From positions 4,849,800 to 4,913,799 of the forward strand of contig NZ_CP037920.1 in NCBI RefSeq assembly GCF_007748195.1: a stretch of DNA of 64,000 nt, in the 5' to 3' direction. The DNA is from Gimesia aquarii. GTDB taxonomy: Bacteria; Planctomycetota; Planctomycetia; Planctomycetales; Planctomycetaceae. Shown piece by piece: positions 1 to 64,000 of the stretch (positions within the stretch are counted from its first letter, which is position 1; each line of letters begins with the position of its first letter). The translations under genes and the position numbers were made by a program. The notes below the pieces were generated by a model. The model saw only the letters and a program-made list of their open reading frames with translations. It had not been told where the DNA came from and made no database searches.

Positions 1-1
1 A

Positions 2-1024
2 CCTGAAGAATACCTCCTCGCAATTGAGTCTTCATGCGACGAAACAGCGGCAGCGGTCATCACTCGTGATATGAAGATCCTTTCGAATATCGTCTCCTCA
101 CAAACAGACTTGCATGAAAGATTTGGAGGCGTCGTTCCGGAAATCGCTTCGCGAGCTCATTTGGAACGAATATTACCTGTCATTGATGATGCTTTACAAA
201 AAGCCAATGTCTCCTTAGATCAATTGACTGCGATCGCAGTCGCGACAGAACCGGGTCTAGTAGGTTCTCTACTGATCGGTCTCACAGCCGCCAAAACTTT
301 GGCGATGGTGTTAGATATTCCTTTAATCGCGGTGAACCATATCGAAGGCCATCTCTTTGCCTGCCAAATGCAGGAAACAAATCCCATTTTTCCTGCGATT
401 GGCTTGGTCGTCAGTGGTGGCCATACGAATTTATATCATTGTTTGCCTACTTTCGAATTTGAATTAATCGGTGCTACGATTGATGATGCCGCCGGTGAAG
501 CATTCGACAAAGTCGCCAAAATTTTAGGGCTGCCTTATCCCGGCGGGCCTTCGATCCAACAGACTGCAACTAAGGGAAATCCTAAAGCGTTTCCATTTCC
601 TCGAACCTTACTCAAAGACCCTGAACTTCGTTTTAGTTTTAGTGGTTTAAAAACGGCAGTCCTTTATGCCGCATTAGGCAACCCAGGGGCAAAAAAACAA
701 CCACCACCACTCACCGTTGAACGAATCGCTGATCTGGCAGCAAGTTTCCAGGAGACTGTTGTGGATGTATTGGTTGGAAAGTGCCAGCAAGCACTCATGC
801 AATTCAAGCATTCCACGCTTTGTATCGGAGGAGGCGTAGCCGCGAATACATTACTAAGAGAACGCTTGACAGAAATGACAAACAAGGCAGGCATCCATTT
901 AAGTATGGCTCCCCCCGACTTATGCACAGATAATGCCGCTATGGCTGCAATTGCCTGGCATCATTTGGACCAGGGGCGCATCGCCTCATTAGATTTGGAT
1001 GTTACTCCAGGTCTTGTACGTTAG
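2..1024 (+). CDS. tsaD: tRNA threonylcarbamoyladenosine (t6A) synthesis protein TsaD, 5' end cut by window
   Basis: TsaD is the catalytic ASKHA-fold subunit that transfers the threonylcarbamoyl group to A37 of ANN-decoding tRNAs in the cytoplasm. The open frame enters from the window edge: 23 codons before the first ATG (position 71) already read as the family N-terminus ([15 protein letters not shown]), so the true start lies only a few codons outside. Visible motifs are the metal-binding HIEGH (about residue 95 from ATG 71), [38 protein letters not shown] and the C-terminal DNAAMAA. The length of about 340 residues is normal. It converges with the minus-strand gene ending at 1042, leaving 17 bp between the stops. 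Identification is secure. Confidence 0.97.
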
Positions 1025-1041
1025 TATTTTTCTGCTCATAT

Positions 1042-2280
1042 CTATGGCTGAAAAAAGCTAAAGGTAAAGACTTCCGTCACATTCGTAAATTGTGGTGAGA
1101 GTGACAGTCTGACATATCTTCGGTCCGGCGAAACAACGGCCGCCCCTGACAAACTGATCCCCTCTGGAATGACTGTAATCACTGGTTGATTGGCAATACC
1201 ACCCACATTTTGCGATCCTGTCACAAAAGGAACCTGCCTGCCTGTAGAGACACCAGCTCCCACCTGTCGTGAAACTCGAAACCCCTTTAATGATTTCACT
1301 GCCTGTTTTGAAAGCGGACCGACTGCATGGGACAAGTTATGAATAGTGCGTTGACTTGTTTTCTGTGAGTTTTGTTGAGGTTGGGGAACTTCTGATTTCT
1401 TTCTACGACGCCCTTTGGAAAGATCAATGCGAATCAACTGATCTTCTTTCGCCAGTGGAACAATCATAGACTGTATGATAGGTTGTTCTGATCCTCGATA
1501 ACGTGTCACTTTTAACTTTGCACGCTGACCGACAATCTTTCCAGAAACATAACGCACGCGAACCACATAAGTTCCTGGAAAACCATTGGCACACAAATAT
1601 TCTTCATGGCAGTTTTCCTGTCTGGGACCATAGCCATCATTGAGCAAAACTCCACCACCTGCCGTTAACGGTGCCTCAAATGAACACACGGTTCCTTTTG
1701 GTTCTTCGACAATCAGGTCCAAATCACCGTCCCCATTCCAGGTCAATTCCAGTTGTAAATCTCGTTTTAAGGCTTCCTTTCTGGCTAACCTTAGCTGCTC
1801 CGCTTCTGCTTTTCTGCCTGAGGACTCAAACGACTGCTCCAGATCGGCCAGTGCGTTTAATGCTTTCTCATGCAGCTTCTGGTGTCCCTTCACCCAAACG
1901 TGAGTCAAAATACCAGTCGCTGCCCACTGAATTGCCTGTGGATCTTTCAGCTTCTCAGCGAGGCGCAGGCCCATTACATAAGGCTCTGGTCGGGCAGGTG
2001 CCAACTTTGATGCTTGTTGATACAGTTTCAGAGCCTGCTCGTCGGCACTAAAGCGCGATAAATAAGCAGCCGAATAAACCATGTTGGAAACATCTGCCGC
2101 CGAAAAGTCAATTCGAGAAAGCAACGCACGCTGAATTTCATCTTTGGGGCGACCAACAATTTCCATTGACAAAGCAAGAACGTCATACATCCAGGGCTGC
2201 GATTGGTTATTAATTAAAGCCGCTTTAATCGCAGCGATCACATGCTCGTGTTTACCCGCCTGATGTAAATTAAAGATCAA
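1042..2280 (-). CDS. C-terminal module of the split VWA protein (TPR-like helices plus beta-sandwich), out of frame with its 5' part
   Basis: There is no ATG or GTG; the only plausible start in this block is TTG at 2280, with no ribosome binding site before it. The same frame stays open upstream to 2523 and reads as protein-like sequence (for example DPVAFWNDYF) that overlaps the end of the 922-codon VWA ORF. The 412 residues hold TPR-like helices (ALKLYQQASKLAPARPEPYVMGLRLAEKL) and then a secreted beta domain (ELTWNGDGDLDLIVEEPKG, GTYVVRVRYVSG). I recall this module as the usual C-terminal part of large planctomycete VWA proteins, so it is probably the rest of the gene at 2490-5216, joined by a -1 shift at the A9 tract at 2508-2516. 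The alternative is a separate gene with a weak TTG start. Confidence 0.7.
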   Translation of the reverse strand: MIFNLHQAGKHEHVIAAIKAALINNQSQPWMYDVLALSMEIVGRPKDEIQRALLSRIDFSAADVSNMVYSAAYLSRFSADEQALKLYQQASKLAPARPEPYVMGLRLAEKLKDPQAIQWAATGILTHVWVKGHQKLHEKALNALADLEQSFESSGRKAEAEQLRLARKEALKRDLQLELTWNGDGDLDLIVEEPKGTVCSFEAPLTAGGGVLLNDGYGPRQENCHEEYLCANGFPGTYVVRVRYVSGKIVGQRAKLKVTRYRGSEQPIIQSMIVPLAKEDQLIRIDLSKGRRRKKSEVPQPQQNSQKTSQRTIHNLSHAVGPLSKQAVKSLKGFRVSRQVGAGVSTGRQVPFVTGSQNVGGIANQPVITVIPEGISLSGAAVVSPDRRYVRLSLSPQFTNVTEVFTFSFFQP

Positions 2281-2411
2281 GTCATTTACGAGGGAGGGCG
2301 CAGGTTTTCGCTTGGAGAAATAATCGTTCCAAAATGCGACCGGGTCTTTAACATTACTCGTTAAAGGCAGCTTGGCCTCGTCCTTTTTTTGGGGCTGACC
2401 CTTAATAGAAA

Positions 2412-2439
2412 CGGAGCCATTCCTTTTGGAACGGCTCCG
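2412..2439 (-). terminator. Strong hairpin between the two halves of the VWA gene, terminator-like
   Basis: On the minus strand a 12-bp stem (CGGAGCCGTTCC with GGAATGGCTCCG, one G-U pair) closes an AAAA loop and is followed by TTTCTATT. It sits about 50 nt after the stop codon of the upstream ORF. It could terminate the short transcript or be a structure in the mRNA of a frameshifted product. The U-tract is imperfect, so terminator strength is uncertain. Confidence 0.55.
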
Positions 2440-2489
2440 ATCTGATAATTTAGATTGTTCAGGTACACCAGGCGATGTTGCTTTGGTGT

Positions 2490-5216
2490 TTACTTCACGA
2501 TTTCCGGTTTTTTTTTGAGTTGTTCAATCGTGTGATTGTCAAACCGAAAGGGATTATCCTGAACTTGAAATTGTGCTTTCGGCTGTTTTACTTCAGCCTG
2601 TCCCAGGATATTATTCAGGATTCCCTTTATTTCCTGGTCATTGATGGGCTGAAGCTCTTCTTTTGCAGGATTTACTTTCGCATTTTTATTCGGTTGCTTC
2701 TTTGCATTTTTAGCTTTGGGAGCATTCATCAGCAGCATTTCAGGTCCAACGCTGAAGAATCCTTGACCACCACCACCTTGTTGACCAAATCCGCCACCGC
2801 CACCGAAACCCTGTTGACCGCCACCTTGTTGGCCAAAACCACCTTGCTGACCACCAAAGCCACCCTGGCTGCTACCGACAGACTGCTGCTGAGTCGCAAC
2901 AGAAATTACAAGGTCAGCTACGGGATAAACGCGAGTGGTATAGATTTCATCTGACTTCACAATCGTTGTAATTTTCATCACTTCATCTTCAACGACGTAA
3001 GTTAAACCAATGGGTTTTAGGATAATATTTAGAGCACTTTTTAGTTTGATTCCACTTAACGATACATTGACTGGCTCATCAGGCGTTAAACCTTCTTCTC
3101 CCAGATCATTGGAGTTGATCAAAATTGTAATATTGTGCAAATCTGCAAAGTAAGTCATAACTTCAGAGAGCGGAATGTCAGGGAAATTCGCTTCTGTTTC
3201 TTTTTGTAGCTCTTCAAAAATTCGTTGTTCTGCAGGACTGTTTTTATGCAGGTCAACCGCAGCCCATTTCTTGCGACGTTCTGTTAAACTGGTCCAAACA
3301 GGTGCCGCAGGCCAACGAATTGGTGGTTCGTCAGGAAATGGAACATGAGACAATTCTACCTGATAAAGTGTTTCCAGAAAGCGGTCAGACCTTAAGGAAC
3401 GCATACGGAAGACTTTATCCAGTTGCCCGGCTGCTTCAGAAGTAAACAGGGCAGCTGTGGCAGGTCCATTACCAGGCTCCATATCAACAGCGACGCGAGA
3501 AACGGCTTCCGCCTCTTCGTAGGCATCACTGTCCCCATGTCTTCCGTCCTGCATTAAAGAACGGATGCGGTCAATCAACTGTTCCAGTTTTTCGTCCTCT
3601 AAAAGGATCTTATCTACGAGACGCTTTTGTTGTTCAAGCTGGGCTAACTGTTGTTGTTGTCGAATCCGTCGCGTTTCAGCAACTTCGATTTGACTGCGAA
3701 CTTCCACCATCATGCTGTTGAGGCGACGTTCCAGTTGCTGTTTCAGATCAAGTTCAATATCAGATGTCGACTTCACGAAGCTCAATGTTCGTTTTAACAT
3801 CCCCAGAGCACCATCGGGATTTTCAGCAGAGATCCTTTGTGCCTCTTCAATAGTATTGGAAACCTCAATTTTCATCTGGGCTCCCTTGATCTGCCTCAAC
3901 TGTTCGACTTTACTGATCGAATCATCAATTGGCGGTTTTGCATCACCTTTTGCTGCAGGCTGTGCTTTCGCATCAGCGGCTGGTTGTTTAGTATCCGCTT
4001 GTGCCAACTGGTCCTGCTTAAATTTATTAGACATTTTTAAAAGTGTATCGCCTCGGGTATTGCCCGGATCAAGCTGTTGAATTAAGTTTCCGAACTTCGC
4101 GGCCTGTTCAAAATTTCCACTTCGAATCGCCTGGGTTCCTGCAAACTCTAATTGAGCCATATGCTCTTCGTGTCCCGTACGAGCCAGATTCATCATTCTC
4201 TGCCCGGCAAATGCGATCCCGACCTCCTGCCCAGGTTGATAATTCACCCAGGGAACTGCCAGAAAGCTATTCACAGCTTGTGCGACAGGTACGTTGAACT
4301 TCCAGATACCACTTAAATTTTTGTTACTTAGCTCAACCGACAATCTTTCAGTCAGATCTCCTTCTGCAAGATAGATCGTGTCGCGGTCAGTTCGGATCGG
4401 TAAGGCTTGAGGTGTATTTAATACTAATTTCTTGTCAGAAAGCTGAATCTTTTCTGGAAAGAAAACAGGAGCTTGAATCGCTTTAGCCAATTCCCTGCCA
4501 ACCTTCGTCGGAAGATCTTTCTTCCCTTCTGCGAGATCGGTTAAGACCACACCACCTGTGTAAACTCCAAGAGTTCCCAGTAATCGCAAGTCTTTGCGAG
4601 GTCCAACTGCATAGCTGTGAACGGGAACGTTTTGGTGTGCCAACTGTTGAGTGAGTGCAGCCATTTCAGGAACAGAAATCAATTGAGCGGAACTCATTCC
4701 ATCGCCAATATATAGAATTGATCGAGTCTCTTGATTCTTCAATCCCTTCATCACAGTTTTCATTGCCTGAGCAAGATTCGTAGCACCCAATGGTGCACGA
4801 GAAGCGAGAGATTCAACGGCAAGCTTAGCCTGCCGGCTTTGAGGTGCGACAAATTCATTAACGAACGGAGTGCATTGCACATCGACTGCATAAACGGCAA
4901 CGGTGGAATCGTTTGGTAACTCCTTTAGAAACGACTTCAAAACATCCAAAGCCTGAATGCGATGCTCGCCAACCTGGCTGGCAGATGTATCAAACAAAAT
5001 CGCAATTTGTTTACCTGAATGAGCGTTTGAGGGTAAGCGATCTGCTTTTAATCGCAGAGCAAAATAATGCTGCCCCTCAGTGTTCTCATAGCTGAGGATT
5101 TGGCCAACGTTTGATATCTCTGGAACGGCATTCTCAGCAAAGCTGACAGAAGTGCAACAGAAAAGTGCCGATGCTGCTAAAACAAACGTTGCGATTCCAA
5201 ATCTGGATATTGACAT
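2490..5216 (-). CDS. Secreted von Willebrand factor A protein with coiled coil and STN-like domain (5' part of a probably frameshifted gene)
   Basis: ATG 5216 is preferred over the first in-frame ATG (5258), because GGGAGAGAG lies just before it and the protein then begins with a clean signal peptide (MSISRFGIATFVLAASALF..). After export comes a VWA domain with a MIDAS-type DTSAS motif, an Ala/Lys/Gln-rich linker, and a long coiled coil (many Gln, Glu and Arg). A secretin/STN-like beta domain follows (IPLSEVMTYFADLHNITILI ... LTYVVEDEVMKITT), then a Gly/Gln/Phe-rich tail. The ORF ends QLKKKPEIVK, where KKK is encoded by nine As (2508-2516). Just after that tract the frame is lost and sequence resembling the family C-terminus continues in the -1 frame to 1042. 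It is probably a surface-protein scaffold; its exact role is unknown. Confidence 0.85.
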   Translation of the reverse strand: MSISRFGIATFVLAASALFCCTSVSFAENAVPEISNVGQILSYENTEGQHYFALRLKADRLPSNAHSGKQIAILFDTSASQVGEHRIQALDVLKSFLKELPNDSTVAVYAVDVQCTPFVNEFVAPQSRQAKLAVESLASRAPLGATNLAQAMKTVMKGLKNQETRSILYIGDGMSSAQLISVPEMAALTQQLAHQNVPVHSYAVGPRKDLRLLGTLGVYTGGVVLTDLAEGKKDLPTKVGRELAKAIQAPVFFPEKIQLSDKKLVLNTPQALPIRTDRDTIYLAEGDLTERLSVELSNKNLSGIWKFNVPVAQAVNSFLAVPWVNYQPGQEVGIAFAGQRMMNLARTGHEEHMAQLEFAGTQAIRSGNFEQAAKFGNLIQQLDPGNTRGDTLLKMSNKFKQDQLAQADTKQPAADAKAQPAAKGDAKPPIDDSISKVEQLRQIKGAQMKIEVSNTIEEAQRISAENPDGALGMLKRTLSFVKSTSDIELDLKQQLERRLNSMMVEVRSQIEVAETRRIRQQQQLAQLEQQKRLVDKILLEDEKLEQLIDRIRSLMQDGRHGDSDAYEEAEAVSRVAVDMEPGNGPATAALFTSEAAGQLDKVFRMRSLRSDRFLETLYQVELSHVPFPDEPPIRWPAAPVWTSLTERRKKWAAVDLHKNSPAEQRIFEELQKETEANFPDIPLSEVMTYFADLHNITILINSNDLGEEGLTPDEPVNVSLSGIKLKSALNIILKPIGLTYVVEDEVMKITTIVKSDEIYTTRVYPVADLVISVATQQQSVGSSQGGFGGQQGGFGQQGGGQQGFGGGGGFGQQGGGGQGFFSVGPEMLLMNAPKAKNAKKQPNKNAKVNPAKEELQPINDQEIKGILNNILGQAEVKQPKAQFQVQDNPFRFDNHTIEQLKKKPEIVK

Positions 5217-5715
5217 AATTTCTCTCTCCCGAGTTACTTTGGGCAAGAATGCTCTCACTCAAATCACGTTCGGCGATTGCCGATTTGCGCATTCTCCTCA
5301 ACTGTGCATTGTATATTCAGTCTCGGACACCATTGAAGGAAATTCCCCCGATTTTCTCCTAATTCTCCAAATTTGGTCAGAGTTGAAAAGCGTTAGTCGG
5401 CACGGACTGAAGTATCCGCGTAATTTATAGTCCGATTATGGGGAAATTAGGGGTCAAAGCTCGCTTAACGAAACCATTGATTCCATGAGCGAGCACTAAT
5501 AAATCAATTCAAAATATTCACTTGTTCATACCATTTAGTAAATATTGAAGTCCCAACTACCGATTGGATGCACACATTATGCTGATTCCGCTCATTAAAT
5601 CTGGTGGATTTTGACGATCTTTCTCTTAAGACTCATCACCATCCACTCTCCAGTCAGTTCAGGTTTAACTTCCTGAGTTCAATACACGACACCATCTCTG
5701 TCATCTAAATTTCTC
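5217..5715. other. Divergent intergenic region, no gene
   Basis: This 499-bp region separates the VWA gene (minus) from the peptidase gene (plus) and must hold both promoters. I see no convincing coding frame. One inverted repeat has 7-bp arms (GCTCGCT at 5459-5465, AGCGAGC at 5488-5494) around a 22-nt loop; its role is unknown. Confidence 0.5.
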
Positions 5716-7731
5716 ATGGAAATTCGACGATTCTCCATCACACCCTCTGTGGCCTGGATTCTCATTTTCTCATTGCTCATTGTGTTGGGAATTGGATTCT
5801 CACAGAAGAATTCTGCCGAGCACCTAAGAGCGAGTCGAATTTCTTCAAAAAAGGTGATGACTTATAAACCCGTGTTACCCGACTCTCAACCAGTCAATTG
5901 GAACCTGCCGGTTAATGTCACAATTTCTGGACCAGATCAGAAATTCCCGCTTTCATTTACGAACGGCAGCGAATATGTATTGATCATCAACAACCTGCAG
6001 AGAACAACTCAACAAGCAAAAACAGTCAAGCTGACTGCAGAGTTAGATACCAGCAATCATACAATACCAGCGAAGTGCTTCCAAAACACCCGCATACTCA
6101 CACAAAGGGAATCGGTAAAAAAAGGGGCTGACTTGTTGTCGAATCCGAATCTTTCATCACAGCCAGACAAAGCATTGGAAGATGCAAAAAAAGAACGCTC
6201 CTTCTTTCTGTTTGTTACAGATGGTAACCTCACTGATAAAAATCAATATACGCGCATTAACGGACAACTGATTCAACAAACATCGCGGATTGCCATCTAC
6301 CTGGATAACCAGCAACAGGTTGAGGAATTAGCCCCTGGTCTCGTGACCGAGATTACTGAAATTCTGGAAAATCAAGTTTTAGATCAGATTACCAGGCAAT
6401 GTGGTACAATACGAGACGTCGACCACAGTGGACGGTTCACAATCCTGCTTTCTCCCTGGTTGAACAAACTGCAAGGCGGCCGTACATCCATCAATGGCTT
6501 TGTACGCCCCAGTGATTTTCGACTCACGGTTCCTGAACCATTTAGCAATCACAGCGATATGCTGTACCTCAATTCTACCTTGCAACCTGGGCAGGATTTA
6601 CTTGATCTCCTGACTCATGAAGTCACACATGCGGCTGTCGCTAGTGTTCGATCTGCTCAAACCCCTTCAGAAGCAGGCTCGTTAGCAGATGAGGAAGACT
6701 GGTTGAACGAAGGAATTGCTCATATTATGGAGCCTGGTTATACAAACCGAGATTATCGTATCAGCGAATTTTATCGTAGCCCTGAATCCTACCCACTCGT
6801 AGTCTCAGACTATTACCGCTCACATCTCTGGCGCAACCATGGCTGCCGGGGAGCCGTTAATGAGTTTCTGGACTGGTGCAATCAAATCGAATCCACCCAA
6901 AATTTCCCTTACAGGTTTACGCATCACCCACTCACCGGAATTGAAAAAATAGAACAGCTCACCGCGATTCCTTTTCCAGAGCTATTCCGGCAATGGTCAC
7001 TATATCTGGTAAAACAGTCTTTGGAGGGAACCATTCAAAAAAAGTCAACCACACCACAGCCAGGATCTCTTTGTGGAAATTTTGTGTTGGCGGGGCCTGC
7101 ACTGCGAACATGGAATCTGTTTCGCAATCCACAGACTTCGCTCAAGATCTCAGCGACGGCTTCAGGATTTCTACACCTCAAATCAGGGAGTCAAGAGACT
7201 CAAAACGTCCTAATCAAAGTCAACGGTTTTGAGAAGATACAGATGACGCTCTTACGAATCCCCCCGAGCGAGAAGCAAATCTCTTTGAATGCAACCTTCG
7301 TCGACTGCAATACAAACACCAGCCAATTACCAGAATCATTTGAAGTTTGTCTGCGTTGTATCCATCCCACTGATTCAGCAGTCAAGATGATAAGCCTGGA
7401 ATATTCCGGTGCTCATCTCTCTCGTACAGAGCGACGACCGCGAAAGTTTCAAACCAGCGAACTTAATTCGTCACTCACATCAAAGTCAGACAAGCTACAA
7501 GTCGCGATGAATGATTCGAACTCTGAAAGCGAACAACTGATTACAGATTTTCTGATCCGAATTCCAAAAAAGAAAATACCGAAACAAGCTCAACCAGTCT
7601 ATCTGACTTTCAAAGCAATTGTTGAAACAGAAAAAGAATTACAATTCGCAGGCCAATCCGAAATCAAGCTCCCTTTCAAACCAGTTCACCGTCTAGCCAA
7701 GGCTGCACCTTCAGAAACGACAGTGAAATGA
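5716..7731 (+). CDS. Membrane-anchored HExxH zinc metallopeptidase-like protein
   Basis: It has 671 residues and starts at ATG 5716 without a clear ribosome binding site. An N-terminal hydrophobic segment (about residues 13-31) anchors or exports it. The centre has a zinc-peptidase signature: HEVTH at residues 301-305, followed by NEGIAH with Glu332, giving HExxH-x26-E as in gluzincin-type enzymes. The region before it (DHSGRFTILLSPWLNKLQGG) resembles the strand preceding the active helix in secreted peptidases. The C-terminal third looks like beta-sandwich repeats. The active site looks intact, so an extracytoplasmic protease is likely. The substrate is unknown, and I cannot name the peptidase family. 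Confidence 0.75.
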   Translation: MEIRRFSITPSVAWILIFSLLIVLGIGFSQKNSAEHLRASRISSKKVMTYKPVLPDSQPVNWNLPVNVTISGPDQKFPLSFTNGSEYVLIINNLQRTTQQAKTVKLTAELDTSNHTIPAKCFQNTRILTQRESVKKGADLLSNPNLSSQPDKALEDAKKERSFFLFVTDGNLTDKNQYTRINGQLIQQTSRIAIYLDNQQQVEELAPGLVTEITEILENQVLDQITRQCGTIRDVDHSGRFTILLSPWLNKLQGGRTSINGFVRPSDFRLTVPEPFSNHSDMLYLNSTLQPGQDLLDLLTHEVTHAAVASVRSAQTPSEAGSLADEEDWLNEGIAHIMEPGYTNRDYRISEFYRSPESYPLVVSDYYRSHLWRNHGCRGAVNEFLDWCNQIESTQNFPYRFTHHPLTGIEKIEQLTAIPFPELFRQWSLYLVKQSLEGTIQKKSTTPQPGSLCGNFVLAGPALRTWNLFRNPQTSLKISATASGFLHLKSGSQETQNVLIKVNGFEKIQMTLLRIPPSEKQISLNATFVDCNTNTSQLPESFEVCLRCIHPTDSAVKMISLEYSGAHLSRTERRPRKFQTSELNSSLTSKSDKLQVAMNDSNSESEQLITDFLIRIPKKKIPKQAQPVYLTFKAIVETEKELQFAGQSEIKLPFKPVHRLAKAAPSETTVK

Positions 7732-7744
7732 TTGACTTGCCAGA

Positions 7745-8233
7745 TTAGAAACTGGATTCTTCATCCTGAATTTCACCAGTATATTTCAACCGTGTTGCGA
7801 ACAATTTCTTCAGCCGAGAAACAGGATACATACGCACGATTTTATTCTTGTAAGTAATTCTTCCCTGGTCATCACGCCCCAATTGGGCTGCAATATCAGG
7901 TTTCGCCAGACCCGCATACAAACCAGCGAACGTTTCTGGATCCACGCCATTTCCCGCTTCCAGGTCATCCATTGCATTGACCCCACCACAAGTGACTGCA
8001 AATGAGTTCAATCCCTTTGTAGCTGGTCGCATAAAATTTTCTTGCTCCAATGCGGATTGTGCTTCAACGAGCTCTTTGGCACCACGTTTGATTTTATCTT
8101 CAGTCTCCTCTGTTGGAGTCCCTGAGCTTTGTTGTGCGTGTAATTTCGTGCTTTGAAAGCTCTGAGAGGCTCCCAAAACATAGCCCACAGTAATCAAAAG
8201 CAAACCAATAACGACCTGGCTCAACTTGGACAT
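7745..8233 (-). CDS. Small exported or membrane-anchored protein of unknown function
   Basis: It has 162 residues. The start at 8233 is supported by GGGGAG six bases upstream. The N-terminus is one hydrophobic segment (VVIGLLLITVGYVLGAS) that may be an uncleaved anchor or a signal peptide. The rest is soluble and mixed alpha/beta, with one conserved-looking stretch (GLNSFAVTCGGVNAMDDLEAG ending near residue 95). No known domain is recognised. The stop lies 13 bp from the end of the convergent peptidase gene. Confidence 0.75.
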   Translation of the reverse strand: MSKLSQVVIGLLLITVGYVLGASQSFQSTKLHAQQSSGTPTEETEDKIKRGAKELVEAQSALEQENFMRPATKGLNSFAVTCGGVNAMDDLEAGNGVDPETFAGLYAGLAKPDIAAQLGRDDQGRITYKNKIVRMYPVSRLKKLFATRLKYTGEIQDEESSF

Positions 8234-8528
8234 GAAAGACTCCCCATAAAATCGACTTTTGTTATGATTGATTTCTATTTAAGATGAAAACATTCGACCG
8301 ACTGTTCAAACGCTTTCATTTTAGAGGCTTAAATAGAATGACATCATTGAATGTCAGTAGCTCATATTTACTAATAATTATCAGGTCAGGTCAATAAGAA
8401 CCCTGCAAAATCAACTCGATCAGCACTGATAAACCGGTGTTAAGTATAGAATTCCAGCAAAATTCTCTCAAACTGCCCCTGATAAACCTAAACTTCGATC
8501 AGGATATTGTTTCAAAAAGCACTTGAAT

Positions 8529-8879
8529 ATGAATACTACAGAATTTCAACAAGCATTATCCAACATCGTAAGCCAATTTCAGAAAGCCGATTACGATGCC
8601 AGACACTTGCTATTGGATCTCACCGATAAAATAAGGGAAATCGGGGATCAAATCCCGGATTCAGTCCCGAAGCATCTCAGCTCAGAATGGGAATCGATTT
8701 GTGCTGAAGTCGATGAAGTGCAACCCATATTCAAAAGCCAACGAAAAACATCGATCTTGTTTGATCGGCAAGGAATGGGTCAACCGGGAGTTCAAAGGGC
8801 AAAGAATCTCATTACAAGAATTGTGGCTCTTTCACAATCCGTGGAGAAGCTGGAAAATGAGCGGCATCCACCAGTTTGA
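8529..8879 (+). CDS. Hypothetical small soluble protein
   Basis: It has 116 residues from ATG 8529; an in-frame TTG two codons earlier is a less likely start. It is predicted to be mostly helical (FQQALSNIVSQFQKADYDAR..), charged, with no signal peptide or membrane segment. No family is recognised. It ends 42 bp from the convergent HPt gene. Composition matches the neighbours and it looks like real coding sequence, but the function is unknown. Confidence 0.6.
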   Translation: MNTTEFQQALSNIVSQFQKADYDARHLLLDLTDKIREIGDQIPDSVPKHLSSEWESICAEVDEVQPIFKSQRKTSILFDRQGMGQPGVQRAKNLITRIVALSQSVEKLENERHPPV

Positions 8880-8921
8880 ACGAATCCTTGTCGAATTGAA
8901 GTTTAAATCCAAAAATCTTAA

Positions 8922-9236
8922 TCAAACAACAATACGATCCATGTGATTCAAGATGATCTCTTTCTGCTGTTGAATTGCAGCCTCATCTTCTGATTTACAT
9001 GCGATCTCTAATGCGGCTGCAATTTCTGAAAGCTCTTCAAATCCATAGCCAGCACTGGCGCCTTTTAACTGGTGGGCTAATACTTTGAGTTCCTCTACCT
9101 GATCGGTCACAGATGCTTGTCGCAGAATCTCTTTTTTCTCTTCAATTCCATCGACGAACATTTCAATCAAGTCGAGAAAATCTTCATCATCACAAAATGA
9201 TGATCGAACCGGTGTGTTTTCCAGGGTATCTACCAT
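8922..9236 (-). CDS. Histidine-containing phosphotransfer (HPt) domain protein
   Basis: It has 104 residues and is a stand-alone HPt module of the kind that shuttles phosphate between hybrid sensor kinases and response regulators in the cytoplasm. The signature LAHQLKGASAGYGF carries the phospho-accepting His55, and the protein is otherwise all helical as expected of a four-helix bundle. The start ATG follows AAGGAAAAGGGAAGC. No kinase or receiver gene is adjacent, so its partners must be encoded elsewhere. Confidence 0.9.
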   Translation of the reverse strand: MVDTLENTPVRSSFCDDEDFLDLIEMFVDGIEEKKEILRQASVTDQVEELKVLAHQLKGASAGYGFEELSEIAAALEIACKSEDEAAIQQQKEIILNHMDRIVV

Positions 9237-9686
9237 GCTTCCCTTTTCCTTAATTTACAGGTCTATTACCGATCTTCCTTTTTTACTTTTGATACACTCA
9301 AATGTCTTCCTGTTTCAGTAGTTGAAGAATCAAGTGGACAGCTACATCAATTTATAGCTTGAGGTTTTTTACAGGAATGAAAAATTACTGAATTAAGCCA
9401 AATTCAAGGTGGGGTAAATTACTGCAACGAAATAAATGTACTGAATGTGACAGTTATGCCGATATCTTATTGTCTCCAGCAAATCCTGATTCTGCTTTTT
9501 TCAGGTACTTTCTCATTGAAATCCTCTCACAGCCCAATAAAAATGAACATTTGAACACAAACATTGCGTCTGATATTGACTCAGTTCCGCTTCTTACCGT
9601 ATACAACTTCGGGCAAGATCTGCTGAACGTGCCTGGTGTAAAATCATAACCTCGTTCCATTTCACAAATAATTATCTCAATCATTC
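9237..9686. other. Divergent intergenic region, no convincing gene
   Basis: This 450-bp AT-rich region lies between the HPt gene (minus) and the LptF/G permease (plus). A minus-strand frame at 9454-9684 is open but reads as random, Cys- and Ser-rich sequence with no ribosome binding site, so I do not call it. No clear hairpin was found. Confidence 0.4.
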
Positions 9687-10865
9687 ATGCGATTGCTTCA
9701 GCGCTATATTCTCTTTGAATTGCTGCGTGTTTTTACCTTGATGATCACAGTTCTAACAGTCCTGTTGGTGTTTGTGGGAGCCTTCCAGCAAGCAACCAGC
9801 CAGGGCTTAGGGGCTATTCTCGTCCTTAAAATTCTGCCTTTCATCGTCCCTAGTATGTTACCGTTTACGATTCCAGCCACGTTACTTTTAACTGTGTGTG
9901 TGGTTTACGGGCGTATTTCCGGTGACCAGGAAATTACTGCAGCGAAAGCAGCGGGTATTAATGTCCTCTCACTCCTCTGGCCATCCTTTATTTTAGGAGG
10001 ATTTCTGAGTCTTGGGTCACTATTACTAAGCGATCAAATTATCCCCTGGGCTGAAAAAAATATTGAGAATACTATCGCCTGTGAATTAGAAAGTATTTTC
10101 TTAGAAAAACTCCGTTCCCAAAATCAGATACATGATCCAACAAGTGGAATCTCGATCACCGTAATGGGTGTTCGTGATAAAACGCTACTAGTCCCAACAT
10201 TCCGATATTCGCCTGCGAATAAGCAACCCGTTCATCTCCAGGCAGAAGAAGCAACACTGGAATTTGACCTTGAGCACCAGCAAGTTATCTTGCACATTCG
10301 AAAAGGGCACATCGACTTCCCAGGAAAGCCGCGATTTTATGTTGAAAAAGATGACTTTCCTTTTCCACTCCCCAGTCAGAGTGCTATGGCGAAACCAAGA
10401 CACATGACTGTTCAATCCATCAAAACAGAACTTGGAGATCTACAATTAGAACGAGATGAACTGGAATTTCATCGTGATATTGAAGTCGCGATGCTACTGG
10501 CTCTAGGTGATTTTGAACGATTTAATTCACCGGAAATTAATACCGATTTACCTCAAAACCATGTCAAAGAAAAAAGACAAAACAAACTCAAAACAGCGCT
10601 GGCCAGCCGATTCGCCCTGAGCTGTAGTTGTTTCTTTTTTGTATTAGTAGGCTGTCCGTTTTCGATTGCCCAGGCACGAAGGCAATTTCTCACCAGTTTT
10701 TTTATGGTCTTTATGCCCATACTTTTGTTTTATTATCCGATTGTATTGCTAACGATGAATTTAGCAAAGCTGGGCAAAGTTGAACCAAGCTGGTCTCTAT
10801 GGGCGGGTAACGTCGGTTTGTTTTTGATTGCCATTCATTTACTACGAAAAGTGCTTCGAAATTAA
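9687..10865 (+). CDS. LptF/LptG (YjgP/YjgQ) family lipopolysaccharide export permease
   Basis: It has 392 residues. The family forms the inner-membrane permease of the LptB2FG transporter that extracts lipopolysaccharide and passes it to LptC/LptA. It shows the expected plan: an N-terminal amphipathic start and three helices (about residues 10-120, with YGRISGDQEITAAKAAGINV in the coupling-helix region), a periplasmic beta-jellyroll (about 130-290), and three C-terminal helices. The family commonly has about 360-390 residues. LptF and LptG cannot be told apart here, and the second permease is not adjacent. The start ATG lacks a visible ribosome binding site. Confidence 0.9.
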   Translation: MRLLQRYILFELLRVFTLMITVLTVLLVFVGAFQQATSQGLGAILVLKILPFIVPSMLPFTIPATLLLTVCVVYGRISGDQEITAAKAAGINVLSLLWPSFILGGFLSLGSLLLSDQIIPWAEKNIENTIACELESIFLEKLRSQNQIHDPTSGISITVMGVRDKTLLVPTFRYSPANKQPVHLQAEEATLEFDLEHQQVILHIRKGHIDFPGKPRFYVEKDDFPFPLPSQSAMAKPRHMTVQSIKTELGDLQLERDELEFHRDIEVAMLLALGDFERFNSPEINTDLPQNHVKEKRQNKLKTALASRFALSCSCFFFVLVGCPFSIAQARRQFLTSFFMVFMPILLFYYPIVLLTMNLAKLGKVEPSWSLWAGNVGLFLIAIHLLRKVLRN

Positions 10866-10887
10866 AATCTGACTCTAACAGCCCCTT

Positions 10888-11943
10888 TTATTTCCATTGT
10901 GAAAAAAACGTAGTCAATCGCTGCGTTTCACCAAAAATATAGAGAGCGGCAGAAATATGCCCCGAATCCAGCCAGACTAACTCGGGTTTCTTACCTATCG
11001 ATTCCCATAACGCAATGGCACTTTTGGGAGGCAGAATTTCATCATGTTTTGCCACCACCATCAGTACGTCACGGTTCTGCAAGAGATGACCATAAGTGTG
11101 TGGATCGACGGGTGACATAATCTTTAAAAACGATTCATAAGTTCCACCATTCTTTAACCACTGCTGTCGAAATTGCTTCGCATGCGGATGTGGATTTTCC
11201 CAAATCCCCAAAGCGAGATTTCCTCCCCCCAGATAGATAGCGACCTTCTTGAAACGAGGCTCTGCGGCGGAGGAAAGGGCAGACATGATTCCCCCCAGAC
11301 TGATTCCCGTCACTCCCAGACGGTTCGCATCAACTTCCTCTCGACTCATCAGCCAGGCGGTAGCCTGCCGTATATCCAATACCGCTTGAGTCATCCCCTC
11401 GGCTGTATGTTGCGGGACAAAAGAAATCATACGACGATAGCGATCTTCGCCGACGCCACGTCGCTGCGCGTAATAAGGCATTTTAATCGTTAGTGCCGCG
11501 ATACCCTGACGTGCCAAAGAATTGGCAGACATTTCAGAAAGCTCAAAACCGCCTCCCAGAATATGTAAGCAGACGCAGGCAGGAAAAGGGCCTGTTCCTT
11601 CAGGCTGATAGTAGTGGCCGTGGACGGTATTATTGGCTTCGACTTTTGTTTTGACCGGCGATGGGAACGTAACATCATAAACGCGAACCGGCCCACTCAT
11701 TCGCTTGAATTTACACGTATAAGGAAACTGATGCGGATCGAGGTGAAATCGATCAGGAACTTTGCCTTCCATCTCGGTCGTTTCAAAGCGAACCTGTCCC
11801 TGCTCTGGTATGTCTACAAACACAGGACCGGTTGGTTTATTTTCCGCCTTGCTTTGTTCGCTCATCACTGCAAAACAAGCGATGATTCCCAAAACCAGGA
11901 TTAGAAAACGTCGTTCCAAAAGCGTACATTGCTTCAAAGCCAT
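10888..11943 (-). CDS. Secreted alpha/beta hydrolase (acetyl-xylan-esterase / dienelactone-hydrolase-like)
   Basis: ATG 11943 is preferred over the upstream TTG (11991) because the protein then starts with a normal signal peptide (ILVLGIIACFAVMS). It has about 351 residues. An alpha/beta-hydrolase fold is visible: a nucleophile elbow G-I-S-L-G-G, a later acid strand VVAKHDEILPP, and the catalytic-His region LDSGHISAA near the C-terminus. Proteins of this kind in planctomycetes are often sugar-ester or plant-polymer esterases, but the substrate cannot be read from sequence. It is convergent with the LptF/G gene (22 bp between stops). Confidence 0.85.
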   Translation of the reverse strand: MALKQCTLLERRFLILVLGIIACFAVMSEQSKAENKPTGPVFVDIPEQGQVRFETTEMEGKVPDRFHLDPHQFPYTCKFKRMSGPVRVYDVTFPSPVKTKVEANNTVHGHYYQPEGTGPFPACVCLHILGGGFELSEMSANSLARQGIAALTIKMPYYAQRRGVGEDRYRRMISFVPQHTAEGMTQAVLDIRQATAWLMSREEVDANRLGVTGISLGGIMSALSSAAEPRFKKVAIYLGGGNLALGIWENPHPHAKQFRQQWLKNGGTYESFLKIMSPVDPHTYGHLLQNRDVLMVVAKHDEILPPKSAIALWESIGKKPELVWLDSGHISAALYIFGETQRLTTFFSQWK

Positions 11944-12112
11944 TGTGTCAAAGATTCCCGTTCTTCTGAAATTAATTGGAAACAACCACAATTTCAGTTT
12001 TGTGGCCGCATTGCAAATATGGTTTTATTTTAGACCAATGCTTCCCAATTATGTAGACCGATTTTGACTGAACGGATAAGGAGTGAGAAAAGAAGGAAGA
12101 TATAAGCGAAGA

Positions 12113-12355
12113 TTACGATTCCCGGTCAGACCAGGTTTCAACAGAAGTTTCAACACCTTTCCCTGCGTTGAGTACACGTTCAATTTCCTCAGCAGACATG
12201 CCGGATGCCAACATATGATGCTTCAAATCCACATCTTTCTGGTGGCAGGCCGCTTTCGTCCAGGCACTAGCGACAATTGCGATAATCCCGCAAAGAAAGG
12301 GCAACCCAAACAGACAAATGACGGCTGTTAAACCAACAAGATCATAGTCACCCAT
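12113..12355 (-). CDS. Small membrane protein of unknown function
   Basis: It has 80 residues. The start ATG is preceded by AGGAGAAAATT, a strong ribosome binding site. It has one long hydrophobic helix (about residues 7-30) and a cytoplasmic tail with the helix-turn pattern HHMLASGMSAEEIERVLNAG. No named domain is assigned. It stands alone between the hydrolase and the tmRNA. Confidence 0.75.
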   Translation of the reverse strand: MGDYDLVGLTAVICLFGLPFLCGIIAIVASAWTKAACHQKDVDLKHHMLASGMSAEEIERVLNAGKGVETSVETWSDRES

Positions 12356-12643
12356 AATTTTCTCCTGAGATGCATCAAAGAATTTAAATCGTGTTAGATT
12401 GATGTAAGTTCGTTGATTCGATCAGAATATTTGCAGTGAGACTATTTTAATGGGAATTATTTTTGAGTTACCATCAAGATAGTAAAAAACAGGCACTTTT
12501 CACTATAAAATCATATGCGTCAGTAATTTCGGGAAACAGAGTAATTTGACTCCCGCTCATCTGCTGATAATAATAGAAGGAGAGCGTGGAAATATTCTAT
12601 TTTGCATTCAACCATTTGTTCACAATTTACGTATTACTAAAAA

Positions 12644-12998
12644 GGGGGCGATCGGATTCGACTGGTTCACCGTATGTTAGGGTGGCGTGCCGTGGTTGAT
12701 CAGTTGGCCACGTTAAAAGCTGATCACAATCTAATTGCAAACAAGCAATTTTCAATGGCTGCTTAATAAAAGCAACCCCGGCTTAGGAATCCCTGTCTGA
12801 GGAGTCCGAAGGCTGGTCACAAAATCAGACTGGTATCAGATCAATGTCCGCTCCGTCTGATATGAGATCCGTGGTGGACTGGCTACCGAAGGGCTTTGTT
12901 TATTGTGCCTGAAGTAGCGAGACTCAAACAATAAAATATGCACGTAGAGGCCTTAGCTGAGGGTTCACAGGACGCGGGTTCAATTCCCGCCGCCTCCA
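12644..12998 (+). ncRNA. ssrA: Transfer-messenger RNA (tmRNA)
   Basis: tmRNA rescues ribosomes stalled on broken mRNAs and tags the product for proteolysis. The 5' end GGGGGCG pairs with CGCCTCC at the 3' end (7 bp with one G-U), the discriminator is A, and the T arm is GCGGG-TTCAATT-CCCGC. The tag frame starts at GCA 12737 and reads ANKQFSMAA followed by two TAA stops (12764-12769). The laid-out tag, including the charged Ala, is AANKQFSMAA. CCA is not encoded, as in the tRNA array further on. Length is 355 nt, normal for a one-piece tmRNA. Confidence 0.97.
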
Positions 12999-12999
12999 T

Positions 13000-13028
13000 A
13001 GAGCTGTCCAGTATCGGACAGCTCTTTT
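13000..13028 (+). terminator. Rho-independent terminator of tmRNA
   Basis: A perfect 10-bp stem (AGAGCTGTCC / GGACAGCTCT) with a 6-nt loop is followed by TTTT, and it starts one base after the tmRNA 3' end. Confidence 0.9.
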
Positions 13029-13123
13029 CATTTAAGGGCAGCGATCACTTCCAATCACCGATTGCGCCTCGTGTCATCATTTCACCTGAATTACATACGA
13101 TCCGGGAAGATTTCAATAAAAAG

Positions 13124-13158
13124 AGGTCATCTTACGAATCGAACTCATAAGATGACCT
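13124..13158 (-). terminator. Rho-independent terminator after the hybrid-cluster protein gene
   Basis: On the minus strand a perfect 11-bp stem (AGGTCATCTTA / TAAGATGACCT) with a 13-nt loop is followed by CTTTTTATT. It lies 20 bp past the hcp stop codon. Confidence 0.88.
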
Positions 13159-13177
13159 GAAGCACTTCTATCATTTC

Positions 13178-14464
13178 TTAATTTGTTAATTGAAACAATT
13201 CTTGTGGAGGTTCTGCTTCGATCAGCTTAAGATCGAATTTCTCCTGCAGAATTTTAAATACATTGGGAGTGATAAATGCCGGTGGCTCGGGACCAATACG
13301 AATCCCCTTCACTCCGAGATGTAGAAGAGTCAGTAGAACTGCAACCGCCTTTTGCTCAAACCAGGAAATCACAAGAGTTAACGGAAGATCATTCACACTG
13401 CAGTCAAATGAATCCGCCAATGCGGACGCCACTTTAATGGCTCCATAGGCATCGTTACATTGTCCCATATCAAGTAATCGTGGCAAACCTGCCACAGTTC
13501 CGTAGTCGTAATCACGGATACGGAACTTCCCACAGCCTAAAGTCAAAATAACCGATTCTTGTGGTGCCTGTTGCGCGACTTGGGTGAAGTAGTTTCGTCC
13601 GGTTTCCGCACCATCGCAACCACCAATGAGATAGAAGTGTTTGATATCACCCGATTTGACCGCATCGACGATCTGATCAGCGACCCCCAGAATGACTCCA
13701 TGATGAAAACCAATCGTCGACTCACCGGTCTGCTGTTCAACCAATGGCTGACATTCACGGGCTTTCTCTATGACGGCAGTGAAGTCATTGTCCTTCAATC
13801 GAACCCCTCCGGGAACTGCTGTCACTCGAGTTGTAAATAAACGATCAGCGTAAGATTCCCAGGGGATCAATACACAATTCGTCGTAGCCACTACCGGACC
13901 GGAAAACTGGGTGAACTCCAATTGTTGATTCTGCCACGCGGTGCCGAAATGTCCCGCCAAATGAGGATGTTTTTTGAGCTCCGGGTAGCTATGCGCGGGA
14001 AGCATCTCTCCATGTGTGTAGACGTTAATGCCCATGCCGGCAGTTTGTTCCAGAAGATCAGAAAGATCCAGAAGATCATGTCCGGTGACGAGAATTCCGG
14101 GGCCTGCTTTAGTGCCTTCACTCACAGTGGTCGGCTCTGGTGTTCCAAATTTCTCAGCATGCCCTTCATCCAGCATCTGCATTACGCGTAAATTCATGCG
14201 ACCACATTCCATTACCAGTTCCAGCAACGATTCCAGATCAAAGTTCACATTCGTCATAGTGGCGAAGAGCGCTTCTTCAATAAACGCGCTGACCTCATCG
14301 TCCGTCTTTCCCAGACGACGAGCATGGTTGGCGTAGGCAGCCATCCCCTTGACCCCATATAACAGTGTTTCCTGTAATGATTGCATATCGGGGTCTTTGC
14401 CACAGACACCAACATCTGTACAACCGGTTCCTTGGGATGTTTGTTCGCATTGATTACAAAACAT
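13178..14464 (-). CDS. hcp: Hybrid-cluster protein (hydroxylamine / NO reductase-like), compact form
   Basis: It has 428 residues, and GGAG lies six bases before the ATG. Hybrid-cluster proteins carry an N-terminal Fe-S cubane and a 4Fe-2S-2O cluster, and act in nitrosative-stress defence. The cubane motif is at the N-terminus (C3-x2-C6-x8-C15-x5-C21). All hybrid-cluster ligand sites appear present: GHD, HGEM, TTNC, GGCDGAE, LGCGKF, MGQCND and FEQKA. The common form has about 550 residues; this one lacks roughly 110 residues of the helical part after the cubane, like the short class III proteins. It is divergent from a protoglobin, another haem/NO-linked protein, and the shared intergenic region has a 24-bp inverted repeat. 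A terminator follows. Confidence 0.93.
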   Translation of the reverse strand: MFCNQCEQTSQGTGCTDVGVCGKDPDMQSLQETLLYGVKGMAAYANHARRLGKTDDEVSAFIEEALFATMTNVNFDLESLLELVMECGRMNLRVMQMLDEGHAEKFGTPEPTTVSEGTKAGPGILVTGHDLLDLSDLLEQTAGMGINVYTHGEMLPAHSYPELKKHPHLAGHFGTAWQNQQLEFTQFSGPVVATTNCVLIPWESYADRLFTTRVTAVPGGVRLKDNDFTAVIEKARECQPLVEQQTGESTIGFHHGVILGVADQIVDAVKSGDIKHFYLIGGCDGAETGRNYFTQVAQQAPQESVILTLGCGKFRIRDYDYGTVAGLPRLLDMGQCNDAYGAIKVASALADSFDCSVNDLPLTLVISWFEQKAVAVLLTLLHLGVKGIRIGPEPPAFITPNVFKILQEKFDLKLIEAEPPQELFQLTN

Positions 14465-14500
14465 AGCGACTCCGATCTTTTAAATACGGGAAAATAGATG

Positions 14501-14524
14501 ATTGTTGCTACACTGATCAACAAT
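14501..14524. promoter_or_regulatory. Candidate operator between hcp and protoglobin
   Basis: A 24-bp inverted repeat has 7-bp arms, ATTGTTG and CAACAAT, separated by 10 bp. It sits 37 bp upstream of the hcp start and 119 bp upstream of the protoglobin start. The half-sites resemble CRP/FNR-type boxes (TTGAT-N4-ATCAA) only loosely and the spacing is larger. The binding protein is unknown. Confidence 0.45.
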
Positions 14525-14642
14525 TTAAATCCTGTGTTTTCAACGTGTTTTCTCTTGTGTAAGATAATAATCAGACCCATAATTGGATGTCAAGATCCAA
14601 ATATCCTTTTATCTGTAGTAACATAGAAACATAGTAATAGAC

Positions 14643-15227
14643 ATGAAACATATTGATGAGCAACTGCTGGAAACCGATCTCGCTTATCGTTTTGAATACC
14701 TCAAAGAGTTTATCGGTTTTGATGAAGCCGATGTGACAGCAATCCGTAATACGATCCCTCACTTTGCACCACGCATCAACGGTCTGGTTGATGCGACTTA
14801 CGAGCGACTACTCAACTATGATGCAACCGCGCGTCACTTCGTACCACGTCAACATGGCTATGAGGGAGCAGTTCCCGAATCACTAGAGGAACTCACGGCT
14901 GAGGATAACCAGATCAAATTTCGGAAAGACCATCTCCAAAGATATTTTATGAAGTTACTGGGACATTCATATGACGCGAAAATGGTCCTCTATCTGGATA
15001 TGGTAGGTAAGATTCATACTCCCAAAGCAGGGAATGAACAGCTCGATATTTCCCTCGTTCAGATGAACGCGTTGCTGGGTTTAATATCAGATCAATTGAT
15101 CGAAATTTTTCTTGAGTTAGACATTCCAAATGATCAGAAATTCGCAGCCATCCGAGCGTTTCAGAAACTACTCTGGATACAGAATGATTTTATTTCCCGC
15201 CATTATATCGAAATCTCACACGACTGA
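14643..15227 (+). CDS. Protoglobin-family haem protein
   Basis: It has 194 residues and is a stand-alone globin of the protoglobin / globin-coupled-sensor family, which binds O2, CO and NO. The N-terminal extension and the helices read as family-like: FIGFDEADVTAIRN, FAPRINGLVDATYERLL, FRKDHLQRYFMKLLGHSYDAKMV in two parts, with LDMVGKIH giving the likely proximal histidine. No sensor output domain is attached, so it is probably a scavenger or dioxygenase rather than a signal transducer. Divergence from the hybrid-cluster protein suggests a shared response to NO or low oxygen. No ribosome binding site stands out. Confidence 0.9.
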   Translation: MKHIDEQLLETDLAYRFEYLKEFIGFDEADVTAIRNTIPHFAPRINGLVDATYERLLNYDATARHFVPRQHGYEGAVPESLEELTAEDNQIKFRKDHLQRYFMKLLGHSYDAKMVLYLDMVGKIHTPKAGNEQLDISLVQMNALLGLISDQLIEIFLELDIPNDQKFAAIRAFQKLLWIQNDFISRHYIEISHD

Positions 15228-15244
15228 CGTGTCTGAGATTTTTT
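15213..15244 (+). terminator. Terminator overlapping the end of the protoglobin gene
   Basis: ATCTCA / TGAGAT (6 bp) encloses CACG / CGTG (4 bp) with a 2-nt bulge, followed by TTTTTT. The 5' arm lies inside the last codons of the gene. Confidence 0.75.
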
Positions 15245-15352
15245 GAGCTTCTTATTTCTATTAATGCCAAAATCGAACAGAAGCATTAACTCGTTGCTTC
15301 TGTGTGGAACAGAGAATGAATCGGTCGGCTTAATTCGATGTTCTCAGCGGAT

Positions 15353-17530
15353 TCACTGCTGCTTTTTAGATTGTACGTGAAGTTGTATGATGGGAGTACA
15401 GGGACCGGGTGCACCAACCCGAATATCGCTTCGCCAAGTCTGTGCCACCGTGATCGCGTAAGTTCCGACGGGTATTTTTGATGTGTTAACAAGCGGAGCA
15501 TTCACAATACCGTCCTTGCTGAGCGGAATATTGACAGGAGTTCCAAGATTGCATTTGATACCTTCTGCCAGATTTACCACCAGCGGCACCTCTTTCGCAT
15601 TTGCTGCACCATGGACACGAACAGGTATCTTTGCTGTCTCGCCTTGCGTAATGGTCAGCTCCTTGATCATTGATTCCAGCCAAAGATCACGAGGTTTGGC
15701 AACTGTGGTATAAGCCTGAGGCGCAACTCGAAAAAAACCGGTATCGCTCGTGCGGAACCACGTCAATGGATACGCAACCCTTTCGATCACTTCTCCCTTA
15801 TGCTTCACGCGGCCCACGACACGAAATGGAACCGTTGTTCCAACCGGCACGTCCTTTGGCGCAGTGATTGTCAGAAACACGCGATCTTGATATGGGTTTT
15901 TAGGACGTTCTTTAGTGTTACCGAGTGCTTTGGCCTGGCTTCCCTTCCAACCATCGGGCAGTCCTTCAATTGAGAGATCAATGTCGAAGTTCCGAGAACT
16001 CATCCAATCAACGCGAACTGTCAATCCAGCTGTACTGCCTGGCCCCCAAATAGGAACCGCGTCAGGAAAATGACGTAAAGCAAAACGGGGTTTCGTTCCG
16101 TAACGCTTCATTGACAAACGATAGACGGCTCGAGAGCCACTTGTTCCGTTACTGTTAGTCACGCGGACATAATAGTCCCCTGATGTCTTTGGTTGAAATA
16201 CGAGCCCACTATCGGTGGTATTAAAATCGTGGTAAGCAGCAAAACCAGGTCCAATTGAACCATCATCATCGTTTTCACTTAATAGCTTCCCATCAGCACT
16301 AAAAACCTCCAAATAGGTATCAACGGGTGATCTGATAAACCGATGTGCGAACACCTGCAAAAAAACATATTGTTTTTCCTGCAACCGAATACGATACCAA
16401 TCAACGTCGTCTTTTGACTCAAACTGACCGTAGACCATCGCCTCCATTTCTAAATCGTTGGCCTTTGCTCGTTCATTGTTTGGCTCTCTCTCAACAGATT
16501 CTGTATCATCCCCCAGGAGTACAGGAACATCCTGCCCACTGGTCGCTCCAGGCAGAGCGAGATACTGTAGAGGAAAAAACGTACCTTCATTTGCCGAAAT
16601 CAACTGTCGCGTACCGGCAGGGACATTGGGCCCACGGAGTTCTACCTCCACTGTTTTACCCCGCTGGATACCAGGTGGAAATACACTGGTAACGTAGGGG
16701 ACTTCGCCAATAGTCAATCGATAGACGGCTTCCGGGTAACCATTGTACGCAACGAGCTTCAGTCGTGCAGTGTAAATACCAGAGGTAGGGACCTCAAAAT
16801 GGATCATCGGGTCATAGCCCACTTCATCAAGCGATTCCGCGATGACCACACCTTGTTCGTCAAGCAACTCCAGTGTGAAATCGGTAATTCCCCAATTGCT
16901 CCCACTTCCGTGGACGTCTAACGAATGAGCGGCCACTGCAATAACAAGTTTTTGACCTTGTTTGGCAGAGAAGCGAAAGCAGTCCATGTCAGCCTTGGGG
17001 TTGATTTGCCCGTTCACGACAACCGGCAATTTCATCGATTCGGCTTTGTCTAATTCGTTATTTGGTTCTTTCTCGATATGCTCGGACAGTCCACTTACTA
17101 CAAAGTGCCCAAAGTTTGTGATCCCCGACTGTTCGTTGACCACACGCACCCACCTGCGTCCGGGTGGAGCGTCGTTTGCAATAGTGAATTTCGCTTGGAC
17201 TGTATCATTTTTGGAAATGGCCTTTAAATCACTGACTGTGATTCCTGGTGGCCCCTCGATGAGAATCTTTTGCGGCGCTGCTAATCCACCTTTTCCTTTT
17301 CGACCATGGAGTTCCACGGTGACTGTCGTTCCCTGCTGACCGCCGGCGGGAAAAATTGAATCCAGTCGGCATTCGTAATAGTCAGGCGGTTTCAACTCAG
17401 AAATCGCGTGAGACACATAGCTCAACGACATCACTACAATCAGAGTTAACCGTAAACAAAGAGCGCTATGTCTGCGTGAGGAGAGAATACCGATACGTTC
17501 ATGTTGAACTGTGGATTTGCTTTGGCCCAT
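15353..17530 (-). CDS. Secreted PPC-domain (pre-peptidase C-terminal) protein
   Basis: It has 725 residues. ATG 17530 overlaps the stop of the upstream DUF1501 gene (TGATG), so translation is probably coupled. A signal segment (LCLRLTLIVVMSLSYVSHA) is followed by IPT/TIG-like and PPC-type beta domains: DSIFPAGGQQGTTVTVELHG, EPNNELDKAESM, DVDWYRIRLQEKQYVFLQVF, SGDYYVRVTNSNG. The family is common in planctomycetes next to DUF1549/DUF1553 and DUF1501 genes, as here, and probably forms part of an exported complex of unknown role. It is the third gene of a minus-strand operon. Confidence 0.88.
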   Translation of the reverse strand: MGQSKSTVQHERIGILSSRRHSALCLRLTLIVVMSLSYVSHAISELKPPDYYECRLDSIFPAGGQQGTTVTVELHGRKGKGGLAAPQKILIEGPPGITVSDLKAISKNDTVQAKFTIANDAPPGRRWVRVVNEQSGITNFGHFVVSGLSEHIEKEPNNELDKAESMKLPVVVNGQINPKADMDCFRFSAKQGQKLVIAVAAHSLDVHGSGSNWGITDFTLELLDEQGVVIAESLDEVGYDPMIHFEVPTSGIYTARLKLVAYNGYPEAVYRLTIGEVPYVTSVFPPGIQRGKTVEVELRGPNVPAGTRQLISANEGTFFPLQYLALPGATSGQDVPVLLGDDTESVEREPNNERAKANDLEMEAMVYGQFESKDDVDWYRIRLQEKQYVFLQVFAHRFIRSPVDTYLEVFSADGKLLSENDDDGSIGPGFAAYHDFNTTDSGLVFQPKTSGDYYVRVTNSNGTSGSRAVYRLSMKRYGTKPRFALRHFPDAVPIWGPGSTAGLTVRVDWMSSRNFDIDLSIEGLPDGWKGSQAKALGNTKERPKNPYQDRVFLTITAPKDVPVGTTVPFRVVGRVKHKGEVIERVAYPLTWFRTSDTGFFRVAPQAYTTVAKPRDLWLESMIKELTITQGETAKIPVRVHGAANAKEVPLVVNLAEGIKCNLGTPVNIPLSKDGIVNAPLVNTSKIPVGTYAITVAQTWRSDIRVGAPGPCTPIIQLHVQSKKQQ

Positions 17531-18855
17531 CAAGCTATGACCCCCTTAATCGGTTTGCCGCCATTATTCAGAAATACAGGACGACCATCTTCGGTGTGAT
17601 ATTCTTTGCTGCCGTCGATTCCAAGAATACGGAAAATTGTCGCGGCGTAGTCAAGTGTGTCATTGGTTTGTCCCACAACATGTTCACAGCGAGAGTTTGT
17701 ACGACCTATAACCGAACCCATGGCAGTACCTGCCCCACTCAAACCGACGACATTGCAGGGAGCATAATGATCGCGACCTGCGGCCCCGTTGACTTTCGGA
17801 GTCCGTCCAAATTCACCCGCACAGATCACCAATGTGGAATCAAGTAAACCACGGGTTTCCAGATCTTCCAGTAAAGCTGACCATGCCTGATCGAGGGTCG
17901 GCAACAGAGGCGACTTAAGCTCGATAAAGTTCTTGTCATGCGTATCCCAACCATCTAGGTTGACTGTCACAAAACGTACGCCTGATTCGATAAGCCGTCG
18001 AGCCAGTAATGCCCCTTGTCCACCGCGGGTTCTGCCATAACGATCACGCAACTTCGCAGGTTCCTCATCTAATTTAAATGCTTTTTTGGCTGCAGACGAA
18101 GTGATGAGATCAAATGCCTGACGATAGAATTCTCCCTTTTCAGCGACTGCTCCTGAAAGTTCTTTCTGTCGCTGCCAGGTATCAAGTCGTGTTAACATTT
18201 GCTGACGACGCTGCATGCGTTTCTGCAAGGATTCGGCCACACTAACATCCCGAATCTGAAAGTTTTTAGCATTGGGATCAGCACGAATCCATAGTGGATC
18301 AAATGCAGAACCAAGGTAGCCCGCCCCTGAATAAAGTAACTTACCTCCTAAAACAACGTTGGGAGGAATTGCCTGTTTCCAGCCTTTTTCATGTCCCACC
18401 ACGGAGCCAAACGACGGAAAAACGACTACACCCGATGGTTCACCAGTGGGGTCCGGTCTTTGGGGATACCCCGTGAGCATATAATGGGTAGCCGCGGCAT
18501 GATCACCGCTCATCGTGTGAGCAATTGATTTCACTAAGCAAACCTTGTCCATCACACGTGCCATACGTGGGAGATGCTCACAAACGGGCATCTCTGGAAT
18601 ATTACTACTAATCTGTTGGAACTCACCCCGAAACTCAACTGGCGCTTCGGGTTTCATATCGAACGTGTCAATATTGCTCATCCCGCCATTCGTCCACAGA
18701 AGGATACAATTGATGTCCTTCTTGGCACTCCCTGTTGCGCGGGCTTCGAGTAATCGAGGAAGTGACAGGTTCAATAGTGGTAAGCTACCAACTTGCAAAA
18801 ACGCGCGGCGTGAAAGCCCTTGGCAATTTCGCATCATTCGGTCAATTGAAAACAT
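17530..18855 (-). CDS. DUF1501 family protein, Tat-exported
   Basis: ATG 18855 is chosen over 18873 because GGGAAGGACC lies just upstream and within the longer reading. It has 441 residues. The N-terminus carries a twin-arginine signal (LSRRAFLQVGSLPLLNLSLP). The DUF1501 fold belongs to the alkaline-phosphatase/sulfatase superfamily; typical motifs are LLWTNGGMSNIDTFDMKP, HTMSGDHAAATHYMLTGY, VRFVTVNLDGWDTHDKNF, CAGEFGRTPKVNGAAGRDHY and YHTEDGRPV. Catalytic activity has not been established for most members. It is translationally linked to the genes on both sides (DUF1553 before, PPC after). Confidence 0.93.
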   Translation of the reverse strand: MFSIDRMMRNCQGLSRRAFLQVGSLPLLNLSLPRLLEARATGSAKKDINCILLWTNGGMSNIDTFDMKPEAPVEFRGEFQQISSNIPEMPVCEHLPRMARVMDKVCLVKSIAHTMSGDHAAATHYMLTGYPQRPDPTGEPSGVVVFPSFGSVVGHEKGWKQAIPPNVVLGGKLLYSGAGYLGSAFDPLWIRADPNAKNFQIRDVSVAESLQKRMQRRQQMLTRLDTWQRQKELSGAVAEKGEFYRQAFDLITSSAAKKAFKLDEEPAKLRDRYGRTRGGQGALLARRLIESGVRFVTVNLDGWDTHDKNFIELKSPLLPTLDQAWSALLEDLETRGLLDSTLVICAGEFGRTPKVNGAAGRDHYAPCNVVGLSGAGTAMGSVIGRTNSRCEHVVGQTNDTLDYAATIFRILGIDGSKEYHTEDGRPVFLNNGGKPIKGVIA

Positions 18856-18869
18856 AGTTGGTCCTTCCC

Positions 18870-21149
18870 TCAATGATTGAAAACGAATTCAGACAAATTG
18901 ATTATTGTCCACACCAAATCCTGCCAGCCCTCTTTACGAGACGGCGCTTCGGCCAATAGTTCGCGAACTGCCTTGAGCTCATCAGCGGTGGGCTTTCGAG
19001 AGAGCGACGCTAAATACAGTTCATCTAGAATCTCTGCATCACTCTTATTCTCTTTGAGTAACTGGCCAAGCCGACCCTCGTTACTGAGAGCCTTTGAGTT
19101 CATCGCATAACCGTTGACCAGATGCAGTGCCTGGGCCAAATCAGGCTTTGAGCCGCGGGCACATTCACAGGCACTGTTTCTTAAAGGGCGACCGAAGGCC
19201 ATCAGGAAGTAAGAGGAAATCTGAGGATCCGGAAGCGCGATGGCCCGTGTGCCCGGTGGCTGACCGTTGAATCTTTCGGTTGTCCCGGCAAACTGGTTAA
19301 CGGCATCAAGCAATACCTCCGCCTGCATTCTCCGTGGTACACGATGAGTGAATAATCGGCCCGATTTGTCCCGTTCTGGCTTCAAATCCGAAGCTAATTG
19401 ATACACGCGCGAGTTACAGATGGTGCGCAGCAAATGTTTCACATCGAACTGGTGGGCGATGAAATCTTCAGTCAGCGCGTTCATCAGTGCCGGATTCGAA
19501 GGTGGGTTCGTGGCCCGCATGTCATCTACCGGCTCAACAATTCCCCGTCCCGTCAGCCATGCCCAATAACGATTCACAAAACTACGTGCAAAGTACGGAT
19601 TTTTTGGTGAGACGATCCAGTCAGCCAGTGGTTGACGAATATCAGGCAAGTCCTGATCAGAAACCACTGGTCCTCCCAGCACGCGAGCCTCAGACGGTTT
19701 TTCTAATTTTCGTTTTGTATTCGCCTTGATCGTTGGGCGCAGACTTTTCGGCCCTCCAAACCTTACACCGATTTTCCCTGCGTCCTTGAATTGCATATGC
19801 GTGAAAAACGCCGCCAATCCGTAGTAATCTTCCTGGCCCCAGACTTCTAACGGATGATGATGGCATCGCGCACATTGCATACGAATTCCTAGAAAGACCT
19901 GTGCTGTGGTTTCTGCAAGTTCTTCCGGCTTCTGATCGATAAAGTAAAACCCGACCGGACCGTTGGAAAACAGATCGCCCTGGGCAACAATGAGCTCTCG
20001 TGCCATCTCGTCGAGAGGACGATTCTCACGTATTGAACGTCGAATCCAACCACGAAATGTTTCCAGCCCTTTATCTCCCACATAACGACGATGTACACGA
20101 AGCAGATCACTCCACTTCAACGACCAATAATCGACGTACTCCGGCCGTTCGAGTAAAGCGTCGATTATTTTTTTCCGTTTATTCTTATCTGTAGACTCAA
20201 TGAACGTTCGAACTTCGTCGGGCCGTGGTAGTGAACCGATCAGATCAAGATAAACCCGGCGTAAAAATTCGCTATCGGTCGCAGTAGGTGCGGGGGAAAC
20301 TCCCATTCTTTGCCATTCGGCCAATACCAACTGATCAACATAATTCGAGGGAGCGAAACCAGTAATCGCTTTTGCTGGATTGTACGGTACTGTTACGTCC
20401 ACTGAGGCCACTTGCCCCAGAAAACGAACCGTAACCGGAGATTTTCCGCTTCGAACAGCTGCAATCTGGCCCGATGAAGACACCTCAACAATTTGTGAAT
20501 CTTGACTGTCAAATAAAGCCCAACGGGTGATATCGCGATGGACACCGTCCTCCCAATCTGCCACTACTTTGAGTGAACGACTTTGCCCAGGCGCCAGAAC
20601 CAGGGAGGCAGGTTCCACCGTCAATTTGATAACTCGTGGATCATCGGATTTCGCTGGTGACATCCCTTGCTTGATGTATTCACCCAGGACTTGAAAACTC
20701 TCGGAATCTTTTTTAATGAGTGCTCCACCACCATGCGGGACACTGCCTGTAGCTTTTCGAAGAAGAAGACTTCGATCAGCGGCTGTGGGTGTGACTCGCC
20801 GTCCGCGTCCCGCTTGAAACAAGGCTTCAAAATCAGCTACTGTGTTGTAGCCAAGCAGAGACAACGACATTCCTCCGCGCCCCTGAAACGAACCATGACA
20901 GGCACCGGCATTGCAACCAGCCTTTGTTAAAACCGGTACAACGTCGCGGCTAAAACTTAAAGTTTGCTGGTCTTCTTTCTTTACTGTGTCTAATTTTTCT
21001 GCACCAACTGCGATCGAGCCCCATGATGCAAAAGAAAGTAATAGCAACCAGCTGAAAATGGAGTGCCATTGTGTTGAGCCCAAGTTCCGATAAATAGATC
21101 GATACTTCAAAGCTGTAGAAAAGCAAAAAAGTGAATTTATTCTATCCAC
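18870..21149 (-). CDS. DUF1549/DUF1553 protein with Ig-like (BIG2) domain
   Basis: It has 759 residues from GTG 21149; no ATG precedes the signal segment (IFSWLLLLSFASWGSIAVGA). The layout is: an N-terminal region with CNAGACH (a CxxxCH variant of the planctomycete cytochrome motif), a bacterial Ig-like domain (about residues 175-260, LTVEPASLVLAPGQSRSLKV), DUF1549 with the CARCHHHPLEVW motif, and DUF1553 to the C-terminus (RSFVNRYWAWLTGRGIVEP, FGRPLRNSACECARG). These proteins are exported and thought to have haem or metal-linked roles. It is the first gene of an operon with DUF1501 and PPC genes. Confidence 0.92.
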   Translation of the reverse strand: MDRINSLFCFSTALKYRSIYRNLGSTQWHSIFSWLLLLSFASWGSIAVGAEKLDTVKKEDQQTLSFSRDVVPVLTKAGCNAGACHGSFQGRGGMSLSLLGYNTVADFEALFQAGRGRRVTPTAADRSLLLRKATGSVPHGGGALIKKDSESFQVLGEYIKQGMSPAKSDDPRVIKLTVEPASLVLAPGQSRSLKVVADWEDGVHRDITRWALFDSQDSQIVEVSSSGQIAAVRSGKSPVTVRFLGQVASVDVTVPYNPAKAITGFAPSNYVDQLVLAEWQRMGVSPAPTATDSEFLRRVYLDLIGSLPRPDEVRTFIESTDKNKRKKIIDALLERPEYVDYWSLKWSDLLRVHRRYVGDKGLETFRGWIRRSIRENRPLDEMARELIVAQGDLFSNGPVGFYFIDQKPEELAETTAQVFLGIRMQCARCHHHPLEVWGQEDYYGLAAFFTHMQFKDAGKIGVRFGGPKSLRPTIKANTKRKLEKPSEARVLGGPVVSDQDLPDIRQPLADWIVSPKNPYFARSFVNRYWAWLTGRGIVEPVDDMRATNPPSNPALMNALTEDFIAHQFDVKHLLRTICNSRVYQLASDLKPERDKSGRLFTHRVPRRMQAEVLLDAVNQFAGTTERFNGQPPGTRAIALPDPQISSYFLMAFGRPLRNSACECARGSKPDLAQALHLVNGYAMNSKALSNEGRLGQLLKENKSDAEILDELYLASLSRKPTADELKAVRELLAEAPSRKEGWQDLVWTIINLSEFVFNH

Positions 21150-21719
21150 GCAACTGGCCCTCTCGAGTGGAGATTGAAGGAGTTCGTTAAACTACGAAAC
21201 ACGACTCAACGGCTATGGAGATCTCGTTATATCATTTAAAGATGATTACTAAACAGTTGGTTTGATTATTAATTGCCTTCCTTAAAGAGTGTTTGAACTG
21301 CAACCCTATGCATAAAAAAACACTTATTAGTTATTTTTAACATATAGTAGACATTAATATTAGCACTTTCTTGTAGAAAACGCGCATAAATTTGTATTAT
21401 TTACGCATAATAGATCCTCAATTCTCATTTCTTCTGGTTTGAGGGCTCGATATTACCCAACACAATGTGGTTATTTCGAATGTGGTTCGATGGTAGTTCA
21501 CCGGCAGCTTGCCAGTCTTCTTTAAGCATGGCATTCAAATATCACGATGTTGACGAACCGTCTTGATCCATGTGTCTCGATCAAGAATTTCCCAATCAAA
21601 TAAAGTACGAATAAATTGCCCCTGCCGCCTGCAGATACTTGATAGCATTCCCAGACGCGCGGCGAAGGACTTTCGAATTCACAAACCCGCATCAACCCCC
21701 ACTCCGGCACAATGCATTG

Positions 21720-22049
21720 TTATTTTGTTTTCTCTAATGATGATTCAAACAGCGTTTCATGGTACATACACAATGCTGGAATAACTGTGATGGCTTCATC
21801 TTCAAGGGAAAAGTATTCGTCATCAAGCGCTGTAAGGGATTTCTGCCAATTTTTTGAAATACCAGCGAAGTATTCGTCGGTGAGCCGCCGTTTGAGTTTT
21901 GAACGCCCTTTGAGCACTACTGCTGATTTTTCATCTTCGAGTCGCTGGATGATATCGGATAGAATCTTTTCGGGCGGGGTTTGTATCGTGTGTGTGTGTG
22001 TGTGTGTGTGAGAGTTCGTTCTCTCTGCGTGATGATTTTTATTTGATTG
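21720..22049 (-). pseudogene. Possible C-terminal gene remnant containing a CA-repeat-coded His-Thr run
   Basis: The minus-strand frame is open from an in-frame TGA just upstream of 22049 down to the stop at 21720 and has no ATG; the only usual start codon is GTG at 21917. The last 85 or so codons look protein-like: charged, helical, with PPEKILSDIIQRLEDEKSAV and LKRRLTDEYFAGISKNWQKS. Upstream, the dinucleotide repeat is translated as alternating His and Thr. This suggests the 3' end of a lost gene. No family is recognised, and it could also be a chance open frame. Confidence 0.35.
21988..22010 (+). repeat. GT dinucleotide microsatellite
   Basis: Eleven GT units plus a final G, 23 bp without interruption. 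Such long dinucleotide runs are unusual in bacterial DNA and tend to change length. No gene overlaps it except the possible remnant on the minus strand. Confidence 0.95.
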
Positions 22050-22652
22050 TCAGTAACGGAGTTCTGTGATGTGGTGTTTGGTTTTCATGTTGTTGCGTTT
22101 GTTTTCTGGTTGGTGGAGGGTTTGTTGGTTGAGTTTCGGCAACCACTGCAAATGGGGTGGAGTAGGCAACTTTATTATTTGCGCATTATTGTCTCAGGGT
22201 TGGTCAATTCGTGACCAACTGAGGTCTGATTTTGTCGCTTTTAAGGTCAATTTCGGTACAAAAAGTAGTGAAGATTGGGAATCGGTTTTTGTATCGCCTG
22301 TAGGAATCTTGCTGAAACCAGTGGGTTTTATAGGACTCAGATCCGCAGGCGCAGAAACATTCAGTATTGAGAAAACAGTTTTCGCGCCAAAATGGGGTCG
22401 CTCGGTGGCGGCGGTATGATTGATCAAGTGTTTCTTCTTGCTATGGCTTACTCACAGATCGGTAGATGTGGCGTACTCGACTGGGGTCGGGGGACAGCCT
22501 TTCCAATTTTGGAGGCACTCAGCCTGTCCGGCTCGTAAAAAAGTGCTTAGACTGAGATGCTGGGGGTGGCATCCCCATGCGTCAAATGATTCTGCCCTCC
22601 AGATGACGGTTGGATTTCCAAAACTTTAACTATGAATAATGGAACCTGAACC

Positions 22653-24038
22653 ATGCACCAATTGCACCGAAGTTTTTTTATTGGTTTGCTCTTTACCATC
22701 TGCACCACATGTGTCACCAATGCCGCGGATGGTCAGTTTGCTGTTGAGTCGAATCTACGCGCTGGTGTTGCCAAAGTTGACATTACGCCTGCCGAAGTAA
22801 ACCAGCTGGAAGTCGTCGGGCATCGTCGTAAAGTGACCGGTGTGCGCGATCCTCTACGAGCGGGTGTGTTAGTACTGGATGACAGCGAGACAAAAGCAGC
22901 AATCGTAACTATTGACCTGATATCTGCATATGATGAACTGGTGAAGTTGACTCGTCAGCAGATTGAAAAAGAAACTGGCATCCCGGCGGCCAACATCATG
23001 GTTGCGGTATCACATAATCACTCCGGTCCGGGCTTCAACTCCCAATCAAAGTGGGGGCAAGAGTTGATTGGAAAGCTCGGCGCTGCAGCCAAACAGGCGG
23101 CGTCCAAAATGCGTCCCGTAACAGTCGGCTATGGTGAGGATAAGATTGGATTCGGCATTAATCGACGAAAGGTAATCAATGGTCGTGCCGTCGTGCGGCT
23201 CAACGAAGATGGCCCCAATGACCCTCGCGTGAAAGTCCTGCGTTTCGACGACGGAAAATCTTTGACACCACTGGCTGTGATTATGCATGCGGTATGCCAT
23301 CCCTGTTTTTTTACATGGGGTGATAAAGGATCGATGCCATACCCTAACGGCTATCCAAAAATGAGTGCGGACTTTCCTGGCGAAGCACAGTCGTTTGTGG
23401 AAATGTGCTACGGCCAGCAGACCAGTTCTCTGTTTTTACAAGGCTGTGCCGGCGACATCCGTCCGAATCTTCCGGGTTACCCGTATCGCTGTGCTGATGA
23501 AGCCGATATCCAATGGGCAGGGCGGGATCTGGGCAGTGCAGTCATTCGAACGCTGGCCCGCAGTGTAACCCGAGAACAACTTGCCAATCGTGCAAAGCAC
23601 TACCGGATCCGGGTCGCAAATTCCGTCATCTCGTTGCCTGGTAAAGAAGGCCGCATCGACTCAGAGTTACAGGCGATGAAAATCGGCCCGTACCTGTTGT
23701 TGACCATGCCTGGCGAACCGATGGTCGAATACGGATTGAAAATGGAGAAAGATATCGCAGACCGTGCCATTCCCATCATTGTGGGATACGCCAATGGACA
23801 CGTCGGCTACATTGCCACCGCCGATTCCTACGACGTCGGCGGCTACGAACCGAATACGTCCAAACTTGTGCCAGAGGCGGAAGCAATCATTCTCACCGAA
23901 CTGAGTGTCCTCGCGGATCGCGTGATTGGTGATGTCTTTGAATCGTTTTCCAAACACCCGAAAGACATCAAGAAACGCGAACAGGCTGACAAAGCTCGTG
24001 CTCGAAAGCGGCAAGCACAGCCTTCACCGAAACGCTAG
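22653..24038 (+). CDS. Secreted neutral/alkaline non-lysosomal ceramidase-like protein
   Basis: It has 461 residues with an N-terminal signal peptide (FFIGLLFTICTTCVTNAADG). The N-terminal ceramidase domain signature is clear: AGVAKVDITPAEVNQLEVVG, VVTIDLISAYDEL-type strand, then VAVSHNHSGPGF, whose histidines match the family zinc site. LFLQGCAGDIRPN is also typical. Planctomycetes have many members of this fold that lack known ceramidase activity, so the substrate remains open. The tail (HPKDIKKREQADKARARKRQ) is basic. It is followed 55 bp later by gabT. Confidence 0.88.
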   Translation: MHQLHRSFFIGLLFTICTTCVTNAADGQFAVESNLRAGVAKVDITPAEVNQLEVVGHRRKVTGVRDPLRAGVLVLDDSETKAAIVTIDLISAYDELVKLTRQQIEKETGIPAANIMVAVSHNHSGPGFNSQSKWGQELIGKLGAAAKQAASKMRPVTVGYGEDKIGFGINRRKVINGRAVVRLNEDGPNDPRVKVLRFDDGKSLTPLAVIMHAVCHPCFFTWGDKGSMPYPNGYPKMSADFPGEAQSFVEMCYGQQTSSLFLQGCAGDIRPNLPGYPYRCADEADIQWAGRDLGSAVIRTLARSVTREQLANRAKHYRIRVANSVISLPGKEGRIDSELQAMKIGPYLLLTMPGEPMVEYGLKMEKDIADRAIPIIVGYANGHVGYIATADSYDVGGYEPNTSKLVPEAEAIILTELSVLADRVIGDVFESFSKHPKDIKKREQADKARARKRQAQPSPKR

Positions 24039-24093
24039 CCGTCTCTAGATTGAATGTAGTATCTCCGAAGCCATTGAAATCAAGTAGAATCAT

Positions 24094-25383
24094 ATGAACC
24101 AAAACGAGCAACTCCAACAACGCAAGCTGGCTGCCTTCGCTCAGGGTCAAGGTAACGCCCACAACATCTATATCCAGCGTACTGAAAACGCTGAGCTCTG
24201 GGATGTCGAGGGACGTCGCTATATCGATTTTGGTGCTGGCATTGCAGTGGTTAATACCGGTCATTGTCACCCCAAAGTAAAAACTGCGGTAGCTGAACAA
24301 TTGGAACACTTCAGCCATACCTGCGTGATGGTCACGCCCTATGAATCAGCTGTGGCACTGGCGGAAAAACTGAATGAAGCCGCTCCAATTTCAACCGAGT
24401 GTCGAACCATTTTTGTCACCAGCGGTGCGGAAGCAGTAGAGAATAGCATCAAGATTGCCCGTGCGCATACAGGCAGACGTGGAGTGATCGCTTTTCAAAG
24501 CGGTTTTCATGGTCGTACCAACATGACCATGGGTCTGACTGGCAAGATCACTCCTTACAAAAAATCATTCGGCCCCTTCCCGGCTGAAATCTATCATGTA
24601 CCATTCCCGATTGAATACCATGGAGTCTCTGTTGAAGATGCTAATCATGCCATCGAAAATCTATTCAAGGTGGATATCGCCCCCGAAGACGTCGCTGCTC
24701 TGATTATCGAACCGGTCCTGGGCGAAGGAGGTTTCTACCCAGCCCCCGATCAGTTCCTCAGCACATTACGCAAAATCTGCGATCAACATGGCATTGTCTT
24801 CATCGCAGATGAAATCCAGACCGGTTTTGGCCGCACAGGTAAAATGTTTTGTATGCAGCATTCCGGTGTCGAACCGGACTTGATCACTCAGGCCAAAGGG
24901 ATAGCCGGTGGTATTCCCATCGCCGCGGTAACTGGAAAAACATCCATCATGAATTCCCCACATCAGGGCGGACTGGGTGGCACATATGGCGGCTCGCCTT
25001 TGGGTTGTGCAGCTGGTCTGGCGGTCCTGGAAGTGATTGCCGAAGAGCAACTGATTGAAAGAGCCAACGAAATCGGTCAGCGTTTCATGTCTCACTTGAG
25101 CAAGATTCAGCAACAGTTTCCTGACCAGGTGGGACACATCCGCAACCGCGGTGCGATGATTGCCATGGAGTTGGTCAAATCAGGTGATCCGAATCAACCA
25201 GACGCTCTATTGACCAAATCTCTGGTTACTGCCGCTGCAGACCGGGGACTGATTCTGCTCTCCTGTGGTATGCATGGTAATGTCATCCGCTTTTTGCCAC
25301 CGTTAACCATTCCGATGGAATTGATTGACGAAGGGATGGCAATTGTCGCCGATTGTATTGCCTCATTATCAGACCAGGATTGA
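24094..25383 (+). CDS. gabT: 4-aminobutyrate aminotransferase (class III PLP transaminase)
   Basis: It has 429 residues. The enzyme transfers the amino group of 4-aminobutyrate (or a related omega-amino acid) to 2-oxoglutarate, using pyridoxal phosphate. Motifs seen are [57 protein letters not shown] and the PLP lysine Lys268 in [14 protein letters not shown], the same position as in Escherichia coli GabT. Length is normal. It could act on other omega-amino acids. It sits between a ceramidase-like gene and the UPF0261 gene, with 244 bp to the latter. Confidence 0.93.
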
Positions 25384-25627
25384 TCATCTATTTTTACCGG
25401 TCTCACAAATCGTGTTTTTCACAAAAACTCTGACTCTAAAAACTCACCATTACCTGTCAAAAGGAACTGTTTTTTTGAGCTCCCTTCCTGCCTTTTCACC
25501 AGCATAAGCAAGGTTTTCGGATTATTTCATGTATTTTGTTTCTAGTTCTCTCATAATGACCAAATTAGAATCAAACCATCAGTCATTGACTTAATTTTGA
25601 CTACTGACTAAGCCCAAAGGCACGACC

Positions 25628-26845
25628 ATGCGAAAAACAATCTATGCGATGGCTACGATGGATACCAAAGGTGAAGAACTCTGTTTTGTGGCTAACTATA
25701 TTCGCCGGGCAGGTTTCGACGTAGTACTGGTTGATTTGAGTACCCGAAATAAATCGGACCGCGCAGATATCGCGGCGCGCACAATCGCCCAGGAACACCC
25801 CGATGGACCTGACAAGGTATTGGGGAATACCGACCGTGGTCGAGCTGTTACGGCAATGTCGGAAGCACTGCAAAGCTGGCTGCCGAACGAAGTCAGAGCG
25901 AAAAAAGTGTCAGGGATCATCGCACTCGGCGGGAGCGGTGGAACGGCAATCGTGGCTCCTGCTTTGCAGGCTTTACCCATCGGATTACCCAAGCTGATCG
26001 TTTCGACCGTCGCCAGTGGAAACACACAGCCTTATGTAGGATATAGTGATATTACGATGATGTATTCGGTGGTTGACGTGGCGGGACTGAACTCAGTATC
26101 AAGGCGCGTATTGAGTAACGCTGCCCACGCAATCGCGGGCATGGCTGGCCACTCCTCTGACTTCCCTGAAGAGAAACCGGCTATTGGCATGACGATGTTT
26201 GGCGTTACGACGCCATGTGTGGACATGGTTCGCGATTCACTGGATACTAAAGGGTTTGATCCTCTCGTCTTTCATGCGACTGGCACCGGGGGTCAAGCCA
26301 TGGAAAAACTCGTTTCCGATGGACTGATTAGAGGAGTCCTGGATATCACTACGACTGAAGTGGCGGACGAAGTCGTGGGAGGAATCATGCCCGGTGGTAC
26401 ACATCGTTTCGATGCAATCATCAAAAGCAGAATCCCATATGTCATGAGCCTCGGTGCACTCGACATGGTCAATTTCGGTGCTCGTGATACCGTTCCGGAA
26501 CGATTTGCCGGTCGCCACTTTCTTATTCATAATCCGCAGGTAACACTGATGCGAACAATCGCTGACGAAAACCGTGATTTTGCAAAATGGATTGCCGAGA
26601 AAGTCAATCAATCAATGGCTCCATTAGAAATCCTGATTCCCGAGCAGGGCCTCTCGATGCTCGACGCCAAAGGGGAAGCATTTTATGATCCCACAGCCGA
26701 CCAGAGTCTGTTTGAGACATTAGAACAGGAAGTTGAGCAGACAGACATTCGACGCATCACCCGTCACCCCTGCCACATTAATGACTCAGCGTTTGCAGAC
26801 GCGCTCGTGGCGGCATTTGAACGTGTAAGTGGAAGCCAATGTTAA
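25628..26845 (+). CDS. Tm-1-like ATP-binding (UPF0261) protein
   Basis: It has 405 residues. The N-terminus MRKTIYAMATMDTKGEELCF is typical of UPF0261, and later motifs (GIIALGGSGGTAIVAPALQA, VSTVASGNTQPYVGYSDI, MFGVTTPCVD, HATGTGGQAMEKL) fit the family. In tomato, the Tm-1 resistance protein joins this domain to a TIM-barrel domain like that of the next gene, so the two bacterial genes correspond to its halves. The bacterial function is unresolved. AAAGG lies before the ATG, and the next gene starts 29 bp downstream, indicating an operon. Confidence 0.92.
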   Translation: MRKTIYAMATMDTKGEELCFVANYIRRAGFDVVLVDLSTRNKSDRADIAARTIAQEHPDGPDKVLGNTDRGRAVTAMSEALQSWLPNEVRAKKVSGIIALGGSGGTAIVAPALQALPIGLPKLIVSTVASGNTQPYVGYSDITMMYSVVDVAGLNSVSRRVLSNAAHAIAGMAGHSSDFPEEKPAIGMTMFGVTTPCVDMVRDSLDTKGFDPLVFHATGTGGQAMEKLVSDGLIRGVLDITTTEVADEVVGGIMPGGTHRFDAIIKSRIPYVMSLGALDMVNFGARDTVPERFAGRHFLIHNPQVTLMRTIADENRDFAKWIAEKVNQSMAPLEILIPEQGLSMLDAKGEAFYDPTADQSLFETLEQEVEQTDIRRITRHPCHINDSAFADALVAAFERVSGSQC

Positions 26846-26874
26846 TAGAGACAATAAATTTAAGGAAATGATTT

Positions 26875-27711
26875 ATGACAGAATCCAGAGAGACGATCCT
26901 GAAACGACTGCGAGAAAAAGTTTCTCAAGGCAAACCCATCATCGGGGGCGGCGCAGGGACTGGCTTGAGCGCCAAATGCGAAGAGGCCGGCGGCATTGAC
27001 CTGATCGTGATTTACAATTCGGGGCGCTACCGTATGGCCGGACGGGGCTCTCTCTCGGGACTGATGCCCTACGGCAATGCGAATGAGATTGTTAAAGAGT
27101 TGGGACGCGAGGTGCTTCCTGTCGTCAATCAAACTCCTGTGCTGGCAGGAGTCTGCGGAACTGATCCATTTATGCTTCGCGACCTGTTTCTCAAGGAACT
27201 TCAGGCAATGGGTTTTGCAGGTATTCAGAATTTTCCGACCGTTGGACTGATCGACGGACAATTTCGAGCCAATCTGGAAGAGACCGGAATGGGTTTTGAT
27301 CTGGAAATCGATTGCATCCGCGCGGCTCACGATCTCAACATGCTCACTACCCCCTATGCCTTCGATCCCGAACAGGCACGGCAACTTGCTGCTGCTGGAG
27401 CTGACATTGTGGTGACTCACATGGGGTTGACCAGTGGCGGAACGATCGGTGCGGAAACGGGTAAGACGCTGGATGATTCGGTTACGGCAATCCGCAATAT
27501 GGTTGACGCAGCCAAGAGCCAAAGGGAAGATGTGCTGCTACTCTGTCATGGCGGAGCCATTGCGATGCCTGAGGACGCCCGGTACATTTTCGATCGCGTC
27601 GCTGGCATTGATGGTTTCTACGGGGCCAGTTCGATGGAACGTCTGCCTACGGAAGTAGCGATGACAGCCCAGGTACGCCAGTTTGGAGATCTACGATTAT
27701 CAAACGCATAG
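26875..27711 (+). CDS. Phosphoenolpyruvate hydrolase family (TIM-barrel) protein
   Basis: It has 278 residues, with AAGGAA before the ATG. It is a TIM barrel of the family related to PEP mutase and the Tm-1 C-terminal domain. Motifs: [80 protein letters not shown]. The reaction is not established in bacteria, despite the family name. Together with the UPF0261 gene and the EthD-like gene 46 bp downstream it forms a small catabolic-type operon. Confidence 0.92.
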
Positions 27712-27757
27712 TCATATTCCCTGCTTCTCTAAATCAACTTTATCATGGAAATTGAAC

Positions 27758-28096
27758 ATGTATCGTTTAACTGTACTCTATGGACATCCGGAAAATCCTG
27801 CCGAATTTGACCGTTATTACCACGAGGTCCATATTCCGCTCGCGAAAAAGATGAAAGGACTCAAAGGGTGGACGATTGGAAAATGCATCTCTGCCGATAC
27901 AGTCAGCGCTCCTCCCTACTATCTCATCGTCAGTCTGTATGCCAAATCTGCAGCCGCGATGCAGGCTATTCTCGACAGCCCGGAAGGAAAGGAAACGGTT
28001 GCGGATGTCCCCAATTTCGCGACAGGTGGTGTTACGTTTTTATACGACGAAGAAGAAGTACTCATTCCTTTCAGCTTAGAAGCATCAGACGTTTGA
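27758..28096 (+). CDS. EthD family protein
   Basis: It has 112 residues from ATG 27758; the open frame extends upstream but overlaps the previous gene and lacks family similarity there. It is a dimeric alpha/beta ferredoxin-like fold, as shown by MYRLTVLYGHPENPAEFDRY and the invariant HEVHIPLAKKMKGLKG region, followed by YLIVSLYAKSAAAMQAIL. EthD-type proteins often support the breakdown of small organic compounds. Partner genes upstream are the UPF0261 and PEP-hydrolase-like genes. Confidence 0.88.
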   Translation: MYRLTVLYGHPENPAEFDRYYHEVHIPLAKKMKGLKGWTIGKCISADTVSAPPYYLIVSLYAKSAAAMQAILDSPEGKETVADVPNFATGGVTFLYDEEEVLIPFSLEASDV

Positions 28097-28233
28097 GTTC
28101 CGATTTACCAGGAAACCTCTGAGATTCCTGCTAACTCACGTTCGAACCGTTTGGGACATGTTGATTTCTCTCTGCTCCTCCCTGTATAGTGAACTCCTAT
28201 CAGCAGCAATACTTAACTGGAGAGTCTCATTCT

Positions 28234-29796
28234 ATGATAGCATTGAGTAAACACGTCCGCTCCGAATTAATTCGGTACATAATTTTCATCGTCCTCTTTC
28301 TGGCATCCAGTGCGGTAGCAGGCGAACGCCCCAATATCGTTTATATTCTCGCCGATGACCTCGGTTATGGGGACGTGAGTTGCTACAACCCTGCATCAAA
28401 AATTCAAACCCCGCATATTGATCGACTGGCTGCCGAGGGTATGAAATTTACCGATGCACATACCCCTTCCGCTGTCTGCACTCCTACTCGTTACGGAATA
28501 TTAACGGGACGTTACTGCTGGCGAACCCGTTTGAAGTATCGTGTGTTAGATGGATTTGATCCGCCTTTGATTGAACAGGATCAGACTACCGTACCCTCTT
28601 TACTCAAGCAGGCCGGTTACGATACGGCTTGTGTGGGTAAATGGCACTTGGGCATGCAGTGGACTGACAAAAACGGCCAGCCCGTACCCGCTGTTCCCAT
28701 CGATCGTCGGCAGCGTCCCCGTGTAGGTGATGATGTGGATTTCACTCAGCCTGTAACCGGTGGACCTTTGGCAAACGGGTTTGACTTTTATTTCGGCATC
28801 TCGGCTTCGCTGAATATGTCTCCCTTTTGCTATCTTGAAAATGATCGGCCCGTGATCATCCCCACGATTCCATCGGAACGAATTCAAACCGAATTTCTCT
28901 CTGTCGATCAAGGCATGCGTTCCCCTGATTTTACCATTTCCGGAGTGATGCCCACATTAACCGGTCAGGCAGTGCGTTATATCGAACAACATTCTAAAGC
29001 ATCTCCCAAGCGACCATTCTTTCTCTATTTTCCTTTGACAGCGCCTCATCTACCTCTGGTTCCCAACGACGAATTCCGAGGTAAAAGTGAGGCCGGCGAA
29101 TATGGTGATTTTGTTCTCGAAGTGGATGCCACCGTTGGTGCGATTATGGAAGCGTTAAAACGAACCGATGAGGCTGAGAATACACTAATCATTTTTACTT
29201 CTGATAATGGTGGTCTGTATCACTGGTGGACTCCACAAGAAGCCGATGATCTGAAGAATTATCGACTCTCGCATCGTGCAAAGTATGTGAAAGAACGCGG
29301 CCATCAAGGTAATGCGCACCTGCGAGGTACCAAAGCAGATATCTGGGAAGGTGGCCACCGGGTGCCATTCATCGTTCGCTGGCCCAAGCATACTCCCGCC
29401 GGTTCGACGAACGATGAACTTGTTGAACTAACCGATCTTCTGGCAACTTGCGCAGCGATTACAGACACGAAGCTGCCAGCCGAAGCTGGCGCAGACAGTA
29501 TCAATATCCTGCCAGCGCTACTCGGTAAAAAAAGCAACAAACCGTTGCGTGAGTATGCAGTGCACCATTCATTATGGGGACACTTTGCGATCCGACAGGG
29601 CCCCTGGAAGATGATCCCTAAACGTGGCTCAGGTGGCTTCACCCGCCCCCGCGAAATTACACCAGCAAACGAAGAACCTGCGGGACAACTCTATCACCTG
29701 ACAGACGACCCGTCAGAAACCAAAAATGTCTGGAATGAGCATCCCGAAATCGTCCAGCGCCTTACACTGTTATTAGAGAAAATTCAAAATCAGTGA
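28234..29796 (+). CDS. Arylsulfatase-type sulfatase, secreted
   Basis: It has 520 residues from ATG 28234, chosen because GGAGAG lies ten bases upstream and a signal peptide (IIFIVLFLASSAVAG) follows. Type I sulfatases hydrolyse sulfate esters using formylglycine made from the cysteine of CxPxR; here it is C82-T-P-T-R86. Other motifs: NIVYILADDLGYGD, VGKWHLGM, FTSDNGG and KADIWEGGHRVPFIVRWP. Planctomycetes carry many such enzymes for algal sulfated polysaccharides. The specific substrate is unknown. A DUF1501 gene follows after 219 bp. Confidence 0.95.
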   Translation: MIALSKHVRSELIRYIIFIVLFLASSAVAGERPNIVYILADDLGYGDVSCYNPASKIQTPHIDRLAAEGMKFTDAHTPSAVCTPTRYGILTGRYCWRTRLKYRVLDGFDPPLIEQDQTTVPSLLKQAGYDTACVGKWHLGMQWTDKNGQPVPAVPIDRRQRPRVGDDVDFTQPVTGGPLANGFDFYFGISASLNMSPFCYLENDRPVIIPTIPSERIQTEFLSVDQGMRSPDFTISGVMPTLTGQAVRYIEQHSKASPKRPFFLYFPLTAPHLPLVPNDEFRGKSEAGEYGDFVLEVDATVGAIMEALKRTDEAENTLIIFTSDNGGLYHWWTPQEADDLKNYRLSHRAKYVKERGHQGNAHLRGTKADIWEGGHRVPFIVRWPKHTPAGSTNDELVELTDLLATCAAITDTKLPAEAGADSINILPALLGKKSNKPLREYAVHHSLWGHFAIRQGPWKMIPKRGSGGFTRPREITPANEEPAGQLYHLTDDPSETKNVWNEHPEIVQRLTLLLEKIQNQ

Positions 29797-30015
29797 GTTG
29801 GTCCTGTTTCTAGCAAAAACGCTATGTTATTGGCATGTCAAACCATTAGCACTTTATGATTAAGCGCTAGACATGTTTGTGCTGTCATGTTAGCATTCGT
29901 TTATATGTTTGGCGTGGCTTCAATATAGCCAGTCAGACAAGAAACGAATTACTTTTCGCTGCAGAAACAAACGGGCCTCAATCAGGGCTCCCAATTGATA
30001 ACGGGGGAACAGGTT

Positions 30016-31413
30016 ATGCAACGGCGGCAATTTCTGGTGGCATCGGGACTCGGCTTTGCGGGTATGCACTTCGGAACGCCGACTTCCGCAGCACCCCAAA
30101 AGAAAATTTCCCCTTCGCGCAAGCCTGCAAAATCAACCATTCTATTCTTTTTGTGTGGTGGTGCGTCTCATCTCGATCTGTGGGATCTGAAACCAAACGC
30201 CCCCTCAGAGTATCGCGGTCCCTTTCAACCGATTGAAACGTCAGCCCCGGGAGTCCGGCTCTCTGAGCATCTTCCAATGCTGGCTAAACAAGCGCATCAT
30301 CTGGCACTGGTCAATTCGGTTGGTGCTACGGTTAACACCAATGATCATCACGCCGGGTATTATCACAATCTGACCGGGCATATTCCGGATCAGTCATTCG
30401 TCACCAAAGGAAACAATCGCACTCCGCAACCGGATGACTGGCCTTATATGGGTTCGGTTGTTGCCTCACGTCGTCCAAGCCATCCGAATCTGCCCAATGC
30501 AATCTCTCTACCACACATGCCAAGCCGCGCGCCCTATACGCGACCAGGACAGTTTGCAGCGCGATTGGGTGTTGAACACGATCCAATGTACATTCATGGA
30601 AATAACGAGGAGCCTCTCAAACTTCGTGGACCGGCCATGTCTCTTGAAGGGGAAATCACCGTTGATCGATTGACCGAACGGATGTCACTTCTGAAACAAC
30701 TCGATTCTGCCCGACGACGATTTGATGAGTTTGCCAATATCGCGACAATGAATCAAAATCAGGAACGTGCTTTGTCGTTACTCCTTTCTTCGCAATCAAC
30801 TTCCGCATTCGATCTGACACAGGAAAAGCCAGCCATGTTGGAGCGTTATGGTAAAACAATCAACGGCATGAGCCTGCTGGCCGCGCGGCGTCTGGTTGAA
30901 GCCGAGGTTCCTTTCATCACAGTATTCTGGAAAGGTGACCTGAATCGACTTGGCAAGAAATGCAAAAGTGCTGGAAGTTGGGATACGCATGGCAACAATT
31001 TTAAATGCCTCAAAGAAGATCTGCTTCCGGAATTTGACCGCGCCTATTCCGCCTTAATTGAAGATCTGGCAAACCGTGGCCTGCTAGATGAAACTTTAGT
31101 TCTGATAACCAGTGAAATGGGTCGCAAGCCAAAAATTGGTGATCCTCGCTCCGGTGGAACTTCAGGAGCCGGCCGCGATCACTGGACACACTGCCTGACT
31201 GACGTACTCGCCGGCGGCGGAATCCAGGGAGGCCAGACATTTGGTGCCAGCGACCGCTATGGCGAATTTCCTCTCAAGAGTCCAGTCACACCGGCGGACA
31301 TTACTCATACAGTCTATCACGCTATGGGCATTCATGATTTGATGGCCTATGACAAGTTAGACCGCCCGTATCATCTACTCGAAAATTCAAAACCTCTAAC
31401 TGCATTGTTCTAA
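30016..31413 (+). CDS. DUF1501 family protein, Tat-exported
   Basis: It has 465 residues. ATG 30016 is chosen because GGGGGAACAGG precedes it and the protein then opens with a twin-arginine signal (MQRRQFLVASGLGFAG). Family motifs: LFFLCGGASHLDLWDLKPNA, NTNDHHAGYYHNLTGH, SWDTHGNNFKCLKEDLLPEF, LITSEMGRKPKIGDPRSGG, AGRDHWTHC and the C-terminal YHAMGIHDL. Here it has no DUF1553 partner and instead follows a sulfatase, a frequent planctomycete arrangement. Its role is unknown, and hydrolase activity is inferred only from the fold. Confidence 0.92.
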   Translation: MQRRQFLVASGLGFAGMHFGTPTSAAPQKKISPSRKPAKSTILFFLCGGASHLDLWDLKPNAPSEYRGPFQPIETSAPGVRLSEHLPMLAKQAHHLALVNSVGATVNTNDHHAGYYHNLTGHIPDQSFVTKGNNRTPQPDDWPYMGSVVASRRPSHPNLPNAISLPHMPSRAPYTRPGQFAARLGVEHDPMYIHGNNEEPLKLRGPAMSLEGEITVDRLTERMSLLKQLDSARRRFDEFANIATMNQNQERALSLLLSSQSTSAFDLTQEKPAMLERYGKTINGMSLLAARRLVEAEVPFITVFWKGDLNRLGKKCKSAGSWDTHGNNFKCLKEDLLPEFDRAYSALIEDLANRGLLDETLVLITSEMGRKPKIGDPRSGGTSGAGRDHWTHCLTDVLAGGGIQGGQTFGASDRYGEFPLKSPVTPADITHTVYHAMGIHDLMAYDKLDRPYHLLENSKPLTALF

Positions 31414-31706
31414 CATTCAGCAAATTGTAACTCATTGATCGAATTTTTACATTGAGATTTCTGTAGTTAGTCACCAACTAAGTCATGAATTTGGCTTCAG
31501 TAATTCAATTTCCTGAACTGTGCCACTTCATCTGATTCCGATCGAAAATTGAATTAATTTACGTTCTCTCAGGCCTGAATTATCTGATTGATCTGATGCA
31601 ATAAAAAATTCAGAAATAATTGTCCCCTGCTCTGTCAGTCGTTCGCCATCTTTGTGTACGATCAACTCGCGTCAGCGAATTTCATGTTTTAGCAAAGGAC
31701 CTTAAG

Positions 31707-32054
31707 ATGGCCAAATTTATGTTCTTACAGCGTGGTAATTGTGATAATCCTCCAAAGATGACTCCCGAACAAATGGAAGCACAAATGAAATCCTGTATGG
31801 AGTGGATGCAGAGTGGAAAGGATGAAGGGTGGTTGCTGGACCCGGGTGCTCCACTTAATGGAAGTAGTGCGGTAGTCGAGTCTGATATGACAGTCCTTGA
31901 TGGCCCCTTTGCTGAATCGAAGGAACTTGTTGGCGGATACACTATTGTTGAAGCGCCCGATTTGGCAGCTGCATGTGAACTGGCTAAACGAACGATTAAA
32001 ATGGCAGGTGCTGGAAAGATCGAAGTTCGTGAAATTGCGAATGTCGGCCAGTAA
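31707..32054 (+). CDS. YCII-related (DGPF motif) protein
   Basis: It has 115 residues from ATG 31707, chosen because earlier codons are not family-like. It has a dimeric ferredoxin-like fold and carries the motif DGPFAESKELVGGYTIVEA that names the DGPF group. Such genes are commonly next to ECF42 sigma factors, as here, and are probably their targets. No enzymatic activity has been established for the group. A related gene follows at 32185. Confidence 0.92.
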   Translation: MAKFMFLQRGNCDNPPKMTPEQMEAQMKSCMEWMQSGKDEGWLLDPGAPLNGSSAVVESDMTVLDGPFAESKELVGGYTIVEAPDLAAACELAKRTIKMAGAGKIEVREIANVGQ

Positions 32055-32184
32055 GTTAGTAAACTGTAAATGACTTTTTCTTCCTGGTGTGAGCTGGCGT
32101 TCGCCATTAAATCGAACAACAGCCGCATTCTGGGCAGTCATTGAGCCATACCTTTTATTAGCGACTTTCAGCGGGAGTCTTGAA

Positions 32185-32544
32185 ATGCCGAAGTATATGT
32201 TCATTTATCGTGGTGGGCAGGAAAAGTTGAAATTCGCCTCGCCCGAACAAATACAACAGGTGATGCAGATGTGGATAGATTGGATTGATGATGGCGTCGA
32301 GGCCGGCTGGATCTTGGATGCTGGTGATGGTTTGAAGCCGGGTGGTGCAATCGTCAACATGGATTTGACGGTGACTAAAGATGAATTATCAACTGAATCG
32401 GGATCGCTCATCAGTGGCTATTCGATGATCGAGGTACCCGATCTAATCATGGCAATCGAATTAGCCAAAGATTCCCCAATGCCGAATTCGGGTGGCACAG
32501 TTGAAATTCGGGAACTCACTCATAATGGAAAGCAGTACGAATGA
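32185..32544 (+). CDS. YCII-related protein, DGPF motif lost
   Basis: It has 119 residues from ATG 32185. It is a paralogue of the preceding gene: PKYMFIYRGGQEKLKFASPE, MQMWIDWIDDGVEAGWILDAGDGLKPGG and SGYSMIEVPDLIMAIELAKD align well, but the position of DGPFAES reads TKDELSTES. Its last codons overlap the start of the sigma factor gene by 4 bp (ATGA), so the two are translationally coupled. Confidence 0.9.
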   Translation: MPKYMFIYRGGQEKLKFASPEQIQQVMQMWIDWIDDGVEAGWILDAGDGLKPGGAIVNMDLTVTKDELSTESGSLISGYSMIEVPDLIMAIELAKDSPMPNSGGTVEIRELTHNGKQYE

Positions 32545-33812
32545 AGCAGTCGACCAACCAACTGGTCGAACACTTTTTTCGGCACGAGTCTGCGAATCTG
32601 ATTGCAGTGCTGACGCGCGCCTTTGGTATGCGCCGTATTGACCTGATTGAAGACATGGTTCAGGTCGCAATCTTAGAGGCCATGCACGCCTGGAAACAAC
32701 GCGGCGTCCCGGAAAATCCCGCTGCCTGGGTTCACCATGTGGCAAAGAATCGCATCCTCGATTCCATACGTCGTGAAAAAACATACGAAAAAGCGATCGC
32801 ATTGTCTGGTCTCTCCAGGTCAGATCAATCAATTACTGCTCAGGAATCAATGGTTGATCAATGGCTTGAGAAAGAAGAGCTACCTGACAGTTTATTGCGT
32901 ATGATATTTGTCTGCTGTCATCCATCGCTGGAACGAAAAACGCAGATTGCACTGACGTTAAAAACACTTTGTGGATTCGGAATTTCTGAGATCTCTCGGG
33001 GACTACTATTACCCAGCGAAACGGTTAAGAAACGTATTCAACGTGCAAAACATTCTCTGGCAACAGCAAATGTGCGACTTGAACTACCCAGCGATGATCA
33101 GCTAACACAGCGGCTAGATGTCGTACATGATGTACTTTATTTGATGTTTAATGAAGGCTATAGTACTTCCCACGGAACAGAGCCAATTCGCGACGAAATC
33201 TGCGAGGAGGCAGTCCGACTCTGTCATCTGCTTTGTGAAAGTCCTTACTCATCTCCGTCAACAAAAGCACTGCTCGCCTTGCAATTGTTCCATGCCGCGC
33301 GACTCGATGCGAGAACTGATGAAAACGGAGCAGTGATACTTCTGGAAGATCAAGACCGTGAAAAATGGAATCGTTGCCTGATTGGTACTGCACAAAGCTG
33401 GCTAGCAAACTCAAAAACCGATCAGCCAACGAGATTTCATTTCGAAGCAGCCATTGCAATGCAGCACTGTATTTCTCCGAATGTCGAAGCCACAGACTGG
33501 AACTCTATCGTCAACTTTTATAGTCGGCTCATACAGCTACGCGATTCACCTGTTTATGAATTAAACCAGGCGATTGCTATGGGCCAGGCAGGCGATACAG
33601 GTGAGGCATTCTCTCAACTTCAGAATTTACGGGATAGTGACGATATGAAGCATTATTTCTTATTGGATTGCGCTTTCGCGCGTATTCACGAACTGGAAGG
33701 GAATACAAAAGCAGCGATCGACTCATACCTGACAGCATTGTCTAAAACCGTCGTTCCGCATGAGAAGACACTGCTGGAAAAAAAACTTCGAAAGCTTGCT
33801 GATTCGGGATAA
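32541..33812 (+). CDS. ECF-type RNA polymerase sigma factor (ECF42-like, DUF6596)
   Basis: It has 423 residues. Region 2 (AFGMRRIDLIEDMVQVAILE) and region 4 (FGISEISRGLLLPSETVKKRIQ, split over the helix-turn-helix) are followed by a long C-terminal domain with TPR-like helices (LNQAIAMGQAGDTGEAFSQL), typical of ECF42/DUF6596 sigma factors. These lack a classical anti-sigma gene, and the C-terminal domain is thought to control activity. The adjacent DGPF genes are the usual partners and likely targets. The start overlaps the upstream gene by 4 bp. The inducing signal is unknown. Confidence 0.92.
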   Translation: MKQSTNQLVEHFFRHESANLIAVLTRAFGMRRIDLIEDMVQVAILEAMHAWKQRGVPENPAAWVHHVAKNRILDSIRREKTYEKAIALSGLSRSDQSITAQESMVDQWLEKEELPDSLLRMIFVCCHPSLERKTQIALTLKTLCGFGISEISRGLLLPSETVKKRIQRAKHSLATANVRLELPSDDQLTQRLDVVHDVLYLMFNEGYSTSHGTEPIRDEICEEAVRLCHLLCESPYSSPSTKALLALQLFHAARLDARTDENGAVILLEDQDREKWNRCLIGTAQSWLANSKTDQPTRFHFEAAIAMQHCISPNVEATDWNSIVNFYSRLIQLRDSPVYELNQAIAMGQAGDTGEAFSQLQNLRDSDDMKHYFLLDCAFARIHELEGNTKAAIDSYLTALSKTVVPHEKTLLEKKLRKLADSG

Positions 33813-33830
33813 CAAAATAGATTTCAATTC

Positions 33831-34559
33831 TTATTTATTGTGGGCAGGAAGCGAGTAAATCTTCACATCGTCAACAACGGCATTTTTGGCTACAGCCAGT
33901 CGCAAAGTTCGTTTGGTAGGATGTGCTATCCCTTCGGATGAAAAAGAGCCTACTTTCATTCCATCAATGAAAACAGTCATAGTGTCTTCGCTAACTTTTA
34001 CGATTAGGTCATACCATTTTTTGGTTTGAAGTTTATGAGGAAATCTTTTTTTCTTCGATTTTAATAATTCCTGAAGTGCGGGTGTCAGTTTTTTGGCTTT
34101 TCTCAACTCGCGCGTCTTTAAGTCCATATTCCCGGTTTTGAGATCGATCATTTCCACGTTTCGGGTACTAATTTTTGTGGCAAACAAATGACCGGCGTGA
34201 ACTTTCTTGTACTTCAAATCCGCAAAATTTAAACCAAGGCTATCCTTTTTGTCCTCCAGCATGAACCTGAGTTCGACGGATCCATCTCGAAACTCAGCAG
34301 AATGGGTTACTGAAACCGCGTGATCTGCTACCTTATGAATGTAAATATACATTGCACCATTTTTGAGATCGACCTGCTTATTCCCTGCTGCACGCCAGCG
34401 GCTATTAGTTCCCCAACCGTTACCAATTTCATCTTTGGTTTCCTGAGATTCGTTTCGTTCGAAATCATCTTCGAATATCAACGTGCCTCGTTCCTCTGCC
34501 AGAAGCGCAGGAGAAATAAATAGCATGATCGCCCAAACAAATAGGAAATGTTTTTTCAC
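33831..34559 (-). CDS. Secreted beta-sandwich (LamG/DUF1080-like) protein
   Basis: It has 242 residues. GTG 34559 is preferred over TTG 34577 because AAAAGG lies nine bases upstream. A signal peptide (FLFVWAIMLFISPALLAE) is followed by a concanavalin-like beta-sandwich: LIFEDDFERNES, VELRFMLEDKKDSLGLNF, WYDLIVKVSEDTMTVFIDGM. This matches the shape of planctomycete DUF1080-type domains that bind or cleave glycans. No catalytic residues can be assigned. Confidence 0.78.
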   Translation of the reverse strand: MKKHFLFVWAIMLFISPALLAEERGTLIFEDDFERNESQETKDEIGNGWGTNSRWRAAGNKQVDLKNGAMYIYIHKVADHAVSVTHSAEFRDGSVELRFMLEDKKDSLGLNFADLKYKKVHAGHLFATKISTRNVEMIDLKTGNMDLKTRELRKAKKLTPALQELLKSKKKRFPHKLQTKKWYDLIVKVSEDTMTVFIDGMKVGSFSSEGIAHPTKRTLRLAVAKNAVVDDVKIYSLPAHNK

Positions 34560-34963
34560 TGGATGTAACCTTTTCAAATTGTGCTATAGCTTCCAAAACT
34601 AACTGAATGCCAGAATGTTTGGCAACGTCCATTCTATTAAGTTAGACCATCAATGTTTTCTATATTCGAAATCTCTTTGAAATGTTCTAGAGCATCGCCC
34701 TAAAACAGAAGATGTTCATCACCTCAGAAAATCGAACCTCAGGTTACTAGAGTTTGGTAATAACCTGACTACCCTTCATCTATTCAGAGTTTATGAAGTT
34801 GATCAGAATCAAACAAACATATTACGTATGCATGCTTTAGGCATTTTAGAAAAAATAGAAAAAACGAAAACATATCGTTGCGTTCACTTATGTTTTTTTG
34901 TGACAATAAATCTGTACTAAAGTTTAAACTAGCATTGCACCTCGGATATTACAGGTTTCCCTT
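34560..34963. other. AT-rich intergenic region, no gene
   Basis: A 404-bp divergent region between the beta-sandwich gene (minus) and the patatin gene (plus). It has long A/T runs, especially at 34840-34920, and no coding frame or clear hairpin. Confidence 0.45.
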
Positions 34964-37681
34964 ATGTCTAAATCTACACAAGGCCGACTCACATTACCAC
35001 AAAAAGTGCGATCCTCGGAACAAAAGTATATAAACGAACGCCGCAAAGCGGCAAAACTACGAGACAAGAAAAAACCGCCATCAATTGGATTAGCCCTCTC
35101 TGGAGGAGGAATTCGATCTGCCACATTCGCTCTGGGAGTGCTTCAAAAACTTGCCAAGCAAAATAGTCTGCGTTTTATTGACTACATGACGACTGTCTCA
35201 GGCGGTGGGTATATCGGCGCGTGCCTGTCTTCCTTAATGGCATTTCCAGATCCGGATCTACCCCCAGAAAAAGATGACGTAAGTATAAACCAAAAAGCAT
35301 TTGAAAATTTTAATTTAGCAGACAATTTTCCTCTGTTGCGCACCGATCAAATGCATCATCTACGAAAACATGGTAGTTTTCTGATCTTGAGAGAAGGTCT
35401 CTTTCGTAAAGATGTTTTGCGTGCAATTGGAATGTTCTTTGCAGGGCTGTTCTCAACACTCCTTCTATTGGCTTTACCATTATTTACTGCTGTTGGTCTA
35501 GCGATAAGTTATATTTCGTTAGTTGGTGATCTCGACTTATCAACTGAATCGCTACAGAAAATAGGATGGACTTCCTGGGACACAGCACTGGAATGGAATT
35601 CACATCATACAAAAGTATTTTGGATAGGATTACTCACAGGAATAATTACTGTTTTTATAATACCGATTATTCATTCGTACTGGAAAAAAACTGGCGGTAA
35701 TCTAGGGGAAACAGAGGAAGAGATTACTGAGAGAACCTGTTTGACTTACGTCTTCTGTGCGATCTTTACAATCGGTGGAGGAATATTTGCATCTTACGAA
35801 TATCATGATTACCAACCAATGATTAACAACGTTTTTACGTTTTCCTCTCTTATGACATCAATGATTTTTAGTTTGGGAGCTTTTATAGGTTCCATGCTTT
35901 ATTATTCTCTCATCATATGTAAGAGAAACTCAAAATGGACGTCAATAAATCGTTCCTTAGTAGGTGCATCTATCGCAATTATTTTTAATGCGACAATTGT
36001 GTTTTTATTGTTAGCTGTAATCACCTTTTGTATTTGGGCCGTTCTGGGAGAACATCTGGGGGCGTTTGGTTTAGATTTTTATAAGAAACAAGAATCACCT
36101 CCTGGTATGTTTTTTCTTGTCTTAAGTGGTCTTACATTTATTGTAACTCGACTTTTTGCATTGCGAGGAAAAATTCCGGAATCGAATAGTGGTCCGATAG
36201 CGGTGATCGCCTCGAAAATTCCTCTCTTGATTTTGCGAATTGCAGTTCCGCTGTTCCTGTTCTGTACATTTATGGTCACAATTGAGTGGACTATTAAATA
36301 TGGTGGAATTGAAGAATGGAAAGAGGGCTTACTCTTTGCAGGTGGAAGCTTCTTGGCTCTCATTGTTGCGGGATACTTAATTGATGTGAATCGACTAAGC
36401 ATTCATTATTTTTACCGAGATAGACTGGCTGAGACCTATCTACAAACAGAGCGACATGAAACTGGTGAATTAAAACTCATTCGTAACGATTGTGCTCTGA
36501 AAGTTTCAGACCTCAACTGTCATGGTAAAAACAAGGGAAACCCACTTCCCTATCATATCATTTTGTGTTCTTTGAATTTAGCTGGCTCTCGAGATCTGGC
36601 GCGCCGTACTCGCAAATCAGACCATTTCATTTTTTCCCGTGCATATTGCGGTTCCGGTTCAACCGGTTATATCCCGACAGAAAAATATCGAAACGGCAAC
36701 ACAAAATTAGCAACAGCAATGACTATTTCTGGGGCTGCCATTGGTAGCAATATGGGTTTTCAAACTTCATTTGCACGCGCGTTTGCATTAACCATGTTTA
36801 ATATTCGACTCGGATACTGGATCGTCAATCCACGTGTTTATGATCAGGATACTATAGCAAAAGAAGAAATCATCCAGTTCCCAGACGAAAAGAAGCCAAA
36901 CAAAAAATGGGTCGACGAAAACTGGAAACATAAATTATTCCCGTTTAGTCCCTATCTTTTGGAAAAAAATATTTGGTGGCCCTGGTTTCTCAGATCAGAG
37001 TTAGTGGGAAATACAAACAGCCAGGGTCGTCTAGTTAATTTATCTGACGGAGGGCATTCCGGAGACAACATTGGTTTATACCCTCTCTTTCAGAGGCGCT
37101 GTAAATTAATCATTGCAAGTGATGCAGAGTGTGATCCGGAATACAACTTTAGTTCTCTGATTAATGCAATCAATCAAATCTATATTGATGAAAATGTGGA
37201 AGTGAAGATCGATATTACTCAAATCCGTCCTGATGAAGAAAATGCGCCTGCCAAAAAACATTTCGTCATTGGAAAAATTGAATACCCTGAAGACCCTAAT
37301 CGCCTCGAAATAGATCCAGATGATGAAGACGCCAAAGCCTCAACCGGCTGGCTTATTTATCTGAAGTCGTCTCTGATTCACAACTACTATCAATCGATCA
37401 AAAATCAAGGGCATCATGAGCATGATGAACTTGATCATGAACCAGCGGCAGTGCAAAGTTATGCCGCACAAAATAAGAAATTCCCACATGAATCAACGGC
37501 TGATCAATTTTTTAATGATGATCAATTTGAAGCTTATCGCGCTCTAGGTTTTCACGTTGTTTCCGCAATGTATGATTCTTTTGATCAATGGTCAAAAAAG
37601 GCGAAACCAAACAAAGCAAATGAAATTCCTTCGGTGGAAGAACTTGTTGAGTGGTGCGCGTTTGAGTATGAGAAAAAATGA
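34964..37681 (+). CDS. Membrane-embedded patatin-like phospholipase
   Basis: It has 905 residues. Patatin enzymes are Ser-Asp dyad lipid acyl hydrolases. The N-terminal part has the oxyanion loop GGGIRS (residues 47-52) and the nucleophile Ser79 in TVSGGGYIG; the catalytic-Asp motif LSDGG comes only at about residue 695. The roughly 600 residues between hold several hydrophobic helices (about 155-480, for example LFSTLLLLALPLFTAVGLAI and AIIFNATIVFLLLAVITFCI). The catalytic domain is therefore interrupted by a membrane module. The C-terminus is charged. Gene composition is AT-richer than its neighbours. No operon partner. Confidence 0.85.
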   Translation: MSKSTQGRLTLPQKVRSSEQKYINERRKAAKLRDKKKPPSIGLALSGGGIRSATFALGVLQKLAKQNSLRFIDYMTTVSGGGYIGACLSSLMAFPDPDLPPEKDDVSINQKAFENFNLADNFPLLRTDQMHHLRKHGSFLILREGLFRKDVLRAIGMFFAGLFSTLLLLALPLFTAVGLAISYISLVGDLDLSTESLQKIGWTSWDTALEWNSHHTKVFWIGLLTGIITVFIIPIIHSYWKKTGGNLGETEEEITERTCLTYVFCAIFTIGGGIFASYEYHDYQPMINNVFTFSSLMTSMIFSLGAFIGSMLYYSLIICKRNSKWTSINRSLVGASIAIIFNATIVFLLLAVITFCIWAVLGEHLGAFGLDFYKKQESPPGMFFLVLSGLTFIVTRLFALRGKIPESNSGPIAVIASKIPLLILRIAVPLFLFCTFMVTIEWTIKYGGIEEWKEGLLFAGGSFLALIVAGYLIDVNRLSIHYFYRDRLAETYLQTERHETGELKLIRNDCALKVSDLNCHGKNKGNPLPYHIILCSLNLAGSRDLARRTRKSDHFIFSRAYCGSGSTGYIPTEKYRNGNTKLATAMTISGAAIGSNMGFQTSFARAFALTMFNIRLGYWIVNPRVYDQDTIAKEEIIQFPDEKKPNKKWVDENWKHKLFPFSPYLLEKNIWWPWFLRSELVGNTNSQGRLVNLSDGGHSGDNIGLYPLFQRRCKLIIASDAECDPEYNFSSLINAINQIYIDENVEVKIDITQIRPDEENAPAKKHFVIGKIEYPEDPNRLEIDPDDEDAKASTGWLIYLKSSLIHNYYQSIKNQGHHEHDELDHEPAAVQSYAAQNKKFPHESTADQFFNDDQFEAYRALGFHVVSAMYDSFDQWSKKAKPNKANEIPSVEELVEWCAFEYEKK

Positions 37682-37822
37682 AGATGAGTTAACTAGGTCT
37701 CACTTAGCAAAACAGATTCACATTAGATAACTAAATTCTCTACTACTCCAAAGATTTCCGAAAATCTCCTATCAAATTGGAGTGCAGAATATATTTAGCA
37801 AATTGGTGCACTTTGGTAGACA

Positions 37823-39235
37823 TCAGGCGATGATATCCTTCCACACATTACCATGCACGTCAGTGAGTCGCATGTCTCGGCCACTGTAACGGAATGTGAG
37901 TCTTTCATGATCGATTCCAAGTTGGTGTAAGACGGTGGCCCAGAGATCGTAGACGGTCGCCTTCTTTTCTACAACATGGTATCCGAATTCGTCGGTGGCC
38001 CCATAGGTCACGCCCCCCTTCATTCCTCCTCCTGCGAGCCAGAGACTGTATCCGTAAGGATTGTGATCACGGCCGTTACCCTGAGCAAAAGGCGTGCGTC
38101 CAAACTCGCCTGTAAATACAACTAATGTATCTTTGAGTAAATCACGTTGTTTGAGATCTTTCAACAAAGCTGCGATTGGCTGATCGACTTGTTTTGCCAT
38201 GGCACCGTGGCCTTTTTTGATTTCGCCATGCTGGTCCCATGGATTGGCAGCACCACCGGCACCAATACCGGGACTACTGCAGGAAAGCTCAATAAAGCGA
38301 ACCCCTCGTTCGACCAGACGACGTGCCATCAGGCATTGTCTGGCATATTGTGCCATATGTGGGTCTTTATCATTCACACCGTAGGCATTCTGGACCGCCT
38401 GTGTCTCACCGGTCAGGTCAGTCAACTCAGGAACAGCCTGCTGCATTTCAAAAGCTGTTTCCGCATTACGAGTAGAATCGATGATGGCATTCTCTGCCGC
38501 GACACGATCAGCGAATCCTCGGTCCAGTGATTTAATGAGGTCAAGCGCCTTACGTTGTTCCTGTTTTGCCATCTTCGGCGTGATATTCGGAACCGCATTC
38601 TTATCAGTCAGGTTAAAGATCGACCCACCTGTAATTGCAGGTAAAAATCCATTTCCGTACAGACTCACACCACCATGCGGAATCCCTGCTGAATTCGTCC
38701 GCAAAACAATATACGGTGGTAAATTTTTATTCGAACTACCTAGCCCGTAAGCAACCCATGCCCCGGCACTGGGATAACCAAGAAACGGAAAGCCACTATG
38801 CAAAAAGAAATTACTCTGAGCATGTTCAGAGAAATTAGTCGTCATGGACCTCACGATGGCCAAATCGTCGACCATCTCTGCCATTTGAGGAAACATGTTC
38901 GTCATTTTGATTCCGGACTTGCCGTACTGTCTCGTTTCCCAAAATGTATCGAGAATGTTCCCTACCGCGTCAAACTGGGTACGTTCGATTGTGCCAGGCA
39001 TGGGTTTACCATGCATCGTTTTTAGCATCGGTTTGGGGTCAAATGAGTCAACGTGTGAGAATCCACCTGACATGTAAAGTAAGATGACCGATTTCGCTTT
39101 GGCCGGATGATGCAATGTTGGTTTTGGAATTTCAGATGCATCTGACGAATTGATGAGACTGGACAACATAGTCGCACTCACGCCAGAGGCAGTCAGCTTT
39201 AAGAACTCACGACGGTTATGTGTATTAATAGACAT
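37823..39235 (-). CDS. DUF1501 family protein, Tat-exported
   Basis: It has 470 residues from ATG 39235; AAGGAA upstream and the twin-arginine signal HNRREFLKLTASGVSATML support this start over the longer frame to 39307. Motifs: VILLYMSGGFSHVDSFDPKP, HAQSNFFLHSGFPFLGYPSA, RGVRFIELSCSSPGIGAGGA, WDQHGEIKKGH, FTGEFGRTPFAQGNGRDHNP and the C-terminal FRYSGRDMRLTDVHGNV. It overlaps the end of the DUF1553 gene by 11 bp, so the two are one operon. Confidence 0.93.
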   Translation of the reverse strand: MSINTHNRREFLKLTASGVSATMLSSLINSSDASEIPKPTLHHPAKAKSVILLYMSGGFSHVDSFDPKPMLKTMHGKPMPGTIERTQFDAVGNILDTFWETRQYGKSGIKMTNMFPQMAEMVDDLAIVRSMTTNFSEHAQSNFFLHSGFPFLGYPSAGAWVAYGLGSSNKNLPPYIVLRTNSAGIPHGGVSLYGNGFLPAITGGSIFNLTDKNAVPNITPKMAKQEQRKALDLIKSLDRGFADRVAAENAIIDSTRNAETAFEMQQAVPELTDLTGETQAVQNAYGVNDKDPHMAQYARQCLMARRLVERGVRFIELSCSSPGIGAGGAANPWDQHGEIKKGHGAMAKQVDQPIAALLKDLKQRDLLKDTLVVFTGEFGRTPFAQGNGRDHNPYGYSLWLAGGGMKGGVTYGATDEFGYHVVEKKATVYDLWATVLHQLGIDHERLTFRYSGRDMRLTDVHGNVWKDIIA

Positions 39236-42200
39236 AGATAAATTCCTTAGAATTAAGGAGAGCATGCGCGATGTGGTAGTCGCTTCCTCCTGATTGGAGA
39301 TATTCAATGAACAATTTCAACTCCGCCGACGTCGCAGGCCGCGCATACGCTTGAATAAACATCGCATTGATTTTCTCGGCGAGAGTGTTAAGGTTTTTAT
39401 CCTGTTGTATTCGTTTGACCCATGCCTTAGCGGCTTTCTCAACGACTGCCCCATTTAACATTGCCAGCGACTGAGAGGGCACATTGGTATTACTGCGAAC
39501 GCTGACAGTTGAAGTGGGAACAGGGGCATTAAATGCCTGTAAAAATGGATTCAGACGATTACGAACCACGGGCAGATAGATAGCACGCTGGTTACCTTCC
39601 GTAACAAAGTGGATCGAATCGAATATCGATTCTGCATCAAGCCTTCGAGGTGTGTAGTATGAAAGAAAAAGATTTTCTGCATCCTTTTCTCGCATCTTTA
39701 AAGAAGTCTGACTGGCAGAGCGGAATGTGCGACTGGTTACCATTTTTCGCAGTGCTTTTTTGATTGACCAGCCATTGCGTTCGAAGTCCAGCGCCAAATG
39801 ATCGAGTAGTTCCGGATGGGTCGGTTTCTTACCCAGCCGACCGAAATTGTCTGTTGAAGCCACAATACCTCTACCGAAAACATAAGCCCAAAGCCGATTA
39901 ATCAAAACACGCGTCTTCAAAGTATTTGCTTCACTCACCATGTCCTCAGCAAGTTGCAATCGTCCGGAATTCTTATCGCTATAAGACTGATCATTAAAAA
40001 TCTCTAAAAACTTTCTTTTAACAGGGTCTGATTCCTGTTTCTGCTCACCGCGAATCAACAGAGGTTGATCGACGGGTTCCGACTCCAAAATGCCAGGTGC
40101 CCTTCTCGGCACAGGAATCGCTTTTTCCAATTCTCGATATCGGTCTATTTTCATCTGTAATGAAGGAGGGAATTGGCCAACCTGGTTTGTCAACAAGTCG
40201 AGTCTTACAAATGTATCGAGCCATTCAGCTTCCTTATCAGACATATTACCGGCTTGCCAATGAGTGATTGCCTGTTTGAGCATTCCCACATACGCACGTA
40301 TCAGGCTTTCCTGATTAACAATTTCATGCGAATTATCAATCAGATCTAATAGCGAAGCCCCCTCCTCTTGCATGGTATCGTTACCAGCATACACTTCAGT
40401 AATTCCAAACCAGGAACGGTCATTTGTTCTTGGAATTGGAAGAAAGTCTTTTGCGGTTAGTAACTCATAATGGACTTGATCTCCCCGCCAGTATTTCCAT
40501 TTTCGCTGCGTATTTCGCCATTGAAGAGTGAGATTGTTTACGTCTTCGGCCGGATGGAGCCCCCCATGTGTTAACGGATAATTGCGAATCGGTACTTTGA
40601 GCCGCGCGCTGTTGCCGGCAACCCGAACCATAGTCTTCTCACCTTTCGCTATGAAATTGCCTGAACTGAGGACAGCCGCATGCTTGTCTGAAATAAGATG
40701 CGAATAGATACCTCGTGGGAAAATCCCGGCAATTGCCTTCTCACCGTCGAAATGTAATGCGAAAGAACCTGCGGGACTCACTTGGGCTGTTGTTCCGTTT
40801 CCCGTCGAGTACCATTGATCGAACGTCGCCTGATCGCGTAGGTCGAGATAGAACTCAGCATTCGTAATCGCCTTCTGATTCTGTTCTTTAATTTCTTTCA
40901 ATTTTGTTCGCTGTTGGTTAATCGTCGTCGAGTATGCTTCTGGCTTGACCGATTGGAGCCCTGACCAGAGCCCGAATGGGTGCGTCACACTTCGCATCGA
41001 ATTGACGAGATTCCACTTTGCCTGCTCTGCTTCAAACTGTTGGCGAACTTTATTTTGCTCGTTCTTCTTCAATGTTCCAAAATTAGCCGGTAATTTTGGG
41101 GGATTTTTTCTCTCAGCTAATTCCTTGAATATTGGCAACGTTTGTAACCTGGTCGATAATTTTTCACTTTCACCAATCCAAAAGTTGGCTAATTCCTGAC
41201 GAATCTCTTGCTTGATTTTCGTAATTTCAGTTTTGTTTGCATCAAGCTTTTCCCTGGTATCAATCAGCACGGTTGCAGGTTTGTTGCTCACCATCACTCC
41301 AAAAAATCGGTAGAAATCTTTCTGGCTGATTGGATCGAATTTATGATCATGACAACGTGCACACGAAACCGTTATCCCCAGCATCGCTTTGGAAATGACA
41401 TCAATCTGATTATCTGTGAATGTGATCTGTTCTGCGTATGCATTGGTAACACCAAACCCATGCGGAACCATACGTAGATGGGCGGGACCGATTGTTGACT
41501 CGTTAATCCCAAGTTCCTGATTGACTCGAGGATCCTTCAGTAAATCTCCCGCCAAATGTTCTTTTAGTAGTTGATCATAGGGAACATCAGCATTGAGCGC
41601 TCGGATCAGATAATCACGGTACGCGCTCGCATAGGGAATTGGCGGGTCCCCTTCACTGCCATGTGTTTCTGCATAGCGATACCAGTCCATCCAATGCCGC
41701 GCCCAGCGTTCTCCAAATTGTGGTGAAGCGAGTAAGTCATCAACCAGTTGTTCGTATGTTTGTAGAGAATAATTTTTCACAAATTCTTGAACAACTTCCG
41801 GTTTCGGCGGTAGCCCCGTCAAAATCAAGTGCAGACGACGTACCAGAACTTCTGGCGAGGCTTCGGAAGAAGCTGGTAAATGCTCGTGCTGCAGGCGAGC
41901 AAAGATGAAGCGGTCAATCGAATTTTTTGACCATGCTTTAGCAGAAACATTGGGAATGGGAGGATTCTTTAATGGTTGAAATGACCACCATGTGAGACGT
42001 TGGTTTCGTAACTGTTCCCAGGGTAGCTTTTTATTCAGATCATCCAGCGTAGGCTTGGTCAAACGTGGGTCATGTGCTCCCTGATTGACCCAATGTTCGA
42101 AATCTCGAATCACAGCATCGTCGAGCTTAGGCGACTTTGCTGGCATCTCATAACCTTCCTCATGACGCAACGCCCAGATCAAAATACTTTCTTTTGCTTT

Positions 42201-42428
42201 TCCAGGAACGATGACCTTACCCGAATCACCACCTGCTAATAATGCTGCTTTATAGTCAAGCGCAAGGCCTCCCTTTTTCTTCCCGAGACTATTGTGACAC
42301 TCATAGCAATGCTGTACCAAAACGGGTCGAATTTTCTTCTCAAAAAATTCGTTCTTCTCCGACGAAAATGCAACTGTAGCTTTGAATAGAAAAAGAAATA
42401 TGACATTATTTATAATTCGAAACTTCAT
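39225..42428 (-). CDS. Planctomycete cytochrome C / DUF1549 / DUF1553 protein
   Basis: It has 1067 residues from ATG 42428, preceded by GGGA and followed by a signal peptide (NVIFLFLFKATVAFSS). The layout is PSCyt1 with a CYECH haem motif (FFEKKIRPVLVQHCYECHNS), then DUF1549 with a second CARCHDHKFDPIS motif, a long middle beta region, and DUF1553 (NRLWAYVFGRGIVASTDNFG, SQSLAMLNG) to the C-terminus. These large exported proteins pair with DUF1501 genes, as here, where the downstream gene overlaps by 11 bp. Function is unproven; roles in polysaccharide degradation are suggested for the group. Confidence 0.93.
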   Translation of the reverse strand: MKFRIINNVIFLFLFKATVAFSSEKNEFFEKKIRPVLVQHCYECHNSLGKKKGGLALDYKAALLAGGDSGKVIVPGKAKESILIWALRHEEGYEMPAKSPKLDDAVIRDFEHWVNQGAHDPRLTKPTLDDLNKKLPWEQLRNQRLTWWSFQPLKNPPIPNVSAKAWSKNSIDRFIFARLQHEHLPASSEASPEVLVRRLHLILTGLPPKPEVVQEFVKNYSLQTYEQLVDDLLASPQFGERWARHWMDWYRYAETHGSEGDPPIPYASAYRDYLIRALNADVPYDQLLKEHLAGDLLKDPRVNQELGINESTIGPAHLRMVPHGFGVTNAYAEQITFTDNQIDVISKAMLGITVSCARCHDHKFDPISQKDFYRFFGVMVSNKPATVLIDTREKLDANKTEITKIKQEIRQELANFWIGESEKLSTRLQTLPIFKELAERKNPPKLPANFGTLKKNEQNKVRQQFEAEQAKWNLVNSMRSVTHPFGLWSGLQSVKPEAYSTTINQQRTKLKEIKEQNQKAITNAEFYLDLRDQATFDQWYSTGNGTTAQVSPAGSFALHFDGEKAIAGIFPRGIYSHLISDKHAAVLSSGNFIAKGEKTMVRVAGNSARLKVPIRNYPLTHGGLHPAEDVNNLTLQWRNTQRKWKYWRGDQVHYELLTAKDFLPIPRTNDRSWFGITEVYAGNDTMQEEGASLLDLIDNSHEIVNQESLIRAYVGMLKQAITHWQAGNMSDKEAEWLDTFVRLDLLTNQVGQFPPSLQMKIDRYRELEKAIPVPRRAPGILESEPVDQPLLIRGEQKQESDPVKRKFLEIFNDQSYSDKNSGRLQLAEDMVSEANTLKTRVLINRLWAYVFGRGIVASTDNFGRLGKKPTHPELLDHLALDFERNGWSIKKALRKMVTSRTFRSASQTSLKMREKDAENLFLSYYTPRRLDAESIFDSIHFVTEGNQRAIYLPVVRNRLNPFLQAFNAPVPTSTVSVRSNTNVPSQSLAMLNGAVVEKAAKAWVKRIQQDKNLNTLAEKINAMFIQAYARPATSAELKLFIEYLQSGGSDYHIAHALLNSKEFIYVY

Positions 42429-42470
42429 GAATGTTTTTCCCAAATGAAAATTCATCAACACTTTTTTTGT

Positions 42471-43799
42471 TCATCCTGTGTGACGCTTTAATCGATCGAT
42501 GAGAACCGCCACCGTAAGGACGGCTCCCAAGACAATCTTCTGATTAAACGGATCCACATCTGTCAAATTCATTCCATTTTTGATCACTGCAATAATGAAA
42601 GCGCCGATCAGAGTACCAAAGACCTTACCCTGCCCGCCCATTAAAGACGTGCCACCAACGACGACTGCAGCAATCACTTCCAGCTCGTACATTAATCCGT
42701 ACTTGGGATCACCCGCAGAGAGTTGAGACGTCAGCATGATTCCTCCCAAACCCGCAAGTGCCCCACAAATCGTATAAACTGTCAATAAAACTCGTTTGAC
42801 AGGAACACCAGACAAACGCGCGGCTTCCTCGTTCCCACCAATTGCATAGATATAGCGTCCAAAAATCGTCCTCGACATTAGAATATGTGCAATCAAATAA
42901 AGTACGATCATTACAAGAACTGGGTTTGGCAGGCCGAATGTTTCTCCTCGTCCTAACCAAAAAGATGCTGATGGCAACTCGGGGATTGAGCGCCCCTCTG
43001 CAAGTCGAAATGACAGGCCACTGGCCATCATCATCATTCCCAATGTCACTATAAATGGTGGTATTTGAAAAGCCGTGACCATCAAACCATTGAAGGCACC
43101 AGCAGCAGCACAAACACCAATTCCTATGCAAGCGCTGAGCACAACCATCATGACACTTGCCTCAGCCCCACCACAGTAATCCCGAATGAAGAGCGCAGAG
43201 CTTACCGAAGCGAGTGCAATCAGGGAGCCAACCGACAGATCAATTCCTGCGGTGATAATCACCATCGTCATGCCAATCGCAATGATCGCGTAAATCGAAG
43301 TCTGGTTTGCAACACTCATAAGGTTGCTGAGTTTCAAAAAATTAGGCCATGTGTATGACGTTGGTGTGATGCATTTCGATGAACCAACCGACTCAAAGCG
43401 GTCATATACTGTCCATTTGGCGGTCACATTGTTAGCCGCAATCGCATCGATGGTTTGCCCTTGAGCAAGCAGTGATTCAATTGCTTTCCGTGCATCAGAA
43501 GCGGAACCGTTCACCTGACCGATAACATCTACCCCGCCTGTCTTCAATTGCTCAACCACAGCCTCAGCGAAGGCCCGATCTTCTTTAGTATCTCGTGTGA
43601 CGATAAGAACGCGAGCGTTTTTGCCATATTGTTTCAAAATAGTTTTACCTACCTGACTACCGGCACTCGCTCCGGTTGGATGTTGTTCTTTTACTGTCAA
43701 AGAACTAAAGAGAATCACGAGAATCAACAGCATGAAAATCATGCCATAATCCCGGAAGAATGGGTGGTGAAACAAATTGGATTGATGCTCTTTTGTCAT
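42471..43799 (-). CDS. Sugar ABC transporter permease (RbsC-like) with inserted periplasmic domain
   Basis: It has 442 residues, about 110 more than usual. After the first helix (residues 18-33) about 110 soluble residues follow (ARVLIVTRDTKEDRAFAEAV, SDARKAIESLLAQGQTIDAI), resembling half of a periplasmic-binding-protein fold. The RbsC core then resumes: IGMTMVIITAGIDLSVGSLI, AFQIPPFIVTLGMMMMASGL, IGGNEEAARLSGVPVKRVLL, VGGTSLMGGQGKVFGTLIGA. It takes sugar from the binding protein across the inner membrane. It is the third gene of the substrate-binding protein - ATPase - permease operon. Confidence 0.93.
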   Translation of the reverse strand: MTKEHQSNLFHHPFFRDYGMIFMLLILVILFSSLTVKEQHPTGASAGSQVGKTILKQYGKNARVLIVTRDTKEDRAFAEAVVEQLKTGGVDVIGQVNGSASDARKAIESLLAQGQTIDAIAANNVTAKWTVYDRFESVGSSKCITPTSYTWPNFLKLSNLMSVANQTSIYAIIAIGMTMVIITAGIDLSVGSLIALASVSSALFIRDYCGGAEASVMMVVLSACIGIGVCAAAGAFNGLMVTAFQIPPFIVTLGMMMMASGLSFRLAEGRSIPELPSASFWLGRGETFGLPNPVLVMIVLYLIAHILMSRTIFGRYIYAIGGNEEAARLSGVPVKRVLLTVYTICGALAGLGGIMLTSQLSAGDPKYGLMYELEVIAAVVVGGTSLMGGQGKVFGTLIGAFIIAVIKNGMNLTDVDPFNQKIVLGAVLTVAVLIDRLKRHTG

Positions 43800-43802
43800 T
43801 TG

Positions 43803-45305
43803 TCAGATCACTGCCAGTTTCATGATTTCTTCCTGTGTCGTGTTTGCAACATCGCGAATCTCTCCAGTGATCCGACCTTGATGCATCACGAGAATACGAT
43901 CGCTCATCCCCATTACTTCCGGCAGTTCCGAGCTGATCATAAGAATTGCTTTTCCTTGACTCGCCAGTTCATTAATAAGGGTATAAATTTCATACTTCGC
44001 CCCTACATCAATACCACGCGTCGGTTCATCAAAAATGACAACTTCTGCATTTTTTTCCATCCACTTTGCAAGTACGACTTTTTGTTGATTGCCTCCTGAG
44101 AGGCTGCGGGCAAGTTGTTCCTGATGGGGAATTTTAATACTCAGTCGTGAAACATAATCAGCAAAAGTAATTCGTTCCTTTTTCTGATTAACGCAACCCC
44201 ATTTAGAAAACGCATTCAGGTTTGGTAAACCAAAATTCTCGCGCACACTCAAATCTAAAATTAATCCCTGACTCTTACGATCTTCGGTGAGGAGACAGAT
44301 ACCTGCTTGAATGGCATGGCGTGGACTATGAATTTCCAGCATTTCTCCATCTAAAAGAATCGTCCCTGAATCGGCTTGATCTGCCCCAAAGATGATTCGC
44401 GCGGTCTCAGTACGCCCCGCTCCAACCAACCCTGTTAACCCAAGTACTTCTCCGGCATGAATCTCAAAACTGACATCTCGAACTGTTTCAGCACGATTAA
44501 GACCTTCTACAGCAAGACGAGCCTTACCAATCTGATGGTAATGTTTCGGAAACTCGTTACTGATTTCGCGTCCCACCATCAACTCGATCATTCTCTTCCG
44601 TGTGAGTTGATCTGTTGCTGCTTCGCCTACGACTTCACCGTCGCGCAGAATGACAACGCGGTCTGATATCTCAAAAATTTCATCTAGACGGTGACTGATA
44701 TAGATCACTCCGATTCCATTTTGCTTCAAGTCGCGGATGATGTCGAATAGTCTAGAAACTTCCTGGGGCGTGAGTGCCGCCGATGGTTCATCCATAACAA
44801 TCAGCCGAACGTCTTGGGATAATGCTTTTGCAATCTCAACAATCTGCTGCTGGGCAACAGATAATTCACTACATGGCACATCAATCGGAATTGACACACC
44901 AATTTGCTCAAACAGCTCGTTCGCGCGGTGACGTTCTTCGCTTCTGCGAACCAAACCGAAACTTGCCTCGCGTCCGAGAAAGATATTTTCCCAAACTGAC
45001 AGTTCTGGTATCAGATTGAACTCCTGATAAATGATTCCAATCCCCGCTTTGTTCGCTTCTATCGGACTCGAAAATTGCATCTCCACCCCCTCAATGCAAA
45101 TCGAACCCATATCCGGCAAATGAGCCCCGCCAAGCATCTTGATAAGCGTACTTTTGCCAGCCCCGTTTTCACCCAACAATGCCAGAACTTCACCTCGTTC
45201 TAACCTCAAGTCGACTCCCCCCAGAGCGCGTACGCCAGGAAAGGACTTTTCGATCCCACGCATGGCAAGCAATGGTGATTCTGCGACTGAGGCAGGTGAC
45301 GACAT
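43803..45305 (-). CDS. Sugar ABC transporter ATP-binding protein (RbsA/MglA family)
   Basis: It has 500 residues and two fused ATPase domains. The first has Walker A GENGAGKSTLIKML, signature LSVAQQQIVEIAKAL and Walker B LIVMDEPSAALT; the second has the degenerate Walker A of the family (GLVGAGRTETARII), signature LSGGNQQKVVLAKWM and Walker B VVIFDEPTRGIDVGAK. It powers the permease encoded next to it. The start lies 6 bp after the binding-protein stop. Confidence 0.97.
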   Translation of the reverse strand: MSSPASVAESPLLAMRGIEKSFPGVRALGGVDLRLERGEVLALLGENGAGKSTLIKMLGGAHLPDMGSICIEGVEMQFSSPIEANKAGIGIIYQEFNLIPELSVWENIFLGREASFGLVRRSEERHRANELFEQIGVSIPIDVPCSELSVAQQQIVEIAKALSQDVRLIVMDEPSAALTPQEVSRLFDIIRDLKQNGIGVIYISHRLDEIFEISDRVVILRDGEVVGEAATDQLTRKRMIELMVGREISNEFPKHYHQIGKARLAVEGLNRAETVRDVSFEIHAGEVLGLTGLVGAGRTETARIIFGADQADSGTILLDGEMLEIHSPRHAIQAGICLLTEDRKSQGLILDLSVRENFGLPNLNAFSKWGCVNQKKERITFADYVSRLSIKIPHQEQLARSLSGGNQQKVVLAKWMEKNAEVVIFDEPTRGIDVGAKYEIYTLINELASQGKAILMISSELPEVMGMSDRILVMHQGRITGEIRDVANTTQEEIMKLAVI

Positions 45306-45311
45306 AATTAC

Positions 45312-46310
45312 CTACCCTTTATTAAAAAGAGGATCTTTTTCAGCATCTGCTTTATAGTAAAGCTTGGAAGGAATCAAGATTTCCGGTTTTACATCATCAC
45401 CGTTAAAATATTTGATGATTTGTTCAATGGTAACTTTTCCAATCTGATCAGGGAATTGAATCGGATCACACAGGATCTTACCTTCCAGTATCGCCTGCTT
45501 ACCAATCTCCTGCCCATCGAAAGCAATAATTGTAACCTGGTCAGCTTTGCCAGCAGCTTCCAATGAAGCGCGCGCCCCCAAGGCCGATGGATCGTTAATC
45601 GCAAAAATCGCAGAAAGGTCAGGATTCGATTCAATCACATCTTTTGTTACTTTAGAACCTTCATCACGATCCCCACCTCCATCAAGCGTCGCGACAACTT
45701 CGATCTTTGCGTTTTTCGTCTTGTCGTTGTGAGCATTCACAATTTCGTGAAACCCTTTAACGCGCAACTGACACGATTCTGCTTGCGGAAAATGCAGAAT
45801 CGCCACTTTGCCTCCCGAATCGCCAAGAAGTTTGACCATCGCTTCACCGGCCAGTTTACCGCCCTGATAATTGTCCGTTGCCACATGACAAACAACTTTT
45901 CCTTCATCACCGTCGTATTTGATGTCATTGGTAAAGACCGGGACTCCTTTTTCATTTGCTTTTTTAATTGCAGGTCCGATTCCATTCGAATCGCAGGGAT
46001 TCAAAATAATCGCCGAAACTCCCTTTACCAGAAACTCATCCACATGATCGGCTTGCTTTTTCACATCGCGTTCTGCAGAGAGCACAATCAGTTCATATCC
46101 ATGCTTTGCCGCCTCTTCCTGCATTTTGTCTGCAATCACCTTGAAAAAGGGATTTGTCAAGGTAAGCGCTGAAAAGCCAATTGTCCCTTTGCTTTCAAGA
46201 GTGGCAGATTCTTTTGATTTACTATCAGATGACGATTCAGTAGAAGTCTTGCTACAACCTGAAATCGCTACTAACAGGCTCAGAATCATTGCCATAGAAA
46301 GCCGGACCAT
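45312..46310 (-). CDS. Sugar ABC transporter substrate-binding lipoprotein (RbsB-like)
   Basis: It has 332 residues. ATG 46310 is chosen because GGAG lies upstream and a lipoprotein signal follows (MAMILSLLVAISGCSK, lipobox Cys); the frame is open back to 46436 but without family similarity. The periplasmic-binding fold is clear: IGFSALTLTNPFFKVIADKM, LVKGVSAIILNPCDSNGIGP, VATDNYQGGKLAGEAMVKLL, AIFAINDPSALGARASLEAA. The sugar is unknown; ribose, allose, xylose or a polyol are all possible. It is the first gene of the transporter operon, divergent from iclR. Confidence 0.95.
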   Translation of the reverse strand: MVRLSMAMILSLLVAISGCSKTSTESSSDSKSKESATLESKGTIGFSALTLTNPFFKVIADKMQEEAAKHGYELIVLSAERDVKKQADHVDEFLVKGVSAIILNPCDSNGIGPAIKKANEKGVPVFTNDIKYDGDEGKVVCHVATDNYQGGKLAGEAMVKLLGDSGGKVAILHFPQAESCQLRVKGFHEIVNAHNDKTKNAKIEVVATLDGGGDRDEGSKVTKDVIESNPDLSAIFAINDPSALGARASLEAAGKADQVTIIAFDGQEIGKQAILEGKILCDPIQFPDQIGKVTIEQIIKYFNGDDVKPEILIPSKLYYKADAEKDPLFNKG

Positions 46311-46448
46311 TCGCTTAATCTCCAAAAAAATCAACAGATGGACGAAACAAGCTTGATTGAAAGTGAAAGATATCGTATTCATATAAGAATTGAATTTCAA
46401 GTGTGAATGAATTTTACGCTCACATTTCTTTAACATTCACCTGAATCA

Positions 46449-46463
46449 ATTCCATTTGGGAAT
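46449..46463. promoter_or_regulatory. Candidate operator before the IclR gene
   Basis: A 15-bp inverted repeat (ATTCC-N5-GGAAT) ends 4 bp before the IclR start codon and overlaps its ribosome binding site. Autoregulation by IclR is typical, but this site is weak and unproven. A second inverted repeat (GTGAATG ... CATTCAC) is present just upstream. Confidence 0.35.
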
Positions 46464-46467
46464 AATA

Positions 46468-47247
46468 ATGACTGAAATCAAAATAGCGGAAACGAAAAAA
46501 TCCACAGTACCAAATCTCCAAAGAGGAATGTCCATCCTGGAATTCCTTTCGAAACACCAGATGAGCGCGACCATAGCAGAATTGTCTGAGCGATTGGGTT
46601 ATCCTTCAGCATCGGTATTTCGTATTACACAGGAACTTGCGGAAATGGGATACCTTTCGCGCGATCCCGCAACAAAACGGTTTAGTCTGACCAATAAGTT
46701 TCTTATGCTAGGTCAACCACAGGGTCGTGAACAAGGATTAGTAGAGGCGTCCCTGCCTGCAATGCGAGGAATTCGAAAAGCAACGGGAGAAACGACACAA
46801 ATTTGCTGTCTGATCGAGGTCGAAATTGTAATCTTAAATCAGTTAGTTTCAACTCATCCGTTTAAATACTCTGCGGAACTCGGTGCCCGCTGCCCTGCTT
46901 ACTGTTGTGCTCCTGGAAAGGCTATCCTCGCAAGTCTTCCCGAAGAAGATCGCGAAGAGTTAGTCTCTCGTATTCGTTTCAAAAAATTTACCCCTAATAC
47001 GATTACCACCCGTCGAAGCCTGCGAGAAGAGCTTGCAAGAATCTCAGCATGTGGCTTTGCACTCGATCAAGCTGAATGGATGGAAGGAATTCGTTGCGTC
47101 GCGGCACCAGTTCGAGACCGTCACGGATATCCTGTAGGAGCAATCACAATTGCAGGTCCCGCATCGCGAATTTTGGAGTCAGAATTTGAACAATTGGGAG
47201 AACTCGTCTCAGGAGCCGCTTCCAGTGTTGAACTCGATTGCGCCTAA
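46468..47247 (+). CDS. IclR family transcriptional regulator
   Basis: It has 259 residues from ATG 46468. An N-terminal winged helix-turn-helix (SILEFLSKHQMSATIAELSE, YPSASVFRITQELAEMGYLS) is followed by the IclR effector domain (TTQICCLIEVEIVILNQLVS, CCAPGKAILASL, ALDQAEWMEGIRCVAAPVRD, GAITIAGPASRI). It probably controls the divergent sugar transporter and the two enzyme genes that follow. The signal is probably a pathway metabolite bound in the C-terminal domain. The next gene begins 27 bp downstream. Confidence 0.95.
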   Translation: MTEIKIAETKKSTVPNLQRGMSILEFLSKHQMSATIAELSERLGYPSASVFRITQELAEMGYLSRDPATKRFSLTNKFLMLGQPQGREQGLVEASLPAMRGIRKATGETTQICCLIEVEIVILNQLVSTHPFKYSAELGARCPAYCCAPGKAILASLPEEDREELVSRIRFKKFTPNTITTRRSLREELARISACGFALDQAEWMEGIRCVAAPVRDRHGYPVGAITIAGPASRILESEFEQLGELVSGAASSVELDCA

Positions 47248-47274
47248 AAAATCTTTTGAGGAGCCTGATGTGCA

Positions 47275-48138
47275 ATGAACTTTCTTAGTCAACTCACAGG
47301 TAGCTTTGCACAACCATGTGCTGAAAATCCGACTGTCGCAATGATCGAAGCTGCCTACCGCCATCATGAACTCGAATGGCGTTACATCAACTGCGAAGTT
47401 GCCCCAGATGAACTGGGAGATGCGGTCCGTGGAGCAAGAGCCATGGGCTGGGCGGGCTTCAACTGCTCGATTCCACACAAAGTCGCTGTGATTGAGTTTC
47501 TGGATGGACTGGGCGAATCTGCTGAAGTCATCGGGGCAGTCAATTGCGCTGTGCTTCGTGATGGTAAGTTGATTGGCGAAAATACTGATGGCAAAGGATT
47601 TGTCCAATCGTTGCGAGAATCAGTTGACCCTAAAGACAAAACGATCGTGATGTTTGGCGCTGGTGGTGCTGCACGTGCAATAGGCGTCGAATCCGCACTT
47701 GCCGGTGCGAAAAAGATCACTGTTGTTAATCGTTCTGAAGAACGAGGCAATGCAGTCGTTTCACTCTTAAATGAAAAAACCGCAACGAATGCGGAATTTG
47801 TCTGCTGGGATGGCGATTACCAAATTCCAGCAGGAACTGATATTGTGATCAATGCCACATCAATTGGTTTGTTTCCCGATGTCGATGCCTGCCTTGCACT
47901 AGATATGAATACACTCACAGCAGACATGGTCGTTGCCGATGTCATTCCCAATCCACCTGAAACACGACTCATTCGTGAGGCGCGACAAATTGGTTGCACC
48001 GTAATAGACGGACTTGGTATGTTAGTGAACCAAGGCGTGATTGGAATCAAATATTGGTCAGGGAGAGAAGTCGACCCAACAGTGATGCGAACCAAACTTG
48101 AAGAAATTTTCGATGTCACCACGGAGAACTCAGCATGA
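47275..48138 (+). CDS. Shikimate/quinate dehydrogenase-family oxidoreductase, atypical substrate pocket
   Basis: It has 287 residues, with GAGGAG upstream of the ATG. NAD(P) binding (MFGAGGAARAIGVESA, VVNRSEERG), the catalytic lysine in NCSIPHKVAVIEFL and the Asn/Asp of GAVNCAVLRDGKLIGENTDG match AroE-type enzymes. The usual N-terminal shikimate-binding HSLSP motif is replaced by FAQPCAENPTV. With IclR, a sugar transporter and a mutarotase-like gene around it, it is more likely a dehydrogenase for a sugar-derived or quinate-like acid than the housekeeping AroE. It overlaps the next gene by 4 bp. Confidence 0.85.
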   Translation: MNFLSQLTGSFAQPCAENPTVAMIEAAYRHHELEWRYINCEVAPDELGDAVRGARAMGWAGFNCSIPHKVAVIEFLDGLGESAEVIGAVNCAVLRDGKLIGENTDGKGFVQSLRESVDPKDKTIVMFGAGGAARAIGVESALAGAKKITVVNRSEERGNAVVSLLNEKTATNAEFVCWDGDYQIPAGTDIVINATSIGLFPDVDACLALDMNTLTADMVVADVIPNPPETRLIREARQIGCTVIDGLGMLVNQGVIGIKYWSGREVDPTVMRTKLEEIFDVTTENSA

Positions 48139-49370
48139 ACCGCATTAGCATTTGTCTCATTTTTGTACTTAGCCTGATATACCCCTTTTCAAGTTGCGCA
48201 CAAGCCGCTGAGAAACGTTATGTACTAACCAGCGCTGATGGTAAAGTACAGACGGAAAAGTGGGATCTCTCGGGTGATGGCTGGTCTGTGAGGAAAGAAA
48301 CATTACATGGTGGCAAGCAGGAAGGCGTCGAGTTAATCACCATTGACAACGGTGTGATGCAGATCGTTATCATCCCCACTCGTGGAATGAGTATCTACGA
48401 AGTTCGCAACAAAGAGATGCGGCTCGGTTGGAATTCTCCCGTCGAAGGAATCGTTCACCCGTCATTTGTGGATCTCGACAGTCGAGGTGGCCTTGGCTGG
48501 CTTGAAGGTTTTAACGAATGGATGGTGCGTTGTGGATTAGAATTTGCCGGACACCCAGGCACAGATGAATTTGTCAATAACACAGGTGATAAAGCCACTA
48601 TGGACCTGACGTTGCATGGTAAAATCGGGAACATCCCAGCGAGCGAAGTTGAAGTAATCGTTGATTCAGAGGCACCACACCGTATCCGCGTACGTGGTGT
48701 TGTTTATGAGAAATTTTTCTACGGACCGAAACTCAAACTCATCGCAGAGGTCTCAGTCGTACCTGGCGAAGATACATTTCGTATTGACGACACAGTTACC
48801 AACTTAGGCTCATCTGATCAGGAATTCCAGATGATTTATCACACCAATTTTGGTGCACCACTGCTGGGTAAAGGTGCAAAATTGCATACGGCGATAAAAA
48901 AAATTGCTCCCATGAACGAACATGCGGGGAAAAGTATCAACTCCTATGCAACCTACGAAGGTCCAACGAAAGACTTCATTGAACAAGTCTATTTGATTGA
49001 GCCTCTGTCAAATGAAGACGGTATGACGGGTGCTGTGCTGCAAAATGCGAAAGGAAATCGTGCCGCATCTATGTACTGGTCTACAAAACAGCTACCTTAT
49101 CTGACAATCTGGAAAAACACTGCTGCAACAGAGGATGGATATGTCACTGGAATCGAGCCAGCAACAGGCTACCCATATAATCGCAAAGTCGAGCGAGCAG
49201 CTGGCCGTGTCCCAAAGCTGGCACCAGGAAAAACGCGACACTTCACACTCGACTTCGGCATACACAATGGCGATGAAGCAGTGAAGACTGCCACCGAAAA
49301 GATAAAAACCATTCAAGGGGATCACAAAGCTAAAGTACAGCCTACGCCCCCCACCAACAGTCATCATTGA
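48135..49370 (+). CDS. DUF4432 aldose-1-epimerase-like protein, secreted
   Basis: It has 411 residues. It starts with a signal peptide (ICLIFVLSLIYPFSSCAQAA) and continues with a galactose-mutarotase-like beta fold of the DUF4432 type: ITIDNGVMQIVIIPTRGMSI, LGWNSPVEGIVHPSF, GLEFAGHPG, FQMIYHTNFGAPLLGKGA, YVTGIEPATGYPYNRKVERA. It probably isomerises or cleaves a sugar before uptake. It is the last gene of the IclR operon; the ATGA overlap with the upstream dehydrogenase indicates coupling. Confidence 0.87.
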   Translation: MNRISICLIFVLSLIYPFSSCAQAAEKRYVLTSADGKVQTEKWDLSGDGWSVRKETLHGGKQEGVELITIDNGVMQIVIIPTRGMSIYEVRNKEMRLGWNSPVEGIVHPSFVDLDSRGGLGWLEGFNEWMVRCGLEFAGHPGTDEFVNNTGDKATMDLTLHGKIGNIPASEVEVIVDSEAPHRIRVRGVVYEKFFYGPKLKLIAEVSVVPGEDTFRIDDTVTNLGSSDQEFQMIYHTNFGAPLLGKGAKLHTAIKKIAPMNEHAGKSINSYATYEGPTKDFIEQVYLIEPLSNEDGMTGAVLQNAKGNRAASMYWSTKQLPYLTIWKNTAATEDGYVTGIEPATGYPYNRKVERAAGRVPKLAPGKTRHFTLDFGIHNGDEAVKTATEKIKTIQGDHKAKVQPTPPTNSHH

Positions 49371-49683
49371 CATTGTTCACTGACGCTTCAAGGTCTCACA
49401 GTCGTAATACGGCGCGTCTGTTGATATGATGTTAATTCTCTCCGTGTGTGTATTTGTCCTATTAGTGAAAAACGATGATTGATCTCACGTGTGGCAGTGG
49501 TTTTGCAGCCTGAAAAAGATTGATCAAATCTTTCATCCCACCTTTTGTGCGATCATCTAGCTCGCCATCTTCACAAGCTTGATGTAAAGATTGAGCCGTT
49601 GGTCTCTCGTGAGTTTAACCGGAGTAAGGATGATCCTACGGTTATTTAGCAATTAAAACCAATTTTTTAGGGATAATTTTAAG
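49371..49683. other. Intergenic region, nothing recognised
   Basis: 313 bp between the DUF4432 gene and the MFS transporter. I see no gene, hairpin with T-run or repeat. It should hold the promoter for the transporter. Confidence 0.4.
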
Positions 49684-51102
49684 GTGTGGTCACAAAAGGT
49701 TGCGCAGCGGGCTATTATTATCGCCGGCTGCCTGGCCATGGTTTACACGCAACTGACAATGTCACCGGCAACGATTCAATTCGCACGCTCTCTGGGAGCA
49801 ACCGGTTGGCATATTGGTATTCTCGGGGCATTGCCCACGTTGATGTTGTTCATGCAGTTTGTTGCAGCCATCCTTGCCAACCACCTGCACTATCGTCGCT
49901 GGACCTGGTTCTCTTTCTGCATTCTGCAAAGATTGATGTTGATTCCGATCGCAGCGGGTCCCTGGTTCTTTCCCAGCTTTAGCGACCAAACCTGGCTTTG
50001 GTGCTTGATTGCTCTTACAGCCATGAATCACGCTCTGATCCATTTTACGACACCATTATGGCTGTCGTGGATGGGAGATTACCTTCCTCACACCGGGCTC
50101 AACCGCTATTGGGGAATTCGCCAGCTGTGGATGTATTGGAGTGGAGCGCTCTCCTTGTTGGGGGGAGCATTCTTCCTGTCTGAAAGCGGCTTGGACATCC
50201 GACAGGGCTTCGCAATCCTCGTCTGCATTGGTGGTTTGTTTGGAATCATTGACATTCTTATATTCCTTAAAGTGGATGAGCCACCAGTCACAAAAATGAA
50301 AGAACCCAAACTAAAAGAGGTGCTTTTAACCCCTTTCAAGAATAAAAAATATCGGTCATTCATTTTCTTCACGTGCTTTTGGCATTTTGCGGCAATGGTC
50401 GGATCTCCGTTCATTAGTTTTTTTCTACTCGATTACATCGGTATGGACGTATTTCGCCTCTTATTGTTGTGGACTTGTTCCTGGGTCGGTGGAGCGATCT
50501 TTTCGAAACGTTTAGGCCACATGGCAGAACATTTTGGAAATCGACCAACTCTGATTTTGTGCACGGCATTTAAGTCTACCAACATGCTAGGCCTCTTATT
50601 ATTGCCTCAGGATCCCATCGTTGCGTTTTGGATTATGGTTCCTATTTTTATTTTCGACTCTTTGCTCAATGCGGGAATCGCCATTGCAAACAACGGATTC
50701 ATGCTCAAGAACTCACCAGCTGAAAACCGGACGATGTTTATCGCTGCCGGAACCGCTGTAGCAGGCATGGTCGGAGGCCTCACATCAATTCTGACGGGAG
50801 CCTTTCTAGCCATCACATCCGGGTGGAGTATAGCTTTAGGGGAAATTGAAATTAACCATTTTCATATTATTTTTGCAATAAGCTTAGTTTTGAGATTGGC
50901 CGCTGCAGTGTTTGCACGAACAATTCGTGAACCTGAATCACACTGGACAGTACAGATTGTGGTCCAATTAGTGGGAGTCACTCCCTTGCGCATCCTCCGC
51001 TTTCCTGTGGGGCTCTATCGATCCTTTCGATCCGACGAGAACCTCTCTCTCACTCGAAAAGCAAATCGAAAAAAACGATTGAATTCGAAAAAAAGCAAAT
51101 AA
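49684..51102 (+). CDS. Major facilitator superfamily transporter
   Basis: It has 472 residues from GTG 49684; an internal start is possible because no ribosome binding site supports it. About 12 hydrophobic helices are visible in two halves, separated by a basic cytoplasmic loop (KMKEPKLKEVLLTPFKNKKY). RLGHMAEHFGNRPTLIL resembles the inter-helix signature between helices 8 and 9. A basic tail ends the protein (KANRKKRLNSKKSK). The substrate is unknown. It follows the sugar island by 313 bp and may transport a related compound, but the link is weak. Confidence 0.85.
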   Translation: MWSQKVAQRAIIIAGCLAMVYTQLTMSPATIQFARSLGATGWHIGILGALPTLMLFMQFVAAILANHLHYRRWTWFSFCILQRLMLIPIAAGPWFFPSFSDQTWLWCLIALTAMNHALIHFTTPLWLSWMGDYLPHTGLNRYWGIRQLWMYWSGALSLLGGAFFLSESGLDIRQGFAILVCIGGLFGIIDILIFLKVDEPPVTKMKEPKLKEVLLTPFKNKKYRSFIFFTCFWHFAAMVGSPFISFFLLDYIGMDVFRLLLLWTCSWVGGAIFSKRLGHMAEHFGNRPTLILCTAFKSTNMLGLLLLPQDPIVAFWIMVPIFIFDSLLNAGIAIANNGFMLKNSPAENRTMFIAAGTAVAGMVGGLTSILTGAFLAITSGWSIALGEIEINHFHIIFAISLVLRLAAAVFARTIREPESHWTVQIVVQLVGVTPLRILRFPVGLYRSFRSDENLSLTRKANRKKRLNSKKSK

Positions 51103-51786
51103 CCAACCCCAAGTCATTTAACCCCAGTAAGAAAAAAGCTCATCTATTCAATAAAAGCCGATAATGAAATACTGGTTTTCTTATTAAAGACTCATCTTTG
51201 ATTTCTACTTTTTAATTACTCAAAAGAACAAAAGAATAATTTCAAAGAATGTAAAGTAATTACACGATCAAATTCTCTGATGTCGGTATTCGTATTCTTC
51301 ACAAGCCTGCTTGGAGACAAAAAATAAATGTTTAATTTTTTACTCTGGATATTGATTATGGAACGAAATGAGAGCCCATTCTCTTTTCCGGTCGACTCTA
51401 TGACTCTTAATTTCTTCATAAGTTACTATATTATTTGAAGTTGCGAATTCATTCAAACTCCTAAATACTGTTATACGGTACCATTTCTGGACAACCCTCA
51501 GTTTCGGAAGTATTCTTCTTTATCATACGAGAGGTCCCTTTTCGAAATGCTACTGGAAAGAAAAGGGGTATGTTTGAACAAAACTACTATCGAAAATTGC
51601 AAAAACAACGTAAATCATTCAATAAACGTCTACTCTCATTTTGTACTGATTGCGATCTTCTTTAGTTTGTCCATGCGGTGGTACAGCTAACAGTCGTAAT
51701 TTGGTTATGATAAAGTGGAATTCTTTTAAAAGTAAAGCGCGGCGCAAATTAAGCACTTATCAGGTTTCTGCTGTGGAGACAAGACT
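51103..51786. other. AT-rich intergenic region upstream of the kinase, no gene
   Basis: 684 bp without a convincing coding frame; small open frames (for example 51650-51841 plus) lack family features or a ribosome binding site. It probably carries the kinase promoter. No strong hairpin was found. Confidence 0.45.
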
Positions 51787-54123
51787 GTGTCGAATAAATC
51801 ATCCGAATCAAACGAGCCTCAATCAAATGATTTTACTGTGACACAAATCATGGAAGAAACAGAGTACGCAAAAGAAGATCGTGACATCGCTTTTGCTGTT
51901 GAAGTTTTGAGTACAGCAACAATTAATGAACGGCAATTGGCCTCAGCGCTGTCAACGTGGACTTTACACGGTAGTACCCTTCTGTCTGATCACTTACTAA
52001 AAGCAGGCTTAGTCTCTCAGGAAACACAAATTGAACTTGAGCAACGCTCTGAGTTCCGCCTGAAAGAGCTTTGGAATGAAGCGTGTGAAAACAACCAAAA
52101 CACACTTGGAGCCACGGCCTTCACAAAAGCGGCACTGGAACGCTTAGACGAATCGGGTCGTGTCGCAAAAATTCTAGGAATCAGTGCTGCTATTTCGGGA
52201 GTTCAAAATGATGAACTCCGGGAGCACTTATCACGCTACCAACTCATTCACAAAATTGGGCAAGGTGGACTGGGAACTGTCTGGCTGGCTCGTGACAGAG
52301 AATTACAACGCTACGTTGCCCTCAAAGAAATCAGAACCAGAAAAACAACAAGTAAAGCGGCCATTGATCGATTTCGCCGCGAAGCTGAGATTACTGGTCG
52401 ACTGGAACATCCTGCTATCGTCCCCATTTATCAACTCGGTGAAGATGCCGGTAGTGGTCGTATCTTTTACGTGATGCGGTTTCTTGGTAAGCAAACATTA
52501 GAAGATGCAATTATCGAGTATCATGAACGACGCGAAGCCGGTGATGATAACCCCATGCTGCTTCGAAATCTGCTGGCAGCATTTGTAACAATCTGCCAGG
52601 CAATTGGACACGCACACTCACGTAAGGTGATCCACCGTGACCTGAAACCGGAAAATGTAGCAATAGACAGTTTTGGTCAGGTAATCGTCATTGACTGGGG
52701 CTTGGCTAAAATACTTGATGATGCGATGCTCAATGATAGTTTTACTGAGGGAGAATTCGCAGATGCGGTTGATGGTCAACGTACACTGGCCGGACAAGTG
52801 TTAGGTTCACCACTTTATATGGCGCCAGAGCAGGCAGCCGGTCGGCTGGACGAAGTCAATGAGTCAACTGATATTTTTGGTCTGGGCGCGATTCTATTTG
52901 CTATTATCACGGGACGTGCCCCACACGAACAAAGCCGTGAATCATCAGGAAGTACAACAACACGCCAATTGATTACCGCAATTGCCAGTGGCCCTACACC
53001 GCGTGCAAGTACTTCAAACGAAGATGTTGATCCTATATTAGAAGCCATTTGCGCTAAGGCGATGGCCAAACGAAGCTACGCACGTTACTCTTCCACAACG
53101 GCATTGGCTGAGGATGTCCAACGTTGGATGGCCGGGGAACCTGTTTCCGCCTACAAAGAACGTTTCTCACAACGTGTAGGACGCTGGATACAACACCATC
53201 AACGACTCTCACAACTCATCGTAGCAGGAATCATTATCGCACTGGTAGCCGGTACAACTCTTATGATTGCCGCGAGAGAAAGTAATATTGCTGCACAACA
53301 AGCGCGATTTGAGGAAATGCGTTCTGACGAACGTGAAGTGGAAGTTCAACTGATCTCCGCTGCCAAAGAACTCAGCGTAGATGTAAGATTCATGTCAACG
53401 CTACCACCAATTCAAGGAATCATCGAAGCGCGTGCCGGCGCAAAAGAATCGGAAGGAGAAGAGGTGTGGCATGGCCGTCTGGAAACGATTTTCGAAGGTC
53501 TTATGCGCGCCAATACAAACTATCTGACAGTGGCTTACATTGCCATTGATTCTGATAAGGCACAAGAAATCGTGCGCGTTGAACGCCACGCGACTGATCA
53601 GAGTTATATTCGCCGTGTACCACAAAGCCGTTTGGCAACTCTGGAAATGATACCAGTATTCAAATCAGTCTTGGAAATGGATCCAGGAGATGTGAGGCTC
53701 TCCCTCGACGATCAACTTTCAAAAAATCCCCGAAAAAACGATCATCACAGAATTGTGGGAGTGATCCCTGTCTTTGACGAGCAATCAGGAGACCTCTTTG
53801 GATTAGTCGCAATTGAATCCAATCTCGTTAGCCAGATTCAAAGCATCTTGAATGGGTTAGACAATCGACTGGGCGAAATCTATATTACTGATGCAGAAGG
53901 CCACGTCCTGATTACTTCGAACCCCGAATTCGGTGTCGAAGTGGTAACCCATGATATGCAGATTACAGAAACCATTCCCCAAACGAATGGGTTCTTTTCG
54001 AAAGATTCAAAAAAACGATATTTGAGCGACGGATCTTCTTTCATAGCTCATCGCGTGCAACTTGATCCAAGCAATCCTACCTGTAATCTCGGTATCGTAC
54101 AAAGACTCTCGCCTAAAGAATAG
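51787..54123 (+). CDS. Transmembrane Ser/Thr protein kinase with extracytoplasmic sensor domain
   Basis: It has 778 residues from GTG 51787, with GGAG upstream. About 150 N-terminal helical residues precede a Hanks-type kinase domain (about 153-455): KIGQGGLGTVWLARDRELQR, the lysine in VALKEI, HRDLKPENV, DWG in place of DFG, GSPLYMAPEQAAG. The DWG variant is common in planctomycete kinases. A single membrane helix (LIVAGIIIALVAGTTLMIAA) leads to an extracytoplasmic domain of about 280 residues resembling double-CACHE sensors (LGEIYITDAEGHVLITSN). It senses an external signal and phosphorylates unknown targets. No partner gene is adjacent. Confidence 0.92.
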   Translation: MSNKSSESNEPQSNDFTVTQIMEETEYAKEDRDIAFAVEVLSTATINERQLASALSTWTLHGSTLLSDHLLKAGLVSQETQIELEQRSEFRLKELWNEACENNQNTLGATAFTKAALERLDESGRVAKILGISAAISGVQNDELREHLSRYQLIHKIGQGGLGTVWLARDRELQRYVALKEIRTRKTTSKAAIDRFRREAEITGRLEHPAIVPIYQLGEDAGSGRIFYVMRFLGKQTLEDAIIEYHERREAGDDNPMLLRNLLAAFVTICQAIGHAHSRKVIHRDLKPENVAIDSFGQVIVIDWGLAKILDDAMLNDSFTEGEFADAVDGQRTLAGQVLGSPLYMAPEQAAGRLDEVNESTDIFGLGAILFAIITGRAPHEQSRESSGSTTTRQLITAIASGPTPRASTSNEDVDPILEAICAKAMAKRSYARYSSTTALAEDVQRWMAGEPVSAYKERFSQRVGRWIQHHQRLSQLIVAGIIIALVAGTTLMIAARESNIAAQQARFEEMRSDEREVEVQLISAAKELSVDVRFMSTLPPIQGIIEARAGAKESEGEEVWHGRLETIFEGLMRANTNYLTVAYIAIDSDKAQEIVRVERHATDQSYIRRVPQSRLATLEMIPVFKSVLEMDPGDVRLSLDDQLSKNPRKNDHHRIVGVIPVFDEQSGDLFGLVAIESNLVSQIQSILNGLDNRLGEIYITDAEGHVLITSNPEFGVEVVTHDMQITETIPQTNGFFSKDSKKRYLSDGSSFIAHRVQLDPSNPTCNLGIVQRLSPKE

Positions 54124-54169
54124 CCGTGGAAACGATGGAGCTGTATCTCAATTCATACCTGGTTTGACT

Positions 54170-54176
54170 AAAAAAT
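54170..54176 (-). terminator. T-run directly after the last array tRNA
   Basis: On the minus strand the discriminator A of tRNA-Arg (54176) is followed at once by TTTTTT. With no other hairpin present, the tRNA fold plus this run could end the array transcript. Confidence 0.4.
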
Positions 54177-54247
54177 AGCCCGTCCAGGAATTGAACCTGG
54201 TCCATCAGCTTCGTAGGCTGAGATGCATTCCGTCACACCCACGGGCT
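54176..54247 (-). tRNA. tRNA-Arg (anticodon ACG)
   Basis: Acceptor AGCCCGT / ACGGGCT, T arm CCAGG-TTCAATT-CCTGG, anticodon loop CTACGAA (ICG after editing, reads CGN). CCA is not encoded. Position 8 is G instead of the near-universal U, and the variable loop is only 4 nt. Confidence 0.85.
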
Positions 54248-54308
54248 CTTATGAGAAAATATTTAATCTCAAAGTGATTCTCGTTATTGCAACTCGAAAA
54301 ACTCAAAG

Positions 54309-54394
54309 CGGAAGGCATGGGATTTGAACCCACATGGCCCGAAGGCCGCACGGTTTAGCAAACCGGCCCGGCAAACCGTATCCGGCTACCTTCC
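54309..54394 (-). tRNA. tRNA-Ser (anticodon GCU)
   Basis: Class II tRNA with a long variable arm (GGCC-TTCG-GGCC), anticodon loop TTGCTAA, T arm GTGGG-TTCAAAT-CCCAT and discriminator G. The acceptor stem pairs GGAAGG with CCTTCC. Reads AGC and AGU. Confidence 0.92.
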
Positions 54395-54407
54395 TAGTTA
54401 AGCAAAA

Positions 54408-54480
54408 TGGACCGGATGGGAATCGAACCCATCACACCGACTTTGCAAAAGTCAGTCGCCCCCTTGGTACATGCCAGCCC
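54408..54480 (-). tRNA. tRNA-Ala (anticodon UGC) with weak D arm
   Basis: Acceptor GGGCTGG / CCGGTCC keeps the G3-U70 pair that defines alanine identity. Anticodon loop TTTGCAA; T arm ATGGG-TTCGATT-CCCAT. Position 8 is C, and I cannot fold a normal 4-bp D stem, so the gene may be partly degenerate. Confidence 0.78.
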
Positions 54481-54493
54481 TTAAAAAAATAAA

Positions 54494-54562
54494 TAGCAGA
54501 GCCCGGTATCGATCCGGGCAGTCCAACCTTATGAGAGTCGGCTGGGCACTTGCCCCTCTGCG
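54494..54562 (-). tRNA. tRNA-Met-like (anticodon CAU), reduced D arm
   Basis: Only 69 nt long. Anticodon loop CTCATAA, T arm CCCGG-ATCGATA-CCGGG (A54 in place of U54). The D stem GGGC / GCCC closes a loop of just 4 nt with no GG, and the end pair 1-72 is C-U. The anticodon stem is weak (G-U, U-G pairs), so it is not an initiator. It could also be tRNA-Ile2 if modified by TilS. Confidence 0.65.
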
Positions 54563-54574
54563 TCAAATAGCAAG

Positions 54575-54656
54575 TAGCCAAGGCGAGAGTCGAACTCGCA
54601 ATCCCGAAGGAACGACTTTCTGAGAGTCGCGCGTCTACCAGTTTCGCCACTTGGCC
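54575..54656 (-). tRNA. tRNA-Leu (anticodon CAG)
   Basis: The most standard member: U8, D-loop with GG, anticodon stem CGACT / AGTCG with loop CTCAGAA, variable arm with a TTCG loop, T arm GCGAG-TTCGACT-CTCGC. The end pair is G1-U72, as in other array members. Confidence 0.93.
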
Positions 54657-54667
54657 TTTCATCAAAG

Positions 54668-54749
54668 TGCGTCGGGACGGAGTTGAACCGCCACAGCCCG
54701 AAGGCGAGTGGGTTACAGCCACTTGGGCTCGCCATTGCCCAGCCAACGC
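54668..54749 (-). tRNA. tRNA-Tyr (anticodon GUA)
   Basis: Anticodon stem AGTGG / CCACT with loop CTGTAAC, a long variable arm as bacterial tRNA-Tyr requires, D stem GGGC / GCCC, acceptor GCGTTGG / CCGACGC. Position 8 is C rather than U. Confidence 0.9.
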
Positions 54750-54765
54750 ATATTTTGTCCAAAAG

Positions 54766-54843
54766 TAGCACGGGCGGGAGTCGAACCCGCAAACAATCAC
54801 GAAGTTTTAAGCTTCGTCGCTTTGCCTGTTTGCGTACCGTGCC
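54766..54843 (-). tRNA. tRNA-Leu (anticodon UAA)
   Basis: Anticodon stem CGAAG / CTTCG with loop CTTAAAA; T arm GCGGG-TTCGACT-CCCGC; acceptor GGCACGG / CCGTGCT with G1-U72. The variable arm is shorter than usual for leucine. Confidence 0.88.
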
Positions 54844-54852
54844 AGCCTTAAG

Positions 54853-54927
54853 CGTCCCCAACGGGATTTGAACCCGTGACCTTCTGCGTGACAGGCAGAC
54901 GAGCATTCCGGACTGCTCCATAGAGAC
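54853..54927 (-). tRNA. tRNA-Asp (anticodon GUC)
   Basis: Anticodon stem TCTGC / GCAGA with loop CTGTCAC; D stem AGCA / TGCT with GG in the loop; T-loop TTCAAAT; U8 present; discriminator G as expected for Asp. Confidence 0.93.
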
Positions 54928-54941
54928 ATATTGTTTCTCAG

Positions 54942-55015
54942 TAGCTCGGGTGGGATTCGAACCCACAGCATCTCTGGTTCTAAACCAAAGTGGTCTGCCA
55001 GTTGCCTACCGAGCC
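54942..55015 (-). tRNA. tRNA with anticodon UAG (Leu) but short variable arm
   Basis: Anticodon loop TTTAGAA gives UAG, a leucine anticodon (CUA/CUG). The variable region is only about 6 nt, whereas bacterial tRNA-Leu has a long arm. Acceptor GGCTCGG / CCGAGCT resembles the other Leu genes of the array (G1-U72). Identity is therefore uncertain, though the fold is sound. Confidence 0.75.
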
Positions 55016-55058
55016 ATATTATTATTGCGAAATCAAAAAGCATTAATTCCTATGTATG

Positions 55059-55129
55059 CACACCCCCAAGGATTTGAACCCTGACCAACTGGTTTGGAAT
55101 CAGTCATGCTGCCATTACACCAGAGGTGT
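55059..55129 (-). tRNA. tRNA-Trp (anticodon CCA)
   Basis: Anticodon loop TTCCAAA; acceptor ACACCTC / GGGGTGT; T arm CAGGG-TTCAAAT-CCTTG; U8 and discriminator G present. One anticodon-stem mismatch (A31-C39). Confidence 0.88.
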
Positions 55130-55148
55130 CTAAATTCAATTTAGCAAG

Positions 55149-55223
55149 CTGCGGTGGCAGGAATCGAACCTGCGTCAGGACGGTTAACAGCCGCCTGCCC
55201 GTACCAACACGAGCACCACCGCA
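55149..55223 (-). tRNA. tRNA-Asn (anticodon GUU)
   Basis: Anticodon stem GGCGG / CCGTC with loop CTGTTAA; T arm GCAGG-TTCGATT-CCTGC; acceptor TGCGGTG / CACCGCA; discriminator G. Position 8 is G rather than U. Confidence 0.87.
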
Positions 55224-55250
55224 TCAACAATCAAACCGCCAATGGCGGAG

Positions 55251-55325
55251 TCAGGATGACTGGATTTGAACCAGTGATCTCGTGCTTCCAAAACACGCGG
55301 GATGGCCAGGCTTCCCCACACCCTG
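55251..55325 (-). tRNA. tRNA-Pro (anticodon UGG)
   Basis: Anticodon stem CGTGT / GCACG with loop TTTGGAA; acceptor CAGGGTG / CATCCTG with the C1-G72 pair typical of bacterial tRNA-Pro; discriminator A; U8 present. Confidence 0.92.
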
Positions 55326-55333
55326 AAATTGAA

Positions 55334-55404
55334 AGCACCCAGTGGGAATCGAACCCGCACTTCCGGCATGGCAAGGCAGTAGGCTACCATTACATCATGG
55401 GTGC
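55334..55404 (-). tRNA. tRNA-Gly (anticodon GCC)
   Basis: Acceptor GCACCCA / TGGGTGC, discriminator U as usual for Gly, loop TTGCCAT. One mismatch is present in each of the D, anticodon and T stems (U11-C24, C30-C40, C50-A64). Confidence 0.85.
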
Positions 55405-55434
55405 TAAATAAGTTTCTTATTGTCAATGGACAAG

Positions 55435-55506
55435 AGCACCAGGTGAGATTCGAACCCACGTCGCCGCTTTACAAGAGCGGAATCTTAGCCACTAGACGAC
55501 CGGTGC
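55435..55506 (-). tRNA. tRNA-Thr (anticodon UGU)
   Basis: Anticodon stem CCGCT / AGCGG with loop CTTGTAA; acceptor GCACCGG / CTGGTGC; T arm GTGGG-TTCGAAT-CTCAC; U8 present. Confidence 0.92.
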
Positions 55507-55541
55507 TAATATTAAGTTAAGCGATTGATTCAATCAGCAAA

Positions 55542-55613
55542 TGAGGTTGAAGGGATTTGAACCCCCACCCACCTGGTTAAAAGCCAGGGATGCTACCGTT
55601 ACACCACAACCTC
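55542..55613 (-). tRNA. tRNA-Lys (anticodon UUU)
   Basis: Anticodon stem CCTGG / CCAGG with loop CTTTTAA; acceptor GAGGTTG / CAACCTC; U8 and a GG D-loop; discriminator A. Fully canonical apart from two G-U pairs in the T stem. Confidence 0.93.
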
Positions 55614-55688
55614 CTCTACGGGTTGGGCGTTTCTGTTTCAAACGCTGAATCTGACACATCTTTCATGTTCCATTATAAAGCTTGAAAA

Positions 55689-55761
55689 TAGCCCGTGTGA
55701 GAGTCGAACCCTACCAGCTCGGCCTGAGAAACCGATGACCTCACCCGAAGTCGAACGGGCC
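55689..55761 (-). tRNA. tRNA-Glu-like (anticodon CUC) with broken T stem
   Basis: Anticodon stem TCGGT / GCCGA with loop TTCTCAG gives CUC. D arm and acceptor (GGCCCGT / ACGGGCT, G1-U72) fold well and U8 is present, but the T stem TAGGG / CTCAC has two mismatches (U49-C65, A50-A64). It is first in the array by direction of transcription. Confidence 0.72.
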
Positions 55762-55845
55762 TTGATACACGCGAATCTTCCGCGCAATACATACCCATGA
55801 GCTGCAAAATTCTGTTACTGATCCTCGTCTTTTAGTTGAGACACG

Positions 55846-55874
55846 AAAAAACCCGCTGCCTTATGACACCGGGT
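55846..55874 (-). terminator. Rho-independent terminator upstream of the tRNA array
   Basis: Minus strand: ACCCG / CGGGT enclosing TGTC / GGCA with an ATAA loop, followed by a run of Ts. It lies about 85 bp before the first tRNA of the array. Confidence 0.65.
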
Positions 55875-55971
55875 GAAGTAGATTTCGTGTTAAATCAACC
55901 AGGCATCACAAGCGCAAAGGCATTGCGAGTAATTTCTCTGTCGGGTAACTGGCAGAGAAATTATGATTCAG
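55846..55971 (-). ncRNA. Candidate small RNA ending just before the tRNA array
   Basis: The minus strand has a possible promoter (TTTACA at 56002-56007, 18 bp, TTGTAT at 55978-55983). A strong hairpin follows with 11-bp arms TAATTTCTCTG / CAGAGAAATTA (55930-55963), then a terminal hairpin ACCCG ... CGGGT (55851-55874) with an inner 4-bp stem and a T-run. The predicted length is about 125 nt. No known RNA family is recognised. It could also be a leader or boundary element of the tRNA transcript. Confidence 0.4.
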
Positions 55972-56358
55972 ATAGCCATACAAGTCGATTGACCACAAAG
56001 TTGTAAACATGAGTAAATTCCGTTGATTGCATTCCTGTGTTTATTGATTGACTGAATACTTAGAGACGAAGATCAAAATTCGGTTCGCAATTTTTTCAAG
56101 ATTCTAATACTTCATGTTGGATTAGCTGATCACATTAATCTTTATTGAAGGTTATCCCATCTGAATTCTCTTATTCTTATATAGATTCCTAAACAGGAAC
56201 CCTTGTACTATCAAGAATCTGATTGACGGACTCATAAATTTGGCGAACGTGCTTCTGGCAAAGTTGCCTGAGTTACTCTAAATGGGTATGATAAATGCTT
56301 TTACGGCAGTAACGAATCTGTAATTTTTTTTGTTTAAATTACCCCACAAAAATCAACC

Positions 56359-56403
56359 TTGACTGTAATACGCTTGTTTCATTAAATTGATACAGGCGTT
56401 TCA
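56359..56403 (+). promoter_or_regulatory. tetR promoter with two operators flanking the -10 box
   Basis: -35 TTGACT (56359-56364), 17-bp spacer, -10 TTAAAT (56382-56387). Two 16-bp sites of the form TGAAAC-N4-GTTTCA lie at 56366-56381 (spacer) and 56388-56403 (just after -10); their right halves are perfect and their left halves TAATAC and TGATAC. The sites are centred 22 bp apart. The same arrangement is found at 57932-57976. Confidence 0.8.
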
Positions 56404-56421
56404 CGAAATTTAGTAAATGCC

Positions 56422-57096
56422 ATGGATAAGCCAACAGAAGAACCACTGAGCCCGAGTGAAGTCTCCACCCGTGAGAGACTACTCCAAGCTGGCCTAGAAG
56501 AATTCGCCGCCAAGGGATATGACGGTGCAACGGTTCGTGATATATGCCATCGAGCACAAGCCAATTTAAATTCGATCAAATACCACTTTGGAGACAAGTG
56601 GGAATTATACATTGCTGTCCTAGAGGTATGCAAAGAGCGAGTAGGCCCCCCTTCTCTACCGAACATACCAGTAGATGCAAAAGCAGAAAAGCAGTTACAC
56701 ACATTCATCCACTCACTGGTCAAAGTCATTTTGGCAAAGCGCCGCCAATCAGGCGACCCACGCGCCATGCAGATATTATTCCGAGAGATGCAGCAGCCCA
56801 CTGGAGCCATGAAGGCTGGAATCAAAATGTTCGTAATTCCAATCTGGAAGCTGCTCAACACAATCCTTGCAAAATTGCTACCGGAAGACACTCCAGAATT
56901 CGACCGGCACCTCTTAGCATTTTCAGTAATGGGGCAAATTACCAGCTATCGCTTCAACACTATGGTCATGGACATTGTGATCACAAAATCAGAATCCGAC
57001 CGAATAACAGCAAAACGCCTTGCAGACCATATTACAAGAGTCACTGTCGCCGCAGCTCACTCCTTCCACGTCCAACCCAAAACCAACGAGCAGTAG
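56422..57096 (+). CDS. TetR family regulator (CerR/CecR-type C-terminal domain)
   Basis: It has 224 residues. The N-terminal helix-turn-helix is typical of TetR (RERLLQAGLEEFAAKGYDGA, VRDICHRAQANLNSIKYHFG), and the C-terminal part fits the CerR/CecR ligand domain (LLAFSVMGQITSYRFNTMV). TetR proteins repress until a ligand binds. It probably represses its own gene and the pump genes downstream, because identical twin operator sites lie at both promoters. It starts 19 bp after the second operator. Confidence 0.94.
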   Translation: MDKPTEEPLSPSEVSTRERLLQAGLEEFAAKGYDGATVRDICHRAQANLNSIKYHFGDKWELYIAVLEVCKERVGPPSLPNIPVDAKAEKQLHTFIHSLVKVILAKRRQSGDPRAMQILFREMQQPTGAMKAGIKMFVIPIWKLLNTILAKLLPEDTPEFDRHLLAFSVMGQITSYRFNTMVMDIVITKSESDRITAKRLADHITRVTVAAAHSFHVQPKTNEQ

Positions 57097-57244
57097 CCCG
57101 AGGCTCGCCGGCGGCCAATGCCATCCTACCCCATCTCACATTTCCACTCTGGAAACAGCGTTTTTTCTATTTAAAACATAGAATACAGGGATTAAAAGCG
57201 CCTACCATTTCCTGCTCCACCTCTACAACAGTAAGGAGATTTTC

Positions 57245-57754
57245 ATGTGTTTAAAACTTACTCTAGTAACGATTGCCACCACAATCTGCCTAGCAGAGCA
57301 ACTGCAAGCACAACAAGCACCCAAAGGATCACTGAAAGTCACTGTCTCTGGAATTCCCTTGAACTCAAAGACTGCGACTATTATCCTGTTCGATAATGAA
57401 CAGAAAATGACACTTGCCATGAAGTCTAAGATGATTCAGAAGAACCGGAAACAATGGAAACATTACCACAGCATCTACGAAGCTTCTGCCAAAACAGGGT
57501 CAGCCTCTGCAATTATTAAAGGACTTCCTCCCGGTGAATACTCTATCATGACTTTCTGCGACCAGAATGGCAACAATCGGATGGACACAAACTTCATCGG
57601 CTTTCCTACAGAGCCTATTGGAATGTCTGGATCAGCAATGTCGAGCAAGCCTACCTTTCCACCAAAGCAGAAGCCAAGTTGGAAAACCACTAAGTTCCGG
57701 ATCGAACCAAGAGAAAACCAACTGAACCTCAAAGTTTTCAAGCCTGGTTCATAG
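57245..57754 (+). CDS. Secreted DUF2141 family protein
   Basis: It has 169 residues with AAGGAG before the ATG. A signal peptide (LTLVTIATTICLAEQLQAQQ) is followed by a DUF2141 domain: LKVTVSGIPLNSKTATIILF, GLPPGEYSIMTFCDQNGNNR, DTNFIGFPTEPIGMSG. The family is a small periplasmic beta-sandwich of unknown role. It lies between tetR (148 bp upstream) and a strong terminator, so it is probably cotranscribed with tetR and under its control. Confidence 0.9.
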   Translation: MCLKLTLVTIATTICLAEQLQAQQAPKGSLKVTVSGIPLNSKTATIILFDNEQKMTLAMKSKMIQKNRKQWKHYHSIYEASAKTGSASAIIKGLPPGEYSIMTFCDQNGNNRMDTNFIGFPTEPIGMSGSAMSSKPTFPPKQKPSWKTTKFRIEPRENQLNLKVFKPGS

Positions 57755-57833
57755 AGTCAACCAACACAAGGACCAACCAAACCTAAATCACACAAAAAAC
57801 AACAGCCCCAAATATTTCAGTCAAATGGGATCC

Positions 57834-57859
57834 GGCTTGTTTTTAAGCTGGATCCCATT
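57834..57859 (+). terminator. Terminator after the DUF2141 gene
   Basis: A long stem (AATGGGATCCGGCTT / AAGCTGGATCCCATT, one G-U) with a short T-rich loop, followed by CTTATCC. The T-run is poor, but the hairpin is very stable. It separates the tetR unit from the pump promoter. Confidence 0.7.
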
Positions 57860-57931
57860 CTTATCCATTTCCCCAAAGTCATACACACCTTCAAGATCAG
57901 TTCAACTGCGTTCCATTATTCAAAAACAACA

Positions 57932-57976
57932 TTGACATTGAAACAACTGTTTCATAAAATTAATACATTCGTTTCA
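57932..57976 (+). promoter_or_regulatory. Efflux operon promoter with two TetR operators flanking the -10 box
   Basis: -35 TTGACA (57932-57937), 17-bp spacer, -10 TAAAAT (57955-57960), a near-consensus sigma-70 promoter. Operator 1 (57939-57954) is a perfect TGAAAC-N4-GTTTCA palindrome filling the spacer. Operator 2 (57961-57976) has the perfect right half GTTTCA and follows the -10 box at once. The centres are 22 bp apart, as in the tetR promoter. The promoter lies inside the long reading frame of the next gene, so the protein must start further down. Confidence 0.82.
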
Positions 57977-58051
57977 ATTATATCTTATAGTTGTGTTGCA
58001 CAGATTGCTCCACAAAACTCATCCACCTATCTGCAAAATGGTTCTTGCACC

Positions 58052-59476
58052 ATGTCTGCTATCGCAAACGAAAAAACAGGACGTCAAACTACGAGTCTTC
58101 CGAGTCTTCAAACTCGCCAGGGAAGAAACCATCCACCACATACCCAACAATTAAGTGCTGGAAAACCAGTCTACAAGCAACTTTACCGCGGGATACTATC
58201 GATTCTCTTGTTAGGTGGAGGTATGGCTGGATATGGATTACTCTCACGATCGACAACTCATCCTCAAAAAAAATCACCTGAACCATTCATTCCACGAATA
58301 GATATAGCTACAGTCAAACCGTTTGAAAAATATATTTCGATTGTCTCTGATGGTGAAGTGGTTCCACTCCGTGAAGTCAAAGTTGGTGCGGAAGTACAGG
58401 GACGGATTACATTCAAGTCACCAAACTCTCGAATCGGATGTTATATCAAAAAAGGTGATGTCCTGGTACAAATTGACCCCCGTGATTTTGAATTCGAAGT
58501 GAAACGCTTGCAATCGGAACTCACCGAGGCACAAGCCAATCTAGACGAAGTGAAAACGGATCGTGTCAACACAACTGATCAGATCGAGATTGCTAAACAA
58601 GAACTAGCAATTCGAAATCGTGAATTAAAACGATACGAAAAGATCGCCACTCGAGGGGCATTCTCACAGGCTGATCTCGACGCAACACGTCTTAATGAGT
58701 TGAATGCCCGCAATAATCTACAGAAACTAGAAGGCCAAATTCGAATCTCACATGCAAAGATTAAGGGACGCGAAAGCTTTCTAAAGCGAATACAAACACA
58801 GCTTTCACAGGCCAGGTTAGATCTTGAACGCACTAAAATCATTGCTCCTATCAGCGGCTTGATTACCCAGGTTAATGTCGAACAAGGAAGCTTTATTCAA
58901 AAGGGTGCTGAGGTTATTACAATTCAAGATACTACTACATTCGAAGTAGATCTGAGTCTGCCAATCACAAAAATGCAATGGATCTGGGAATCCTCGGGAT
59001 CAGAAATTCAAGCCAATTTTAAACAGTACGAACTGCCCGAATTGCCTGCAATCATTCGTTTCAACTCAAACGAAATCGACTACAAATGGCAGGGAATTCT
59101 ACATCGCTATGCTTCATCTGGCGTTGATGAAACCACGCGGACTGTGCCGCTTCGAATACGTGTGCTGCGACCAATGCGCTCAACTCTTACATCAACTCAA
59201 CCGGAACTCATGGATGGAATGTTTGTTAACGTAGAAATACAAGCCAAAATAAACCGTGAATTGCTTCAGGTCCCGGCCAGCGCCATTCAACCGGGAGACT
59301 CAATTTGGTCTGTTTCTGATGGACAAATACGTCACAATGAAATTGATGTTTTGTCCCTGAATAGCGAAACTGCCGTTATCAATGTGGGAAAATCTTCTCT
59401 GCAAGTCGGTGATCTGGTTGTAATCTCCCCCGTGGTTGACGCACGAGAAGGTATGCGGGTGAAGGTGATCAAATAG
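58052..59476 (+). CDS. RND efflux periplasmic adaptor (membrane fusion protein)
   Basis: It has 474 residues from ATG 58052. The open frame reaches back to 57932, but that part overlaps the -35 and -10 boxes, so it cannot be translated from this promoter. A single membrane anchor (GILSILLLGGGMAGYGLLS) is followed by a lipoyl/barrel-sandwich part (VKVGAEVQGRITFKSP, GDVLVQIDPRDF), a coiled-coil hairpin (about residues 145-245) and the beta-barrel (IIAPISGLITQVNVEQGSFI). It links the inner-membrane pump to an outer-membrane channel. It is 4 bp from the pump gene, so they form an operon. Confidence 0.93.
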   Translation: MSAIANEKTGRQTTSLPSLQTRQGRNHPPHTQQLSAGKPVYKQLYRGILSILLLGGGMAGYGLLSRSTTHPQKKSPEPFIPRIDIATVKPFEKYISIVSDGEVVPLREVKVGAEVQGRITFKSPNSRIGCYIKKGDVLVQIDPRDFEFEVKRLQSELTEAQANLDEVKTDRVNTTDQIEIAKQELAIRNRELKRYEKIATRGAFSQADLDATRLNELNARNNLQKLEGQIRISHAKIKGRESFLKRIQTQLSQARLDLERTKIIAPISGLITQVNVEQGSFIQKGAEVITIQDTTTFEVDLSLPITKMQWIWESSGSEIQANFKQYELPELPAIIRFNSNEIDYKWQGILHRYASSGVDETTRTVPLRIRVLRPMRSTLTSTQPELMDGMFVNVEIQAKINRELLQVPASAIQPGDSIWSVSDGQIRHNEIDVLSLNSETAVINVGKSSLQVGDLVVISPVVDAREGMRVKVIK

Positions 59477-59480
59477 TATT

Positions 59481-62400
59481 ATGAGAGGACTCATCAGAAA
59501 AGCCATTGAAAATGCGCCCGCTATGAATCTCATCATGATTACCGTTTTATTGGTAGGTAGTTTCAGCCTAATCAGCATTCAACGCGAAGCATTTCCTACA
59601 TTCAATATGGATATAGTCCAAGTAAGAGTCCCTTATCCGGGAGCCACACCCGATGAGGTAGAAGAAGGTGTATGCCAAAAAGTTGAAGAAGTAGTACGGG
59701 GAGTCAATGGCATCAAAAAGATCAGCTCTATTGCTGCCGAGGGAATGGCAACCATTTCTATCGAACTAAAATCAAGTGTCGATAGCCCAGACAGAGTTGT
59801 TAATGAAATACGATCTGAAGTCGATCAAATCACCAGTTTTCCTGAATTTGCGGAAGAACCCGATATTCGCCAAATGACAATGCGAGAAACCAGCATCAAA
59901 GTTGGTGTTATTGGTCCTAACACGCTCAGTGATGCAACGAACTGGCAATTAAGAGAGATGGCAGAAGAGGTTCGTAGCGAACTCTTAATGTTGCCGGGAG
60001 TCTCGGAAGTCGAAATTATCGGTGCACCAGCTTACCAGATCGATGTCGAATTTCCCGAACAGGCGCTGCGCGCTTACAATCTGTCACTGAAAGATGCTGC
60101 CAACATCATTCGCCGTGAGAACCATCAGATGCCAGCAGGTTCAATTCGAAGTAACTCACAGGAATTACTGGTGCGTGGAGAGAATCGTCGAACCGATGGG
60201 GAAGGCATCTCTGCCCTGCCACTCATTACGAAGTATGATGGAACGGTACTTACAGTTGGTGATCTCGGTAATGTAGAAGATGGTTTTGAAGATACTGCCT
60301 TTGTCAGTCGCATTAATGGCCAACCTGGTCTGGGTCTAGCAGTTCAAAGAACGTCTGACGAAGATATCCTCGAAATGGTAGCCAGTGTTTATGAATACAT
60401 TGCAACAAAAAAATTACCCGCCGGATATTCATTGTCCAGCTGGAGCGATCGATCTATAGAAGTACGTGGCCGACTGAATCTACTACTAAAAAATGGAGTT
60501 CAGGGTCTTTGCCTTGTATTTCTTGCTCTGGCATTATTTCTTAACATGCGGCTTGCTTTTTGGGTTGCGATGGGAATTCCATTTTCAGTCCTCGCAGCCG
60601 GAACATATTTGCTGTTTACTGATCAGACACTGAATATGATCTCAATGTTTGCATTCGTAATGGCCCTCGGAATTGTTGTGGATGATGCCATTGTAGTAGG
60701 TGAGAATGTATTTGCTCATCGAGAGATGGGAAAGTCTCTTGAACGTGCTGCCATTGACGGGACTCTTGAAGTGATGCCCCCCGTCATTACTTCAGTGGTA
60801 ACAACCATCATTGCTTTCATGCCATTGTTGTACGTGACAGGTATGATGGGGAAATTTATAGCTGTTATGCCCGTAGGCGTAATTGCTATGCTAATTGCTT
60901 CACTTTTAGAAAGTGGAACTATTCTACCAAGTCATCTTTCTCACAAAGATAACCTGGTATTTCGAATTTTGGGAGTGATATTTTACGCTGTTCGCTGGAT
61001 CTTGATTCCTTTCAACCGGCTACGTAGTCTCGCATCAAAGAGCCTGAAAATATTTGTTGAATCGATCTATGCTCCAACATTGCATCTGGCATTACACCAC
61101 CGTTCTGTCGTTATTTCAGGTGCCGTCGCGATGCTGATGATCGCTGTGGGATTCATCCGATCGGGGTATGTGCCGTTTATTGTCTTGCCAAAACTGGACT
61201 CCAATATCATCGTAGCCAATGTTGTCTTCCCAGATGGTACACCCGAAAGAATCACAAATCACTGGACAAGCAACTTGGAACAAGCCTTCCAGAGGGTCAG
61301 TGCAAATCTCAATCAAGTGAATATGGCTACTGTAGTTCATCGTGTTGTTGGGCAGGAAATGAAAATGGGCGGGTTTCGACAAACAGGCTCTGGAAACCGC
61401 GGGAGTCACATCGGCGGAGTTGAGATTGAGCTCGTCGACGTTGTAGAGCGTTCTATTACCAGTGATCAGATTGTGAATCTGTGGCGAGAAGAGGTCGGAC
61501 AGATTAATGGGGCGGAACGAGTTCAGTTTGGCTCAGCAGCCGGAGGGCCAGCAGGCGTTGCGATCGAACTCAAACTTCTCGCGAACAAAAATAGTGCATC
61601 GGATCTGGAGACCGTTGCGGAGGATATCAAATCCAAACTCGCTTCTTATCCAGGTGTCGTTGACATCAGAGATGACACCAATGCCGGCAAATTTGAATTT
61701 CGAACGCGAGTCAAAGATGACGCCATAGCTTTGGGTGTGCAACCCGCCGATATTGCGGAAACCTTGCGAGCTACATACCACGGCGAAGAGGTGATGCGTT
61801 TGCAACGAGGGCGACATGAGGTTCGTCTTATGGTTCGCTATCCCCGCGATGAGCGACGTGACCTAAGCCATTTTGATGAAATCCGTCTGCGAACCGGAGA
61901 TGGAAAGGAGCGTCCCCTGTCCGAAGTAGCAGAAGTGACTGTTGAACGAGGCTACTCGACTATCAACCGTCGGAATCAACTCCGCGCGATCACGGTCTCT
62001 GCCGACGTTGACGAAACTCTGGCGAACTCAAATCAAATCACAAAAGAACTACAACAAGAATTTCTCCCAGAACTTCTCAGAAAATACCCAGAGGTACAAG
62101 TCCTTTGGGAAGGTCAGGCAGAACAGACAAATGAATCATTCAACTCGCTTGGTGTAGGATTTGGAGTCGCGCTCCTGGTAATGTTTGTTCTACTTTCGTT
62201 TCAGTTTAACTCCTACTTTCAGCCGTTATTAATTCTGGCCATCATTCCTTTTGGTACTATTGGTGCCATCGCCGGACATTTTATCATGGGGCTTCCACTT
62301 ACAATGTTTAGTGTTTTTGGAATGGTTGCTCTTACAGGAATCGTCGTCAATGACTCGATAGTACTAGTCGATTTTATCAACACACGGGTTCGAAATCAGG

Positions 62401-62675
62401 GAATGCCTATTGAACAGGCTATTGTCGAAGCGGGAAAACGTCGCTTTCGCCCAGTGATCCTAACATCTCTTACAACTGTTCTTGGTTTACTTCCGATTTT
62501 GAGTGAATCTTCTGTCCAGGCACAGCTCTTGATTCCGATGGCTACCAGCCTCTCCTTTGGTTTGATTTTTGCTACTTTCCTTGTGCTCTACTTAATACCC
62601 GTTTTTAATTCCTCATATGCAACATTGACTGGAGCAATCGACACACATTCAAACCCCGTATATCAACAAAACTAA
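59481..62675 (+). CDS. RND (HAE1/AcrB-like) efflux pump, inner-membrane permease
   Basis: It has 1064 residues. Its duplicated layout is typical: TM1, a large periplasmic loop (about 30-335), TM2-6, TM7, a second loop and TM8-12. The proton-relay Asp pair is present in TM4 (GIVVDDAIVVGENVFAHREM). Other marks are AFPTFNMDIVQVRVPYPGAT and the C-terminal GIVVNDSIVLVDFINTRVRN. It probably expels toxic organic compounds. The TetR operators at its promoter suggest ligand-induced expression. Confidence 0.95.
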   Translation: MRGLIRKAIENAPAMNLIMITVLLVGSFSLISIQREAFPTFNMDIVQVRVPYPGATPDEVEEGVCQKVEEVVRGVNGIKKISSIAAEGMATISIELKSSVDSPDRVVNEIRSEVDQITSFPEFAEEPDIRQMTMRETSIKVGVIGPNTLSDATNWQLREMAEEVRSELLMLPGVSEVEIIGAPAYQIDVEFPEQALRAYNLSLKDAANIIRRENHQMPAGSIRSNSQELLVRGENRRTDGEGISALPLITKYDGTVLTVGDLGNVEDGFEDTAFVSRINGQPGLGLAVQRTSDEDILEMVASVYEYIATKKLPAGYSLSSWSDRSIEVRGRLNLLLKNGVQGLCLVFLALALFLNMRLAFWVAMGIPFSVLAAGTYLLFTDQTLNMISMFAFVMALGIVVDDAIVVGENVFAHREMGKSLERAAIDGTLEVMPPVITSVVTTIIAFMPLLYVTGMMGKFIAVMPVGVIAMLIASLLESGTILPSHLSHKDNLVFRILGVIFYAVRWILIPFNRLRSLASKSLKIFVESIYAPTLHLALHHRSVVISGAVAMLMIAVGFIRSGYVPFIVLPKLDSNIIVANVVFPDGTPERITNHWTSNLEQAFQRVSANLNQVNMATVVHRVVGQEMKMGGFRQTGSGNRGSHIGGVEIELVDVVERSITSDQIVNLWREEVGQINGAERVQFGSAAGGPAGVAIELKLLANKNSASDLETVAEDIKSKLASYPGVVDIRDDTNAGKFEFRTRVKDDAIALGVQPADIAETLRATYHGEEVMRLQRGRHEVRLMVRYPRDERRDLSHFDEIRLRTGDGKERPLSEVAEVTVERGYSTINRRNQLRAITVSADVDETLANSNQITKELQQEFLPELLRKYPEVQVLWEGQAEQTNESFNSLGVGFGVALLVMFVLLSFQFNSYFQPLLILAIIPFGTIGAIAGHFIMGLPLTMFSVFGMVALTGIVVNDSIVLVDFINTRVRNQGMPIEQAIVEAGKRRFRPVILTSLTTVLGLLPILSESSVQAQLLIPMATSLSFGLIFATFLVLYLIPVFNSSYATLTGAIDTHSNPVYQQN

Positions 62676-62801
62676 CTGTATTCAACACAAATTCTCTTGA
62701 AAAACTATCAAAGCCTCATAATCCCATACTTGCTATACCTCCGATGTGAGCCTTCGCCCAATGACCAGGTAGTGCACTACGCTACTTGAAAAGGATTTCC
62801 G

Positions 62802-63737
62802 ATGATCAAAACATTCCAACTTCATCCTGGTTATGTCAGGGGTGTGCTCTTGTTCTATCTCGGAATAGTTGCAGGCTGCTCAGGACTTCCAAGATCCGCT
62901 CCGGAAGTCACAACCACTGAAGAAGCTCCTTCAGTAAAAATGAAGAGTCAAATGGGTATGGGAATGGGAGGCAACCCCGGATCTCCCTTTGGAATCGGAG
63001 TGAGTGGAGGCTATTCCACTGGTAGCGACCTTTCTGTAGGACAAATTCGGGTCAATGGGCGGGGGATCGTTCCCATTAACCCTCCGAAACGCATGATGAT
63101 GCTCCAACCGTCCTTCTCAACGACAACATTCGATGTCGACGCTCTATTCGATACACCGTCAGAAGTTTACAACATCGGCGTAAATATGATGTGGATGGAG
63201 CGGATTAACGAGCGGACGATGCTTTCATTTGGAGCGAATCCGTCAATCACTGGTGATGCAGATTCTTTGGGTGATAATGTGCGAGTGTTTGCAATGGGTA
63301 TGTTGAACTGGCAGTGGATTCCGAATAAATTGAAACTAACGGCAGGTGCCGCTTATACAGGCCGCGACGATATTCCTGTGTTACCAATGGCTGGTCTACA
63401 GTGGAATCCTAACGAGGATTGGAATATTTCGGTAATTCTCCCAAAGCCCAAAATCGCCTACCGGATTCACAACATTGGTGAATCGTCCACCTGGATCTAC
63501 TTCTCTGGAGGGCTGGGTGGCGGTACCTGGGATGTACTCCGCATAAATGGTACGACTGATGAATTTTCTTACACAGAATTTCAGGCAGTGATGGGGATTG
63601 AGCACTCTACGGAGTTGGCAGGCCGTCTTTTCGCCGAATTAGGTACCGGGTTCAGCCGTAAACTCGAATACAGAGAAACCGCAGAAGAACAATCATTCGG
63701 CAATAGTCTTTTACTACGTGGGGGATGGAATTATTGA
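62802..63737 (+). CDS. Outer-membrane-like lipoprotein of unknown function
   Basis: It has 311 residues. An N-terminal lipoprotein signal (GVLLFYLGIVAGCSG, lipobox Cys) is followed by Gly/Met-rich sequence and then repeated amphipathic strands (YNIGVNMMWMERINERTMLS, LKLTAGAAYTGRDDIPVLPM, AGRLFAELGTGFSRKLEYRE) ending in an aromatic residue, as in outer-membrane beta-barrels. It lies 126 bp after the pump. It is not a TolC-type channel, because coiled coils are absent, and may be a separate outer-membrane component. Confidence 0.8.
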   Translation: MIKTFQLHPGYVRGVLLFYLGIVAGCSGLPRSAPEVTTTEEAPSVKMKSQMGMGMGGNPGSPFGIGVSGGYSTGSDLSVGQIRVNGRGIVPINPPKRMMMLQPSFSTTTFDVDALFDTPSEVYNIGVNMMWMERINERTMLSFGANPSITGDADSLGDNVRVFAMGMLNWQWIPNKLKLTAGAAYTGRDDIPVLPMAGLQWNPNEDWNISVILPKPKIAYRIHNIGESSTWIYFSGGLGGGTWDVLRINGTTDEFSYTEFQAVMGIEHSTELAGRLFAELGTGFSRKLEYRETAEEQSFGNSLLLRGGWNY

Positions 63738-63786
63738 CCAATTTCACAGGACTCATGAAAATGATGTGCCTAACAATACCATAAAC

Positions 63787-63999
63787 TTAATATTGTTTAT
63801 AGATTTTTGACAATTCCAGCAACTCTTGCAGATAGGCAGCGGAAGATTTAATGACCGCGTTCTTAAACAGCTCACCCTTCTCGGCTGTTGCCTGAGTAGG
63901 ATGCCCCGTATGCCCTTCACCCTCTGAGAGTGTATGCATAGACCACATATCCTGCAAAGGAGCTTTGAAGTGAGGAGTCGGATTATCAATCCGCTCATC
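63787..63999 (-). CDS. C-terminal 70 residues of a creatininase-family protein, 5' part outside the window
   Basis: The minus-strand frame is open from the window edge (63999) to TAA at 63787-63789. It reads DERIDNPTPHFKAPLQDMWS.. and then HTGHPTQATAEKGELFKNAV, the pattern of creatininase-family C-termini (a small conserved HxGxPxxATAEKG segment) followed by the final amphipathic helix. No start codon is present because the gene begins outside. Family members are zinc-dependent amidohydrolases. Identification rests on one motif. Confidence 0.6.
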   Translation of the reverse strand, partial: DERIDNPTPHFKAPLQDMWSMHTLSEGEGHTGHPTQATAEKGELFKNAVIKSSAAYLQELLELSKIYKQY

Positions 64000-64000
64000 T

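Follow-up and report, generated by a model that had tools for sequence, protein, structure and literature searches.

A conserved nine-adenine frame junction in a planctomycete VWA gene: probable transcriptional slippage and a tentative link to termination

The DNA analysed here (the window) is a stretch of 64,000 nucleotides from the genome of Gimesia aquarii, which consists of one contig of 7,397,129 bases. Its minus strand carries a gene for a VWA protein whose open reading frame (ORF, 2490-5216) encodes a product of 908 aa from an ATG at 5216, while the listed version has 922 aa and begins with a GTG at 5258. In our reading the ATG is the likelier start, with a purine-rich stretch upstream of it and a signal-peptide-like sequence at the beginning of the protein. 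The ORF ends in CAA CTC AAA AAA AAA CCG GAA ATC GTG AAG TAA, where a run of nine A's (A9, 2508-2516, minus strand; codons AAA AAA AAA in the 0 frame) is followed after 15 nt by the 0-frame stop TAA (2490-2492). One extra A at this run, equivalent to a -1 shift, leads into a frame that remains open for 488 codons and stops at 1042-1044; the third frame past the run is full of stops. Joined in this way, the 903 residues read from ATG 5216 and the 488 residues of the second half (1042-2507, minus strand) give a long form of 1391 aa. The sequence thereby confirms three points of a first-pass annotation of this DNA, which had described the A9 tract as joining the VWA ORF to an open -1 frame, had put the fused product at about 1391 residues and had found neither ATG nor GTG in the ORF at 1042-2280. 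TTG is the only start of that ORF, and between the run and 2280 the shifted frame lacks ATG, GTG and TTG. A plus-strand gene that looks like tsaD ends at 1024, facing the end of the long ORF across 17 bases.

The short form comprises a signal-peptide-like start (our own reading), a VWA domain (VWA_3, PF13768, E 5.9e-17; 4551-5009), an STN-like region (2907-3236), a Gly-rich stretch and a linker. The STN-like region has no Pfam call and was recognised because it resembles the STN portion found in a secretin-type paralogue (L003, G000 1249963-1251078). This paralogue has a frame of 1712 codons, in which Pfam places Secretin above and STN below the cut-off, and it has two parts in common with the split gene: the STN region and a C-terminal stretch at about residues 418-486 of the second half (1051-1257). 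Ahead of this stretch, AlphaFold2 predicts (mean pLDDT 75) a TPR-type helical solenoid at residues 56-247 (1768-2343), also supported by Foldseek, and a beta-rich domain at residues 249-363 (1420-1764). The latter is probably a sandwich, a fold name that is our own reading of the predicted secondary structure. The Foldseek matches listed are TPR or helical proteins, including MamA and the pilus protein PilF. In NCBIfam, the first half had a single weak match, far below the cut-off, and the second half had no match. Elsewhere in G000, at 6323440-6327350, five ORFs of about 245-300 codons (L002, L004-L007) lie in a row and resemble the STN-like region of the VWA protein.

Within the G. aquarii genome the A9 pattern occurs at 86 positions, with overlaps counted. 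Among the 83 A9 runs counted, a few of them twice, only the run at 2508-2516 joins two long frames; by the criterion used, no other A9 gene of this genome joins two frames. In 623,109 bases of loci from the same family, junctions excluded, there are seven A-runs of eight and no A-run of at least nine. As runs this long are absent elsewhere in these loci, the A9 at the junction cannot be put down to chance.

With the second half as query, a match was found in 169 of the 170 genomes of the G. aquarii family (f1). Stops lie within some of these matches (e.g., in G014-G016), and among the matches listed only the one in G137, the source of locus L095, lies in a frame exceeding 1,000 codons. Loci were fetched from 130 of the 170 genomes (30 + 100 loci), leaving out the other 40, and the A-run was readable in 129 of them; L031, cut by a contig end and without upstream sequence, was dropped. 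The run is A9 in 125 loci, A10 in three (L025, L051 and L095) and A8 in one (L086). These 129 loci span 54 of the 58 genera of the family, with A9 in 53 genera and A10 in the remaining one.

Both halves of the gene were found in 117 of these loci. The second half lies at an offset of -1 with A9 in codon phases 0, 1 and 2 in 95, 5 and 9 loci, respectively, and at +1 with A9 in four (L085, L090, L107 and L108). The remaining loci are at -1 with A10 (two), at -1 with A8 (one) or in frame with A10 (one); this last locus, L095, is the sole one-frame copy among the loci examined in the family. L064, in which the first half is cut off, is by inference a fifth locus with the +1 offset. Together the five represent three genera (L085, L090 and L064 belong to one genus), and in all of them the A9 is unchanged. 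Within genus g5, L107 and L096 have opposite offsets of the second half (+1 and -1), with A9 in both. Three loci called for a decision in these counts: L035 was taken as -1 because its apparent other offset reflects a frame change in a Gly repeat, as seen in translation; L055 was taken as -1 because its own came from N's and a misplaced frame; and L088 was counted as A9, the length of the run at its junction, since the A8 first assigned to it came from a later run. A 0-frame stop follows within 27 nt of the run in every one of the 116 loci that have both halves and are out of frame. Given how often stops occur in that frame, the chance expectation is about 0.14 per locus, with the caveat that the loci are related. 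In 116 of the 117 loci the two open frames overlap and the run falls inside this overlap; the one miss is L055, where the script misplaced the first frame.

Outside this family, two patterns are found. A search at the level of the order returned matches from the own family only. In a search of the class, the matches listed from other families consist largely of single ORFs of about 1,300-1,600 codons, and several that are shorter run into a contig end. Twenty loci from other lineages were fetched; 18 contain both halves, and in 17 of these the halves share one frame, the exception (L157, an outgroup) having an N gap and a frame change. The linkers of these loci contain no A- or T-run above 6. 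In family f3, together with one f8 genome, both halves are present in six of eight loci (L330 and L335 have no first half); the halves share a frame in all six, and A-runs there reach 7 at most. One f3 genome has two nearby matches with frames of about 1,550 codons (G249:C3 323733-329958), perhaps a duplicated gene. Intact one-frame homologues, which the first-pass annotation had suggested looking for, are thus present in other lineages of the class, without an A-run of at least eight. Its statement that such proteins are normally one piece in planctomycetes holds for these lineages (17 of 18 and 6 of 6 loci) but not for f1 and f2.

In family f2, all 24 genomes (L336-L359, 13 genera) have an A9 in phase 1, a stop that follows after 5 nt and a second half offset by -1, so that the same junction of run, stop and hairpin recurs in another codon phase. 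We suspect that f2 and f3 are Gemmataceae and Isosphaeraceae. With both families pooled, the run is A9 in 149 of 153 loci, A10 in three and A8 in one, across 67 genera. In a tree of 87 second halves (38 of the 129 from f1, 24 from f2 and 25 from one-frame lineages), f1 and f2 each form a well supported clade of their own, and one-frame groups lie between the two. Two gains of the A9 junction, or one gain followed by two losses, would both fit this tree. Beyond the class, the matches listed are mostly to the C-terminal stretch.

A further element of the locus, missed by the first-pass annotation, is a hairpin downstream of the 0-frame stop. In the window, a terminator-like hairpin (CGGAGCCGTTCC-aaaa-GGAATGGCTCCG, 2412-2439, minus strand) lies within the coding sequence of the long product and is followed by a T-rich tail, TTTCTATT (2404-2411). 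It was found by a consensus scan of the window, in which terminator-like sites overall are at the shuffle mean (5 vs 4.6). Across the family, a strict stem search (score at least 20) found a stem in 77 of 130 records, a total that counts the window beside its own locus. The upstream control gave 1 of 122, and the two downstream controls gave 0 and 2 of 130. A second search, which tolerates one bulge or mismatch, found a stem at score 28 in 78 of 129 loci and at score 24 in 98 of 129. At score 28 the upstream control gave 0 of 119, the downstream control 3 of 129 and the linkers from other lineages 0 of 18. The hairpin is therefore common but not universal, with stems of at least 28 absent in 51 and stems of at least 24 absent in 31 of the 129 loci. 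In f2, a strong stem is present in 21 of 24 loci, compared with 1 and 0 of 24 in the controls.

The 78 stems of score 28 start at a median of 64 nt past the run and have a median of 16 pairs. Mean z-scores for folding drop to -2.8, -3.0 and -1.7 at +50, +60 and +70, compared with about -1.0 to 0.05 elsewhere. A cruder test (any 46-nt window below -18 kcal/mol) was unspecific, being positive in 121 of 129 loci past the run and in 66 of 128 upstream. In the 88 loci with both halves and a stem score of at least 24, the stem starts at a median of 49 nt past the 0-frame stop, a distance beyond the reach of a ribosome sitting at the stop; only in L047 and L102 is it less than 26 nt away. Stem sequence varies among genera, and paired changes are seen within one f2 genus (GATCCG/CGGATC in L337, GATCAG/CTGATC in L339 and GACCAG/CTGGTC in L350). 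Covariation within the genus of G. aquarii is slight, both sides having changed in 1 of 12 pairs. The one-frame locus L095 has merely a short stem, directly past its A10. These stems meet one criterion for an intrinsic terminator, a stable GC-rich stem-loop at a fixed place. At +2 to +7 past the stem the T fraction is 0.40-0.56, compared with 0.18 overall in the own family, but the T-tracts are short there and weaker still in f2.

Several explanations of the frame break do not involve slippage during expression. The first-pass annotation regarded a mutation or a sequencing error as the simpler alternative, and a decayed gene or an error in sequencing or assembly has nothing in its favour beyond the single sequence. 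Because the junction is conserved in separate genomes of 67 genera from two families, with a second half that stays conserved, mutation and error are excluded as its cause, and the chance left to this reading is negligible. The same comparison establishes the junction as conserved and selected. Two separate genes, the first ended by the hairpin and the second beginning within the linker, would make sense of a terminator-like hairpin between the halves and, in the window, of the TTG at 2280. However, the shifted frame has no stop between run and domain in any of the 129 loci of f1, lacks ATG over this distance in 107 of them and all of ATG, GTG and TTG in 24 (in f2, ATG is absent in 14 of 24), and other lineages have a single protein, which leaves two genes highly improbable. 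The first-pass annotation had named, as the outcome that would mean two genes, a split at this point in every homologue together with conservation of a start at 2280; the split is indeed constant apart from L095, but the conserved start did not materialise. Phase variation through slippage in DNA replication, with on/off switching, might be suspected of a homopolymer in an envelope-type gene, but run lengths would then scatter, whereas they are almost invariably nine and only L095 is in frame, so that on/off switching is barely tenable. On conservation, constancy of run length and lack of start codons, all of these readings (error, pseudogene, separate genes, phase variation) were rejected.

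Programmed slippage, the leading suggestion of the first-pass annotation, is supported by the A9 junction in 67 genera of two families; transcriptional and ribosomal slippage were not separated there. We consider slippage of RNA polymerase the best explanation of the junction and hold it with good confidence, in the absence of RNA or protein data. It is favoured by the presence of nine A's in all phases, by the flipped offsets and by the lack of a Shine-Dalgarno (SD)-like stimulator or a close structure. It also meets the criteria of a conserved A/T run of at least eight at the junction, of overlapping ORFs that are kept across genomes along with an other-frame extension that is itself conserved, and of independence from codon phase and shift direction (three phases, two directions). 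Programmed -1 ribosomal frameshifting on A_AAA_AAA would instead make the long form from an unchanged mRNA. The in-phase slippery heptamer (X_XXY_YYZ) that it requires is available, as every A9 or A10 run with a -1 offset holds an in-phase A_AAA_AAA (nine A's do so in any phase), and L086, with A8 followed by G, has the classic ribosomal A_AAA_AAG. Seven A's would suffice in phase 2, yet the phase-2 runs have nine, and L086 is the only locus in which a G shortens the run. The expectation that the shift is always -1 is not met either, since such a shift would not serve the +1-offset loci (L085, L090, L107, L108 and, by inference, L064). Nor do the own-family loci meet the expectation of an upstream SD-like sequence or of a structure 5-9 nt downstream: an SD-like motif at -20 to -6 occurs in 7 of 124 loci and is not enriched over background (182 of 2006), mean z-scores stay between -0.5 and -0.8 in windows starting 0 to +30 past the run, and the hairpin begins further downstream (median 64 nt). 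We regard -1 frameshifting as unlikely, though not negligible. The ribosome might also slide on consecutive AAA codons in several directions. Sliding on iterated AAA, with no fixed direction, has been reported for E. coli ribosomes (PMC4363877); a pair of consecutive AAA codons is reportedly read normally, and sliding is raised for more than two. Runs in phases 1 and 2 contain only two full AAA codons, yet have nine A's, and sliding is very unlikely without being excluded. The case for polymerase over ribosome is thus argued rather than proven, and slippage itself is inferred from an observed conservation.

With RNA polymerase slippage as the preferred reading, one gene very probably gives rise to a short and a long protein, although no transcripts or peptides are yet at hand. 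In some transcripts the A9 would be copied faithfully, and the ribosome would stop a few codons on, releasing the short VWA-STN protein. In others the polymerase would slip on the A9, and one extra A would allow reading into the second half; in species with the +1 offset, one A less or two more would reach the second-half frame. The long protein would gain the TPR domain, the beta-rich domain and the secretin-like tail. The hairpin may add a second consequence. On an unslipped transcript the ribosome would be gone, the hairpin about 50 nt past the stop would form and transcription would end, whereas on a slipped transcript the ribosome would run through the hairpin and transcription would go on. 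A single slip would then set both reading frame and transcript length, making the junction a slippage-gated attenuator. The run, the frame break, the stop and the hairpin position are conserved; slippage by RNA polymerase, termination at the hairpin and the coupling of the two are inferences, for which coupled transcription and translation in planctomycetes is assumed. That such an attenuator has been kept in two planctomycete families, gained twice or once with later losses, remains a tentative proposal that may well be wrong. The explanation as a whole, with slippage switch, short and long proteins and attenuator, appears to us fairly likely.

If true, a cellular gene would here use transcriptional slippage that is conserved unusually widely, and slippage would be coupled to termination in a new way. 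Gene-calling programs would report this locus as two genes or as a pseudogene and overlook the long form. Relatives with a single frame and species with the +1 offset provide a natural series for distinguishing slippage from ribosomal shifting, and repeated evolution can be tested on the two separate clades.

The literature searched yielded no description of this gene, and the main text of the GeneTack survey, which included two planctomycete genomes, mentions neither von Willebrand nor Rhodopirellula (PMC3711429). Thermus thermophilus dnaX likewise has an A9 on the coding strand, at which slippage gives two products in a set proportion; its unslipped mRNA encodes the long form and the slipped one the short, the reverse of the planctomycete gene (PMC5009743, PMC1088944). 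A survey of A9/T9 runs in 108 bacterial genomes reported seven conserved cases, six from IS elements and mapW of Staphylococcus aureus; the planctomycete gene satisfies the standard applied there, namely overlapping ORFs that are conserved together with their A9 (PMC1088944). In tssM1 of Citrobacter rodentium (A11) and the T6SS-3 tssM of Yersinia pseudotuberculosis, slippage restores the frame, and both forms and their ratio are needed (PMC4256274). Both systems share a stop soon past the A-run and short and long forms of an envelope protein; they differ in that two species are named there, in contrast to 67 genera here with a run nearly fixed at nine (PMC4256274). The terminator-like hairpin past the stop is a feature of the planctomycete gene, for which there is no experiment. 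By analogy with tssM, one might speculate that the VWA protein belongs to an assembly in the envelope, built around a secretin-like pore and containing two forms of a subunit at a set ratio, but this is a guess. A hairpin also accompanies the slippage site of a Roseiflexus IS, where a nascent stem-loop directly 5' of the slippage motif is described as stimulating slippage (PMC5009743). The planctomycete stem differs in starting downstream of the run, past the stop. In ribosome-controlled attenuators, such as the trp leader, the position of the ribosome decides whether a terminator forms, and the B. subtilis bmrCD leader is reportedly a transcription attenuator of this ribosome-controlled kind. 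The planctomycete gene is proposed to resemble both leaders in that ribosome position decides whether the terminator forms, and to differ from them in its input, a proposed slip of the polymerase within a structural gene rather than a leader peptide.
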